DNA of 64,000 nucleotides. Origin: Xestospongia bergquistia. Taxonomy: Eukaryota > Porifera > Demospongiae > Haplosclerida > Petrosiidae. The position numbers were made by a program, and so were the translations under genes. Below are positions 1-64,000 of this stretch, piece by piece. Within the stretch, counting starts at the first letter, position 1. Each line of letters starts with the position of its first letter. Below the pieces are notes generated by a model, which made no database searches, was not told the origin of the DNA, and saw only the letters and a list, made by a program, of their open reading frames with translations. The stretch is taken from the NCBI GenBank assembly GCA_963965975.1, contig OZ014414.1:3757501-3821500 (forward strand), read 5' to 3'.

Positions 1-737
1 TAATAACTAGATGATATGTGGTTTAATATTTGTTTGTTACATTTAGATAATTGTACATATAGATACATATGACAAGTTACTTGACACACAAGTTACTTGA
101 CACACCTATGTTATTATTAAGTGGAATGTTCTCAATATTGTGTGCTCTTGGATGTTCTAGTTAATGTAATTATATTTCTATACTCCAACTTCTGTATTAA
201 ATTACATGTATATTTATTGATAATTGAAGTGTTCATTTGAAAACACTTAATCAATACCACATACATTTAAAATGAAAAATGTTAAGACATTAAGTAATTA
301 ATAATGTGATACTTTGTTATTATAATTAATTTATTGTTATCTCGGATATTACCAGAGTATTAAATAATACTCCTACAGAAGACAAATTACTTGTTACTAT
401 TAAGTATCCCTTAAGACTGGACCAATGTTAACATTGAGTATCCTTAAACTATGGGTATGTTTAGTACATTCATTTTCCTCAATATCAAGTATCACTGGTA
501 TATATCTTGACATAATCACAACACGAGGTATACTCATTCCTTAGTGTGAACAAAAAGCTTCAGCTTTATTATGTTGCTTTTGTCTGTAGCAAGACATGTG
601 AAGCTTCTAGTAAGATGTATCATAATTACAAACCACAATTTCAAGACAATAGTTATACAATGCAATACAACACAGTACAAACATTGACAAGTAAGTAATA
701 TTTATATAGTTTATTTATGTAGCTAAATGATAATTAC

Positions 738-806
738 CATTCAATTGTTCTATTTCAGTCTCATCAACCGCAACAATATTATCAGCTACTACATCAATTT
801 CATCAT
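738..806 (-). CDS. acidic linker micro-exon (69 bp)
   Basis: A 69-bp stretch lies between an AG acceptor after a TA-rich tract and a GTAATT donor. It is open in one frame, starts and ends in phase 1, and encodes 23 residues rich in Asp and Glu (begins DDEIDVVADN). This is the same phase and style as the other linker exons in the window. It lies 3' of the broken GTPase exon that begins at 1244, so it may be a downstream exon of the same minus-strand gene. No domain is recognised; it would be a flexible acidic linker. Confidence 0.45.
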
Positions 807-921
807 CTATATATATATAATTTTTTTGCTTTTATTGAAATAAATTATAATCAAAAATGTCATGTTCTATGAAATACTGAAGTTTCTGGGTAAATCGATC
901 AACGTACGAGATGTTATACAC

Positions 922-1004
922 ACGAAACGCATAAATGCGTCGTCGGCGCTGGTGAACAATCAGCCACCGACGCATAAATGCGTCGGTGGCGCGGAAAGGG
1001 TTAA
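922..1004. mobile_element. GC-rich foldback (MITE-like) insertion
   Basis: A GC-rich patch in otherwise AT-rich DNA. It holds two copies of CGCATAAATGCGTCG and a perfect hairpin at 963-990 (13-base arms, AA loop). On the minus strand it opens with TTAACCCTTTCCGCGCC, which looks like a transposon end. It interrupts the GTPase-type exon exactly where similarity to the intact exon at 29738-31801 stops. The left boundary is not certain; it could extend to about 890. No coding capacity. Confidence 0.55.
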
Positions 1005-1244
1005 GAGTCTCATGGTCTATTTTTTTCCACACAGAATCATCACCTACAGTGGCAGATATGATCCTTGCTTCTTTTGCAGTAATTACTGGATTACTGGTAT
1101 GGCAATCTGGAGGGTCTTCATTATAAAGTAGGTTTAAAAAGGATGATTTACCAGTTCCAGGAGCACCTGAGACAGAAAACTTGGTCCACTTAACAGTGAC
1201 ATAGCCTTCTTTCATAGCCTTGTCCAGTAACTTTTTGTTAGCAT
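1005..1244 (-). pseudogene. 5' part of P-loop GTPase exon, truncated
   Basis: The exon starts in phase 1 after an acceptor and reads DANKKLLDKAMKEG, then a beta strand and the Walker A motif GAPGTGKSS. It closely resembles the first 75 residues of the intact exon at 29738-31801, including the shared GAPGTGKSSFL. It ends at VWKK-IDHETLN where the GC-rich foldback begins. Beyond that no DTGGQ motif or COR-like sequence is found on the left, so the GTPase cannot be complete here. The exon follows the 63-bp exon at 2770-2832 and the DD exons further upstream, suggesting the original order leader, DD, DD, linker, GTPase. Confidence that this is a GTPase remnant is high; whether it is still transcribed is unknown. 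Confidence 0.75.
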
Positions 1245-1949
1245 CTAATATATAACAGACACAAAATTCAAACTTTGATTTAAGTAAACAATGTTAATAA
1301 GGATTACATAATACATTATACTGATTAGCCTTCTAAATTTGGTAGCTATAAATTATATATATTATAAATTTTTAATTCAATCATTTAATACTAACTAGAA
1401 TTTAGTCAGTTCCTATTGTCCAGTTTAAGTCATAACTCTTTGTGTCCATTTACAATAAATAATAGACTAAGAAAAGGATGGAACTTGTGGGTATGGTTAC
1501 AATAAGACATAAATTTATATGGCTACACACTACAATATAAAGTGGACAAATATACAGTTGACTGGAGTCTTAACGTCAGTAATAATTACAAACATGTTTG
1601 CAGTAGTGGGGTATGTAATGTTTGAACTTTCATTGTTACTTATAAAGTTCACAAAAGCTTATACAATAGTTTTTACACTAAAGTGACAAGTATACTTGAT
1701 TTATATTAATCCTTTTTATTAAATCAGTGGTTGTAATATTGTGATAATTGTTGTGATAATAAGCCACTAGTATATTGATTAATAATTTATATTATAATAC
1801 AGTAAAGATTTTATATCTTGTGGTTAGAAAGAGAAATCACCAAAACAAATTGGAAACCTACACATGCTGACCTAGAAATAGTGACAAGGGAGTATCAATA
1901 TCAAAAACAAGTATTTGTTGAGGATTTTATCATTAATAGTCCTGGTAGA

Positions 1950-2520
1950 GCTAATGGTGAGAATTGATATCCAGGAATACTTAATAGTAAAAGATATATA
2001 ATATATGACATGCACTCAAAAAAGTGAATCCCTCAATGAACCATGCCAGGAAATGGCAAGTATCAAGGGATACTTTGTATTAACGGACAAACCCACATGG
2101 ACTGGGCAATTAAGGATCATCCATCCTAGGATGAACTAAGTACCATGAACATAGCACTAAAGGATACATATGAACTGGGCTCCAAAATGAACCCCTAAAT
2201 GAATCATCCCAGGCTGTAATAAGAACCAAGGGATATTCAGTAGTAAGTGATACATAGGTATGGCTGGGTTCCTGAGACTGAGCATCCCAGGATATACAAA
2301 CTACCCAGTGATACTGGTATTAATGGATATGTATGTACTAGGCTCATAAATTGACCATTCCAGGATGTACTACAGTGCATATCTCTTGACATGGGGTCAT
2401 ATCAAAATGTACCAGTGACACTTGCTATTTAGGAAGATATATGCACTAAAGACAGCCATTATCAAATTTGAGGATACTCAGTGTCGACATTTGTCCATTA
2501 TTAGGGACTACTTAGTATCC
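1950..2520. repeat. degenerate tandem repeat, period about 100 bp
   Basis: About five diverged units share a core reading roughly 'aagggatactnagtattaatgga ... tgaactgggctc ... aatgaaccatcccaggatg' (core elements such as TCCCAGGAT, GATAC and GGGCTC recur every 90-110 bases). No open frame persists through the array. It sits in the presumed intron between the GTPase exon and the 63-bp exon. Confidence 0.55.
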
Positions 2521-2769
2521 TGGAATGTGTAGGATTGCTAGTTAATACAATGAATAAAGTGTGGTAGTACTGGAAACCACTAACATTTTTAACTAAAGTT
2601 AATTCAGAACAAGTAAAAGAAAATTGTCTAAAAACAATTATAGGGCTGTCTGGTATGACAAGTAAATAAGTAATATATAACATCTCACATAGGAAGAAGC
2701 TATAATTATAATTCTACAGTAAATGTTCAGTGTATCAGTTAACATAATGTATTGACATATTATATATAC

Positions 2770-2832
2770 CTGAATCAGATATTTCAGTGGGACCAAAATA
2801 ATTAGGATTATATCGGACTCTGTAAAGTGCTC
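2770..2832 (-). CDS. 63-bp phase 1-1 micro-exon
   Basis: The acceptor TTTATGTAG and donor G/GTATAT bound exactly 63 bp. The open frame encodes about 21 residues, beginning GALYRVRYNPNYFGP and ending EISDSG. Phase 1 at both ends matches the DD exons at 4230-4517 and 5620-5907 and the GTPase exon at 1244, so it can join all of them in frame. No domain is recognised. Confidence 0.5.
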
Positions 2833-3819
2833 CTACATAAACAAACAAATTATAGATAATATCAATAATAATGATAAATTATTTAATAATGACCTAATGT
2901 TTAGATATACTAACTACAAGTTAATACAGTTATTAGTTATGTTGATGTCGCAATTATATAAAATTTTTAAAAAATATAATTAACTGAACTGTTAGTTATT
3001 TCACTCAAACCTAACATTACATATTTTGGACCACATGTTTTGTATGTATTACATAACTCTGATGTATCAGTAACTTGTAGCATATTATCACTTAATTAAC
3101 CAATCAGATTGTTCCATCTCAGGTAAATAAATAACTTATACACCTCCTGGAAAGGTGTACAAGTTCTTATATATTGATTTTTGAGGCTATGATTCAAATC
3201 TTTAGCAATCAATTCAGATGGAATTGCTGCCTTATGTTTGTATTTTCTACAAATCATAGAAATCAGTGAATTTATTATAACAGTTTAAATTTAAAATAAT
3301 TAGTGATACATAGGTCAGCAATATCAAAATTTAGGAAACTCAAGATATAGAAAACAATCATCCTAAAAGCATAAAACAAAAATAACTTGATAAATGCTGA
3401 GTGGGCTGATATATGGTGAATCACAATGGTAATTTCATAAGGCCTTCCTCTCTTAGAAAACGGGCTTGTCTGGAATGACTAACTTAAATATATTATGTAT
3501 ACAAATGTTTGTTTTTTGATGTTATTATATTGTTGCATAAAACCATCAAAAATAATAAACGAAAATTAATTCAACTATTGCACATATCACATTTGATCAA
3601 CACCATAACTTGTTCATTTTTTTATTAATTGAAGGAAGTCATAAAAATAACTTAAGGTTTCATTGCAAAGATATAATTATGTACATGTACATTACATTGT
3701 GCATTAATTAGAAAGCAAAACATTACTGTATATTACATGTACAATATAAAAAAATGAGATTTTTGCAGCACCTTCACATAAAAGTTTAATATCATTATCA
3801 ATAATTAACGACTGTTCAG

Positions 3820-4800
3820 TCTAGAATATTATGGGACAGCTATGATCATTATAAGTCTAGATTCAGGGACATTTACACAGTGTACAACTTCTATACATAA
3901 TAGTATAATTATCTACAACATCTTTAACTACAATAGTAACTGTGAACTAAACAGATAAGAATTACTATCAAGTCAATATGTTGGTTCCATGTATGTACAT
4001 GTTATAGAGACATATTATAAGGAGAAACACTGTAAAATCAAAATAAAAGCTCATTCTAAATATCAGTACTACATAAATTGTGATGTAAGAAATAGTTAAT
4101 AAAAATCTATATGAAAGTTTTTGACAACAGAATGATAAAATTTTGTAAGTCAAAAGTTTGCACTATACAGTTTATTGACAGTGACAGTATTAATAAAAAA
4201 CTCATTAATTAATAATAATAATAACTTACCCTGCATAAGCTTTTGACGAATCCTATCAGCTAACTCCTTGCTATTAATAACAGGACTCTTCACAGCAGTC
4301 ATCACTGTTTCCCAGGTAATGGGGGATGGTTTAGTATTTACCCAGATTCTAATTACTTCCTTAATTTTTGCAATATCACTCTTCCAACTGAGTTTTAAAT
4401 CATCCAAAAGATTGCGATGTACTTGTAATGATAATCCAATCTCATACCATTTATCACTATAATACTGAAACTCTACAAACAGATCATCTGGAATCTCTTT
4501 TAGAGTCCTAGGAATAACTGAACAAACAACAAAACAATTATTATAATAAACTGTCATATAATAAATTAATTAGTATCTTAAAAATTATCATTTTATATGT
4601 ATGCAGTTTTCATTAAGTATTAATGAAAACTTCAATTATCAATAAATTTTCATGTAATTTAATGCAGAAAACTGGAATATAAAATTGTAATTATATTTAT
4701 ACAATTAACTAGGACATCTACATGTACTACTATTCTTCTATTGTTAATAACATTACTGTTTATTATTATACTGAAGAAACCTATTTTAATCTTTTGAAGG
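3820..4800. repeat. death-domain unit A, copy 1 with introns
   Basis: Intron sequence on both sides of the DD exon at 4230-4517 is repeated at about 42870-44060, for example the block around TATAAGTCTAGATTCAGGGA. It is partly repeated at 5440-6420, for example the block around ACATCTACATGTA. The duplication therefore copied a whole exon plus flanking introns rather than a processed transcript. Confidence 0.65.
4230..4517 (-). CDS. death-domain exon A1 (288 bp)
   Basis: A DD is a six-helix homotypic interaction module used in receptor and adaptor assembly. The exon runs from acceptor TTTGTTCAG to donor CAGG/GTAAGT, is 288 bp, and is phase 1 at both ends. Visible hallmarks are a DKWYEIG motif in helix 2, the following LSLQV helix with LLDDLKL, then a central IRIWVNTKPSPITWETV (the W-x(n)-TW pattern typical of DDs) and a terminal LADRIRQKL helix. 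The frame is intact. It shares length and phase with the exon at 5620-5907, so the two are tandem duplicates in one gene. Family assignment is by pattern only. Confidence 0.72.
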
Positions 4801-5619
4801 TAATGCTGTTTTATGACTCTTTAAATCAGTAACTATGATATTTCAAGTCTGAAAATCTCCAAACATAGCCAAAATGGGTCAAATGATAAAATAGTACACT
4901 CAAGGAGAGGATATGGCTTCTTAACTTCCATTTATCATAATTACTTAAAATTCTGTTGTCACTATTTCTAGATCATTCTAACATATTAGCCAAACAGAGG
5001 GTATAGCTGGATAGACTAGATGGATCGGTAACTACTACTTGTATATATGTCAATTAATTAGAGGCAATTATAAAGTCATTAATATGCTAACCCTATAACA
5101 ATGAATTAGTCATAATAAAAGTAAAATAAGTATGTAGTACTTGTAATTCTAAAACTGGACATAGTGTATTAACAATGACATTAGGTGTATTCATATTCAA
5201 TTTAGTTCAATATAGTTTACAGCTATACACTGACTTAATTCCATTCAAAAAGTTTTAATAATCTTAACCATGGCTCTTACATAATTATGATGACAAAGGT
5301 GTTACATTATATGGAAAGGTTAGAGGAAGGTCTCTTGTCATGACATTCACATGACGATCTACAAACTCATCACAATTATTTATAACATGTACAAAACATT
5401 CTTGCATTCAAATATAGCTGATGCAATCAACATCACACCATTTTATAACTATTTAACAAAGTGGATTGAGACTAACTTGATATTTTAATCATATTCAACT
5501 GATGTAAATTGTATGTGATCATTGTTGACTCAAATTGAATTTAATACACTTTACAGGAGTAGTCTGAAGACCATTATTAATAACCTCATTAATTAATAAT
5601 AATATCTTAATACTCTTAC

Positions 5620-5907
5620 ATGTAGTAAGATATCGACGTATCAGATCAGCTGTCTTCTTATCATTAACAATAGGACTCTCAATAGCGGTTATCACTGTTT
5701 CCCAGGTAACAGTGGATGGTTGAGTTGTTAGAAAAATATTAATGACTGCGAAGAATTCGTCAATCCCCTCCCTGTGCCTTAAATCATCCAAAACACTGGG
5801 AGGTATTTGTAATGATAATCCAATATCATACCATTTGTCACTAATATCTTTTAATAGCCAGCACAGTTCCTCTCTTGTAGGATACTCACTTAATTTACTA
5901 GTAATAC
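5620..5907 (-). CDS. death-domain exon A2 (288 bp)
   Basis: Acceptor GTTATTTCAG and donor CAT/GTAAGA bound 288 bp, phase 1 at both ends. The open frame begins ITSKLSEYPTREELCWLLKD. It contains DKWYDIGLSLQIPPSVLDDL, then TQPSTVTWETV and a terminal helix TADLIRRYL, clearly paralogous to exon A1. Its start phase fits directly onto the 2A-like leader exon at 6864-7089, where a split GG-T codon would join leader and DD. The protein released after 2A skipping would therefore begin with a proline and lead almost at once into this DD. Confidence 0.72.
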
Positions 5908-6863
5908 CTGAAATAACAACAAGATAATTATCATAACAAATGTCACAATGTAAATTAAATCATCCCTTAAAATTATCATTTTAAATGTATGTGGTATTAA
6001 GTGTTGATAAATGAAAACTTCACTTATCAATAAACGTACATGGAATTTAATACAGAAAGTTTCAATGTAAAATTGGTATTATATTTATACAATTAACTAG
6101 GACATCTACATGTAATACTATTCTTCTACTGTTAATAACATTTACTGTTTATTATTCATTGACTTCACTGACACTGATATAATAAAATAAATTTACTACT
6201 TATAACACAATGGTCTGTCATTGGGCTATAAATAGAATATGTGCTATAACTTCTGTGTCAAACAAATACTAAGAACATTCAAGATATTAGGGTGGAGCTA
6301 CTTATTAACTAGTAATACATGGACAATTACTGTCTACAATTATGATGCTCATTTACCTGCTGCCATTATACTCTCTCAGTACTACTTCACAGTGTAGTCA
6401 GGAGTCACCTGACTTATTAAAAAATGTCAGGTTAGGTTTGACATTTGCAGGAGTAATAAGTGTAATCTAATTCATCATTAATGACTAATAAGAAAGTATG
6501 TAACACAAAGGCTATATGTATTTTAATACATTCCTTAGACTACTATTGTAAATATTGATTCCCAACTGCATAATTTAAAGCAAAAAGACTACATGCGTAC
6601 TGGAAATAATTTCTGACCTAATTTCATCAACTATTATCAATTGAGTTAATACTACTTGAGATCATCATAGTTTGGTGAGTTATTATTGTTTATTTGATAG
6701 TCAACTATTATTGACCAGAGTACTATCAGATTATTATGTATAAAATTCTAATTCTGGAATAAATGTTTTGTCCGTAATAAGAGCAATTAATTTAACTCAT
6801 TATAACTGATTAACAAAATTTGTAAAAAAGGACATAGGCTATTCATTTTAATAGTAGAGTTAC

Positions 6864-7089
6864 CTGTTTTAGGTCCAGGATTGAGTTCAACATCTCCTGA
6901 TAAAATAAGAAGAAGTGAGAGAAAGATCCCTAATAATAAAGTAAGATATTTAATCTTCCTGATAATAGTCACTCCATCTATCGTACTACTGCTCTCAATG
7001 TTTGAAGTCTCTTTAGAATGAGTACTATATGATATCTGACGACATGTCCACAATCCAATACTCGCCCTCCATTGAGATATATCAATCAT
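6864..7089 (-). CDS. first exon: hydrophobic leader with 2A-like motif
   Basis: The ATG at 7089 opens a 75-codon exon ending at ACAG/GTAACT in phase 1. Residues 1-47 are polar. Residues 48-63 are strongly hydrophobic (YLTLLLGIFLSLLLIL), preceded by a basic RKIK. Residues 66-73 read DVELNPGP, a complete match to the 2A/2A-like ribosome-skipping consensus D-V/I-E-x-N-P-G-P, with the usual leucine-rich stretch and SG before it. In known 2A elements translation skips the bond between the last Gly and Pro, giving two products. Similar N-terminal 2A leaders have been reported for sea urchin NLR-type immune proteins, where they act as signal sequences in the fraction that does not skip. The next in-phase exon is a DD. 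Other ATGs are possible, but the motif is independent of the start. Confidence 0.78.
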
Positions 7090-7263
7090 TACTATAATGA
7101 GAGAATATTGAAGAAAGAATTAGCCAAACAATTTAGAAAATGTTTTAATCATATTTGCTTGAACTATTTTATACAATTACACATTAAGACACTCTCTATA
7201 CATTTCATAGCTAGGACACATGAATCAATTTATTTAATCATTTATTGCACATGTGTATGTTAA

Positions 7264-8020
7264 GCATTAAAATTAATGTTATCAGTTTTAAAAGACAAAA
7301 TTGTAATAATATAATGACAGGAAAGTATGTACTCCTTATAAAAACCATACTCAACTTTCACTGTAATTATGATCATGATTATCATTGCTAATGACACAGA
7401 CATTACTCATTATATGAAACAATAGAAAATAACACTCCATAGTTCTTAAATGCCTCAATACAAGGCTAAATTTTAAAGAGTACTACATTCATACAATAAA
7501 TATCATACCTATTGATATCATAAATAGCTATATACCTGTACATAAAATATTTCATTATTCATTTTCTAATTACACCATAAATTGACAATAAGTGAATAAA
7601 AGCACTAAATTAAAGTACAGGATCAAGGCTGCTACAGCTACTAAAGACATATAAAACAAAAGCTAATAAAAACTATTTTGAATACATCATGCAGTGAGGC
7701 TTGACGATATATACTAAGTACCATACAGTGAGTTATGGTAGTCTGGGGATGAGGATAGTTTCTTAACATATCTTGAGTCACATGTCAGTATCAACCAAAC
7801 CAGCAGTTTATTTAAAGTATATAATTATAGGAAGAGCCATTCATACATATATAAAAAGGTACATATAGACATATAAAGGCCAGTGTGTGTTAGTTTGGTA
7901 AGAAGCAAGTCCTCCTTATTGACCCATTTATGAACCTTCACGCAATAAAAGGATGTGACCCCAATGTTGCAAACTTAAATTATAAGTTATGAATATACAG
8001 AGAGAACTATTTAATAGGTT
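7264..8020. other. presumed 5' flank, no gene seen
   Basis: This is upstream of the 2A leader exon on the minus strand. It is AT-rich with only short chance frames. It should hold the promoter if 7089 is the true start, but no core promoter element can be named with confidence. Confidence 0.3.
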
Positions 8021-8022
8021 AG

Positions 8023-8300
8023 TACCTTGTTGCTTCCAAGTACAACAACACGTCAAATATCAACACAAGTTATAAGAAAGCTAGTGCTTTAACAAAGAAG
8101 CAAGTAGTCTTGGTTGTAGCGCGGGTCTGGTCTGAAATACCGGAAATAACTGTTATCCGTAAAATTAGAAAATGGTACACTCGTATGGGTTTGTTGCTAT
8201 TTTTAGACAAGAACACATTCTCTCCTCCCAATATAGATCTCTGGATAACTGTTAGTTTCACCGTCCTAACTATTACGATCAAAAAACTTTTTGATACATT
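8023..8300. repeat. dispersed repeat, 'TTCGTAAAATT' family
   Basis: A block containing TTCCAAGTACAACAACACG, then TACCGGAAATAACTG and CCGTAAAATTAGAAAATGG. It recurs at 44878-45045, and its right part at 55500-55605 and 59310-59410 (GGAAATAACCGTAATTCGTA). The short plus-strand frame over it is not conserved between copies. Interspersed non-coding repeat, probably a MITE relic. Confidence 0.55.
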
Positions 8301-9457
8301 AAGCAGCTACAAGTAATTTCGCATAGCCATCCCATCTCCCTGATGATTGCAACTAAGAGACTGGCTTAGCCACTCGAGACTATTTACAATCTAAGTTGAC
8401 ATGTCGTTATAATGTTTCCTTTAGAAAGGTCATTTACAACAAATAAAAGTTAATGTAATAGATACTTCCATGTAGTCTGTACTATCATGTTAATATTATG
8501 ATTGATGTATACATATATTATGTGGTTTAAAAGAAACTGGCAGTGTTTTGACCCAATTCATCAATCTTTAATATTAATACATGCATTACCTCAGTATAAC
8601 AGTTTGCTAAAGTCCTTGGAGTAATTAAAGCCTTTGATATAAGTGGTTAAGTCAATTGTGCATGCAAAATTTGGTAATATTCATTAATTTATTGTGTATT
8701 CACTATGTCTTTCAACAAATAACCTCATATGACCAACAGTTGTTTTCCATAAAATTGCTAATAAAGAACTGGATTTAAATTGTTAGGTATATACACTGTA
8801 TGTGTACTTGTATAAAACCAACCCCTTTCTCTCCCTATCTCTCTCACTGAAGCTATTTCAATTTCATTGGTAATATGATAGTTATTACTGATAACAAATA
8901 CATTGACATGTTCACAGATACAAAGATCAAGAGAATAGTTCAGTCAGTGGAACAAAGATTATAGAGAACTATAATTATTATAGATGTTGTTATTAGACAC
9001 CTACAGTGTACATTTGTAAATTAATAATTTTCAATAAGTTCTGCTCTTCACAATTCAACACATTCAATAATGCTACAAAAGTGTACATTCATATCATTGT
9101 ATAATAATGTAGTTTTTTAACATTAAAGTAAAAAGTCTGAAGAATTAACAATTGTGTCACTTATACTACTAGACAAACTTTGGTCTTGTATTATTTAGGC
9201 AACTTTGATCATGACTGATCAATATATGGACAAATATGACATCTATAGTTAAGTTAATACATGTGATACTATAACATTTGTGCCATGTCACCTGTAGTAC
9301 TAAAGAACCTAAATATGTATCACTGTATGAGATAATGCATATAGTTTATATGTGATTTTTAAACACATTTTTCTCATATGTGAGCTCTAATATATGATAC
9401 AGTTTTAATAGTATCACACATCAATTTAATATACAAGACATTTGTATGCATTAATCA
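8301..9457. other. no gene seen
   Basis: AT-rich sequence with short chance frames only and no splice-bounded open segment I could connect to the gene family. Confidence 0.3.
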
Positions 9458-9492
9458 TATATATATATGCTTATATATATATATATATATAC

Positions 9493-9526
<34 letters not shown>

Positions 9527-9556
9527 GCATGCATGTATGTATATGTATATGTGTAT
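9458..9556. repeat. AT/ATAC/ATGT microsatellite
   Basis: A run of alternating TA, then seven or so ATAC units (catacatacata), then ATGCATGC and GTAT/GTATAT units ending near GTGTATC. Simple-sequence DNA, locally self-complementary. Confidence 0.85.
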
Positions 9557-9899
9557 CATATATTATATAAACATACAATACATGAATACATGATATACCT
9601 GCATGCGATAATCACATATTTCATATAAGACACCACTGTTCCATTTAATGCATTTAGTATATAATCCATTTCCTTTACTACAGGTATGATCATGTGATTG
9701 GATGTATGGCAATAATGTAAAGCCTTTTCTTTATCTATGACATCATAATATAGCAATCGTGCACATTAACTACAAGCATAATAATAAAGGCAAGTTAATA
9801 ATAATTATTAAGATATTTGTTTTACCAAAATAATGTAATAAATTCCATTACATTGCAATACATCACAATATTTTGTCTTGTAATTTTGTAACATTAGTA

Positions 9900-10920
9900 T
9901 AGTTATATGCAATTTCAGTATATATAGAATGTGACCTTTCATTTTTATACTCTATTTCTTCTGCTTCCACTTCTATTGTGCTATAATTACTTGTCATCTA
10001 AATGTGTCCTGTACAATAAAATAGTTGGTAAGTGTTATATCATGTAATCGAAATCCTAAGTATATATATAGAAATTAATTATATTATCATATTGTAAAAG
10101 CCGCATTCAGATGTAAAGTAATTATAACACAATAGAAGAGGAAGCAGAAGAAATAGAGTATAAAAATAAAAGGTCACATTCTATATACTTAGGATTTCTA
10201 CTACATCATATCACACTTACCAACTATTATATTGTATAGGACACATTGAGATGACAAGTAATTTCAGCACAATAGAAGTGGGAAAAGTAGAAATAGAGTA
10301 TAAACATGAAACGTCAAATTCTATAATAAAAAATTTGACCATTCATTTTTATACTCTATTTCTTCTGCTTCTACTTTTATTGTGCTATAATTTCTTGTCA
10401 TCTGAATGTGTCCTGTACAATATAATAATTGGTAGGTGTGATGTAATGTAGTATAAATCCTAAGTGATTAAATGTGACGTTGACATTGTTAACTCTCTAG
10501 TTTTTCTTTTTACACATTTCTTCTGTTGTAATTACTTGTCATCTAACTGTGTCCTGTACAATATAATAGTTGGTAAATATGTAATAATGTAGTATAAATT
10601 CTGAGTATAGAGAATGCGACGTTTACATATATATACTTTATTTCTTCTGCTTCAATTTCTATTGTGTTATAATTACTTTTTCATTTTATACTCTACTTTT
10701 ACTGCTTTCCCTTCTATTGTGCTGTAATTACTTGTCATCTGAATGTGTCCTATGCAATATAATAGTTGGTAAGTGTGATATAATTTAGTAGAAGTCCTAA
10801 GTATATTGATGTGACCTTAACATTTTTTAACTCTATTGTTTTCTGTTTTCACATCTATTATGCTGTAATTAATTGTCATCTAAATGTGTCCCTTACAATA
10901 TTATAGTTGGTATGTGGAAT
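9900..10920. repeat. head-to-tail and head-to-head repeat array
   Basis: About seven degenerate monomers of 110-170 bp. They share TATACTCTATTTCTTCTGCTT, then TTCTATTGTGCTATAATTAC, CTTGTCATCT, AATGTGTCCTGTACAATA and a trailing ATCCTAAGTATAT. Copies near 9940, 10340, 10490, 10620, 10690 and 10830 run forward. The copies between about 10100 and 10320 run in the opposite sense (GAAGCAGAAGAAATAGAGTATA). Each neighbouring pair in opposite sense forms a large hairpin. No coding capacity is conserved. Confidence 0.75.
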
Positions 10921-11340
10921 AAAATGAAGGATGATGAATGATTATTGAACCTTGTACAAATAATTTTTATTATCAATATGTTATTGGCTGATAAGCGGTA
11001 GATGATGAATGATTATTTACACTTGTGCAAGTAATTTAACCTAAGTGTATGTACAGCGAATGTCTTTTCTTGTTTGTTTTACTGTAAGAACATGTATTAT
11101 TGAGAATTGTTGTACATGTATTATGTCCTAATTTTGAAGTTTATCCTCATGCTATAAAAAGTATTTACTATTGTCACAGTATCGAATTTTTATGTTTATA
11201 ATGTTTTGTCAATTGTTGAGAATGATTTGAGTTATTTTGTTTAATTATATGTATTGTTGTCTAGGTAGTATGGGTAATGTACAGATGTTATTATATCCTC
11301 TCTTGATTCATGTTAATGTAGTTATTATAATTATATTTAG

Positions 11341-11439
11341 GTTGGATCTACTCTTGTCAAGTTAGCAGCAAAGAATGGACACAAAGATGTTGTTTTGATT
11401 TTAACACAGAAAGGAGCCAATCTAGATGTTTTCAATGAA
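11341..11439 (+). CDS. orphan ankyrin-repeat exon (33 codons)
   Basis: A TTATATTTAG acceptor and a GAA/GTAAGTG donor bound exactly 99 bp, phase 0 at both ends. The 33 codons match one ankyrin repeat: TLVKLAAKNGHKDVVLILTQ followed by KGANLDV. This shows the conserved L-x-x-AA-x-NGH-x-x-VV-x-x-L-x-x-x-GA pattern, although the usual TPL is replaced by STL. Ankyrin repeats are protein-binding helical hairpins. It is on the plus strand, opposite to the surrounding family, and I found no second repeat exon nearby. It may belong to a gene with very long introns, or be a stranded copy. Confidence 0.65.
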
Positions 11440-12970
11440 GTAAGTGTTCATGTGCATCTGTTTTATGATTAAAGCTCTATAAGTGAAGTAAATATTTTTT
11501 CTAAAGATGCCAGTAGTTGTTATACTATAGTTGTATTAGGTGCTCACTCCAAAACAGTAGTGAAGAACAAGAATTGAAGCATCAGTTGTTTAATATTGAA
11601 CTGTTCATTTTAAAATTGTTTATAAATGAAGTGTTAAGTATATTGCTCAGCTATAATTAATGTACATTTTTTCTATTGTAACAAATCCACAATTAAAATA
11701 AACCAGCCTTTTTTAGTGTACAGACTGTTGAAGATCTATAGTTTATCAGGTCAAAATTAATAACTGTCAGACAGACATTATGTTCATTATTGTCGTAGGC
11801 TTGTGAAAAATATGATTAATGAGTCATATGGAAGGACAAAATGATGATAGTTTATATGCTAAGCAACATTAATAGCTATATATGTGTTATATTATTTTCA
11901 GTTGGACCATTGAATTAATAGTATATTCTAACATTTATTTTCTGTTTGTTTGTTTTTTACCAATCCTTTAGATTACACTCAATTGTATATAGTTTTAAAC
12001 ATCTTGCATAAATTACTGTTAAAACAGTTATTCAAGTCAAAAAAATGCTGATATCAATATTGTTAATAAGGTAATTTGGATCATGAGAATGAAGTGTATC
12101 TTTCAAGCTGTTTTAATGAATAGTAACTATTAGACAAAACATAGCATAAACATTATAATCACTTGATTAAAATAGATTTGTAGTTATGTCTCTAATAAAC
12201 ATTCACAAGGAAGATTTTTCTGCCTCATTTTTCGGACTTAAAAAAGACAAATCTCATCTTTAACTGTATAAATATCATTCAGTTCAAAGCAGTTGTTGGT
12301 CATTTGAATGCTAAATGGTTGAAAGCTTTTTTGTATTGTTGCATATGACTTTTAAAAGAGCATATAATTAACCTAACATAAAGTAGCTTCTAATACATGT
12401 CACAATCAATGAATTTAATTGATGTTAGTACAGATCCATATTTCAAATTACTGATCAAGGCTTGAAATCTTTTGTAAATTTTACCATAGATTGTTTTAAC
12501 TCAGTGGTTTTATATTGGCAAAATACAGTCCGTTACAGCAATAATATCATCAAAAATCTTATGATAATTTTTTATAACCTTAATAATTTAAATCATAAGG
12601 ATAGTCTAGACCTTTTCTATCTATTCTACTAATAAACTTGCATACAAACAGTATGTAGTTTAGAGCCATATTTATAGGACTCCAAAGTTATTTTATTGGT
12701 AAGGACCAATTTGAGTGTGAAACATGAGGACAATTATCCAAGTATTTCTAATGGTTCAAAAGCACATTATCCAGTCCCTATATTTAATAAGATGTATGAT
12801 CACTCCAAGAAGGGGTCTAAATGAGAATATACAACTATTCATTTATGCCAACTATTAATTATAAAATATTAGTAGTAGTAATTGTTACAGTAATCATTGC
12901 AATTAGATACATTGTCACCTAATGAAATTATTGAAAATTAATTAACAAAACAAGTACAATAGTACAATAC
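11440..12970. other. no gene seen
   Basis: AT-rich, intron-like sequence. No frame longer than about 60 codons and no recognisable domain on either strand. Confidence 0.3.
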
Positions 12971-12979
12971 ATATTAATA

Positions 12980-13280
12980 TTACTGTGTATAAACGAATTG
13001 TAGTCTAACATCTAACAATGATGTTTCTTGGTCAGTCTTACACCTATTCAATTTTATTAAGGTAGTCACAAAAACTGTCAGCTTTGGTCTTTGATTGTTG
13101 TTAATAAGAGGTCCTTTAATATCAAAGTTAGTAGAGGAATGGATTACTTTCTTAGCTGTATTGCTTTTGCAATGGTGACTTAGATCATTCAAAACATTGT
13201 AATAAACGTTAAGAGCTCAACCAAATTCGTACCAATTGTTACCAATTGTTACCAATATCAGTAAATAGCTGAAATAATTA
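12980..13280 (-). pseudogene. fossil death-domain exon (type A)
   Basis: Read on the minus strand, this has a NNWYEFG-like motif near 13235 and then VLNDLSHHCKSNTAKKVI. It aligns by eye with the helix 2 and LLDDLKL-SW region of exons at 4230 and 5620. The central TW motif is not preserved, a short ACCAATTGTT duplication disrupts the helix 2 region, and the frame carries stops. It is treated as a decayed copy; similarity is modest. Confidence 0.4.
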
Positions 13281-14006
13281 TGCTCACTTTCAAATGTATT
13301 CAATAGTTAGACAAGAGAAAATTATCCTGAATCATTGAAATATTAATTATTAATTATTGTCTAATGAGCTGAGCTGAGTTCAGGATAATAGCTATGTAAT
13401 AGTAACCTGATGATATATATGTGCTATGTAGTCAGTGACCATTTATTGTGAGGGGTTGGGTTTATTCCAGACCTCCATAGCTAAAATACCATTAACATAA
13501 TGTTTTCAAGTAATAGTGATAAATATAATTATGGTTAAAGTGAAGTTATATTCTTGAATAAAATATTAGATAAGACATTTAGCTTTTATAACAGAAGGTA
13601 GTCATAGTAATTAATTATTACAATAGTAGTTCTAATAACAAGTTTAATAAATATACTCCATATACATAAGACAAACTGTTACTGCTTTTTCATGTGGTAC
13701 ATTGTAAATCATTAACACACTCAGGTTTATATGCTACTTACCTTTCAAAGATATAAATAGCTATAATACATATGATGTATATATTATATAGAAGTAAATG
13801 AGACAACAAGATGTCTATGTTGTGACTTGTATTATGTGAATGCCATTACACTCAGCATAGCCTGTTTTTAGGCACAACTGTACTTTTGACTACACTGCAC
13901 AAATATTTTTCATAATAAATATTGGTTGGGGTTTGAAATTGACTTCCTGTGTGTAGGTGTGTCTCTAAATGTGTTTACAGTATTATGATTATTCCTAAAT
14001 ACTCAC

Positions 14007-14134
14007 TGGTAACTTTTTAAAATAATCTTCATATTTCTTTACAACATTACTCTGTCTTATAGCTCTTAAAGAATTAATCAAATTCCTTCTAGCTCGTTGT
14101 ACTTTCATCTTTTCCATTAATCAAAATTGATACG
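14007..14134 (-). pseudogene. C-terminal piece of death-domain exon (type B)
   Basis: The minus-strand frame reads RARRNLINSLRAIRQSNVVK then KYEDYF. It matches the last two helices of the type B death domain at 15717-15983 (SRSLLNPLRTIKQNNVV, YEDYL). Just upstream YQF is followed by TGA where paralogs have Trp (YQLW), so the frame is interrupted. A GTGAGT donor follows at 14006-14001. Only the 3' third of the domain is left. Confidence 0.6.
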
Positions 14135-14139
14135 TATGT

Positions 14140-15100
14140 ATCAATTCAGTATATCCAACTATATAGACTCTACAATTCTAACTGTACGTGTCCTCAATAG
14201 AAACTACTTTGCAGTTCTAACATTGGTAATAATTACTCGATAAGTAAGAACTTATATAGAAGCAAAGCCACCAAAATCGTATACTTTCCTATTCTGTTAC
14301 GCCCACTCAAATGATTATTACTTAATATCACAAAACGTATGCTTCTATGTTAAGGAACAAACAATAGCAAAATGTATTGAAAAAACAACAGTCAGTAAGT
14401 TAAAGCAGTGTTGTAGTAGTAAGAATGTCATCAGGTTGTTTTAACAATATGTCCCTCATTAGCAAAGCAGTTACAAGGATCTCTAATCTACAATATTGAT
14501 GTATGTATCTGTGGAATAATAGAAAATAATTATTCACAGTAACTATAGAACATATATAACTACTGATATAACAACTATACTCTAACAATAATGTCGTACA
14601 ATTGATGTAATTAAACTTTATATAGTATATGTACTGTTTAATTTTATTTATTACTTCAATTGTTAAATAGAAAAATCAATGTGTGATAATATCAATAGAA
14701 ATACAGCCATTTTATATGTTAATTGAACATTGAATATGTTTTGTCATTACTACTGTATATGTGACCGGATATGCAAAAAGGGACCACTTGAGTCATTTCT
14801 GTCATTTTCACTTTTTCATACCATTTTAAAGTGTAAATAATGCTGAATTGACTTTACCAAAGAGACAATCTTTGAATGCAAAAGTAAAAAAAAGTTTACA
14901 TGTACATATCCACCATAACATGTACATACTTATATTAAGGTAATTAGTATACTTACTATATTGTACTTGTTAATATACATAACATCACTTATATAGATTG
15001 AACACTATCATTTTTGCCCACCTACAAAATTAGAAAATAATTTGTGGTAACAAGTTGTTTACGTAGTTAATAATGATACCAGGAATATGTGCATACACAG
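14140..15100. repeat. intergenic/intronic segment duplicated at 46.1-46.7 kb
   Basis: Blocks here recur near 46200-46300 and 46490-46660. Examples are AACAATATGTC with a following TATCTGTGGAAT, and the nearly identical TATACTTACTATATTGTACT at 14949. A related block in opposite orientation flanks the plus-strand DD fragments (around 57490 and 63550). No gene is seen in it. Confidence 0.6.
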
Positions 15101-15716
15101 GGTTTGCCTCATGCAGTGATAGACTATATTTAATGACAAATGTGGCTTTGATCTGTACTCTATCCAGGATAAAATTAAAATTAGAATTTGCAACACAACT
15201 TTTCATGCCAAGCTTTTACCTTAATCTTTGATCTTATTCACCTCCACACTGCTGTAGATATCTTATATATACATCTTTTAACTGATTTAAATATGTCTGC
15301 TTTTTCCTTTTTATAAATTTATTGTATCACTAAAGATTGAGTAAGCATATTCAGTGTGAATGCAACTGATTACTTGCTTTTGCATACAAGTGGTTTTGGG
15401 GTCTAGTAAAGCAATTATTGCATTACTAAGCATGACTAACCAGATGCACACACACACACATTTATATTTAGAAATGAAGGTGAGATTTTGATTCATCATT
15501 CTGATAACTTGCCTCATGCTAAGGTGTTTGGCACTGAAGTCAATTTTATATCAACAATGTAAAAATCAACAACAGTATACTGACTATATTACATCTAAAA
15601 AGTCATAATATTGGTGACAAAGTTTAATATAGTCAGTTAATAATCTGAAGCTATTCTTAGCTAAGGGATCCACTCTATGTACTTGTATATATTGATATAT
15701 GGACAATGTAATTTAC

Positions 15717-15983
15717 CATTTATCAGATAATCTTCATAAATCATAACTACATTGTTTTGTTTAATAGTTCGTAAAGGATTTAGCAAACTCCTACTTGTTG
15801 CTTTATCAGCTTTCTCTTGAATCCATATCTGATACATACTAGTTAAACAATGACAATCAGCTAGATTGACAACGTCCAGTTGTAACTGTGTATCCAATTC
15901 ATTCCATTTTTCAGTTCTAGCATGTGTAGTTATTTCTTGAATAGGAGGTTGTTGATCCAAGAGTTGATCCAGTGACATATTAT
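15717..15983 (-). CDS. death-domain exon B1 (267 bp)
   Basis: The acceptor TTTAATAG and donor AATG/GTAAAT bound 267 bp, phase 1 at both ends, with an intact frame. After LDQLLDQQPPIQEITTHART come EKWNELDTQLQLD, VNLADC, SMYQIWIQEK, SLLNPLRTIK and YEDYL. This is the W-x-x-L, D-L-x-x-C, W-x-x-x-K, LL-x-x-L-R, YE-x-YL succession of death domains that follow ZU5-UPA or GTPase modules. It lies directly 3' of the decayed GTPase exon (16297-18110), with matching phase. The exon itself is healthy although its upstream partner is dead. Confidence 0.65.
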
Positions 15984-16296
15984 CTATTAAATATAATAAA
16001 ATATAATAATAATGTTTTAAGACAGTAATGTTAATAAAATCTTTATAGAAAAAACATAATACAACAAAGACAGTACAGGCAGTAGGAACCCTATGGTCCA
16101 TTCAGACTTTTGTATTGTCAATTGTTTCTTTAAATAAATCACTTTCATATAATAACACTGTGTTAGTCATTAAATTGGGAGGATGTCTTTCATACAAGTT
16201 AGAGGCAGATGAGATATAATGTTTATTTTTAACTTTAAATATAATCATAATTATAAATTAGTAATATATGTATTGTTAGAGTAAATCAAAACTTAC

Positions 16297-18110
16297 CATT
16301 CATGGAAAACCAAAGTTGCTGACGAGTTTTATCAATAACATTAGAAATATAACTTTCACAGCATATGAGTGTTTTCTTGTCTTCTTTTAACTCACAGAAT
16401 GTTCTGTAACATATGGTACAGTAAAAATATTCCTCAAGATTTCCTATGTTAGATATATATTGAAAGTTTTGTGTCACCTCACCAATTCCTGTATTGACAA
16501 CATCACGTATAGTACTACATCTTTTGTAAGGATCTGAATTATATACTGCAATCCAATAAATTCCATCAACTAAAAAAACATCACCATAATTAGTGTGTAA
16601 AGTGATGACATTATGATAACGTGGTGTGGAATATAGAGGACGTTTAAGTTGAAAAGCAAGCTGATTTTCGGGACATAGAAAATTGACAACTAATGTAGGG
16701 AAGATACCTAGAGGAAATGGCTTCATATCCCAAGATATAATTAAAGGATCAACATGTTGCTTGAAAGCAGATGGTATAGAGTCATAGTTGGTGGAAGGTA
16801 TAGTAGGAAGGACAGTTGGAATAAAATATTTTTCCTCCTTGGGTAGATAGGCCATAATGAAGAAACTGGTCATTAAATGGAGAAAAATGTCTGCTGTGAA
16901 GTTATCAGAGGATTCACTAAATAGGGACAATGACAATAAGTCTCTTGTAAACAACCTTCATCTTTGAGCTCCCTATAAACACTTGGTCTGATAATGATAT
17001 GAGTACCTTCTATACCGTGAGCTTTGAAATGATCAATCGTTTCAGCAAAAGAGATAAATCAAATCAGAAAGTAAAGTAAATAATGGCTGTGGATGAAGGA
17101 ACACTAGATTAGGTAAGATATCAGGAAAATAAAGAAAGACAGTCAGATTATGATAATACGTTAAAGCTGCTTCCACATCATCAGCTTTAATTTCTAAACT
17201 TTTGCCGATATCTTGGCATTTAGATTTACTGACAATAAATACGTTGGATTGACAAAACTTCTGCTCTAAATCTAGTTTAAACAAAAACCATCGAGTAGGG
17301 GTTGAAACTTTTAGGGAATATTCACATATTTGACAACGGATTTTATCAGCTAGTTCTTTCTCGTACTTGTCTCTGACAAGATTATTGCATTTCCTTTTTC
17401 ACGATACAGAATGGCTTGATCTTTTAGATTTAATTCTTACAATTTTGACCAAAGAATAGAATTTTTGGTTTCTATTGACTCACCAGAATAACCAGGCATC
17501 ACTAGTTCATCATAATTATGTCCCCAATACTATGTAGTGTGGCTTTTGAACATTCTCTTTTTCATTCTTATTTTAAGACATTCTTAGAGGATTTACTGAT
17601 GTTAATGAACGAAATGAAGCTTCAAGAAGCTGTAGGTTAGTAATCTGCCTTCCGACTGGATCACCAATTAGATTTCCTTGAACACTGAAGAACTTAGCTT
17701 TATCATCAAGTCACTCATCCAACTTGTGTGTAAAAATATTGACTGAGTTATATCGTAACAAGGCTGGAGCAATATCTATAAATGGACCATGACCACCAGT
17801 ATCAATACCATAATCCAGTGAACTTTATAAAGCTCTTTAGGCTCCTGTACCTGACCTAACCGTTTGATGATTTGCTTAGATACATCAGACCTTGGTTTTC
17901 TTCTATTGTCGTTATTTGGTTATTTGTTATTTGTGTCTGTGTCTAGTAATGGCTGACACAACTCAGTTGTTACTGGTTCTTCAATTGATCTACCAACTAT
18001 ATCACTTCCCACTTGATGAATTTTGACTTCTGAAGATATTTCCATGTTGTTCTTAATATTTCCAGCAATAATTTCCTTTATATCATCAAGCTCCACTTTG
18101 GTCCATAACA
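16297..18110 (-). pseudogene. decayed P-loop GTPase/COR-like exon
   Basis: This copy of the exon at 29738-31801 keeps long stretches of near identity, for example DDIKEIIAGNIKNNMEIS at the 5' end and YHNLTVFLYFPDILPN and GDVFLVDGIYWIAVY later. It also keeps a good GTAAGT donor at its 3' end in phase 1. It lacks the first 75 residues, so the Walker A motif is missing, and it carries multiple frameshifts and stops (for example near 16955, 17285, 17400, 17580 and 17700). The DTGGQ region survives only as a frameshifted TGGH-like remnant near 17795. It can no longer encode a GTPase. Its 5' truncation point corresponds to where the copy at 1005-1244 ends. Confidence 0.8.
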
Positions 18111-18319
18111 ATGAAACATATACATGACTGTCAACTCTAAAGACATACAAAATCCTTAAACAATATCTTGTCTTATACAAAAGGTGTGTATAGCGTTCAG
18201 AGATGTACAGACTAAGAAAATGACATACTATATGTTTTATAATCTAAAGTAAACCAATGTTACACTAGTGTTCAGGGATACTAAGTTAAACATGTTATAT
18301 ACTGTATTATTCCAAAATA

Positions 18320-18810
18320 TCGAATTTACTCTGGTGTCCAAGGGAAAATTAATATGAACTATTAACATATGTCATTTCAGTGTGGTTGGTGTTTAGATAT
18401 ACTCTGATGAGGTAGATATTATGCTATATTCGTGTATTATACATTCATGTTCTGTCTTCCCTGGTATAATTGGATACTCTAAAAATAAAATAGCATACCA
18501 TTCCATAACAAAGTGACTTGGTTATATCACATCATCACATCCACTGAATTCATAAACAGTTACAAATATTCATAAATTTATGAAGACTGTTTGTATAATG
18601 TTGTGATAATTAGACAAAACAACATAAAATCTTAGTGTAATTAGCTAATAATAAACAATCACATTTCTGAGAAAACTTAAAAGCAAAAGATCAGAACAAG
18701 TGAAAGCTGTTTTTATGATAATTATTAGGCATGTGGTAGCACTCCCTATGTAGGGCTGATCTGGGTTGTCCATTGAAATGTTTTGGTAGAAAACATTGAA
18801 TATCTCACTC
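18320..18810. repeat. direct duplication, copy 1 (partner 19738-20240)
   Basis: Blocks such as AATATGAACTATTAACATAT, CATTCATGTTCTGTCTNCCC and CCATTCCATAACAAAGTGAC appear in the same order here and at 19738-20240. The copies differ by small indels and by a hairpin present only in the second. No coding sequence is seen. Confidence 0.8.
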
Positions 18811-18839
18811 AAAACTGATCAAATGAAATGCGCTAAAGT

Positions 18840-19475
18840 GCTTAACCTTGCTGCGGTCTTATCCTCTTTTTCTACAAGTGACATAATGTTACGTATACAC
18901 AAGATGATTTTTGATGTCTCAGCATTTCTCTTCAATCAAAGTGAAAAACCTTTTCCTTTTAATGGATACTTTGCACTCTAATTGACAAAAAGTTCAATAC
19001 TTTCCAACTTCTTAGTAAAAGTTAGTGATTCTCCAATGACAGCTATGGTGCCAGTGTTTTTAGTTCGTGCTCAATATATGGACAAAGATAACTGCCAAAA
19101 GCTAGTAAAACTGTCATAACTTTCAAAAAAAGGATTTTTGCAAAATTCTCACTTTAAGAAGTTGGAAAATGTCATAAGCTGTATGCAGGAGGTTTTTATT
19201 GAATTCTCGAGTCTTCAATTAAAGCTGTGCTTTTTTCAAAGGTTTTTCAGACTTTTAAAGCTTTTTGTTCATTTGATGCTCCTTTTGGTAGTATTCTTAA
19301 GAAGTACAGAAGTTTTTTACCCTCCACTTTAGTTTGGTCGCTATCAGTGCCATGTTAGCTGAGTTAAAGCAGTTCAAAGCCATTTGCCAGAGTAACAAAC
19401 AGACACACATACATATAGACCCACACACTGACAGACTACAGTAACCCTCGCTATGCGCCAACGTGCAGCGAGGTT
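18840..19475. mobile_element. non-autonomous element with TTAACCT(C/T)GCTGC ends
   Basis: The segment begins TTAACCTTGCTGCG and ends ...GTGCAGCGAGGTTAA, giving inverted ends of about 13 bases with one mismatch. It inserts between the two copies of a direct duplication. Its right half (about 19080-19475) recurs at 57833-58218 with the same end, CAGACTACAGTAACC then AGCGAGGTTAA. A diverged relative is seen around 45720-45930. The short plus-strand frames are not conserved between copies. Confidence 0.55.
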
Positions 19476-19737
19476 AAATATTTCAATTCTTTAGTATTTC
19501 TTTCTATGATAATCTTTTCTTTATGACTCGGTTATAGGTTAAGGCATGACTTTTAAGCATCACGGACATAACTGGTCAAATGTTGGATTTGTTCATCTTT
19601 TCGGCCTTGCCTCTGCTTTATAGCTAATACTATTACTCTATAACCATAAACAGTTTAGACATTAAATTCACAAAGGTAAGATCCTCAACTATGAAGTATG
19701 ATCGTTTCTAGATCTCATTTTGATGTCCACTGTCCAA

Positions 19738-20240
19738 GCATACTCTGACAACAATTAATATGAACTATTAACATATGTCATCTCATAATTACCAATATGA
19801 CTGGTGTTTACATATACCCTGTAGATGTTATGCTATATATCCTGTATTATACATTCATGTTCTGTCTACCCTGGTATAATGGGATACTCTAAAAAATAAA
19901 ATAGCATACCATTCCATAACAAAGTGACTTGGTTATATAACAACATTATATCCACTGAATTCATAAACAGTAACAAATATTTATAAATTTTATGAAGACT
20001 ATTTGTATAATATTGCGATAATTAGACAATATAACATAAAATTTTAGTGTAATTATCTACTAATAAACAATCACATCTCTGAGAAAACTTAATTTGTTAA
20101 AAGCAAAAGATCAGAACAAGTGAAAGCTGTTTTTAGGATAATTATTAGGCATGTGGTAGCAGTCCCTATGTAGGGACTGCTACCACATGCCTATATATTG
20201 GTAGAAAACATTGAATATCTCACTCAAAACTGATCAAAAT
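19738..20240. repeat. direct duplication, copy 2 (partner 18320-18810)
   Basis: Second copy of the 18320-18810 segment, sharing the same ordered blocks up to AAAACATTGAATATCTCACT. It carries the perfect hairpin at 20146-20193 that copy 1 lacks. Confidence 0.8.
20146..20193. repeat. perfect 48-bp hairpin
   Basis: Two 23-base arms (TAGGCATGTGGTAGCAGTCC... and its exact reverse complement) are separated by only TG. In the sister copy at 18727 the left arm is present but the right arm is replaced by unrelated sequence. The palindrome was therefore created in this copy. Confidence 0.95.
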
Positions 20241-20551
20241 ATTTCAATTCTATAGTATTACTTTCTATGAAAATCTTTTCCTTATGACTAGGGTATAGGT
20301 TAAGGAAAGCATCACTGTCGGATGCGCTCAAAATGTTAGCTAATTGACCCCGTCTGGGTTAAATAATCTTGATTTTAAAATAATAATAATATCCAGACTT
20401 CAGACTCACTAGGAATGAATGTGAATGGGTTTAAATAGTGAACTTAGTGGTCTCATGATTAAAACAAAATGATTGGTTAATGTAGCGTGGGAAAATAAAA
20501 TACAATGAATATGATTGGTCCTTTAAACAATGAATCTGATTGATCCATAAT

Positions 20552-21026
20552 TTATTGATCATAAACATCCTCTATTTGATCTACTAGCTCACTTTTGTCA
20601 CACTCTTTGTAGATCACCTCTTCCTCCCTTTCAGTTAACAAGTTGTCTCCTTCATTGAAATACTCTAATGAACATAGATAATACTTTGTAACTACATGAT
20701 AGTTCTCTTACCTTCAATGTCAGAAGTAGTGCCAAGGTCATCAGAATGACAGAGTCTTCAGTGTCGTCTTCAATAATGCTATGCCCAATTATGACTGTTA
20801 TTTCGGGATAGCTATCACAGTCATAATCATCATACTCATGCTCGTCACCTATTTATTATTCATAGTTTATGTATTCATTTTTATCAATCTTACTGGGTGG
20901 GTTCAGGTCCTCCTCTTCGTGCGATTCATCAAAAAAGAATTCTTCAATAAAAGCTTCGAGTTTGGCCTGGTCACTATCAGTGAGTTGTGACAACAAAGGT
21001 TGTTTAGAGCCTTGGCGATGGACCAT
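20552..21026 (-). pseudogene. unrecognised acidic protein, two exons, broken
   Basis: The ATG at 21026 opens MVHRQGSKQPLLSQLTDSDQ, then KLEAFIEEFFFDESHEEEDL, and stops at a TAATAA after about 55 codons. The same exon continues with acidic sequence (GDEHEYDDYDCDSYPE) to a GTAAGA donor at 20711. A second exon, 20552-20664, reads EYFNEGDNLLTEREEEVIYK and ends DVYDQ-stop, with a phase 1 acceptor. The frame that fits this junction (HSDDLGTTSDIE) differs from the frame at the start. The gene thus has at least a double stop and one frameshift, or an unseen intron. No family is recognised. Confidence 0.4.
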
Positions 21027-21366
21027 TTCTTGTTCATTTTAAAAAGAATGCGGCTGTAAAATTGTTTACGTCTTGAGTAGTGTTACCATAGAAAATTTGG
21101 CGTACTTCCGTTTATTAATTTGAATATTAATTAATTGCGTCATTTATCGTTCATTTAAACGCGAGCAGAACGAGGAAAACAAAACTTACCATAGCTCAAG
21201 AACCACAGCGTTTTTAGTTACAAACGACACATCAACTTATAGCTTGAAGGTTGTAGAATACAGTGTTACAAAAATCAAAATTTCGATAAAATAAAAATAG
21301 TTGTGGTTTTTAGCCTGTACTAAATATTACATAATAGCGACTTTGGTGTTTTTTTTGTATGTATGG

Positions 21367-21407
21367 TCACATTTTATCAGGAGTTTTCTTAAGGACATCA
21401 GCAGGAT
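21367..21407 (-). CDS. terminal exon with stop codon
   Basis: A TTATATCAG acceptor in phase 1 leads into DPADVLKKTPDKM and a TGA. Its start phase matches the end phase of the exon at 21581-21632. It is the best candidate for the 3' end of the GTPase gene that starts near 34589. No clear polyadenylation signal is seen within the next 100 bases on the minus strand. Confidence 0.4.
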
Positions 21408-21580
21408 CTGATATAAAGGAAATAATATAAAAATAGTATACAGACATGTACATAAAAACTTTGTTAGTGTACATAATTTTATTAACTTGTTATCTACACA
21501 AACATTATTAAATGCAACTTACATGGAACTGCATTTAATTAATGGAATTTTCATGATTGTAGTATATGTTATAAACTTAC

Positions 21581-21632
21581 TAGTTGGTGCCTGCTTTGCT
21601 TCACTCCTGGCACTTTCTTTAGTCCCTCCGCC
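21581..21632 (-). CDS. 52-bp linker exon, phase 0-1
   Basis: CCCTATATTG on the plus strand gives an AATATAG acceptor, and AACTTAC gives a GTAAGTT donor. The open frame reads GGTKESARSEAKQAPT. Start phase 0 fits the phase 0 end of the death-domain exon at 22079, and end phase 1 fits the terminal exon at 21407. Linker of no known fold. Confidence 0.4.
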
Positions 21633-22078
21633 CTATATTGAATAATTTTAAATTGTGATATTACCATAGAAGGTCAAAGTACCAATAAGAGGCTTAAACT
21701 TAATAAAATGATACTACAACAATGTATGTAGTACACTATCAAGCTAGCCTGTTGTCCTTTTAGGTGAGCTGTCAGTTGGTGTAGGGTCTACAATCAAACC
21801 TGGCTTACTATCCCATTGGAATATATGGAATGTATGAAAGTACCACAAAGTTGTCATGTAACTATGAATGTTTATAATGGTAGCCATTTTTAGCATTGCA
21901 GTATTGGTTAAACTTCAAACTGTTCGTTGAAGCTTATATAAAAACACTTGTTAACCTAGGAAGGAAAATTCTAGACCAATAACTTTCAAATGCATACATA
22001 ACCTAGTTTGCCATAATTTTTAATTAACAAATCTCCTAATATGACTCTTGATCTAACTGTATTGGCTTAGTAACTCAC

Positions 22079-22385
22079 ACCAACTGTCAAGGTTTTCAAA
22101 TAATCCACATATTTCTTAGCAACATTATTCTGCTTAATTGCTCTCAAAGCAATTAACAAATTTCTTCGCGTCGCATTTTCAGCTTTTTCCTCAATCCACA
22201 ACTGACAAGTTAGTACATTCAGCCAGATCAGTCTCATCTAGTTCTAGCTGGGTTCCCAACTTAAACCACTTCGCAGTCTTAGCATGAATGGTTAGTTCTA
22301 GCAATTTGGGCTGATCATCCAAGATACTGTCAGTGAGTGAAGTACTAGCACTATCCACATTTGATGAGTCACGTAGCTGTTTTGA
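22079..22385 (-). pseudogene. death-domain exon B2 with frameshift
   Basis: The open frame has SILDDQPKLLELTIHAKTAK, then KWFKLGTQLELDETDLAEC, as in type B death domains. A net deletion (near 22213) then destroys the SMYQLW segment and shifts the frame. The remainder (RRNLLIALRAIKQNNVAKKY, DYLKTL) is intact in another frame and ends at a GTGAGT donor in phase 0. The phases of its 3' end chain with the next two exons, so it was the C-terminal DD of this gene. Either this allele is inactivated or the sequence carries an assembly error; I cannot tell which. Confidence 0.6.
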
Positions 22386-23420
22386 CTACACAGTCACGTG
22401 AGCATAAAATTCAACTCCCTCGTATACGAGTGCGGGGGGCTGTTTATGCCCCGACCCCAAAAGGGCAAATTGCCTAAAAAATTTGTTTGACAACTTAAAT
22501 TTGAATATCACTTTGAAATGAAGTTCAGTTATTGTTTTCAATTTAATTTTTAAGATGTATACAATTCATTTTTCATGCTCGAGTGGAATGAATCTTCACT
22601 TTGAGAGCATCTAGTCAAATTGTGCATCCTATTTCATCTTCTTTGGTGTCGCCAAGGGGAGTAAACATTTTAACCAAAATGACAGTAACTCCAGACTAGT
22701 TTTCAGTCATCACATGCAAATTAAATTATTATCAATCCTCAAGATGGAGGATATGAGTAGCTGTTTGTGAGTCAAAAGTTGCTATTACAGTAATGTAGGT
22801 AATAATGGATATACATAGTAATAAACCTATAAGTTGGCCATTTCATTATGCTTTAGCAAATTAAAATGCTTTGCTTATTGCTAACATTCCTCACAAGTTA
22901 TTCTAAACAGTGCATAAGTATAACTAGAAGCACATGAGTGTCGTGATCATGAAGCAATGCATCACTTTAGGACACTTATGGTACAGCTTTAAATAGTGAA
23001 TAAAGTCTGATTCTTTTCTTTGACAGCTGACTAGATGTCAAAGTGAGAATGTGTAATGGCTCCATCACTTGGTATATTTGATTATTTAAAGTTTTCTAGT
23101 TGATTTCTAATGTTTACCTATGAAGTAGCAAGACCATTTTCGTTTTGTAATTAACTTGGTTTTATGAAATCCCAATCAATAGTAAATGCTCAATACTTAT
23201 CTGAGTTTAGCAAAGAGTTTCTGCGGATGATCAAGCTTGATCAAATAGTTGCTTTATAACCAGGCCAACAAAGCAGAGAGTAACAATGAGGTCTCCTTCT
23301 AGCATGAATATGAGCCAAAACCAAAATGGTTTTAGACCTTAAATAATTGTACCTTCTATATATATATATACTTCATATATTGTCAATTAAACTGGCTGAA
23401 TATAATGTATATAATTATAA
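22386..23420. other. no gene seen
   Basis: It holds a short GC-richer patch (about 22425-22470, with GCGGGGGGC and CCCCGACCCC) in otherwise AT-rich intron-like sequence. No splice-bounded open segment was recognised. Confidence 0.3.
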
Positions 23421-23422
23421 AG

Positions 23423-23830
23423 TCATACAATCTGGTCCAAAGGAGATTGAAGGTCTTTCCCAGAAGCAGCAGGCTGCAGGTGTTTCTTTAATTCATTTAT
23501 ACCAGTTAGGAAATGTTCTTTTGCCATATGACACTTTGCCTCATGATTCATCATGTATTTGTTATACCAATATTTGGCTTGACACTCAGGTTGTGGTGGT
23601 ATATAATCAGGAAAATTACTCAAATATAGCCCTGCTGCTAGAGCAGAAATCATGTAATATTAATTTTTTTGAGATGGTTGTATGTTTGCATCTAAATGAG
23701 CATGACTCGTCGTGTCCATTGTATCTTCCAATGCTTGCTTGCTTACTTGCCAAACGCCACCATCATTGTACAAGCAAGTGTGTGCAGATGGTTCACTCCA
23801 TAATCTTTTCTAATGAAAATAAGTCTGTCT
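23423..23830 (-). pseudogene. intronless fragment, possibly lysozyme/transglycosylase-like
   Basis: The minus-strand frame has YNDGGVWQVSKQALEDTMDT, then TSHAHLDANIQ and a stop. A downstream open part follows with ISALAAGLYLSNFPDYIPPQ and QAKYWYNKY. The GG-x-WQV, DTxDT-x-SH, A-x-x-LYLSN and QA-x-YW-x-x-YN pattern recalls an uncharacterised lysozyme/transglycosylase-like family of phages and invertebrates. That is recollection, not a search. The frame is disrupted between the two parts, and no start is seen. It probably represents a retrocopy or captured gene relic in the long intron of the GTPase gene. The longer plus-strand frame over the same bases is the shadow. Confidence 0.35.
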
Positions 23831-23849
23831 TCTTGGAAAGCTAAGACTA

Positions 23850-25510
23850 GTTAGCTATAAGAAGGGAAACAACACTTCCAGGTATGTACGTGCGAAACTC
23901 CCTAGTCACGACTATCATTTTTCATGAAAAAATGGGCCAGGCGTATTATGAATAACAATACTTAATAAATAATATAATTATTAAAATTAATTTTAATTGT
24001 ATTCACTGTAATTTGATAATTGGAATTTGATAATTGGGACAATTAATGGATTAATGCTTGATAGTTCTAATGATTTTCAGATATATGAAACACAACACAA
24101 CAGAAAGACTTTTCAAAATTAGTAGACTAAGTGCCATGATGCGACTAGCAGAACTGTACTATAAACTGTCTTTACGTATTACTTTAACTATAAAAATAAA
24201 TTAATGCTCACAATGTGTAAAACCTGTTAAGAATTAATGAATAAAATGTAAATATACATTACATGTTCCATTATCAGTCACAACAACAGCAGTAATTCCT
24301 GAGTTATGCTACATATACTAAAACTGATTTTTATAAAACCAGGCACAATTATAACATAAGGTATTTTTTTACATTGTATGATCAATATTTAATAAAGTGC
24401 TGTCTGTTATGGAAGTAGCTGAAGTGAATCTCCACATTGTTATGTCTTACATGACAAGTAAGATACAACTTGGTTGAATGGTTTTAGAATTTTTCTTATC
24501 AATATATACAAGACAGATTCTTTTTCCTTATAGTACTGCTTTCATCTATATAGAAATGAGCAATAAATGTTACCCAGTTTTAGAAAATCTGAGTTTACAG
24601 TTCATTGACTTAATTAGAAATGTAAAATCTTTCCAACTGCAAAACCACCACACGATGACATCTTTTCCGCTGCAGCTTCAACGGATATAAAAACTTTTTT
24701 AGAGATAGTCTTAGTCTTCCTAGCTACTTTAGATGGTAGTGTAGAACAGCAGAGAAGTTACAATCTGCACCACGGGTATAATAGCCATCGCACATAGTGG
24801 AACACTGAGAAATGTTTACATCACAGTTGAAGGTGGATTCCTAAAGTATACTATATATTTTTCCCAAAAAAGTGAAAATTACGCGCAAGAGCAAGCAGTA
24901 GTTATCAGGCGTTTTCTTCACCAGGGTACGAGGCTATTACTATAGGTCATGACACAATGCATGATAACAACAAAACTTTACTAAAAATCATTACAGTAAA
25001 ATGTGAAATTTATAAGTAATGTATTAGAAGAGTTTTTGGAATCTTCATTTCAACAATTAAACACTCTGATACAATGATGTATATGATGCTATTGAACAGC
25101 ACAAATTTTTAGATAATAATCTATAAAAGGAAAAATGTTTATAATTATAATATTATATATTTGCATAAAATCTGCTGATACTATCCAAAAAAAGATTCTA
25201 CTTGTTAAATTGTGAATGTCCATTGTAATGTTTACATAATGAAAATGTATAATGTTCAACAAAAGTATAGTTGCTTGTTTAAGAAGTAAGTTTTGCATAT
25301 CAATATTAGGGTTGTATGTTAGTAATAACCTAAAGATGGAATGTATCCTATACAATACAGCAATAAAAGTCTATATTACTGACAAAATTATTATGGTACT
25401 AGTAAAATGATGTAAAATGAATGGACTATTATTAGTAAACATTTGGCTCAAAACTATCTTAGGACTACACAAGATTTGAGGTGTAGTAGGCACACAAAAT
25501 AGTATAAGAC
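23850..25510. other. no gene seen
   Basis: AT-rich, intron-like. Frames up to about 90 codons occur on both strands but have no splice context and no domain pattern. Confidence 0.3.
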
Positions 25511-25514
25511 ATAC

Positions 25515-25635
25515 TTTTTTCACCCTGTTGAATCACTCCACTGCTTCCAACAGCAGCTCCAGACAGGTTTTGCTGACCACTCTGTGTCACACTGTCATGT
25601 TCTGGCTTATCTTCTTCTATAGCTAGTGATGGAAA
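25515..25635 (-). CDS. linker exon, Ser/Gln/Gly-rich
   Basis: The frame reads SFPSLAIEEDKPEHDSVTQS, then GQQNLSGAAVGSSGVIQQGE, and ends at a GTATGT donor in phase 1. The acceptor is not clear (candidates AAAG/AG near 25635), so the 5' boundary is approximate. Composition is disordered linker-like. It lies in line with the downstream exons of the GTPase gene. Confidence 0.35.
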
Positions 25636-25649
25636 ACTCTTTATCAACA

Positions 25650-26810
25650 GAAAAATATCAGTATAGTAAGAACTAAATATATGCAGTACAGAATACTACT
25701 AGAATATGAACAACTGAAAATGCTATGGCTGTAGTCTAAACTTTATGGGTAGTCACTATCATTCACTACTAATGCCAATACACTTTGTTATGACTTGATT
25801 TGACTCTGAAGATTGTTTTCAGCCATGAACGTGTTAATTATGCCTCTAATAATAAATTCTCTTTTATGGATATTGTTCACTATATGATAGCAAACTTCAT
25901 CAGATGATTTAGGACCAAAAATTGGGGTCATTCAGGTTGACCTATTACACAGTAAATAGTGTAAATGAACAATATCATAGTCATTATTGATGGCATAACT
26001 TTATAGCTTAGAATTTACAACAGTATTTATTAACAACACAGTTCTCAGTGAGAAAGACTTTAATAATATTAGTGGTTAATCTATAGTTTCTCCTAGAATA
26101 ACTGCAGTTTATTGGAACATCAATATAAATCAATGTAATCAACCTAGCTTGGGCATGGTGCATAGTTACAAATGTTTTTGTATGTGTAAGTTGTGTATTA
26201 TAGTGAATCTTCTCATGTTTTGGTGTTGTGTCTTCTTAATATAATTATATCCTTCTTTAACAATTGATGATATTTTTGACAGTTTCTGAACTTCTCTGGT
26301 AAAGTAGAGAACGCTTGTTTTAATTTCACAATTGCTACTGAATGTGAATTATGCATAATGTAATGTGAGAATGAAAGGCTAAGTGTCTTATTAATAACAT
26401 ATATGTAATTATATATTTCAAGGTTGTGCCTTCATTAAATAGCTAATGTTTAATTTTATTGATAACATTTATGAACTTGAAGGCCATTTGAATGGTGCAA
26501 ATTATTTCTCTTTAGATTATTTCTATAGCATGAGCTATAGAAGACTGAGTTACTAGTTATTCTTATGATGGACAGATAACAGTCATAAACAAATGTGGAG
26601 TGTGCAATATCATTGTCTAATATTAACAGATTATTGACTTGGTATTATTAGCTAAGATACCTTAAAGTTTTTATGATAGCATTACATTTCCATAACATAT
26701 GCACATCAGTAAATGTTACATACACTACTTTTTAGCTTGGCTTTGACATGAAAAAATATTTCTTAGTCTTAATTAATTTTGGAAATGTTTGTCTTATATA
26801 ATTTAATTTA
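25650..26810. other. intron, no gene seen
   Basis: AT-rich sequence between two candidate linker exons; nothing supportable on either strand. Confidence 0.3.
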
Positions 26811-26815
26811 ATTAC

Positions 26816-26893
26816 TTGAGAGAGTAGTACACTCCCTTTTTGATGGTGCCACTTCCTCTGTGAATTGATTAGGTCGTTTCCGTGGTACGTCAC
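26816..26893 (-). CDS. 78-bp linker exon of the KRPN/SKR family
   Basis: The acceptor GTGTAG and donor A/GTAATT bound 78 bp, phase 1 at both ends. It encodes GDVPRKRPNQFTEEVAPSKR then ECTTLS. The KRPN...SKR core is shared with exons at 27812, 50299 and 51570, so this is a repeated cassette. Two basic clusters resemble a nuclear localisation or docking motif, but that is conjecture. Confidence 0.5.
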
Positions 26894-27111
26894 CTACACA
26901 AATAGGGTAATATGATAATGTACTTTGTAGATGGATAACTCCTGCAAAATTTATTGTAATACTGCAGTGTTTGTGTAAAGGTGATTTAATAAAACATTAG
27001 TGAATTTCTCTATAAGACCTTTTAGACTTATGCATAGCTTTTTCAAATGTTGTAATTCTGTTTTTAGGTAAGACCAGAGAATGTGACTATACTTAATTAT
27101 TATTAACATAC

Positions 27112-27168
27112 CAACTAGTTTAAGATCTTGACTAGTACCATAATGATCATGAGGTGAAAGTGGTGTAG
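27112..27168 (-). CDS. 57-bp linker exon
   Basis: The acceptor TTCTACAG and donor G/GTATGT bound 57 bp, phase 1 at both ends. It encodes ATPLSPHDHYGTSQDLKLVG. The donor context and the S-x-V/L-VG end resemble the 36-bp exon at 29090, suggesting common origin. No known domain. Confidence 0.45.
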
Positions 27169-27811
27169 CTGTAGAATAAAAGGAAAATGCTGATAATATT
27201 AGAAGACAAAAATTAAACAGAACGAATAGCTGTAATGACATCATACTGTCAAAATAGCACTAAAGTAATCTAAACACAATTAAACAGAATTTTTAACTAC
27301 ATTTCTCAATGAGCTACTAGGACATTAATAAGATCCTGTTCAATACAACAGAATCAGAAAAAGAAAAATGGATATCAGACTATATGGCAGTTTGAGTTTT
27401 AGCAATACTTCTGCAAGTCTACAGACTAATTTTATAGTATCTGCAGAGTTAATTTTTCATATTATGTGGTCCTCTCTTTCTCAAGGCTCTTTCTGTAGTA
27501 TCCACAAAGTGATTGGTATTTTTTATGCATTATTTATGAAACCCCTCCATATAAACTAATGTGTATCATTCTCCATATAGAATCACCTCTGTCTTCAAAG
27601 TCAAAATAGACAGAAGTTAGTAGTTTTTTATCAGTTACAAAATATTAAAAATGAAAGGTAAGTCTTTATTAATGGTTGTATCATAGTTAGAACTACGTTT
27701 TGCAGCTATATATATGAGAGCCACATGTACTAACATTTGAAATTAGCTTTGCTATGAAAAGTATCAAATCCTTTTCAAATTAAGTGCAATACAATTAAAT
27801 CAATTACTAAC

Positions 27812-27877
27812 TTAAGGAAGTAGTAGTTTTTCTTTTTGATGATGGCATTTCCTCCATGCTGTTGGGTCGTTTATGAC
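27812..27877 (-). CDS. 66-bp linker exon of the KRPN/SKR family
   Basis: The acceptor TATATAG and donor A/GTTAGT bound 66 bp, phase 1-1. It encodes GHKRPNSMEEMPSSKRKTTT then SL. It is a clear paralog of the exons at 50299-50364 and 51570-51635, which lie in the ZU5 gene. The same cassette is thus shared by two different genes. Confidence 0.5.
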   Translation of the reverse strand, partial: VINDPTAWRKCHHQKEKLLLP

Positions 27878-27879
27878 CT

Positions 27880-29085
27880 ATATAAATAGAACAACAAGAC
27901 AAATTTAATTCCAAATGGATCACATTAAATTCGTCAATAAAAATATCAATATTATAAATTTTTTTTAAAAATTGTACTTAAAACATTGTTAACATGTTAT
28001 ACAATGATCAGCCCAATAAAAAGTACACAGAAACTGTGTTTAGCTTTGAATTTTCACATTTATTTCTAATCATTAACTTGTGCTATATTTCTTGATATTG
28101 AGCTAACTTTAATGTTATTTACATTCTTGTGGTTATTTTGGTAGTATTCATAAAGTAATTGGTATTTTCAAGGTATTCCTTTTGACAATTCATGTGCTAT
28201 TATTCTCTAAAAAATAGCTATTGGATATATATAGATTAGTTGTCTTAATGGCAATGAAAAGTAAGTGTTTATAAACGCTTATATCATTGTTATAACTGAG
28301 ATTTGAAGTAAAATATGAAAATGTCACATGTTCTACATGTCCAGAAAACAAAAAAGGGAGGAACTTGAAGATCAGGGATGAAATTTGAAGTAGTAATATT
28401 ATTTTTTAGACATACAAACATATAACTTGGATTTGTTTCCAATAATTACAAAAAATATATGAAATAAACATTAAAAGTTCACCTAATATCCTGTTATCAG
28501 TGATATACATGAACTAAGACTAAACAAGCTATTTTGTAAACATATTTTACTGAATCAGATAAATTAGGGTCATGAATGACAATGAGAGTTTGCACATTTG
28601 GATTGATAATGTTTACAGCAGGCTCTGAATTGGTTGGCTCCAAAACAACAAAGGTGGAGCTTGAGTGTTGATATCATAACGATAGGAAGCTCTACATAAT
28701 GTACAAACTCATGTACATACCATAGAATTACAACAAGGTATGAATGACAGGAGATGTTAAGCATTGAATATCGTTTTATTTAGTTGTTAAAAAATTTTTA
28801 TATTGCAATTAAGTAGACACTGATAGATATATAGCTCATGCTATTACTATGATATATTATATTTGATAATAACTATAGCCGAGTCTAGTTTTCTTTTTTC
28901 TACTTTCTAAGCCATTATATAAGCAAAGCAACAAGCTTTTTTAATGTTATTCCTGACTTCATAAGGTGATGATAATATTAACCATTAATGTACTACAATA
29001 TTAGGATAGTGGATGGAATAATACAAACGCGCTTTATATAGAATACATTACACTACAGGTAGATAAAGTAGAAGTGTTCATTTAC
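27880..29085. other. intron, no gene seen
   Basis: AT-rich. A 64-codon minus-strand frame around 28570-28764 has no splice context or domain pattern. Confidence 0.3.
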
Positions 29086-29089
29086 ATAC

Positions 29090-29125
29090 CAACTGATGCA
29101 GAATCTTGCCTACCAGGATGAGAAG
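29090..29125 (-). CDS. 36-bp micro-exon
   Basis: The acceptor ATTCTATAG and donor G/GTATGT bound 36 bp, phase 1 at both ends. It encodes ASHPGRQDSASVG. It is the first in-phase candidate 3' of the GTPase exon (donor at 29737). It is short for an exon, yet both splice sites are good. Confidence 0.45.
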
Positions 29126-29737
29126 CTATAGAATAAATAAGGATAATATTAAAAGATAAAAGTATAATATTATATATATAATGCAATACATGTACAAACA
29201 AATAAATGGTAATGACTTAGTACTGATATAATAATGCAAGCTATTATTAACCCATAAAGCAGAGAATCTTTGACTTGATTTTCATTGTGCTACGATGTCA
29301 ATATGGTATATAAAATGTCATATGAAAGTAACAATTATACCAAAATTAAGTTAGAATGACTTGCTTTTTCGTGATATGTATAGATCAATTTGATAATCCA
29401 AGGCAATTGAAAAATGTAATTCTAAGAATGTGTACTGACATTTTAAAAAAATTATCGTTATTCCATTTTTACTGCTTCTTAAACCAAAGTTATTGATTTG
29501 TCATTGCCACCAAGATCATGTACAAGTGAAAAATCTAATCAATTATCTAAGCTCTACAAATATGGAAAATAAAACTATAGGAATCCTCTCATTCAACATC
29601 AATTATATTATACAATATGCTCAAGAATGTACAGGTGTTAAAGCTAATATGGTCAATTTAGAAATTATAACAGTTACACATCAAATATAACTAGCTTAAT
29701 GAAATTTAAGTAGTTTTTAAGTCTAATTAAAACTCAC

Positions 29738-31801
29738 CTCTAAACCAAGGTAGTTGACGTGTCTCATCAGTGTCAGTTGTTTGAGAGCTATCTTGACAAA
29801 TACACTTTAGTTTGTCATCACTTAAACGACAAAAATGTTCTGAAGCTTTTTTAGGGTACTCATGTATTGTACAATAAAAATATTCATTGACACTTTTCAC
29901 ATTAGCCATATATTGGAATTTACTTATCACTTCATTGATTCCTGTGTTGATGATATTTCGTAAAGTGAAGCATTCTGTAGAAGAGCCAGAATAATATACT
30001 GCAATCCAATAAATTCCATCAACTAAAAGAACATCACCATAATTAGTTTGTAAAGTGATGACATTACGATAACGTGGTGTGAAACGTAGTAGACGTTTAA
30101 GTTGAAAAGCAAACTGATTTTCAGAACATAGAAGATTGACAACTAATGAAGGGAAGATACCTCGAGGAAATGGCTTCATATCCCAAGATAGAATTAGAGG
30201 ATCAACGTATTTCTTAAAAGCACATGGTATGAAGACATAATTGGTCGATGGTGTAGTAGGAAGGACAGATGGAATAAAATACTTGTCCTCCTTGGGTAGA
30301 TAGGCCATGATGAGTAAACTGGTCATTAAATGGAGAAAATTGTCTGCTGTAAAGTCTTGACAGAATCCATTAAATAGGGGCCGTGACAATAAATCTCTTG
30401 TAAAACAACCCTCATCTTTGAGTTCTCTATAATGACTTGTTTTAATAGTGATACGATTACCTTCTATACCATGAACTTTCAAATGATCAATCGTTTCAGC
30501 AAAAGAGATTTTAATCAAATCAGAAAGTAATGTAAATAATGGTTGAGGATGAAGAAACACTACATTAGGTAAGATATCAGGAAAGTAAAGGAAGACAGTC
30601 AGATTATGATAATACATTAAAGCTGCTTTAACATCATCAACTTTCATTTGTAAGCCTTTGCCAATATCTTGGCATTTAGATTTACTCACAACAAATATGT
30701 TGGATTGACAAAACTTCTGGTCTAGTTCTAGCTTAAACAAAAACCATCGAATAGGGACTGGAGCTTTTACGGAATATTCACATATTTGACAACGGATTTC
30801 ATCAGCTAGTTCTTTCTCATACTTGTCTCTGGCAATAGCATTGACAGGAAAGATTACTGCATCTCCTTTTTCACGATAAAGAATGGCTTGATCTTTTAGA
30901 TTTAATTCTGTCAATTTTGACCAAAGAATAAAATTTTTGGTTTCTATTGACTCACCAGAATAACCAGGCTTCAATAGTTCATCATAGTATGTCCCCAATA
31001 CTATGCAGTGTGGCTTTTGAACATTCTCTTCTTCATTCTTATTTTCAGGCATTCTTAGAGGATTAACAGATGTTAATGAACGAAACGAAGCTTCAAGAAG
31101 CTGTAGATTTGTAATCTGCCTTTCAACTGGATAACCAATTAGTTTTCCTTGAACACAGAAGAAGAACTTAGCTTTATCATCAAGTTGCTCAACCAGCTTG
31201 TGTGTAAAAATATTGACTGAGTTATATTGTAACAAGGCTGGAGCAATATCTATAAATGCAGCCTGACCACCAGTATCAATTCCATATATCCAATGAGCTT
31301 TATAAAGCTCTTTAGACTCCTGTACATGATCTAACAATTTTATGATATGCTGAGATACATCAGACTTTGGTCTGTCTTCTATTGCCGTTATTTGGTTAGG
31401 TTTATTTATGTCTGTGTCTGGTAATGGCTGATATGACTCTGGTTCTTCAATTGATCTGCCAACTACATCACTTCCCACTTGATGAGCTTTGATTTCTGGT
31501 GATATTTCCATGTTGTTCTTAATATTTCCAGCAATAATTTCCTTTATATCATCAGGGTTCACTTTTTTCCATAATGATTTCTGATCATCACCTTTGATGG
31601 CAGTTATGACATGTGCTGGACGTGGGGCAACTGCATCACTACTGTTATGGTCATTGTCATTATCACTTGGTTCATCATTATACAGTAGCTTTAGAAAAGA
31701 TGATTTACCAGTTCCAGGTGCACCAGATATTGAAAACTTGGAGAATTCAACAGTTACAAAACCCTTCTTCATAGCTTTGTCCAGTAACACATCATTGGGA
31801 T
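29738..31801 (-). CDS. P-loop GTPase with COR-like region, single 2064-bp exon
   Basis: The longest intact frame in the window: 688 codons, phase 1 at both ends (acceptor TTACTAG, donor AGAG/GTGAGT). Counting from the Val codon at 31790, Walker A GAPGTGKS is at residues 23-30. A polar insert follows, then the G3-type motif DTGGQ at 172-176, followed by AAFIDIAPALLQYN. A G4-like VLGTYYDE at about 264-271 replaces the canonical NKxD. Residues 330-680 are a Cys-poor alpha/beta region with FTRDLL and a long LTSLLIMAYLPKE helix, in the position of the COR region of Roc-COR (ROCO) proteins. The Roc-like core would bind and hydrolyse GTP as a conformational switch. It lies between CARD-like exons (5') and linker plus DD exons (3'). 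No LRR or kinase is seen. Roc-like assignment is strong for the motifs; COR is inferred from position. Confidence 0.8.
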
Positions 31802-31804
31802 CTA

Positions 31805-32360
31805 GTAATAAAATAACTTTATGATTTTTTAAACTTTATTTAATTATCAATTTAACAAACTATGAATGTTAGGTTATAATAAAAATTGTTACTTTTTCAA
31901 AACTCAAACTGTCTGTTAAGAGCTAAAGATTGGGACAACTAAATGAACCTTTTTTTTACAAACAATTGTAAGACTGTCTGAGATGCTATGTGTGACAAGC
32001 AAATTAATCAAAATTGTCCCAAAAAGTCACCTTTCATTTTACTATGATCAGTCTTGTCTACTTACATAGCTCATGCAATGTACTATATCATATAAAAATA
32101 GGTCAGAGTATAAGACCAAAGAAACTATTTAAAAATGTAGTCTCAAGAGTAGTCACTACAAAGGCCAGGATGGATTAGGCAAGGGCTTATTATAGGCTAA
32201 CAGAACAAAAATGTTGCAAATATTAATAGATATAGAAATAGTGCCATCATTAAAGAGCTTTAACCTCCACTATCAACTTGTAGATCTACAAGTCTACTGT
32301 GTACTCTGGATCAATGATAAAATGAAATGGATCTTATCACATACTAGAGATAATAATTCA
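31805..32360. repeat. intron with dispersed repeat
   Basis: The block ATGATCAGTCTTGTCTACTT, with CAGCTCATG-like sequence after it (32045-32170), recurs at 49285-49410 and, more diverged, at 51755-51830. Non-coding repeat present in introns of both the GTPase and the ZU5 gene. Confidence 0.5.
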
Positions 32361-32366
32361 GCATAC

Positions 32367-32681
32367 TTTTATATATTGCCATAATTTTGTCAGCTATGTC
32401 AGCTCGGCCTAGATCTTTCAATACATCCAAAAAGATTGTAAAAATATCAGCATTATGCTTGATACGGTCTTTAACATTATCAAAAATCGTTGCACGACGT
32501 TCTTCTTCAGAATCTCTTGTTCTGTTGTCTCTAACTCTTTTGTATTCAATCTCAGATATAACTTCTCTTGCATAAAGTTTCCTAGCTAAATCAATAGGAT
32601 CAATTGTTGATTCAACAATCAGGTCAGTACATTGAACTAGAGCTTTCTTAGCAGCATCAGAGTTCAATACAGAACCACAAT
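32367..32681 (-). CDS. CARD/death-fold-like exon 2 (315 bp)
   Basis: The acceptor TTGTGTAG and donor A/GTATGC bound 315 bp, phase 1-1, open. After DCGSVLNSDAAKKALVQCTD come helices LIVESTIDPIDLARKLYARE, VISEIEYKRVRD, RRATIFDNVKDRI and a C-terminal IFTIFLDVLKDLG. The spacing (L-x-x-L...LL-x-x-L-x-x-x-x-I/F-x-x-FL-x-x-L) resembles CARD domains, which form homotypic complexes in innate signalling. It could equally be another death-fold subtype. It joins in phase to the 78-bp exon at 34118 (5') and to the GTPase exon (3'). Confidence 0.55.
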
Positions 32682-32689
32682 CTACACAA

Positions 32690-33236
32690 TATAAAAGAAC
32701 AGATAAACAAAACTCATTTATATATATTGGGATAATGAATGAGTTTATGTAAAAGACAAAGTTCAAATAATAGATATCTATTAATTAAACTTTTGATATT
32801 AATTATATAACAATAATATTATATAAGTACTTGCATTGTCATTCATAAATTCATTTTAAATATTTTTATTCCTTGCTTTATATGTATTGCTACAGCTAAC
32901 TAGTTATTTGCTAGTTATTAAAATTAGTAAACAATTATTATCAATGAAGAAAGTACTAACTCTGCAAATAGCATCAAGTAAATGCATATATATTTAATGG
33001 TTTATTTCTTTTGTCAAGCATGAAAATGTCATGTCAAAGTTATGAAAGTTAGCACTTATGAAGTGCTATAGAAGACAAACATGAAAAACTTGTTTGATAG
33101 ACAATTTGCTAGTCTAATACTTTTAAAATACATTCTGACTAACACAGAAAAGACTTAACGACCTAAAAACATTGGATAATGAAAATTAGGTGTTTATATA
33201 AGATATTTTTTAAGGCTACAAAGTGTGACAAATAAT
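32690..33236. other. intron, no gene seen
   Basis: AT-rich sequence between the CARD-like exon and the left arm of the inverted repeat; nothing supportable. Confidence 0.3.
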
Positions 33237-33535
33237 TTTCTGTAGCCACTTTATCTATGCTGGCCATCCATATAACTACATTAACCCCTTTGTTTGATTA
33301 AACTTACAATAATGTTATACTATAAATTACAAGAATATAAAAGTGCTAAGAAGTTACATATGTCATTATGGCAGGTGTGTTATAAAACCACAGGCATGTT
33401 ATGGACCACAAATACATTCATGATTTACCAGAAGCTTGTTATGAGGTTATATTGTTTGAGCATGCACAAGAATAACAACTTATATGGATGATATGATGGA
33501 GATGCTGACGTTTTATATCCTATAGAATACATTGT
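33237..33535 (+). repeat. inverted repeat, left arm
   Basis: About 300 bp whose reverse complement lies at 34915-35195, with long shared runs such as TTATCTATGCTGGCCATCCA and TATTGTTTGAGCATGC. The arms flank the MITE and the first two exons of the GTPase gene. Both arms hold the same 60-codon frame (MIKLTIMLYYKLQE...), but this follows from overall DNA identity and is not evidence of a gene. Confidence 0.85.
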
Positions 33536-33715
33536 ATGTACTATGACTTCTTGATGTAGCTAGCAGCTAGTAATATCAGTCCTCCATATCAGCCCTTGGG
33601 TTTGCTGTGTCTCAAGCTGATTAATATTTTAGGGTCCAGGTCGAATGATATTGCTATTATATACATCTAAGCCATATATATAGGTGTACCATCCCCTAAA
33701 TATATATATATATAT

Positions 33716-33978
33716 ATGTGACCATAAATACGAAAATGGTACCTAACGTACAAACAAATTTTGAGTGAACGCTTGCGTATAAATTGTTGCTATGCAGCCA
33801 TCTTAAACAGGAAGTTATTAAAATTCATTATGTAATGAGAGCAATGATTGACCTTCATGAATACCAAATAACATTGACTTCCTGCTCAAGATGGATGCGT
33901 AGCAACCATTTCTACACAAGCGTTTGTTCGAAATTCACTTGCGCGTTAGGTACCATTTTCGTATTTATGGTCACATAT
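33716..33978. mobile_element. foldback MITE with TA target site
   Basis: The ends are perfect or near-perfect inverted repeats of about 35 bases: TATATGTGACCATAAATACG at the left and its reverse complement at the right, continuing through AAAATGGTACCTAACG. The interior is also largely self-complementary (GCAGCCATCTTAAACAGGAA against TTCCTGCTCAAGATGGATGC). TA dinucleotides flank it, as expected of Tc1/mariner-type target duplications. It is about 262 bp with no transposase. Insertion is in the intron between the two CARD-like exons. Confidence 0.85.
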
Positions 33979-34117
33979 ATAGCTATGTATAGAGAAGTCA
34001 TATGATATATCTATAGCTTACAAGGACATCACGGCATATATATATAACTTTTATGTCACTTACAAGTCCTTGTAACTATGACATATGTGCGTGTGCCTGT
34101 GTGTGTATTACACATAC

Positions 34118-34195
34118 CTGCTTTCATTGGAGTATTAGAAGATGGTTGTTGATGACCTGAAACACTACCACAATATTTAGGTAGTTCATGCGCAT
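34118..34195 (-). CDS. 78-bp linker exon
   Basis: The acceptor ATTTATAG and donor G/GTATGT bound 78 bp, phase 1-1. It encodes YAHELPKYCGSVSGHQQPSS then NTPMKAG. It connects the first CARD-like exon (donor 34261) to the second (acceptor at 32682) in frame. Disordered, Ser/Gln/Pro-rich. Confidence 0.5.
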
Positions 34196-34261
34196 CTATA
34201 AATCAGCGAAATAGAATCAATTTATTATTACAACAAAGATGGCATACATGATGACACTTAC

Positions 34262-34589
34262 ATGATGCAGCAACATCATCAGCTACTTGTTTAGTAACTG
34301 GGCTCCCTTCTGTTGTATCAACTAAAACAAAAAGAAAGGTATCCAAAAAACTTGGTACAATTTCGACAGAGCTCTGAATATGACCAACTAGTTTCTGAGC
34401 TCTTTCTCGAGCAGATCGGCCAGTTAATCCATCCAAAAGTGTTCCCTTGAAAGTTGAGGTAATTAACTTCTCTTGTTCACAGGCTAGTATGACTGCCTCC
34501 AAATTTGTTTCTGCAACAGTTGTCAGGTCAACAATATATTGAGTGATAGCATTTTTTGCAGCTTTTCCTAACGTTTTTCTATCAGCCAT
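34262..34589 (-). CDS. first exon: CARD/death-fold-like domain
   Basis: The ATG at 34589 (MADRKTLGKAAKNAITQYIV) opens 109 codons ending at a GTAAGT donor in phase 1. An in-frame ATG at 34637 is an alternative start, but 34589 gives the better domain edge. The predicted helices are ITQYIVDLTTVAETNLEAV, ILACEQEKLITSTFKGTLLD, RSARERAQKLVGHIQSSVEI and VPSFLDTFLFVLV. The last, P-x-F-L-x-x-F-L, matches the closing helices of CARD domains. Taken with the following exons, the gene would encode CARD-like, linker, CARD-like, Roc-like GTPase, linkers, DD. The promoter should lie in or near the right arm of the inverted repeat. Confidence 0.55.
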
Positions 34590-34914
34590 AACACACACAC
34601 AGCTCTGATTTAGACAACGAAGGGTGTGTTGAGTCATGCATAGGTGGCAGGAAGTGCAACAACTGATCTCCACCCCTTAAACTTTACATTAACTATTATT
34701 AATTACGCTATCTTTAAAATGGTTGTGTGTTCTCCAAATTACATTAGGTCGTAATTATGATAAACTCAATAAAAGGTTGTTCTGGGTATAAAAGATAAAA
34801 ATAACACCAAATTATCCTGATGATTTACAATAATATTATATTAATTAGTTTATATTTTAGTTGATGTGAACGAATATGTCATATATATATATATATATGA
34901 CATGTTCCTATAGA

Positions 34915-35195
34915 ATACAATGTATTCTATAGGATATAAAACGCATATAAGTTGTTATACTTGTGCATGCTCAAACAATATAACCTCATAACAAGCTTCT
35001 GGTAAATTATGAATATATTTGTGGTCCATAACATGCCTGTGCTTTTAATACACACCTGCCATAATGACAAATGTAACTTCTTAGCACTTTTATGCTCTTG
35101 TAATTTATAGTATAACATTATTGTAAGTTTAATCAAACAAAGAGGTTAATGTAGTAATATGGATGGCCAGCATAGATAAAGTGGCTACAGAAAAT
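34915..35195 (-). repeat. inverted repeat, right arm
   Basis: Reverse complement of 33237-33535 with roughly nine of ten positions matching by eye. Its inner edge has a 27-bp imperfect palindrome, CCTATAGAATAC-AAT-GTATTCTATAGG, one half of which occurs in the left arm. Confidence 0.85.
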
Positions 35196-35257
35196 TATAC
35201 CTACTGTAAAGTCAGCAAAGATCACAATTATAGATTCTAGGTCTACACATAACTTAC

Positions 35258-35501
35258 CATCCTCCCCAAGTATAACCAAGTATATTGTATACAACTTATT
35301 CTTAAACATTGTCACATTCTTTACCAACATAAAATGTAAATTGAAACAACAGTCTCTTAATTCCTCTGACCTGTATATAATAGTGTTTATAAATGTGTAC
35401 TCATGATCAGTGCATTCAGTATGATGATAAACTAGTATTCTTGTTGATAGAAACCATGTAAATAAGTCTTCAAAAGTAGTAAAAGTAAACCATTCCACCA
35501 C
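35258..35501 (-). CDS. unrecognised open segment with donor site
   Basis: A frame without stops for more than 80 codons (FTTFEDLFTWFLSTRILVYH, then LVKNVTMFKNKLYTIYLVIL and GED) ends at a good GTAAGT donor in phase 1, as other exons of the family do. No clear acceptor bounds its 5' side and no domain is recognised. It lies 5' of the candidate start of the GTPase gene. It could be an exon of another isoform or a chance frame. Confidence 0.25.
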
Positions 35502-35509
35502 AATTATAA

Positions 35510-36170
35510 TATTCTATTTCACAGCTGGAAAATATCACAAGATACCAATATAATAATATCATATATCACACATAATTATATCCACTTAACTATTTAAAAC
35601 TTTCTAATATTAATACCATATGCCACTAGTCCAGTAAAGTGGACACTACTTAGTCTCATGCCTAGACATGCCACACACCTAATGCAAGAAAGTGTACCTG
35701 GTGACATAGATCATTTACAAACACTAGAAGTAGTTACAATATTCTTATGATTATGATCTTTCAACAAAATATGCCACCGTTATGGGCAATCTAAGGACAT
35801 ATCAATGAATAAGAACATGTTTTCAGCTTTTTTTCTTGACAACAACTAATGATTCAATGTATTATTATATTAATCTCAAAGAGTTATATAACATATGCCT
35901 TTAAAATTTATAATGTAAGTATTGCTATAAAAACATTTTATTAACTGAGTTTACCAATACTATACCTTGGTGCCCTAAAGATGGTGGTTATAACAATGAA
36001 TGCATAGAAAATTTTAAGGACATGAGAGTTAAGTTCCTTTTTGGCTCTATTCCTTGTCTTTAAAGATCTTTTTGACTAACCAATGAGATTGTTTAAATTC
36101 TTTTTCATTAATAGCCTCTTCGACTATTAGTGGTTGTTTTTTGAGAACGAGAATGTGTCTGAGATTTAGT
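35510..36170. other. no gene seen
   Basis: AT-rich intron-like sequence, except for a degenerate relic of the Ser/Gln-rich exon unit at its right edge (36122-36178; SSTKSQTHSRSQKTTT) with no usable donor. Confidence 0.3.
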
Positions 36171-36226
36171 GCTAGAGGCTAGATTATTATAACATTAATA
36201 ATATTGAAGATAACAGACAAACTGAC

Positions 36227-36292
36227 TTATTGGAGACTTGACAGTGTTTCCCTTTTGAGACTGAGAACGCGTCTGAGATTGAGTACTAGAGG
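36227..36292 (-). CDS. 66-bp Ser/Gln-rich exon, tandem unit
   Basis: The acceptor AATCTAG and donor A/GTCAGT bound 66 bp, phase 1-1. It encodes SSTQSQTRSQSQKGNTVKSP then I. It is the intact member of a tandem series of about 115-bp intron-exon units (relic near 36150, this one, 36341-36406, and a short one at 36452-36481). SQ/TQ-rich, presumably disordered. Confidence 0.45.
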   Translation of the reverse strand, partial: PLVLNLRRVLSLKRETLSSLQ

Positions 36293-36340
36293 CTAGATTA
36301 TTTAACAATGAATAACATAGAAGAAAACAGACAAAATGAC

Positions 36341-36406
36341 CTATTAGAGACTTGACTGTGGTTGCCTTTTGAGACTGAGAACATGTCGATTACTGAGTAC
36401 TAGCAG
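36341..36406 (-). pseudogene. 66-bp Ser/Gln-rich exon with stop
   Basis: Paralog of 36227-36292 with the same 66-bp length and acceptor, but ASTQ is followed by TAA and the donor is degraded to GTCATT. A dead tandem copy, presumably skipped. Confidence 0.5.
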
Positions 36407-36451
36407 CTAGATTATTATAATGAATAATTAAAAGATACCAGATAAACTCAC

Positions 36452-36481
36452 CTATTGGAGACTTGGAGATACTTGCAGCAC
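36452..36481 (-). CDS. 30-bp micro-exon
   Basis: The acceptor CGCAACAG and donor G/GTGAGT bound 30 bp, phase 1-1. It encodes GAASISKSPIG, whose KSPI ending is shared with the 66-bp units. It is very short, so recognition in splicing is uncertain. Confidence 0.35.
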   Translation of the reverse strand: MLQVSPSLQ

Positions 36482-36658
36482 CTGTTGCGGTATATATCCT
36501 AATTCAATAAGTTAACACTATACCTTCATTTAAACTGTTCTCTAGTTCTTCAGGTATTATAAACAATGAGCAACCTAATTGCAGTATAATATAAGAATAC
36601 CTTCATTGATACTGGTTGAAAAGGTGCTAGACTTAAGATGAATTATGTAAATACCTAC

Positions 36659-36739
36659 CTTCAGTGGGATTGTTTGATGTAGATTGAGAACTGCTAATAG
36701 GAGCTGAACCAGTAGAGGACTTTTTAGAGCAAGTACTTT
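36659..36739 (-). CDS. 81-bp Ser/Thr-rich linker exon
   Basis: The acceptor TATTATAG and donor G/GTAGGT bound 81 bp, phase 1-1. It encodes STCSKKSSTGSAPISSSQST then SNNPTE. Composition matches the neighbouring Ser/Gln-rich units. Which full gene it belongs to is unclear because a transposon lies immediately upstream. Confidence 0.4.
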
Positions 36740-36859
36740 CTATAATAATATTGAGGAATCAAAATTTAACAGTGTCATTCTCACTTTTTTTTAACTGAGC
36801 AATCCTAGCTTGATCTAATCAAAGCAAGAATGTGTAAGTTGCAGTATCTATAATTTATA

Positions 36860-38740
36860 TATACTTACTTCTTTTTTCTCTTCCTTCTTTCTCATTTTTT
36901 CTAATTTCGTTTTCTTTTTTTCTTCAATTGCCATACGATTCTCTGCATGTAGTAAATACAAAGAGTATTAATTGATTAAAGTATTCATTATATTAATGCA
37001 ATTACTTTTTGATCTTTCTCTTGCAAGTCTCTGAAGTTCGGCTTCTTTTTTCTTCCTATTTCTTTCTTCTAGGGCACATTTTTTTTCCTTTTCTTCCAAA
37101 GATTTTTTTTTCTTAAAGCATCTTACGATTTTCGTTGCTTGTCAAAACACGAGCAGATGTCTTTGCTTCTTTTCTTGGAAGTTTAGTATTTAGCATTTCA
37201 TTTTAAAATTTGGAAAGAGTGGTGATTGAGGTAAGTTGACAACTTTGAGATCCATGACATTTTTCTACTTCATGTCTAGAAGTATCAGGTGAACATGAAA
37301 CAGAAAAAGGAAAAAGCTCCCCAACATTTGGTGATGAAGAATGTGGTGTACCTTGAGGATGATACATTTCAATCCACTTGTTATATCATACATCAGTCTC
37401 TAAATTGTAGCCTTCCTCATAACGTCGTTGAAAACATAATATCTCTTCAGTAGTGAAGGTAGTATTATGTACTGGAGATCTATGTCTTGATAGAGATGGG
37501 CTATAAAGGGGAAGGTAATGGATTTTCTTGGCTTCTAAATCTCTCATTCTAGATTTTACAGGTTTTTTAATAAAAACAGCTGCTCTGTTAATAGGGTAAA
37601 CTCCAGTGGTACGAAAACCATTTTCCATTGTCATGCTTTGAGTCCATGCACGTCGAAAAACCTGACAAAATGTAAACCTGGTGATAACCTTTCCAGGGTT
37701 TGAACTTAAGTAATTATGGCACTCCTCTCACCAATATCTCTTTAAAATTGAAAAACATCCCTTATCAAGGGGCTGAGTCAAGTGTGTAGAATGAGGTAGT
37801 AAACAAAACATAATTATTCCTTCCTCTGCAGCTTTATTAATAACAGACGAAGTATAATGAGATGAATGTCCGTCTAACAATAAAAGCAATGGATGAAGTG
37901 GTGGAGTATGAGATAGAAAATGATGCCTGAACCACAGATCAAACAGTTCACCATCAATCCAGCCACTCTCTGACAAGCCATACATTGACCCTGGCACCTC
38001 TCCTACAGTCATTTCAGCCTTTAATGTCTTTTAGTCAAACACTATCATAGGTGGCAAGACATGGCCACTTGCACTACAACAAGACAACACAGTAATTTGA
38101 GTTTTGTTATGGGTAGTAATGGATTGAGTATGTTTTTGCCCTTTCTGAGCAATTACTTTAGGAGGTGCTGGGTCTAGTGGCATACCAGTTTCATCATAGT
38201 TATATATTTGGCAAGGTCTACTGGACAAGTCATTTTGATCTAATGTTTCTTCAAGGATATCAAAATAATGATCAAGTGCTTCAGGTGAGGTATACACGCC
38301 TCTAACATAGGAAAGTTGTTCAGGATTTCTAAGACATAGTGATGGATGTCTTTTTCTAAAAGAGTCCCACCAACCATTTGTAACAGTAACATTTATGCCT
38401 TTTTGGTGGACAACACTTTCAATGATGGCTAAAATTTGCTTGAGAGACTTAGCAAGTCCTATAGATGAACAACCAAGAAGAAACTGCACAAGTTCTTCCT
38501 CTTAAACATCACTAAAGTATTTTGTTGGTCCACTGACAAATCCAAACATCACTTTTCCCGGGAGGCAATCATGTAAAGAACTTTTTGGTACATTGTATTC
38601 TTCGGCTGCTCTTCGGACAGATATACCACTCAATACTGCTTCATAAGCTTTAAGTAAATTACACTTTTCATAAAGCTTGTTTTGTGAAGTGTGCTCAGAT
38701 GTGCTTGATAGGAAAGGCCTATGATTACTGCATGATTGAA
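36860..38740 (-). pseudogene. pogo/Tigger-like transposase, broken
   Basis: In order on the minus strand: a psq-type helix-turn-helix (ISVRRAAEEYNVPKSSLHD) near 38600; a CENPB/Tc5-like DNA-binding region (SYVRGVYTSPEALDHYFDIL) around 38250-38450; the first catalytic block NYDETG near 38200; LLLLLDGHSSHYTS with the second Asp near 37880; FCLLPHSTHLTQPLDKGCFS near 37780; and a Lys/Glu-rich C-terminal tail to about 36865. A TAA sits after FSDV near 38502, another after PPMIVFD near 38030, and frameshifts occur near 37700 and 37120. This is a dead copy of a cut-and-paste DDE element. Terminal repeats were not located. Confidence 0.85.
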
Positions 38741-38799
38741 AAGTTCTGTCAACTATAAGCAGATGTTGAGATGACAGCTGTATTAGAAAGTATTTTATT

Positions 38800-39160
38800 A
38801 ATAAAATTAATAGTAACAGATAAATTAGTTATACACACAAATTATTTCAATTAGTTTAACTTGTGTTTAACAAGTTGTCACTTCATTTATCCTATTATGA
38901 AATCCGGCCCACCTTACATTATTATGCTTTAAATTAACCACAAGTTCATAGTGTCTTCAAAACCAGCATAATGTTCCTTTATAACATCATTACAAACATA
39001 CAGACATACCCCCCAATACTGCTTCATTACAAATTACTTCACTCTACATTCAAGAAACAGATTGACTTACCATAACAAATCGTTATATAAATTCTTATAT
39101 ACATGGTAATACCATACTACATCATGACATGAAGTTATCTAATATTTTGATGATACGTAT
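38800..39160. other. no gene seen
   Basis: AT-rich spacer between the transposase relic and the kinase pseudogene. The transposon's right end should be here, but I could not pair its ends. Confidence 0.3.
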
Positions 39161-39164
39161 CGAA

Positions 39165-39770
39165 GAACTGAAGCTTGCAGACTTTGGACTAGCTCATGCA
39201 TTAAACAAAGGCCAAAATCAACATTACACTAACAGAGTAGTAACATTGTGGTATCGTCCTCCTGAACTCTTCTTGAAATTATGGCCCACCAGTTGATATG
39301 TGGAGTGCTGGATGTATTATGGCTGAGATGTGGACCGATGTCCAATAATGCAAGGAGATACTGAACAAAAACAACTTACTCTTATATGTCAATTGTGTAG
39401 ATCAATTACACCTGAGGAATGGCCAGGAGTTGATAAACTTGAACATTATCAAATGTTGGAACTGCCAACTAAAGAGAATAGGAAAGTACGAGAGCATCTC
39501 CGTCATTTTGTTGAAGATCCTTATTCACTAGATGTCATTGAGAAACTTTTAGTTTTGGATCCAAAAAAAAAGATTTGATGCTGATGCCACTTTAGAACAT
39601 GATTTCTTTTGGAAAGCTTCGCTTCCAGCAGATCTCACTTGTACTTTATCAGCACTCCACAGTTCAATGTTTGTGATGCATACTGAAAGTCATAGACCAG
39701 TAGTTGCTCCACAACCTGGTCAACCACCCTCAAATGTAGTAGCCGGTCATGTTTATGATAGTGTATTTTA
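39165..39770 (+). pseudogene. CDK9-like kinase processed pseudogene
   Basis: The intronless plus-strand segment starts inside the kinase at the activation loop (LKLADFGLAHALNKGQ, NRVVTLWYRPPEL). It runs through MWSAGCIMAEMW, CPIMQGDTEQKQLTLICQLC, SITPEEWPGVDKLEHY, LLVLDPKKK and DFFW to a C-terminal tail ending in DSVF and TAA. Order and wording match the C-terminal half of CDK9, the kinase of P-TEFb. There are frameshifts near 39275, 39335 and 39570. The N-lobe, with the ATP-binding loop and catalytic HRD, is absent. A 5'-truncated, intronless, frameshifted copy suggests retrotransposition, although no poly(A) tract or target duplication is obvious. Confidence 0.8.
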
Positions 39771-39774
39771 ATTG

Positions 39775-40690
39775 TCATCGTGTATTTTAATTGTAGACAA
39801 CATACTATAATTGTTCTTATTAGACACCTACAATAGTAAAATAATTTTTAAAAGAAAATCCATTTTACATTGACTCCAAGTCTGTACATTTTCAGTAAAG
39901 CTATATCATCTACACTCTACATGACACAAATATGACACAGATATCCTGGAGTAACATTTAATTTGACAGTCTATAAAATGAATCACTTCTAATGATATCT
40001 AGACACATAATATTTATTTAGCCCCAATTTATATTCTTTAGTGTTCCTAGTATAGTTACATAATTTGGTTCACACTGCAGATCTAACAGATTTAGGCTAG
40101 CCATTTCCACGTAAGAGAACTCTAACCTTACACCCTATATATTGACACCACCTACTAAAGAATCCTCCTTATCTACTATAGGTGATTTTCTATATTGTTG
40201 ATGGCTGTGGTATACCATATTGTGGGAATTTAACTGGTAAAATATTTTCTAGAACTATCTTAATGCCTTTAGAATTAAGTTTTGCATGGTTATATAACAT
40301 TTAATCAGTTCATAATATATACTCTATATATCATTACAACACATATAGTCATTAGTGAAGTAGTGGACTATGCTGAGACTGAACTTAATCACTTGAAGAA
40401 ACATGCACAGAACACAGTCAACTAAATCAATTCACATTAACATTCTGTCATCAGTAGTGTCTGTAATTCTACAAGTGACAAGAAGGTAATGTACTCATAA
40501 CTGCAGATGATCCATACGTTAGTCCAGTTAAACAAACATACTAATGTGAACGGACAAAGTAGTGTTATATGTTGAGCTCAAGGAGATGGAGTTGATCATT
40601 TGAATTGGTCTCTATTGCTGAATATTACAAGTAAATAAAACTATATACTTTCTAACATTAACTAAATTTATTAATACATGATAATTAATA
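39775..40690. other. no gene seen
   Basis: AT-rich, with a short TA microsatellite at its right end (about 40690-40706). No supportable exon on either strand. Confidence 0.3.
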
Positions 40691-40953
40691 TATATATATA
40701 TATATATGTTTTTTTCGCTATCTTCCTGGTGTTCAAACAAAATTGGGAGAAGTATCAGTTACCAATTCTTCATGCATGTTCTTGTTCCACTTCCTCCTCC
40801 AATAATAATCCACTTCATTCCCTGGAACTGTTGGACAAACAATTTTGAACTGGCCCTACAGCGAAACATACCGGAGGTTTTCAAGTTTATAAGGTAATGA
40901 ATATATATATATTAACAATACATGTACGCATACACTTACATGTACCATTTCAG

Positions 40954-41340
40954 AGTTCAACTGACATCAATACTGTTGTGCTAGAGAACACATATTCCGA
41001 GCCGAGGCTAGTTCTATTTCTATCTGATTCAGAGAACACAGACATTTCCCAAGGTCTTCTTGTAGCTGAAAAGAACGTTCTTCTTGAAATAACTGACTTT
41101 ACGGTAATAGATGGGTTGATTTCTCTTCTAGCAGCCTACTATGTGTTTCATGTGAACTACCCCAAATCTGTGCCAACTCAATCTTTATTACTGTTCCTCC
41201 AGGAGTGTCTTTTAGTAAACTTGGAGCCAAACACGAAGAAATCAGCAAGATATAGAGCAACAGTGAACGCTATTAAGAAAGCCAGTGATGACATTAGAGA
41301 ACAGGAGTCTGAGAAAGTCCACCTTGAGCCAGAAGATTAA
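40954..41340 (+). CDS. C-terminal exon of a SAMD3-like protein
   Basis: A TTTCAG acceptor in phase 0 leads to 128 codons and a TAA. The body reads RLVLFLSDSENTDISQGLLV, then VLLEITDFTVIDGLISLLAA, YYVFHVNYPKS and LLLFLQECLL. This resembles the uncharacterised C-terminal region of proteins annotated 'sterile alpha motif domain-containing protein 3-like' in fish and invertebrates (a hydrophobic 'GL-x-x-L-x-A-x-YVF-x-x-YP' block, then 'FLQ-x-x-LL'). The tail is Lys/Glu-rich. Upstream, 40706-40890 holds another open stretch but no convincing homologous frame, so the rest of the gene is missing or far away. Such proteins are often transposon-associated. Confidence 0.5.
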   Translation, partial: SSTDINTVVLENTYSEPRLVLFLSDSENTDISQGLLVAEKNVLLEITDFTVIDGLISLLAAYYVFHVNYPKSVPTQSLLLFLQECLLVNLEPNTKKSARYRATVNAIKKASDDIREQESEKVHLEPED

Positions 41341-41439
41341 AAAGAATTTGTGAAAACGTGTGTAACAACTTATTCAGTATCGTGTTGTCAATGCTGTTAA
41401 TTAATTATTATTGATTAGTATTATAACTTTAATATTTAT

Positions 41440-41650
41440 TAAAATATTATTACAACACAGTGAACACACTTAAATGAGTTAAAACAGCACATTAGCAGTG
41501 TATCAGGGAGTGCTATTTTAGCACGCTAACGTGTTTCAACAGCACATTTGCTAAGTGTGTTAATTTAACATGATGTGTAGTGTGTTAAAATCTGGGACAA
41601 TTGTTTAACACATAATGATGTGTCAAAAGAACACACCATTTTTATGTGTG
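41440..41650. repeat. short TGTGTTAA-type reiterations
   Basis: Variants of GTGTTAA, TTAACACA and AACAGCACATT recur eight or more times on both strands within 200 bases, including TTTCAACAGCACATTTGC and TGTGTTAAAATC. Possibly a degenerate transposon end cluster; no coding sequence. Confidence 0.4.
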
Positions 41651-41659
41651 ATATAGAGA

Positions 41660-42860
41660 CAGTTGGAAACTTTAGTATTTAGTTGATTTGATTGTTTGTT
41701 CCTTTGTGACACTTAGAGACCATTATTGTCTAAGCCACTGGACAGGACATTATAAAGACACAAAACAACAAAAGCATCTATGGCTCTATCTCTAATATAG
41801 CTTTGACACTTTATAGAGTTATAGAATAAAACACTACCATTGCATGGACACATGTACAGTACACCAATACGTTACATGCAAATATCTTTAATTAATTAGT
41901 GTCTCAACAAGTTTTTCAAGTTCGGCATAACTGATCAAGGTTTGAAATCTTCTTTTAATCTATTTCTTTTTCAAGTCTTCAAAATTTCACAAGGCAAAGC
42001 CAATGAAATTTACCACTTTAAGAAACAACAATGCAGGAATGTTTTGATCGCGAAAGCATGAAACAAACAAATTGAAGACTGAAATATTAAGAATGAACTT
42101 GAATGAACTTGAATGTTCAGTGCACATATGACAAATTACAGTCTTGCAAGTCCTTTCAATTTAAGCAAGGAGGACTGTAGTAACTAGACTAATTCAGTGG
42201 TTCAATTTTCCCATTAAATAGAATCTACTACTGACAACAAAATTTCTCCATGACTTTGAACATCAGTGTTCACTTTAGAATATAATCCTCTGTTTAATAG
42301 TAACAAGTATTGTTACCAAGATAAGTTGCAATCTCTAACTAATTGGTACAGTGCTTGACTGAACATCAAAGTAGGGGGGGAGAAATAAGGCTTTAACACT
42401 CAACCACAATACCTTTGTTATGTACTATAACAAAAGCATAAATAATAAAGTTAATTTCTTCTACTACAAGTAAAATAGTACATTTGACACACACATATCT
42501 AAAGCAGCAAATACAGAGTATATCATAATTGAAGTGAGGCAATCTGATTGGTTAACATGCTACAAGTCTGTTATACAAATTTAACTCTCAAATTTCGAAC
42601 TAAATGATTAATTAGAAATTTTGTTATGACTTTATCTCTAGTAATGCACCATTAAATTAATTCTCTAAATATTCTAATCATACAACATCCCTCTCAACTT
42701 AACAAGTGTGGTCACATGTGATATCATGCGATGACTAAATGTAACAGCCATTTTAAGTACAAACTCTATGTCTACCTCTAACTTCATAAAATTTTTTACC
42801 TCTAATAATTCACAGTTATTATTATTATTAAACACAAATCTACTTCCATGAATTTTTAGA
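41660..42860. other. no gene seen
   Basis: AT-rich sequence with short chance frames only on both strands. Confidence 0.3.
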
Positions 42861-42869
42861 AGCTTAATT

Positions 42870-44060
42870 ATGAATGATGTGTGTGTCTAGAATATTATGG
42901 AGACTACTATGATCATCATAAGTCTAGATTCAGGGATATTTACATAGTGTACAGCTTCTGTACATAATAGTATAGTTATCAATAACTTCTATAACTATAA
43001 CAGTAACCATGAACTAAACAGATAAGAATTACTATCAAGTCAATATGTTTGTTCTATGCATGTACAAGTTATGTGACATATTATAAGATAGACACACCTA
43101 AAAACACAATAAAGTTCATTCTAAATACCATTACTACATACTACATGTATGTTGTGATGTAGACCAAACTATATCAAAGTCTTTGACAACAGAATCTTAA
43201 AATGCTGTCATTCAAAAAGTTTGTATTAAACAGTTTATTGACAGTGACTGTAATAATAGAGCAACTTCATTACTTAATAATAATAACTTACCTTATTTAA
43301 GATGTTGATGTATGTCATTAGCTATCTTCATGCTATTAATAACTGGACTCTCAATAGCAGTAATCACTGTTTGTCAAGTAATAGAGGATTACTTTGTATC
43401 TTTCCATTTGTTGATTACTTTCTCAAGTTTTGTTATGTTATCATCTTCACTTTGTTTTAAATCATCCAAAACATTGCGACGTACTTGTAATGACAATCTA
43501 ATATCATACCATTTGTCACTAATACTAAGTAATGGACTGAATAGTTCATATTCATCAGGAGTCTCCTTTAATATACTGGTAATATCTGAGATAATAACAA
43601 ATAAATATTATAACAAACTGTCACATTATAAATTAATTAATGACTTTAAAATTATTATTTAAGGTACATGTATACGTAAATTTTAAATATATGAGGTATT
43701 GATTAAATGTTGACAAATGGAAACTTCAATTATCAATAAATGTACATTATTTAATACAGAAAGTTTGAATATAAAATGTAATTATATTTATACAATTAAC
43801 TAGGACATCTACATGTACTACTATTCTTCTACTGTTAATAACATTTACTGTATATTTATTACTTATAATGCAATGGTTTGTCATTGAGCTATAAATAGAA
43901 TATGTACTATAACTTCTGTGTCGAGCAAATACTAAATAAAGTGGACATTGAACACATTAGGGTGGGGCTAATTATTAACTAGTAATACATGGACAGTTAT
44001 CTTTGTTACTGTCTACAATTATAATGATGATTTACCTGTTACTATTTTCATGTAAATATA
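42870..44060. repeat. death-domain unit A, copy 3 with introns
   Basis: Dispersed copy of the 3820-4800 unit, including both flanking introns (TCTAGATTCAGGGATATTTA, and CACATTAGGGTGGGGCTA as at 6285). Its DD exon is dead. Confidence 0.7.
43292..43585 (-). pseudogene. death-domain exon A3 with three stops
   Basis: The length is 294 bp with intact splice signals (ATTATCTCAG acceptor, GTAAGTT donor) and the DKWYDIRLSLQVRRNVLDDL motif. TAA and TGA interrupt the central motif, the conserved Trp of ITWETV having become TGA, and a third TAA sits just before the donor. Clear former paralog of the exons at 4230 and 5620. Confidence 0.8.
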
Positions 44061-44064
44061 CTCT

Positions 44065-45060
44065 CTCAGTACTACTTTATAATTTTGTCTTGATTAATTT
44101 GACTTGTCAACAAGAGTCTGACCAGATATGTTTTAAAAGTGGCAATTCTTAGATCTAAAAGATACAACATTATTACCAACTAATTAAAAAAAATGAAGCA
44201 ATTACATTATATAGATATAGGAAAATTAAGCTAAAATATCTAACTCCTATTGTTTTGATTTTGCAGATTCTTTGGACTATTATACACAATGCCTTAATGA
44301 AAATACCAATCATTTCATCAATATAACCACAGTTACGTATATACAATGTACTTGTATCTAATATCCATGGCCTGCTTCAAAGGTCACATCCAATGTGGTT
44401 GTGGTCAGAGTTAGGTAAAGACATAACCTAATTCATATATTGTGATGCATGTGCTGGTACTAATAAATGAAATTTACTTTTATTCATTGCTTTTAATTGT
44501 TACAATCAAAAATAACAAAATGAATGATATATATATATGACATGAACCAAAATTATTATAGTAATGTCTGGCATGCTATAATAAGTGAAAGCAGTAACAA
44601 TGATTTCAGTCTTAATACAATTTATTGTTTCCATAATTATTATTTTCTAATTCATATCATCAAATTTAAACACTATAGTAGACCACATTCATATAACACT
44701 ATTAGAAAGGTCCTTGTACATTATTTATTTTATATATAGTGAACACTGGAGAGGTGTATTCTTCATTTCAAAGTAATACTCGTTCAAATAAATAATATAA
44801 TAGAGGGCATAAATAGTCTGAAGATGTAACAGACTTAAACTAATATTAATTTATACAAAGAAAATATTAATGGCCTTACACCTTATTACTTCCAAGAACA
44901 ACAACACGACAAATCAACGTCAGCCATAAAATCTGGTGATGTGACTGAGCAGTAACCAAGTGGACTCCATAGAGCAGCCTGGCTAACTAGCTATGGTGAC
45001 AGAATACCGGAAATAATGTCATTCGTAAAATTGAAAACACCATCAATTATGGTTCATGGG
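44065..45060. repeat. spacer containing dispersed repeat
   Basis: The segment at 44878-45045 belongs to the same family as 8023-8300 (AGAACAACAACACGACAAAT, ACCGGAAATAATGTCATTCG). The rest is AT-rich without a gene. Confidence 0.45.
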
Positions 45061-45064
45061 TGTT

Positions 45065-45155
45065 TTGGAGCTATCTCGACAAATGCTCTTTAGTTTGTCT
45101 TTACTTAAAAGATAAAAATATTTTCTAAGGCAATCAAGTATCGTACAGTAAAAAT
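45065..45155 (-). pseudogene. 3' scrap of the GTPase exon
   Basis: Ninety bases matching the C-terminal end of the GTPase exon (compare 29778-29880): blocks GAGCTATCTNGACAAATNC, TTTAGTTTGTC and GTACAGTAAAAATATTCA align in order. It is too short and indel-ridden to encode anything. It marks a third lost GTPase copy, or a relic of a deletion. Confidence 0.6.
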
Positions 45156-45159
45156 ATTC

Positions 45160-46780
45160 AGGTACATGTATATAATTATTATAGTACACAGACTTGCATA
45201 AGTACATGATTTATATGACTTTTTATCACAATTGTGCTTGTAAGTAGTACATGTATAATTATTGTACACACATTTTCATAAGAGTACTGATTATATATAG
45301 CTTTGCTTATTATCTTAGTCTAGGACTACTGCTAAACTACTGCTGGTGTTTTGTGAAATTAGATGTGTTTCTTTAATCTGATATGAAAATTTACGTTAAT
45401 TTTTCTCAAGTTTGTGAGGAGGGGAGAGACATTGGATTTTACTTGCGTTTATTAACAGTTGACTTGTACAATATTTTAATGACTGTTGTAACTAAAACTT
45501 GAGATATGTGCCCTAACTAGAATTTTGGGGATAGTCATTCCCTGCATGCATACTTTTCTAGATCTATGCTATTCAATTCTAACTGTGTCATTAAAATAAG
45601 CCACTTTTTAGTTCAAATATAGGTAGTTAGTGCTGTCAGTAGAAACTGTTGATCTAATTATAAGAACCATAGTGCAATGAAAAGGACTAAAGTGTAGCAG
45701 CAGTTTCTGCACTGATGTTAGTTTGTTTGCCTTTGTTCCATCTTGCATTTGCTTTTCAAAGGTCTTTCCGATTTTTCAAGCTTCATGTACCCTTCACATC
45801 CTTTTATCTCGAAGGAATTGCTATTAATTACCTTTTGCTGTTTCTTTGTGACATTTTACCTGTAGACACTGGTGTTGATGAGTTATAGAACTGTTCAAAA
45901 TGCATTGCCAACTAACAGATAGATATGCCAATTATAATGTTCATGCACATAATTAGTGACAAGGGTTAATGAAGAAAATATATTAGAGAACACAGATTGA
46001 TATTCTATATGCTGTAATGCCAACTATTTAAAGTTGTTATTGTTAAACACTACAACTATTTTCCACATCAAATAATATATCATACAAGTAATGATATGAT
46101 GTAGTGCATGATGTTCATAATCTTTAAACAATTAACATCTACTAGTCTAGTACATAAATGTACATACATTTGCTTAAAAAGCAGGTAGTTCAATAAAGTA
46201 GTTTAATCAGCTTCTTAAACAATATGTCTAGAGCAATTAGAAAGACCTTTCTTCTATGATATTGAGAGATATATCTGTGGAATTAATGGATAATAAGTAT
46301 GTACAATAAATACATGATGTTAATTAGAATATAGCTCTTATGAAATGATTAGAATGTCTAAATTTCTTGTTATTATTTTTAGACAGAAGCTTAAGCAAGA
46401 AAACTGACTGTAAGTGATGGCTTACTAAGTTAGTTTATTGTTCAGGTACATTCTACTCTTGTCTGTGTATAAGTCTTAAGTAACAAAAGTAATTAGTATA
46501 CTTACTATATTGTACTTGTTAATATACATAACATCACTTATAAAGAATGTATACTCTCATTATTTTCCACCTACAAAAATGAGTAAATGGGTTTATAATA
46601 TTAATTTATGGTCACGAGCTGTTTATGTAGTCTATGCTATCAAGAATGTACAAACATAGAAATATTATACATATCAGTAATATACTAATATATATAGGCC
46701 AATGACAGGGAAGTATTTCTTAGTTAAGCAGTCTACTGTATTAATTCTATATACATAACATAACAATGCGCATACAATGT
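45160..46780. repeat. spacer with diverged transposon and duplicated flank
   Basis: 45720-45930 is a diverged relative of the element at 19080-19475 (GCTTTTCAAAGGTCTTTCCG). 46150-46660 duplicates the flank seen at 14400-15080. No gene is seen. Confidence 0.45.
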
Positions 46781-46787
46781 AATTTAC

Positions 46788-47072
46788 TATTCCTTGCTAC
46801 ACTATTCAGTCTAATAGCTCTTAAAGCATCTATTAAACTCTTCCTTGTTGTTTCTTTTGCTTTCTCCATAATCCATAACTAATACATACTGGTACAATCA
46901 TGACATTCAGCTAGATCCACACTGTCTAGTCCTAGTTTCACCCCTAACTGATACCATTCTGCTGTTCTAGTATTCTCAATTAATTCTTCATGTGAAGGTT
47001 GTTGATTCAAAAGATATTCTGGTAAAGTACATACATGTGTAACCAGCTTGAGAGCTAAGTTTAGCAGACTAT
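46788..47072 (-). pseudogene. death-domain exon B3 with an in-frame stop
   Basis: The reading is LLNQQPSHEELIENTRTAEW, YQLGVKLGLDSVDLAECHDC, then TSMY-TAG-LWIMEK and RKSLIDALRAIRLNSVA, ending at a GTAAATT donor in phase 1. TAG replaces the CAG (Gln) found in paralogs, a single C-to-T change. It follows the UPA-like exons of the ZU5 gene in phase, which gives the ZU5-UPA-DD order known from PIDD, UNC5 and ankyrin proteins. If the stop is real, the product loses its last two or three DD helices. The acceptor is uncertain (AAGAG near 47073). Confidence 0.6.
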
Positions 47073-47605
47073 CTCTTGTTATAACAACAAAGACAATAAT
47101 AATAATAATAACTTGAAAAACACAGAGAAATTAAATAGTGCACACAAAACAAAGAACAATAAAACAAGAGGTAAAGACAAAGGTAATTGAACTAAATTGA
47201 CAACTAATTTGTCCAACATATGGTAAATACATTAACATAACATACAGACAAGGTTTGTTGTAACACACCCGTTACACATGTATACCTCCTTCAACAATAT
47301 TACCTAATATGAAATGAAAAAACATACAACTTAGTATTGTTCTAAGATGATATTTGCTTGTTAAACAATGTAATTAGTGTAATTATATTATTGATATTCA
47401 CACATGTGTACATGACTTAACAAGTCAGACTGTTCAAAAAATTCAAATTACCAAATATAAACAAAATATTTAAAGTTGGTGATGTCTATGAACAGTCCAT
47501 ATGTCAATGATTGGTCTCCTATACTGGAAGAATTGTCCATACTTATTGATGCTACAAAAATACTGCAAAAATAAGTATTAGACAAACACTCACTTTATAA
47601 ATTAC

Positions 47606-47810
47606 TGGTCAGTGATCTAGTAATCATAATTTTAGGTCTATCTTCAGCTGTTGTTTCACTACCAACATCTTCAATACCTTCAATTGTTATAAGATGTCTA
47701 AGTTTATTTCTGAAGTCATCTATCCTAGGATTAGCAGATACTTCTATAGGAATATTAGGAGGATCACGACTCCGAGATGCAACAAAGTCACAAGGATTAT
47801 TTCCACTAAT
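47606..47810 (-). CDS. 205-bp exon between UPA-like region and DD
   Basis: The acceptor GATATAG (phase 0) and donor A/GTAATT (phase 1) bound 205 bp. It encodes ISGNNPCDFVASRSRDPPNI, then VSANPRIDDFRNKLRHLITI and a Glu-rich tail. The DDFRNKLRHL part may be a helix; otherwise no recognised fold. Phases chain with the exons at 47925 and 46788. Confidence 0.55.
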
Positions 47811-47924
47811 CTATATCAAAGTAATTAAGAATGCAACAACAGATAACAGAGATTATGTAATTTAAATATATTTTTCATTCAAATCACACACACACATGCA
47901 CACAAAACAAATAACATCACTTAC

Positions 47925-48125
47925 TACTGGTGGTGGACGTAGTGGTGTTATTTGCCACCCATAAATTGCTTCATCAGGGAATCCTACTAACTTTAAATTC
48001 TTTTCTGTATGATTATCTCTTCTGACTGCTTCATCCTGTTCACTTGATGAAGGTATCGTAGAAGCAAAACGAAATGGAAAGTTATCTTCTTCATTACCAA
48101 ACTTAGATATCGATCTTAGAATTAC
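47925..48125 (-). CDS. UPA-like region, second exon (201 bp)
   Basis: The acceptor TATATAG and donor GTA/GTAAGT bound 201 bp, phase 0-0. It encodes VILRSISKFGNEEDNFPFRF, then a polar stretch and NLKLVGFPDEAIYGWQITPL. Position directly after ZU5 and the short NCNYRAYIF exon suggests the UPA domain. Sequence similarity to UPA is weak and the call rests on order. Confidence 0.5.
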
Positions 48126-48182
48126 CTATATAAGAAATATTAATGATTAAAGTAATAATTTAAAGCAATAATCATTTATTAC

Positions 48183-48292
48183 ATTAGAATATCTGGTATC
48201 TTGAATGACTATGAATCGCATCTTCCATGTTTCCTTATTTTTTTCTTCGTAGAAGATATAAGCTCGATAGTTGCAGTTAGGGACTTTAGTAT
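48183..48292 (-). CDS. UPA-like region, first exon (110 bp)
   Basis: The acceptor TTTAAACAG (phase 1) and donor AAT/GTAATA (phase 0) bound 110 bp. It encodes NCNYRAYIFYEEKNKETWKM then RFIVIQDTRYSN. The alternating hydrophobic strands with a central Trp are consistent with a beta-sandwich such as UPA. Confidence 0.5.
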
Positions 48293-48431
48293 CTGTTTAA
48301 AGTAAGTATTGTATATAATTAGTATGTTGGGATTAATTCACTATTTATTTTTTGTCAATAAGCATACAATTGCTGACTCACTAGGACTGTCCTAAACATT
48401 TTATTCCATACATACATCAGTATATTCTTAC

Positions 48432-49076
48432 TGGTTGCAAAATGATGTCTAATAGCACTACAAACTACACCTCCGAGAACTACTCCTGCTATACTCAATG
48501 TGGCACCACCGACTGAATCTGTTAGAATTCCTCCTGGTCCCAATATGGTACCACCAACTGCACCTCCTAAAACTAGTCCTAGACACAAAATGGCACTGCT
48601 AGTTGCACCTCCTAGAACTACATTTCCTAGACCGAATATGGCACCACCAACTACAGTACGGAGTACAATAGCTAGATATGAAAATTCTTTGAGATGTATA
48701 GTCCCATAATGTAAACCAGGACAAAATGATCCTCCTGGTAGGTATTCAAACTTGAAGGGTGGACCAGATTTAGCAACAACAAAACTGAGATATTGTGCTT
48801 GATTCTTATCAGTGATATTAGCACAATGTTCTAGTTGAACGATAACTGGTTTATTAAGTTGAGATGAGGTAGATACCGATATATGGCACACACCACTGAT
48901 AAGATGGCTGTTTTCAGGAAATTCAAATTCGTCATCCCACAATACATTTGCAGTAATTTCATATGAAGCAACTACTGGTGTGATAACTTGTGCAGGTATT
49001 AAAATTTTTAACCCACATTCTTCAACTGATAACTGTTGATCTTTAGCAGCACTAAACTTAGAATAGTTCTTTCCTA
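48432..49076 (-). CDS. ZU5 domain followed by glycine-rich hydrophobic repeats
   Basis: The exon is 645 bp, phase 1-1 (acceptor TTTTAG, donor A/GTAAGA). ZU5 hallmarks in order: LSVEECGLKILIPAQVI, VVASYEITANVLWDDEFEFP, HLISGVCHISVSTSSQLNKP, VIVQLEHCANI, AQYLSFVVAKS, FKFEYLPGGSF and HYGTIHLKEFSYLAIV. These correspond to the ZU5 core of UNC5, PIDD and ankyrins. ZU5 packs against UPA and DD to hold them inactive in UNC5. Directly after the domain the exon continues for about 75 residues of Gly/Ala/Val/Leu repeats with period about 16 (VVLGGATSSAILCLGLVLGG, AVGGTILGPGG, VVLGGVV), then IRHHFAT. This tail is not part of known ZU5 domains and looks membrane-inserting. The plus-strand Pro-rich frame here is the shadow. 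Confidence 0.8.
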
Positions 49077-49129
49077 CTAAAATTTTAATAGATTAGTGTA
49101 ATAATAATTATATCATATATTGACAATAC

Positions 49130-49222
49130 CTTCTTCTAGTTGAGTTGATTGTTTCTTTACTGGTTGCAACTTTTCTACCATATGATCTTCAGTTTCACTA
49201 TGTTGCAACATTCTTGCTGCTT
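49130..49222 (-). CDS. 93-bp charged linker exon
   Basis: The acceptor ATCATTAG and donor G/GTATTG bound 93 bp, phase 1-1. It encodes AARMLQHSETEDHMVEKLQP then VKKQSTQLEEG. It is probably helical and immediately precedes the ZU5 exon. Confidence 0.5.
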
Positions 49223-49229
49223 CTAATGA

Positions 49230-50290
49230 TAACAAATTAAGATGATAAAAGATAAGACATACAGGTACAACAAGGTTAGTAACATGATCAGTCTTGACTA
49301 TTTACACAGCTCATGTAATGTATTATATCGATTAATTAGGAGCAGATTATAGGACCAATGAAACCATAAACAAATTATAGTTTCCAGAGTAGTAACTATG
49401 AAGTCAAGCATAGATAGTCAAGGACTTATTTGACTAAAAGTCTTCAAATCTAGTCAATAGTTCCCAAATTGTTAACTTTAGTCAATTAAGTGACATTGCT
49501 TCAGAGCAAGCTTTAGTGGTGCTAAGAAAAGCAATAAAATACTTTAAAAGCTCTATCTCAAAATGTTACTGTGCCCAAAATTTGAGTTGCTGAGGTTAAG
49601 ACTGTCTACATTGCCACTTATTGTTATTTCAGGGTTTGATAATTGTGTGAATTATATTTTCAGGTCAAAGAAAATGATCAGGGGCACTTCACATAAATGC
49701 AAAAGCAACTGGTTACATGTATTATCACTTTTTATTCATATCACAATTGCTAAATAATGTCTATATAGTGTGAGTGAACTATTTAATGAAAGGAAGATAT
49801 ACAACAATGAATTTGTCATTGCAGGCCATGTGGCTGACTAAACAATTATAGACTGGCTGTGCCTGAAAGCTGCCTATACCTATGCCTTCATGTTGTAGAT
49901 GCCAACTGGTCCTATATTGACATGATTCACAATAGTATTTATTTCCAGCAATTTTTTTTAATAACTATATATCCAAATGTTTGATTAAAGTCCTAGAATA
50001 GTTAATCACATTAATTGTTGTTAAGCTTCTAACTATGACCATGCATGAGCTAGTTTTTTTAACACTTTAAAATGGGATTTGCACACTCTTCCTCCTTAAT
50101 GAGAATAAGGGCTCTTTCTATTTGTTATTTGTGAGTTGACACATGCTAAGTGATCTTAAATTATGTTATTGTCTTTGAAAACACTTTTGATTTAAAACAG
50201 TATATAAAAATTGTGACTTGTACTATTACCTTAAGTTGTATTATTATGAAAGACATCTAATTCAAGTTATGTCTATATAATTAAATTGAA
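49230..50290. repeat. intron with dispersed and duplicated repeats
   Basis: 49285-49410 matches the repeat at 32045. About 49800-50290 duplicates 51240-51560 (ordered blocks ACAATTATAGACTGGCTGTG, TTGTCTTTGAAAACACTTTT). No independent gene is seen. Confidence 0.5.
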
Positions 50291-50298
50291 TTACTGAC

Positions 50299-50364
50299 TT
50301 GAGGTAGTAGTAGATTCTCTTTTTGATGACAATGTTTCATCCATCTGGTTGGGTCGTTTATGAC
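50299..50364 (-). CDS. 66-bp linker exon of the KRPN/SKR family
   Basis: The acceptor TTGTATAG and donor A/GTCAGT bound 66 bp, phase 1-1. It encodes GHKRPNQMDETLSSKRESTT then TS. Nearly identical to 51570-51635 and related to 27812-27877. It lies in a duplicated segment, so it arose by local exon-plus-intron duplication. Confidence 0.5.
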
Positions 50365-50635
50365 CTATACAAAATCAAATGTGACAAACTAAATTTCTAA
50401 TGGATTGCATTAAACTACTTAGTAAAGATACTGTGATATGTGTTAAAGGTTAAATATAAATTGCACTTGTAACAGTGTTAAAAACATTGTTAACATGTTA
50501 TGCAATAATGAAGTTAATTCAATGTATAAAGAAATTGACCCAAACTATTGTCTTCCCCTATTTACCTTTTGTCTACCTAACATAACAATGAATCAGTAAA
50601 GTAACTTTATTACTTTTTAGTAAATCAGACTATAC

Positions 50636-50872
50636 CTTTACGTTCTTGTGGCATTTTTTTAGGTAATGAAGGTGCCATTTCCTGAGAAATTGCTTTTTTG
50701 ATGAAAGGTTTTGCACTAGTTGATCCATTGTCATGTCTACCTGGTGCATCATATGACTCTAAGTCACTATCATATGATACATGATCAGATCTTCGTTTAC
50801 TAAGAGGTACATCTTCATCAAAATCTGATTGAAGAGAACATGGTTCTAATCCCAGTCTCTCATGTCTCCTTT
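50636..50872 (-). CDS. 237-bp charged linker exon
   Basis: The acceptor TTCCATAG and donor G/GTATAG bound 237 bp, phase 1-1, open for 79 codons. It begins RRHERLGLEPCSLQSDFDED, has PLSKRRSDHVSYDSDLESYD, and ends LPKKMPQERKG. Basic and acidic clusters alternate. The SKRRS and KKMP motifs echo the SKR motifs of the short exons. Disordered; function unknown. Confidence 0.55.
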
Positions 50873-51569
50873 CTATGGAAAATTACAAATATTATTAGTG
50901 ATTTTGACATGTAAAATAAATACATCATTATAAATACTATGACTTGTGTTATCACGTTTTGTGCACTGTAAAAAATTACTGGTTGATTTAACCATTATTC
51001 AGTTATACAGGTTGCAATTACAAACTTATTTTTGCTGGAAAAGTAATCATAATATTGTTTTCATTACTAATGTACTACTGCTTATGTAGCTACACAGCCA
51101 CTAATTTCATAACACATTAGTAATCAAAATAGTAATAAGTTTACTTTTTGCATATGCAACCCATATAACCATGTATTGGTTAAACCAACTATTCAATTTT
51201 TACATTTTTATAACAATTGCTAAATAATTTTAGTATGTGAGACAGTCACTTATAATGAAATTTTTTATTATTAGCTATGTTGTTGAAAAAACAATTATAG
51301 GCTGCTTGTGACTGCAAACTGTCTATGCCTAATGATATTTGTACATTCTTCTCCATAGTTAGGCCAACGGGTATGCTGTTTATTATTTGTGAATTGACAC
51401 ATGCTTGTTGTTTGCTAAGTGATCTTAAAGTTATGTTATTGTCTTTGAAAACACTTTTGATTTAAAACAATATATGAAATTGTCACATGTACTCTTATCT
51501 TAAGCTGGCTTTACTATGAAAGAGATCTAATTCAAATTATGTCTAATATAATTAAATTCAATTACTGAC

Positions 51570-51635
51570 TTGAGGCAGTAGTAGATTTTCTTTTTGATGG
51601 TAATGTTTCATCCATCTGGTTGGGTAGTTTATGAC
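51570..51635 (-). CDS. 66-bp linker exon of the KRPN/SKR family
   Basis: The acceptor TTGTATAG and donor A/GTCAGT bound 66 bp, phase 1-1. It encodes GHKLPNQMDETLPSKRKSTT then AS. Duplicate of 50299-50364 with KRPN changed to KLPN. It is the most upstream exon I can assign to the ZU5 gene; the start codon was not found. Confidence 0.5.
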
Positions 51636-51639
51636 CTAT

Positions 51640-53090
51640 ACAAGATCAAATGTGACAAACTAAATTTCTAATGGGTCACATTAAACTATTTAGCATAAAT
51701 AATAAATACTATGATTGGTGTTAAAAGGTAAATATAAAGTTCATTAATTAACCTAGATCAGAATCTAAGATTAAAGAAACTATATACAAAAAGTTGTCTT
51801 AATAGCAGTCACTGCGAAGCCGAACATATATTATAAATAGGGAATGGTTTATTAAGATAAAGATAGTATTTTTTATTTGTTTATAAACTTCAACAAATTA
51901 AGCAATATAGCTTCACAGCAACCTTTACTGGAGCTAGAAAGTCATTAAGAAACTTTGAAAGCAAAGGGATAATTGAAAAATAACTAACCTAAATCTATAT
52001 TGCTTGAAGTCTAAAATATATACTGTTAATTTCATAATGTAAAGGAGTTTTGACACAGTTACATCCAAAATGGATATAATACATGTATTGTGCCTTCAAA
52101 AAAAATTTAGACAAAAGGAACATTAAGTTAGACTTATTTATCATCAATTTTATTAGAAAGCCCTATATCACCAAGCCTCACTCTAAACTTAAACTGCAAT
52201 TGCTAAGCCTTTCTACAATGACTACTATTTTCTTGTTGTTGAAATGTGCTTAATAAATATGATAATTATATACTCAGGTTAAACATGGAGGATCAGAGAC
52301 ACTCCACTTGCCACAGTACATGTGAGACTATCAATGCACAAGTAGTACATGTGTCTGATAGAAATGCACATACAAGGTACATTATTTCTAAGTGTTTTTT
52401 ATCTTAAAACTTTTACATAATACTAGGTTTAACTGATTCATGAAAAAAAATTTGAAGAAAGTCACATAAAAATAAAGATGCATAATGAAATAGATTTAAT
52501 CATTATTACACTTCAGTCTCTCAAATTAATATTAAATACATTTATTTGTTTTCTGTATAATCAACTAAAACAATAGCTAAAAGCATCTATCTACAAAGCT
52601 AACGTTAATCAGGTTCCTAGTGTAAGGGTTAGTCCTCACTATTACATTTTAAATCAATATGCTGAGCAATCTTCTTAAAATTACTTTAAAATACAATGAA
52701 TAAAACACAAATTATTGTAAGGTGAAGTTGTTAAATGTCGTTTGCAGCTACTGAAGTATATGTGCCCACAACTTATGTACACTACGTGTGTCTCAGACAC
52801 TAAAGTTACTTACTTTAACTAATACAATACATTAATTTTATAACAAAATAAATCATTATATTTAATTTCAATATATGTACACATAGTTATTATCAGTACA
52901 AGCAAATATTAAAGCAATGAATAAAAATTGAACTTAATAAACTCTTTACAGTTACTATTGTAACCAACCTCATTAATATTTTAGTAGTTAGTAAGAGAAT
53001 TATCATCGAGTAATCTTGGAGTGATCACTATAAATATTACATGTATAATCTTGTTTTTTGTATACAATAAATATAGTCTTGTTTTACAAT
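51640..53090. other. no gene seen
   Basis: AT-rich. It should hold the 5' end of the ZU5 gene if that lies in the window, but I found no exon with a start codon and donor that I would defend. Confidence 0.3.
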
Positions 53091-53099
53091 TTCCATAGT

Positions 53100-54440
53100 A
53101 ACTTTAATATCCAGTTATTAATAGACATACACAGGGTGTTCTAGTGGTCAGCAAAAAATTCTTTTTGTAGAGTGTCTAGTTACAAATGGTAACTACATTA
53201 TCATAGATATACATCAGATACATAAATAGGACTTTTAAAGAGGTTATATCTTTAGTGTGTTGTTGATACTGTTAAATAATCACTGTTATGAATTTATTAT
53301 GGTTAATTGCAGCTATATAGCTATTTTTAAAAGAATACAACCTCTATAATCCTTCAATTGGACTAATGTCATCAGACACCCTTTTATGCATCTTTGCTAT
53401 AATAAATTGATTGTTTTTTTCCAATTCCTGTACATTTCAGCTGAATGTATCCCTATAAAATATATTTTAGCGTATTTCATGATTTCATAATAACAGTTCT
53501 GGTCAAGCATCTCATCATCATAGCTCAAACTATTCGCTACATGAATAGTTAACTCCATAGTACATTTATTACATTAGTAATGAAAACTGTACATAATGTT
53601 TACTTTATTACATTAAACGATTTCCTGCATACGTGTAATCTGTAAAATCTTATTAGTTAAATTAACCAATGGTTTTTATAGTTTGCTCTTTCAATGAACT
53701 ATACTTTTACTCTTAATTTAATAATGTATTTTGATTTCTCATATTTATTTGTAAAACTGACGACTTAATAGGTTTTGAGCATTTTGATTGTTGAAGTAAA
53801 AATGCAGCTTAAATGTCAAGAAATAGAATATTACTTTTACAGCAAAAGGGAGTAGTTACAGGTAACTTCCATGTATGTAAAATTTGGCACGTGTTGTCAT
53901 CTATGGCTGCCATCTTTGTGAGCAACAAGAGTGGCAAACTCTGTTTGCAAGATATTGTGACTATACTTGAACCATAACTATTGAATCATTTAAGATGCAT
54001 AAAATACTCCAGTTTGAAGTTCAAATCATTAGTTGTTGTTGAAAGATAGAGACGTATTCTTCATTCAGCAAATTTACACACATCAGATTACTCTAACTTC
54101 CTCTTTCTGTTTAAATCTCTTATTGAAACTCTTTTATAATTAGGCATTTAGAACCTGTTTATTAAACTAAAGCCACTAGACACCCTTTAACATCACTGCT
54201 AAAATAAATTGGTATATTTAACTAATTCATGTATATTTTTGTTACATGAATAGTTACAAAATACATTAAAGTTTATGCATGAATTTCATGGTAACAATCC
54301 TGATCTAGTATCTCATGATTCTCATCATCAAAGTTCTAACAATTATGTACATGAATAGTCAATTCTACTATACATTTATTACATTAGTATAATGAATACT
54401 GTACATCATGTTTACTTTATTACATCAAATAATTTACTAC
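53100..54440. repeat. diverged tandem duplication, offset about 790 bp
   Basis: Ordered blocks in 53340-53640 recur in 54150-54440: CAGACACCCTTTTATGCATC against TAGACACCCTTTAACATCAC, CTACATGAATAGTTAACTCC against GTACATGAATAGTCAATTCT, and the following CATTTATTACATTAGTA. Non-coding and old. Confidence 0.55.
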
Positions 54441-54481
54441 ATACATACAATATACATGTATATGCAAAAAGATATAAACCT

Positions 54482-55764
54482 GAAGTCAAGCATGGTCAGG
54501 TACACATTGTAAAGTGTACATTATGACAACTAAACATTCTAATTATACCTTGTATGACCTATACAGATGTTAATGTGTTATGCAGGTGGGAGTCTGGATA
54601 CAAAACTAAGTAGAGTCAAGTTTACTGAACTAGTCCCATATTGCACTACAATAGTTAACAGTGATCAATTTAATACAGCAAACTTAGACAGTAGTATTTC
54701 GAAAAAATACTTTATTTTAATCAATGAAGACCAGGTGAATGTGACCTAATTTGCAAAAGGGGACCACATCTCTAAAAAATCAGTATGGACTGAAAAAGTA
54801 GTGATTTCAATATTTTGACGAATCGAGAACTAAAAAAAGGAAGAAAATAGTACTTGACACTCATTTTGAAGCGTCAAATTTCTTTCTAGCTTACAATGTA
54901 GAGACGTGAGCGTTCTTAGGACAACGCTAAATACACGGAGTAAATAACACAAGCGTGTCCAAAGATATACGATAAACAGAAAAATTAAACTGAAAAAATT
55001 TTGAAGCTTCATCAAAAAGACGTTGCGACAGCTTTAAATATAATTGAAGCAGATTTACTCTTCTTGAGTGATAAAAAAGCACTCAATCACCGGATTATAT
55101 GAGTACCTTGATAATAGAAGAAAGTGTGAAATCATGAATGCTACTACATAACAATGAAATACAATTTGCAATTTAGAAGTCAATATTAATGATAACTCTT
55201 ATGATTCAGATGAATTTGATGATTGTGCTAACTAACAGCTGCACCAAATTTAATTTTTTTGGTGAAACACATATGACCTCTCCAACTGACGAGCATCAAC
55301 TTGACTACCTTGTATAGATTAGCTTATGTGTATCAGTTTGGCAAAAATCATGTATTCATGCATTCTCATAGTTAAGTTATTTTTTTCAATACATAAAGCA
55401 ACTATTAATAGGATTATACCTCAATATAAAGGACACCAACAAGACAACTGCACTATCATATAACAGCGACCTTTCCCTGAGAAGTAAGCACAGTATCCGT
55501 TATAGAGCCGATCTGACCTTTAGAGCACGCAGCCTCGTACTAAAGCGTTCGCCAATGTTTCGTATTAAGAAATATCTGAAATAACCGTAATTCGTAAAAT
55601 TGGAAAGAAAGTTAATATTAATCATGTCGCAATACATAGAAGTCGCCTCTAGCTCTCATAATATAATACATATCGACTATCTTAATTACAAATATAAAGT
55701 TGTAAATGTTTTGTAAATAGAATATATTGTTGACCATATGGTGCACTGACTTTTATTATAATTA
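54482..55764. repeat. segmental duplication X, copy 1
   Basis: Matches 58218-59580 in the same orientation, starting GAAGTCAAGCATGGTC and including AATTTGCAAAAGGGGACCAC, AAGACGTTGCGACAGCTTTA and AACCGTAATTCGTAAAATTG. It contains short frames only. This copy lacks the hairpins found in copy 2 and so is probably closer to the ancestral state. Confidence 0.85.
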
Positions 55765-55765
55765 T

Positions 55766-57540
55766 GACCTGATTTGCAACAGTACAAAAAAATGTTTTGA
55801 GATGTTTTAACAGTGGTCCTTTTTAACAAATCAGGTCATGAAAGCTTTGCAGAATGGTCCCTTATTGTAAGTAAGGCTATTCTGTATGAATCAATAAACT
55901 CTGCCAGGATTGACAATGCCAAGTGTTTGATTGCAATTAAGATGGTGTCAGTACAATCTAGTGTTTATATAATTATTATACTACCCGTATATAGAATGAT
56001 CAGTTACAACAGATAGAAGATAGTCAATGATGTCATCCTAACAGTTATGATCTTATAATGTTACAGGTTTTACCCTTTGGTGTATACCTGTCTGGGTTCG
56101 TAGGGTGTTTAACATGGGATTATTTTGATACAATCAATAATAGGAGAGATACTAACAGACAATTTACAAACAGTACAGTCCTCTGTAATGTGTGGCATAG
56201 AATTTCAAGAACAGAACATAAGGGAAGGGTTTATTTTTAAAATAAGCACTACTACTGCATTAGAATAAGTATACACTGTTAATGCTTGTTATTATACATT
56301 ATACAATATGCATTGGTGGTGCCTAATATTTACTACTTATATTACCTCTATATTTCTTATTGTAAGATGTACATAAATAGTCTATGTCAACTGTAACTTC
56401 CTCCTCGACATTGTTCACTTTGTCTCAATACTAACTCTCTCACACCTTCTAAATTCTTTTCTGGCTACTGTTTATTTAACATTGCACTATATAAACAGTG
56501 TTTTTTCCTTGATGACCTTTTAACTGTTATAATTGCAACTTACATTTAAGTTTAACACAAACAATAGTATTGATAATTTACATTTACAAGATCACTGCAT
56601 TTCTTTAGGAATTTATTTTTTCATATTGTTCTTTTTATATAGCTTATATACAATCCAACCAGCTGGAGGAAATGTCATATCAAACAGCAAATCTACTACA
56701 ATCACCAGTAGGTAATTGAATTTAATTATATTAGATATACTATAGAAAGGGTTAGATATCTTTCATTTTAAGCCAACTTTAGAAAGAAGTACCTGTGATA
56801 ATTAATTCCACATCTTGATTAATGACGTGCTCAACAATGATCATGAAAATGTTCTTTGATACTGTTTAACAGTGAAAAACTGTAATATTACAAAACTATG
56901 CAGTGTTAAAATAATTATTTCATCTAATTGATAGATAATATGTCATTGATCATTACTTATATCAAAAAATACCATTCAAAAATTAGTTAAACATGTTAGA
57001 AGTTCAAAAAGGAAATCACTTGGGTGTGCTACTAGAACTGGACAAGGTGAATCTAGGGGTTTGTCTGACTGTACCAGAATGTATCAGTTATGGCTTAAAG
57101 AGAAAGCTGAAAATGCAACGAACAGGAATTTATTAAATGTTTTAACAGCTATGAACAGAACTCTGTAGCAACGAAATATCAAGATTATCTAAAAACAACA
57201 TTAAGTTAGATTGTCCATGCATCAATATATACGTGTAAATAGAGTAGACCCCTCAGCATAGAATAGCCCAATATTATTAACTGACATTGATCTATATTAA
57301 ACTTTGACACTAAACATAACTTGTTTTTTTAGACATATTATTAGTGTACTGGCTCTTGATTTCTATAATTGTTTATATAAAATAATATTTATAACATTTT
57401 TGATAATGTAAAAAACTTGTCACCACAAATAAATTCATTTCCTCATTTTTGTAGGTGAGAAATGATGAGAGTGTTCAATCTAATAAGTGATGTATATTAA
57501 CAAGTACAATAATTATAGTAAGTATACCAGTAACCTTAAT
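55766..57540. repeat. segmental duplication Y, copy 1
   Basis: Matches 61925-63620 in the same orientation with only scattered differences. It opens with a short hairpin, ATGACCTGATTTGC...AACAAATCAGGTCAT (55766-55842), like the ends of the foldback at 61793-61969. It carries a plus-strand type B death-domain remnant. Confidence 0.85.
57015..57202 (+). pseudogene. death-domain fragment B4
   Basis: On the plus strand: HLGVLLELDKVNL, then after a one-base shift DCTRMYQLWLKEKAENATNR and NLLNVLTAM, a stop, and VATKYQDYLKTTLS in another frame. It matches type B death domains on the minus strand elsewhere. Frameshifts and a TAG make it non-functional. Confidence 0.65.
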
Positions 57541-57832
57541 ACAACTATGTATATGGTATGTGGATATATACATGTATACATATAAATGCTACCTTTAAAA
57601 AAAGGGCACAATTATGAACAGGTACCAAATTTAGTGATATACTGTTAATAGACCATTTAACAGGTATTAAATTTAGCGTTTTCATTTTATTGAATAGTAT
57701 AATAATAATACAATGGGTAATAATTGCTGAGACGATAATAATAATAATAACATTAAGCATAAATATCCTCAAAAGGATTATCAGGTAGTAAAACTGTAGA
57801 TCCATTCACTAGTCCCCATATTAAAGATAACT

Positions 57833-58218
57833 ACTAGTAAAACTGCCATAACTTTCCAAAAAAGTATTTTGGCAAAAATTCTCACTTTAAAAAGTTGGAA
57901 AATGTCATGAGCTGTATGCAGGAGGTTTTTATTGAATTTTCGAGTCTTCACTGAAAGCTGTGCTTTTTTCAAAGGTTTTTCAGACTTTTAAATCTTTTTG
58001 TTCGTTTGATGCTCCTTTTAGCAGTATTCTTAATAACTACAGACGTTTTGTTACCGTCCACTATAGTTTGGTGGCTACCAGTGCCTTGTTTGTCGAGTTA
58101 AAGCAGTTCAAAGCCATTTGCCCGGGTAACAGACACACTGACACACACACACACACACACACACACACTGACAGACTACAGTAACCTTCGCTATGGGCCC
58201 ACGCAAAGCGAGGTTAAT
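57833..58218. mobile_element. truncated copy of the 18840-19475 element
   Basis: Shares CACTTTAANAAGTTGGAAAA, GAGCTGTATGCAGGAGGTTT, CTTTTTTCAAAGGTTTTTCA and the right end CAGACTACAGTAACC...AGCGAGGTTAA with the element at 18840-19475. The left end is missing. A 26-base CA microsatellite (58141-58168) has expanded near the right end. It abuts segmental duplication X copy 2 exactly at its terminus. Confidence 0.65.
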
Positions 58219-58296
58219 GAAGTCAAGCATGGTCGGGTACGCACATTGCAAATTGTACTTAATGACAACTGGACAATTTAATTGTACATTGTATGG

Positions 58297-58330
58297 CCAT
58301 AGATAGTAGAGTAGTCTCTACTATCTATGG
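58297..58330. repeat. hairpin, 15-base arms
   Basis: CCATAGATAGTAGAG, loop TAGT, then the exact complement CTCTACTATCTATGG. The same hairpin sequence recurs at 58437-58474. Confidence 0.95.
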
Positions 58331-58436
58331 TATGACTATACCATAGATAATGTCTTATGCGAGGGGGAGTCTGGATTGGGTCAAGTTTACTGGACTAGTC
58401 CCATATCAGACTACATTAACTAACAGTGATCAATTA

Positions 58437-58474
58437 TACCATAGATAGTAGAGTAGTCTCTACTATCTATGGTA
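58437..58474. repeat. hairpin, 17-base arms
   Basis: TACCATAGATAGTAGAG, loop TAGT, exact complement. Same core as the hairpin at 58297, 140 bases away. Confidence 0.95.
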
Positions 58475-58924
58475 TGACTATACGGACGTTAATGTCTTAT
58501 GCGAGTGGGAATACAGCAAGCTTAGACAGTAGTATTTCGTAAACTATACTCTATTTTAATCAATGAAGACCAGGAAAATTTGACCTAATTTGCAAAAAAG
58601 GGCCACATCTCTAAAAAATTAATATAGACTGAAAAAGTAATGATTTCAATATTTTGGCGAATAAAAAACTAAAAAAGAACGAAAATACTCATTTTGAAGC
58701 GTCAAATTTCTTTCTAGCTTCGAATGTAGAGACGTGAGTGTTCTTAGGACAAGTTGAATACGATAAATACACGGAGTAAATAACACAAGCGTGCCTAAAG
58801 ATATACGATAAACAGCAAAAATTAAAATGAAAATGCTTCATCAAAAAGACGTTGCGACAGCTTTAAATATAGTTGAAGCAGATTTACTCTCCTTGAGTGA
58901 TAAAAAAGCACTCAATCACCTGAC

Positions 58925-59044
58925 TATATGAGTACTTTGATAATAGAAGAAAGTGTGAAATCATGAATGTTAGTTACTTCATTGTTATGTAGTAACTAAC
59001 ATTCATGATTTCACACTTTCTTCTATTATCAAAGTACTCATATA
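58925..59044. repeat. perfect 54-base-arm palindrome
   Basis: The left arm 58925-58978 (starts TATATGAGTACTTTGATAAT) and right arm 58991-59044 are exact reverse complements over 54 bases, with a 12-base loop TCATTGTTATGT. In copy 1 (around 55097-55165) only the left arm is present, followed by CTACTACATAACAATGAAAT, in which the loop appears in the opposite orientation. Confidence 0.95.
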
Positions 59045-59907
59045 ATCAAACACATATGACCTCTCCAGCTGACAAGCATCAATTTGACTACCTTGTATAG
59101 ACTACCTTATATACATAAAGAACAGTATGTATCAGTTTGGCAAAAATCATGGATTAATTGCGGTTTCATAGTTAAGTTATTTTTTAAATACATAAAGCAA
59201 CTATTAATATGATTATACCTTATAATATAAAGGACAGCAACAAGACAACTGCACTATCATATAAAAGCGACTTTCCCTGAGAAGTAAGCACACTATCCGT
59301 TATAGAGCCGATCTGACCTCTAGAACACGCAGCCTCGTACTAAAGCGCTCGCCAATCGCCTGGTATAAAGAAATATCGGAAATAACCGTAATTCGTAAAA
59401 TTGGAAAGAAAGCTACTGTTCAATTAGTTAATCATGTCGCAGTACATAGAAGTCGCCTCTTGCTCTCATAATAGCCTACATATCGATTATCTTAATTACA
59501 AATATAAAGTTGTAAATGTTATGTAAGTAGAATATATTGTTGATTATATGGTGTACTGACTACTACTATAATAGACCATAGGCGACTGAAAACCCGGGCC
59601 AGATTTTCAGTTAATTAATATTTATTATGGGTGTGTTGATATTTGTTTAATTGAAATAGGTGTGTTAATTAATTGCTATGAATATTACAAATACAGCTGA
59701 CCTCGTGGTCTTGTACAAGCCCTAAAACTTAAAGGAAGCGCTTTGAAGATGAAAGTAAGCAAAACATCACAATAACTAGTATTTAGGAGAAAAGATTTAC
59801 ATATACATTAAGTGACTGTGATGCTACTGGTATATACACTGATGTAAATGCATAGTGGCATACTGTAAATACACTTCTACTATAGTAATTATGAAATTAT
59901 TTCTTAG

Positions 59908-60128
59908 CCCTAACTACTAATACTTCTGAGACTAGTTGTCAAGAACATGGTGATTTGAGAAATGATGACGACAGCCATGATACTCAGTCAATGACTCAAG
60001 ACCGTCTCTCCAACTTGGCACTTCTCTATATATAGAGAGAGGTGTCCAACCAACTCTGGGACTGCTTAGATGACATTGTAATTAAATTTGCAGAAAAACA
60101 CTCCAATTCCAGAGTTGTTTTACTTTAG
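59908..60128 (+). pseudogene. hAT/ZMYM-type transposase C-terminus
   Basis: After a TTCTTAG acceptor the plus strand reads ALTTNTSETSCQEHGDLRND, then MTQDRLSNLALLYI. After a one-base shift it continues VSNQLWDCLDDIVIKFAEKH, SNSRVVLL and TAG. The RLSNLALLYI...D-x-IVIKFA-x-K order matches the C-terminal dimerisation end of hAT-like and ZMYM-type transposase proteins. Only the last exon survives, with a frameshift. Confidence 0.6.
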
Positions 60129-60259
60129 ATCGTCTTTGTAAATATGATACATTATTATTAACCGTACCACCCCTCAATAACCACTCCCTATGTCTATGAA
60201 TAATAATTATTAGTTAATTACCCTGGTTGTATTAAAATCTGCAGCCACCAGTGTAATAG

Positions 60260-60440
60260 ACTATTTGCATGCAGGGGCGGATCTAGGAAAAGTTCTTGGG
60301 TGGGCCCTGAGGCTAATTATTCATTATTCATATACATGTGGTTGACATAATAAAGTAGTGTGGGTGAGACTAAATTTTAGGGTGGGCCTGACCCCCCATA
60401 GATGTTTGCATATAAAGTATTTTGATTTTAAAATTTATTC
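60260..60440. repeat. GGGGCGGATCTAGGA-type repeat
   Basis: Begins CAGGGGCGGATCTAGGA and ends near GGGTGGGCCTGACCCCCC. Its GC-rich ends differ sharply from the surroundings. It is probably a short non-autonomous element; target duplications were not identified. Confidence 0.35.
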
Positions 60441-60441
60441 G

Positions 60442-61740
60442 TGACGTCATATCCGGTTGCTATGGTTGAAGATATGGAGAACAGCTCAGTTGAAAATTTG
60501 AAATTTGTGCCAAGCAAAAAACATACCGTATATTTTTATATAACGTAGCTAGAGTAAAAATATAATTATAAAGAATTCATTTTGAGTTTGGTCTGTTTTG
60601 CATAATCATACTTTTCAAAGATAGCTTCTGTTAGAGGTAATGTGCTATGTTTCCTCTTTCTAGGAAGTTTCCATTGGCATGGAAGAGAGGTAATTGGTAT
60701 AGCTTCTGCTTCTTGGTTATCATCATCACTGCATACTGGTGTTGTGGTATGAACTGTAAATATAGCAGGAACAAGGCTGCTTAAAGCATGAAGTACTGCT
60801 GACACGTGGGTACAGCTTGCAGATATCTTGAAGCAATAAAAAATTAATTACACATGGTGTGTGCATGCTAACTTACCCTGCTGCATATTTGCATGTGGCT
60901 GTAGCAAGACCACTCTGACGGCTCAGTACCATATATACAACAGGCTTCATAGATGCTTTAGTTGTGGATCGAATGTGGCAGTATTCAGGGTTATTTACAT
61001 TAACCTCAAGTTGCTGTAATCTTCCAGATGCCCAGTGTTTATAACCACGAGTTAAGACTCTAAATGCTCCTTTAATTACTTGGTGAGCTACATGTCTAGC
61101 TAAATTTCAATACACTACACCCGAACGAACATGGCAAAAACTTTGCATTAACAAAAAAAGGTTCTTTAACCTGAAGTGACTGGAGGTATAGATGTTGATA
61201 ATGATAGGTAACTATCTTCATTGACCAAAGACCATCCTGAAATAGGAGGAGAAGGAAGGCCTATGGCATTGCTGTAGGTATACCAGCATCTGTAAGTGAC
61301 TTGAATTATTTGTACATATAAGATCTATGTACATCAACAACAGGGCAGCCATCTTGTTCCGCTTTGTGTATTCTGTGAAAAAAAGAGCATGAAAATTTTA
61401 TATAAAATCCCAACAAAAGCTGACTACACCCATCTTTCCACAAGACTCCTCTTATTCCAAGATGTTGGGGGCTTTATACCCCAGCACAGTAACCAACATT
61501 CAGAGCAACTGTTGTGTGTTTATCATATGGTTTTGAAATAACAGCACCATCTATATCCTCAGGAGAGAGACTAACTTGTACTACAGTGCTTGTTATGTAC
61601 TCATTGCAGAGCTTAAGTTGTAATATACTCTAGCTACGCTATATAAAAATATACCGTATATTTTTTGCTTGGCGTTAGTTTCAAATCTTCAACTAGACTG
61701 TTATTTAATTTCAGCAACCACATCAACCGGATATGACGTA
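60442..61740. mobile_element. 1.3-kb DNA element with about 110-bp inverted ends
   Basis: The left end ACGTCATATCCGGTTG...GCCAAGCAAAAAACATACCG...TACGTAGCTAGAGTA-like sequence and the right end are inverted copies over about 110 bp with modest divergence (left 60443-60555, right 61627-61739). The interior carries a minus-strand SWIM/YqaJ-like pseudogene. It separates segmental duplications X copy 2 and Y copy 2, so it probably inserted after, or took part in, that duplication. Confidence 0.75.
60566..61110 (-). pseudogene. SWIM/YqaJ-type zinc-finger protein fragment
   Basis: The minus strand reads ARHVAHQVIKGAFRVLTRGY, HWASGRLQQLEV, YMVLSRQSGLATATCKYAAG, then (after a presumed intron, 60834-60878) SCTHVSAVLHALSSLVPAIF. 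It ends ITSLPCQWKLPRKRKHSTLP and FEKYDYAKQTKLK. The C...C-x-H-V-x-A-x-L-x-AL pattern is the SWIM zinc finger that precedes YqaJ-type nuclease domains in invertebrate transposon-linked proteins; the usual first CxC is reduced to a single Cys. The junction phases do not fit exactly and no nuclease part was found. It is inside the TIR element and so probably cargo. Confidence 0.5.
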
Positions 61741-61792
61741 ACAAACAATTTACAATAATGAAATTCTTTAGCTCTTATATGTGCAAAAAATT

Positions 61793-61969
61793 CATGACCT
61801 TATTTGTTTAAAAGACCACTTTTAAAACATCTCAAAAACATTTTTTTGTATGTACATTTGTATATATACACAACTATTCTGGATGTATATAAGGACCACT
61901 GTTACAATATCTCAAAAACTGTTTTTTAGATGTTTTAACAGTGGTCCTTTTTAACAAATCAGGTCATGA
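61793..61969. mobile_element. foldback MITE, 177 bp
   Basis: The ends CATGACCTTATTTGTTTAAA and ...TTTAACAAATCAGGTCATG are inverted repeats. GACCAC-TTTTAAAACATCTC pairs with GATGTTTTAACAGTGGTC inside. Related shorter foldback at 55766-55842. Confidence 0.7.
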
Positions 61970-63620
61970 AAGTTTTGCAGAAATGGTCCCTTATTGTAAA
62001 TAAGGTTATTATGTATGAATCAATAAACTCTGCCAGGATTGACAATGCCAAGTGTTTGATTGCAATTAAGATGGTGTCAGTACAATCCAGTGTTTATATA
62101 ATTATTATACTACCCATATATAGAATGATCAGTTACAACAGATAGAAGATAGTCAATGATGTCATCCTAACAGTTATGATCTTATAATGTTACAGGTTTT
62201 ACCCTTTGGTGTATACCTGTCTGGGTTCGTAGGGTGTTTAACATGGGATTATTTTGATACAATCAATAATAGGAGAGATACTAACAGACAATTTACAAAC
62301 AGTACAGTCCTCTGTAATGTGTGGTATTGAATTTCAAGAACAGAACATAAGGGAAGGATTTATTTTTAAAATAAGCACTACTACTGCATTAGAATAAGTA
62401 TACACTGTTAATGCTTGTTATTATACATTATACAATATGCATTGCTGGTGTCTAATATTTACTACTTATATTACCTCTATATTTCTTATTGCAAGATGTA
62501 CATAAATAGTCTATGTCAACTGTAACTTCCTCCTCGACATTGTTCACTTTGTCTCAATACTAACTCTCTCACTCCTTCTAAATTCTTTTCTGGCTATAAG
62601 ATTGAACCATGTAAACAGTGTTTTTTGCTTGATGACCTTTTAACTGTTATAATTGCAAATTACATTTAAGTTTTTAACACAAACCATAGTATTGATAATT
62701 TATATTTATAACATCACTGCAATTATTTAGGAATTTATTTTTCATGCTGTTCTTTTTATACAGCTTATAAACAATCCAACCAGCTGGAGGAAATGTCATA
62801 TCAAAAAGTGCAACCTCCATGTAGTAGGTAATTGAATTTAGTTATATTAGATAAACTATAGAAAGGATTAGATATATATCTTTCATTTTAAGCCAACTTT
62901 AGAAAGAAGTACCTGTGATAATTGCACATTTTGATTAATGACGTGCTCAACAATGATCATGAAAATGTTCTTTGATACGGTTTAACAGTGAAAAACTGTA
63001 ATATTACAAAACTATACAGTGTTAAAATAATTATTTCATCTAATTGATAGGCAATATGTCATTGATCAGTACTTATATCAACAACCTACTATTCAAAAAT
63101 TAGTTAAGCATGTTAGAACTTCAAAAAGGAATCATTTGGGTGTGATACTAGAACTGGACAAGGTGAATCTAGAGGTTTGTCTGACTGTACCAAAATGTAT
63201 CAGTTATGGCTTAAAGAGAAAGCTGAAAATGTGACGAACAGGAATTTATTAGATGCTTTAACAGCTATTGGATAGAATTCTGTACGAAAGAACTAATGTG
63301 TACATAGAGTAGACCCCTCAGCATATAGAATAGCCCAATATTATTAGCTGACATTGATCTATATTAAACTTTGACACTAATCATATAACTTGGTTGTCTT
63401 TAGATATATTATTAGTGTACTGGCTCTTGATTTCTATAATTGTTTCTATAAAATAATATTTATAACATTATTGACTATGTAAAAAACTTGTTACCACAAA
63501 TAAATTCATTTCCTAATTTTTGTAGGTGAGAAATAATGAGTGTTCAATCTGTATTAGTGATGTATATTAACAAGTACAATATAGTAAGTATACTAGTTAC
63601 CTTAATACAAGTATGTATAT
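61925..63620. repeat. segmental duplication Y, copy 2
   Basis: Same-orientation copy of 55795-57540. Shared long blocks include GATGACCTTTTAACTGTTAT and CTGGAGGAAATGTCATATCA. Differences are mostly single bases and short indels, implying a fairly recent event. Confidence 0.85.
63130..63290 (+). pseudogene. death-domain fragment B5
   Basis: Copy of the fragment at 57015-57202: DCTKMYQLWLKEKAENVTNR then NLLDALTAIG and TAG, with the same upstream one-base shift. Dead by inheritance from the duplicated copy, plus its own changes. Confidence 0.65.
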
Positions 63621-63996
63621 GATATGTGGATATGTTTTCTTTTCTTTATTGAAAAAAAGTATGGATTGATTATTGTATCAATGAGTTTGAGAGTCTCCTC
63701 TTCGTTTGACCAATGCTTTGTATTTTGAATAATACAAAATTCTATAGGGAAGGTGAAACCACGAAGGTGACTGGCTTTTGTTTTACCTGCAGGCATAAGA
63801 TAATCTGCTATATTGAAAAATCCCTTGTTGTTGGACACCATTCAATAGAAATATCACGAATAAGTATATCAGGCAGTATGGAGCAACAGTAACGATGACA
63901 ATATGTGAAATCAATTATCAGAGATCGTCTCTTGTCCAAGGTGGACTCGAAATTCCTATGGAAGTTACCGTTTGTGCCATTTAACCCGTAAAACAA
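63602..63996 (-). pseudogene. DDE transposase fragment at window edge
   Basis: The minus-strand frame has GKTKASHLRGFTFPIEFCII then HWSNEEETLKLIDTIINPYF, a wording typical of the central part of pogo/jerky-like DDE transposases of invertebrates. An overlapping upstream frame (DKRRSLIIDF) suggests a frameshift. It runs off the right edge. The call is by pattern memory and moderate at best. Confidence 0.5.
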
Positions 63997-64000
63997 GGCT

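Follow-up and report, generated by a model that had tools for sequence, protein, structure and literature searches.

The ribosome-skipping 2A signal is best known from viruses, and Odon et al. reportedly described in 2013 its presence in non-LTR retrotransposons of the APE type. According to the available part of the paper by Roulston et al. (2016, PMC4981915), NLR proteins of the sea urchin Strongylocentrotus purpuratus start with N-terminal "2A-like" signal sequences of 26 residues; the authors estimate qualitatively that recoding amounts to about 80%, and the unskipped product enters the exocytic pathway. The accessible text of Li et al. (2026, PMC12846837) presents StopGo as a device that cellular genes rarely use and assigns LLLLSG-like sequences to the upstream classes 2/6 of RNA viruses, with a class-6 example being active in lysate. 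As cited there, Rao et al. (2025, Cell Rep 44:115822) surveyed eukaryotic and viral 2A, cellular proteomes included, and this survey may already list the leaders considered below. Search in the literature joining 2A, StopGo or ribosome skipping with sponge, Porifera or Amphimedon, most subscription papers being outside its range, yielded nothing alike, and the words sponge, Porifera and Amphimedon are absent from PMC4981915 and PMC12846837.

Here we analyse a stretch of 64,000 nucleotides of sponge DNA (the window, C4:3757501-3821500 in a 146-Mb assembly), for which an initial annotation had proposed a 2A leader in front of a death-domain (DD) gene. Genome comparison was made within this one assembly, and the counts obtained by genome searches are lower bounds.

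Results

Leader exon and its family

On the minus strand of the window an ATG at position 7089 opens the reading frame that reads, from the window DNA, MIDISQWRASIGLWTCRQISYSTHSKETSNIESSSTIDGVTIIRKIKYLTLLLGIFLSLLLILSGDVELNPGPKTG, and positions 7089-6864 code for MIDISQWRASIGLW…LLLILSGDVELNPGPKTG. The coding part of this leader exon (6864..7089, minus strand) has 226 bases, that is 75 codons and one base, and is followed by a phase-1 GT donor at 6863-6862 (AAAACAG/GTAACT after 6864). It is composed, in this order, of a cap, a variable middle, an uncharged hydrophobic run, SG and DVELNPGP. The conserved cap MIDISQWRASIGLWTC (7042..7089, minus strand) corresponds to the family pattern MIDxxQWRxxIGxWxC, derived from residue counts in 93 leaders, and the hydrophobic run LTLLLGIFLSLLLIL occupies positions 6901..6945 (minus strand). 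The core of the StopGo/2A octapeptide DVELNPGP (6871..6894, minus strand) matches (D/G/C/N)(V/I)ExNPGP with the predicted skip point between Gly (6876-6874) and Pro (6873-6871), and its context LLLILSG before D is by comparison of the L-rich class 2/6 type, deviating at position 15. Thus, the minus-strand reading frame bears out the earlier claim that a hydrophobic tract directly precedes a canonical 2A at the N-terminus. A candidate acceptor, TTATAG/TAATG, lies just 5' of the ATG and would allow an intron in the 5' UTR, but its final G, at -3, is shared by only part of the leaders (see below). At the other end the acceptor TTATTTCAG/GT at 5908/5907 would make with the leader the phase-1 junction NPGPKTGITSKLSEYPTREE, and this predicted join at 5907 fits the in-phase splicing to a DD exon that had been put forward for this locus.

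The strict 2A motif was registered genome-wide in at least 161 places (at least 95 with DIExNPGP and at least 66 with DVExNPGP), and the cap motif MIDxxQWR in at least 125. Control search with the reversed 2A pattern gave 0 places genome-wide and the control for the cap also gave 0, which rules out a chance motif. Among the 100 cap places listed, 85 are followed on the same strand by the strict 2A, at a distance of 165-210 nt that is every time a multiple of 3. Of the 161 strict motifs 136 are situated inside a leader of the window's kind. The window leader, therefore, belongs to a large family of leader exons. In the genome 119 distinct 2A places were read, and 93 of them, capped according to a relaxed pattern, served as the measured leader set; the other 26 include PHD-type copies as well as leaders with broken or altered cap that still hold 2A.

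The measured leaders have 62-77 residues up to NPG. A hydrophobic tract is present in all 93 of them (mean hydropathy over 15 residues 2.1-3.5); the run begins about 48 residues into the leader, its most hydrophobic 15 residues stop 0-3 residues before D, and the 14 residues preceding SG carry no charge in 89 leaders, as is the case in the window. Downstream of NPGP, 92 leaders have their first GT in phase 1, and the remaining one has no GT in reach. A purine occupies the -3 position relative to the ATG in 91 leaders (G in 51 and A in 40), and an in-frame stop was found 1-37 codons 5' of the ATG in 69, while for the other 24 the fetched stretch ended first. In the cap, W14 is present in 93/93, R8 in 92/93, Q6 and G12 in 91/93 leaders, and motif position 15 is occupied by Leu in 87/93. 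The ratio dN/dS, computed on 55 of the 93 leaders after thinning, was 0.06 for the SG before the octapeptide, 0.25 for the cap and 0.35 for the hydrophobic part. The value of 0.11 obtained for the octapeptide is biased, because the leaders were gathered by that very motif, and the value of 1.56 for the linkerC block was set aside, since this block is unaligned.

Three copies of the leader (C4:3757094-3757327, C4:3338608 and C4:3609710) have a common make-up of four stop codons and represent a dead leader that was itself duplicated. The first of them ends 174 bases before the window start.

Retention of the 2A motif

Three sets of leaders not gathered by a 2A pattern were used to judge whether the motif is retained. 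Among the 100 listed cap places 15 are without the strict 2A; two of these read GVELNPGP, and the remaining 13 are truncated, frame-broken or have no leader. The second set was collected with the query P0234, a leader taken from a public assembly, where it is located on a 4.3-Mb contig. Its identity to the sequences found in this genome does not exceed 61%, and for this reason it probably comes from another species. With P0234 as a query 144 leader copies were found in the genome, and 136 of them, a few having a stop inside the leader, overlap the strict 2A. Of the eight others, two read GVELNPGP, five are interrupted by stops or shifted in frame, and one, C14:894043, was left unread.

The third set came from public proteins. 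Search with the window leader ORF, the words of which may include the 2A itself, gave 166 homologues, and among the 120 listed 114 have (D/G)(V/I)ExNPGP. The other six are represented by NVELNPGP, DLELNPGP, one sequence stopping mid-motif, two shifted in the motif, and DVELKPGP with a shift. Since 11 of the 120 listed public ORFs include an exact copy of one of the leaders of this genome, the public set is partly from the same or a near species. A profile built from 15 leaders matched at least 2,165 public proteins at E<=0.1, the scored ones being those candidates that share most words with it. In the part of Li et al. (2026, PMC12846837) available to us, G and N at the first core position are permitted variants, and L at the second one is not listed.

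Wherever a leader copy has no recognisable 2A, its reading frame is broken, C14:894043 not being counted. As judged from these sequences, retention of 2A is attributable to the leader and not to the bias of the search. Leaders with broken or altered cap that retain 2A include L013, L055, L059, L066, L068 and L079, so the presence of 2A does not show that the copy works.

Putative death-domain exons and the truncated gene of the window

The first DD exon (5620..5907, minus strand, with the acceptor at 5908 and the donor GTAAGA after 5620) and the second one (4230..4517, minus strand), which is 47% identical to it, are in phase 1 at both ends. With the first exon alone, Pfam search gave no match at E<0.1 and comparison with PDB sequences gave no death-domain match. 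A mixed profile of 11 such exons matched the FADD death domain at 1e-8, the same list having also designer repeat proteins with similar E-values and no stretch that passes alone. A profile from five exons of the window's type ranked FADD first with E 0.03, and profile comparison with a set of three Death-type exons, one of which passes the Pfam Death cut-off and two match weakly, gave E 4.5e-5 at a probability of 69%. An AlphaFold model of the DD exon from two sequences had a mean pLDDT of 53.5 and was left out of account because of this low quality. We accept the window exon as a putative death domain chiefly because of the family profile, this label being weaker than the identification of the leader.

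The paralogue L046 (C4:3568300-3577300) has a leader protein identical to that of the window and shares with it 98.98% identity over 6,370 bases, including the leader, both DD exons and introns. It continues to an open Roc ORF of 684 residues and then to the third DD exon. In the window the Roc (P-loop GTPase) exon is present only as its start (1003..1244, minus strand), where similarity to the intact L046 ends and the remaining Roc-COR is missing; only residues 1-97 of the 684-residue ORF are matched (window 1293-1003). Neither the rest of this ORF nor the third DD was found in the first 8 kb of the window or in the adjoining L042 stretch, and the window copy is therefore truncated at its 3' side. 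Probably it is not a working DD-GTPase gene and, if expressed, could yield the leader, two DDs and a Roc stub.

Other GTPase-like sequences were registered in the window. The neighbour ORF 29727-31835 matched COR-A with E 6.9e-7 and 29.7 bits, below the cut-off of 35.3, while the Roc ORF of L046, 51% identical to it, gave no COR-A match of its own. No 2A was found within 12 kb upstream of this Roc-COR ORF, and a weak CARD match (32344-32784, minus strand, E 0.001, below cut-off) is located just upstream of it. A Roc-COR copy with 11 stops at 16286-17398 (minus strand; C4:3773804-3775315) is the second broken GTPase gene of the window. A ZU5 domain, which often accompanies death domains, was detected above the cut-off at 48355-49092 (minus strand, E 1.8e-5).

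Genes downstream of the leader

The leader precedes well over a hundred genes, many of which are of the death-domain or NLR immune type. A conserved exon with constant phase is attached to four architectures: CARD-like-NACHT with a leucine-rich tail, preceded by two DDs (L039) or following the leader directly (L041); DD with an ankyrin array further down (L040, L044); multi-DD (L043); and DD-DD-Roc-COR-DD (L046, L047). Pfam search detected NACHT in L039 (E 9e-20), ankyrin repeats in L040 and one Death match above the cut-off (L039:1442-1777); for the CARD-like exons and the LRR after NACHT, both assigned by eye, it gave no match. Junctions of the leader with the following exon were predicted from sequence at eight loci, and all eight are of phase 1 with AG at the acceptor.

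About half of the NACHT matches turned out to have the leader motif: for 48 of 95 genome-wide, a 2A is located on the same strand no more than 6 kb upstream. Thus the contrast drawn in the initial annotation, which attached 2A to a DD/Roc family and not to NACHT proteins, does not hold, and the same leader is found before DD-ankyrin and multi-DD genes as well. As a class, the leaders place a 2A N-terminally on NLR-type proteins; the window copy itself resides on DD exons, not on NACHT. Among the 47 NACHT matches without a 2A within 6 kb upstream 29 form a cluster on C2 (8.83-9.15 Mb). The genome thus has NLR-type genes of two kinds, those bearing the leader and those of the C2 cluster, with no 2A in the 6 kb upstream.

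The attachment of the 2A leader to DD-Roc genes, also proposed earlier, was substantiated by seven Roc-COR ORFs on C4 that have a 2A 3.1-8.1 kb upstream. Among the 65 Roc-COR matches listed, at least nine have a 2A within 12 kb upstream, at least seven of them within 8.1 kb; these are lower bounds, because the protein search scored 63 of 600 candidates. It was used in place of the COR-A model, which scores the leader-associated Roc family poorly: the search for the COR-A family as a route to leader-bearing Roc genes was abandoned, with 3 of 146 COR-A matches lying within 9 kb downstream of a 2A.

Possible mobility of the leader exon

The tree of leaders is built on few columns and has 18 of its 89 inner branches starred. 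Thirteen C4 leaders, including seven of Roc genes and four of the window type, form a supported group (96/92). In a tandem NLR array on C11 two leader lineages are interleaved along the array: one is composed of the leaders at 418460, 431451, 444330, 451522 and 464977 (fork 88/99, unstarred), and the other of those at 424786, 437685 and 458665 (100/100); the C11 leader at 471488 is absent from the tree. This interleaving, together with the phase-1 design, suggests that the leader exon may have been exchanged between genes.

Discussion

With a probability of about 0.68 we consider the exon to be the first coding exon of a large host gene family of the innate-immune type, which would work as a StopGo leader with dual targeting. 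At NPG/P the nascent leader would stall the peptidyl-transferase centre of the ribosome. In most rounds a leader of 62-77 residues would be freed and synthesis would restart at proline, giving a cytosolic receptor of the DD-DD-Roc-COR-DD, CARD-like/DD-NACHT, DD-ankyrin or multi-DD type. In other rounds the bond would be formed, and the receptor would retain near its N-terminus the uncharged hydrophobic segment, which could direct it, unskipped, to the ER or membrane. Because about 10 residues separate the end of the hydrophobic run from the skip site, the run would still be inside the ribosomal exit tunnel at the moment of the skip choice. Skipping by this leader would be expected from the experimentally active sequence class it resembles, dual targeting by analogy with the sea urchin experiments, and immune function is suggested by the domains. 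The run starts about 48 residues into the leader, later than in the 26-residue urchin leaders, and signal-sequence activity is therefore less certain. Leu at position 15, where classes 2/6 are associated with Ser, and the truncation of the window's own gene also count against this reading.

A pure targeting role leaves the conserved cap unexplained, and to our knowledge neither StopGo nor signal sequences need such a cap. Its presence hints that the freed leader, or its N-terminus, may have its own job, and from this the main rival explanation arises. StopGo would be nearly complete and serve co-production, so that each receptor mRNA also gives one conserved membrane microprotein composed of the cap and a hydrophobic tail ending with NPG, for instance a tail-anchored partner or tether, while the receptor is always cytosolic. 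The almost invariant cap (W14 in 93, R8 in 92, Q6 and G12 in 91 of 93 leaders; dN/dS 0.25) speaks in favor of this possibility, as does the hydrophobic run, which in the freed leader would be separated from the C-terminal end by about 10 residues. A cap needed solely for targeting would, however, be conserved as well, and the related sea urchin leader sent its unskipped product to the exocytic pathway, according to the available text of PMC4981915. We regard co-production as rather unlikely, giving it more weight than the other alternatives. One can also imagine an ordinary signal anchor with a non-functional remnant of 2A and a single membrane-attached product. The hydrophobic segment found in 93/93 measured leaders would suit it, but the strict 2A is kept in 136 of 144 copies and (D/G)(V/I)ExNPGP in 114 of the 120 listed public ORFs, the codons of the motif bear synonymous changes, and the G and N variants are those that Li et al. 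found permitted (PMC12846837, as far as its accessible part goes); we regard this anchor as quite improbable.

Least credible, and hardly to be expected at all for the window, is the assumption that a CR1-like non-LTR retrotransposon carrying 2A left the exon behind as a relic. The genome does contain 2A followed by an in-frame PHD finger (L018, L023, L045), and further down L023, in another frame, there is a stretch resembling by eye the start of an endonuclease. The window leader, in contrast, has no PHD finger after its 2A and no Pfam match, and it has cap, spacing and splice donor in common with the leaders beside NACHT, ankyrin and DD genes. Pfam search in the leader ORF gave no match to a PHD finger or endonuclease in frame after the leader, and the exons that come next are DD and Roc, so the exon stands as a host one, as the initial annotation had it. 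The relic was thus rejected for the capped leader class and retained for the separate PHD class; an ancient origin of the capped leader from such an element is possible. A dual-targeting StopGo leader of host genes remains our preferred reading.

A second 2A class was noticed at 10 places in C4:8604524-8907047 (L045, L081 and L082 were read), which follow each other in a tandem-like order. It has its own hydrophobic N-terminal start, an L-rich tract, DIELNPGP and a PHD finger (L045), and in L045 a death-domain ORF is located 1.7 kb downstream. This class may be a second type of leader, or else what remains of a retrotransposon that was amplified together with DD genes. Within the window itself, consecutive ORFs at 37386-38828 (minus strand) look by eye like a broken DNA transposase of the pogo/Tigger type; Pfam search with two pieces of them gave no match.

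A more general picture can be offered tentatively, at somewhat less than even odds. A portable StopGo exon with a QWR cap would have spread over the death-fold immune repertoire, on at least four architectures and seemingly as a mobile unit, in a lineage apart from that of the sea urchin, and the receptor would be co-made with a membrane microprotein and/or split between two compartments. From one leader gene two forms of the protein may be made, as predicted, one bearing a membrane-directing tag and one lacking it, and the gene families that carry the leader are of a type involved in the choice between immune response and cell death. About 140 leader copies in one genome contrast with the rare cellular use of StopGo, and they make up a natural library of variants in which the tuning of skipping efficiency could be measured. 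They are also a warning for annotation: being short, the 5' exon of these genes can easily be overlooked.

The principle is already known from the NLR leaders of the sea urchin, and what is new, as far as seen, is the scale, the cap and the sharing of the leader by DD-Roc, DD-ankyrin and multi-DD genes. Judging by the available parts of the corresponding papers, the two systems are alike in the hydrophobic tract followed by D(V/I)ExNPGP, in its N-terminal position on NLR-type proteins, in the many members of the family and in the presence of 2A also in retrotransposons of the same genome. Unlike the urchin leaders of 26 residues with the tract at the very N-terminus, those described here have 62-77 residues with the tract after about 48; the cap MIDxxQWRxxIGxW is not described for the urchin leader in the accessible text of PMC4981915, and the association with DD-Roc, DD-ankyrin and multi-DD genes likewise distinguishes the sponge family. 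With classes 2/6 (as outlined in the part of PMC12846837 available) it shares the L-rich tract ending with (A/S/C)G before D(V/I)ExNPGP, whereas those viral sequences are internal in polyproteins and are associated with Ser at position 15, and here the motif is N-terminal in cellular genes, with Leu at 15. As in 2A of the APE-type retrotransposons, the motif follows an L-rich tract, but in the retrotransposon-type copies of this genome (L018, L023, L045) a PHD finger and a further ORF come next, and none of these stands after the window leader. Thus, the sponge leaders would represent a second use of the sea urchin trick, this time by a leader of another build that has a conserved cap peptide.
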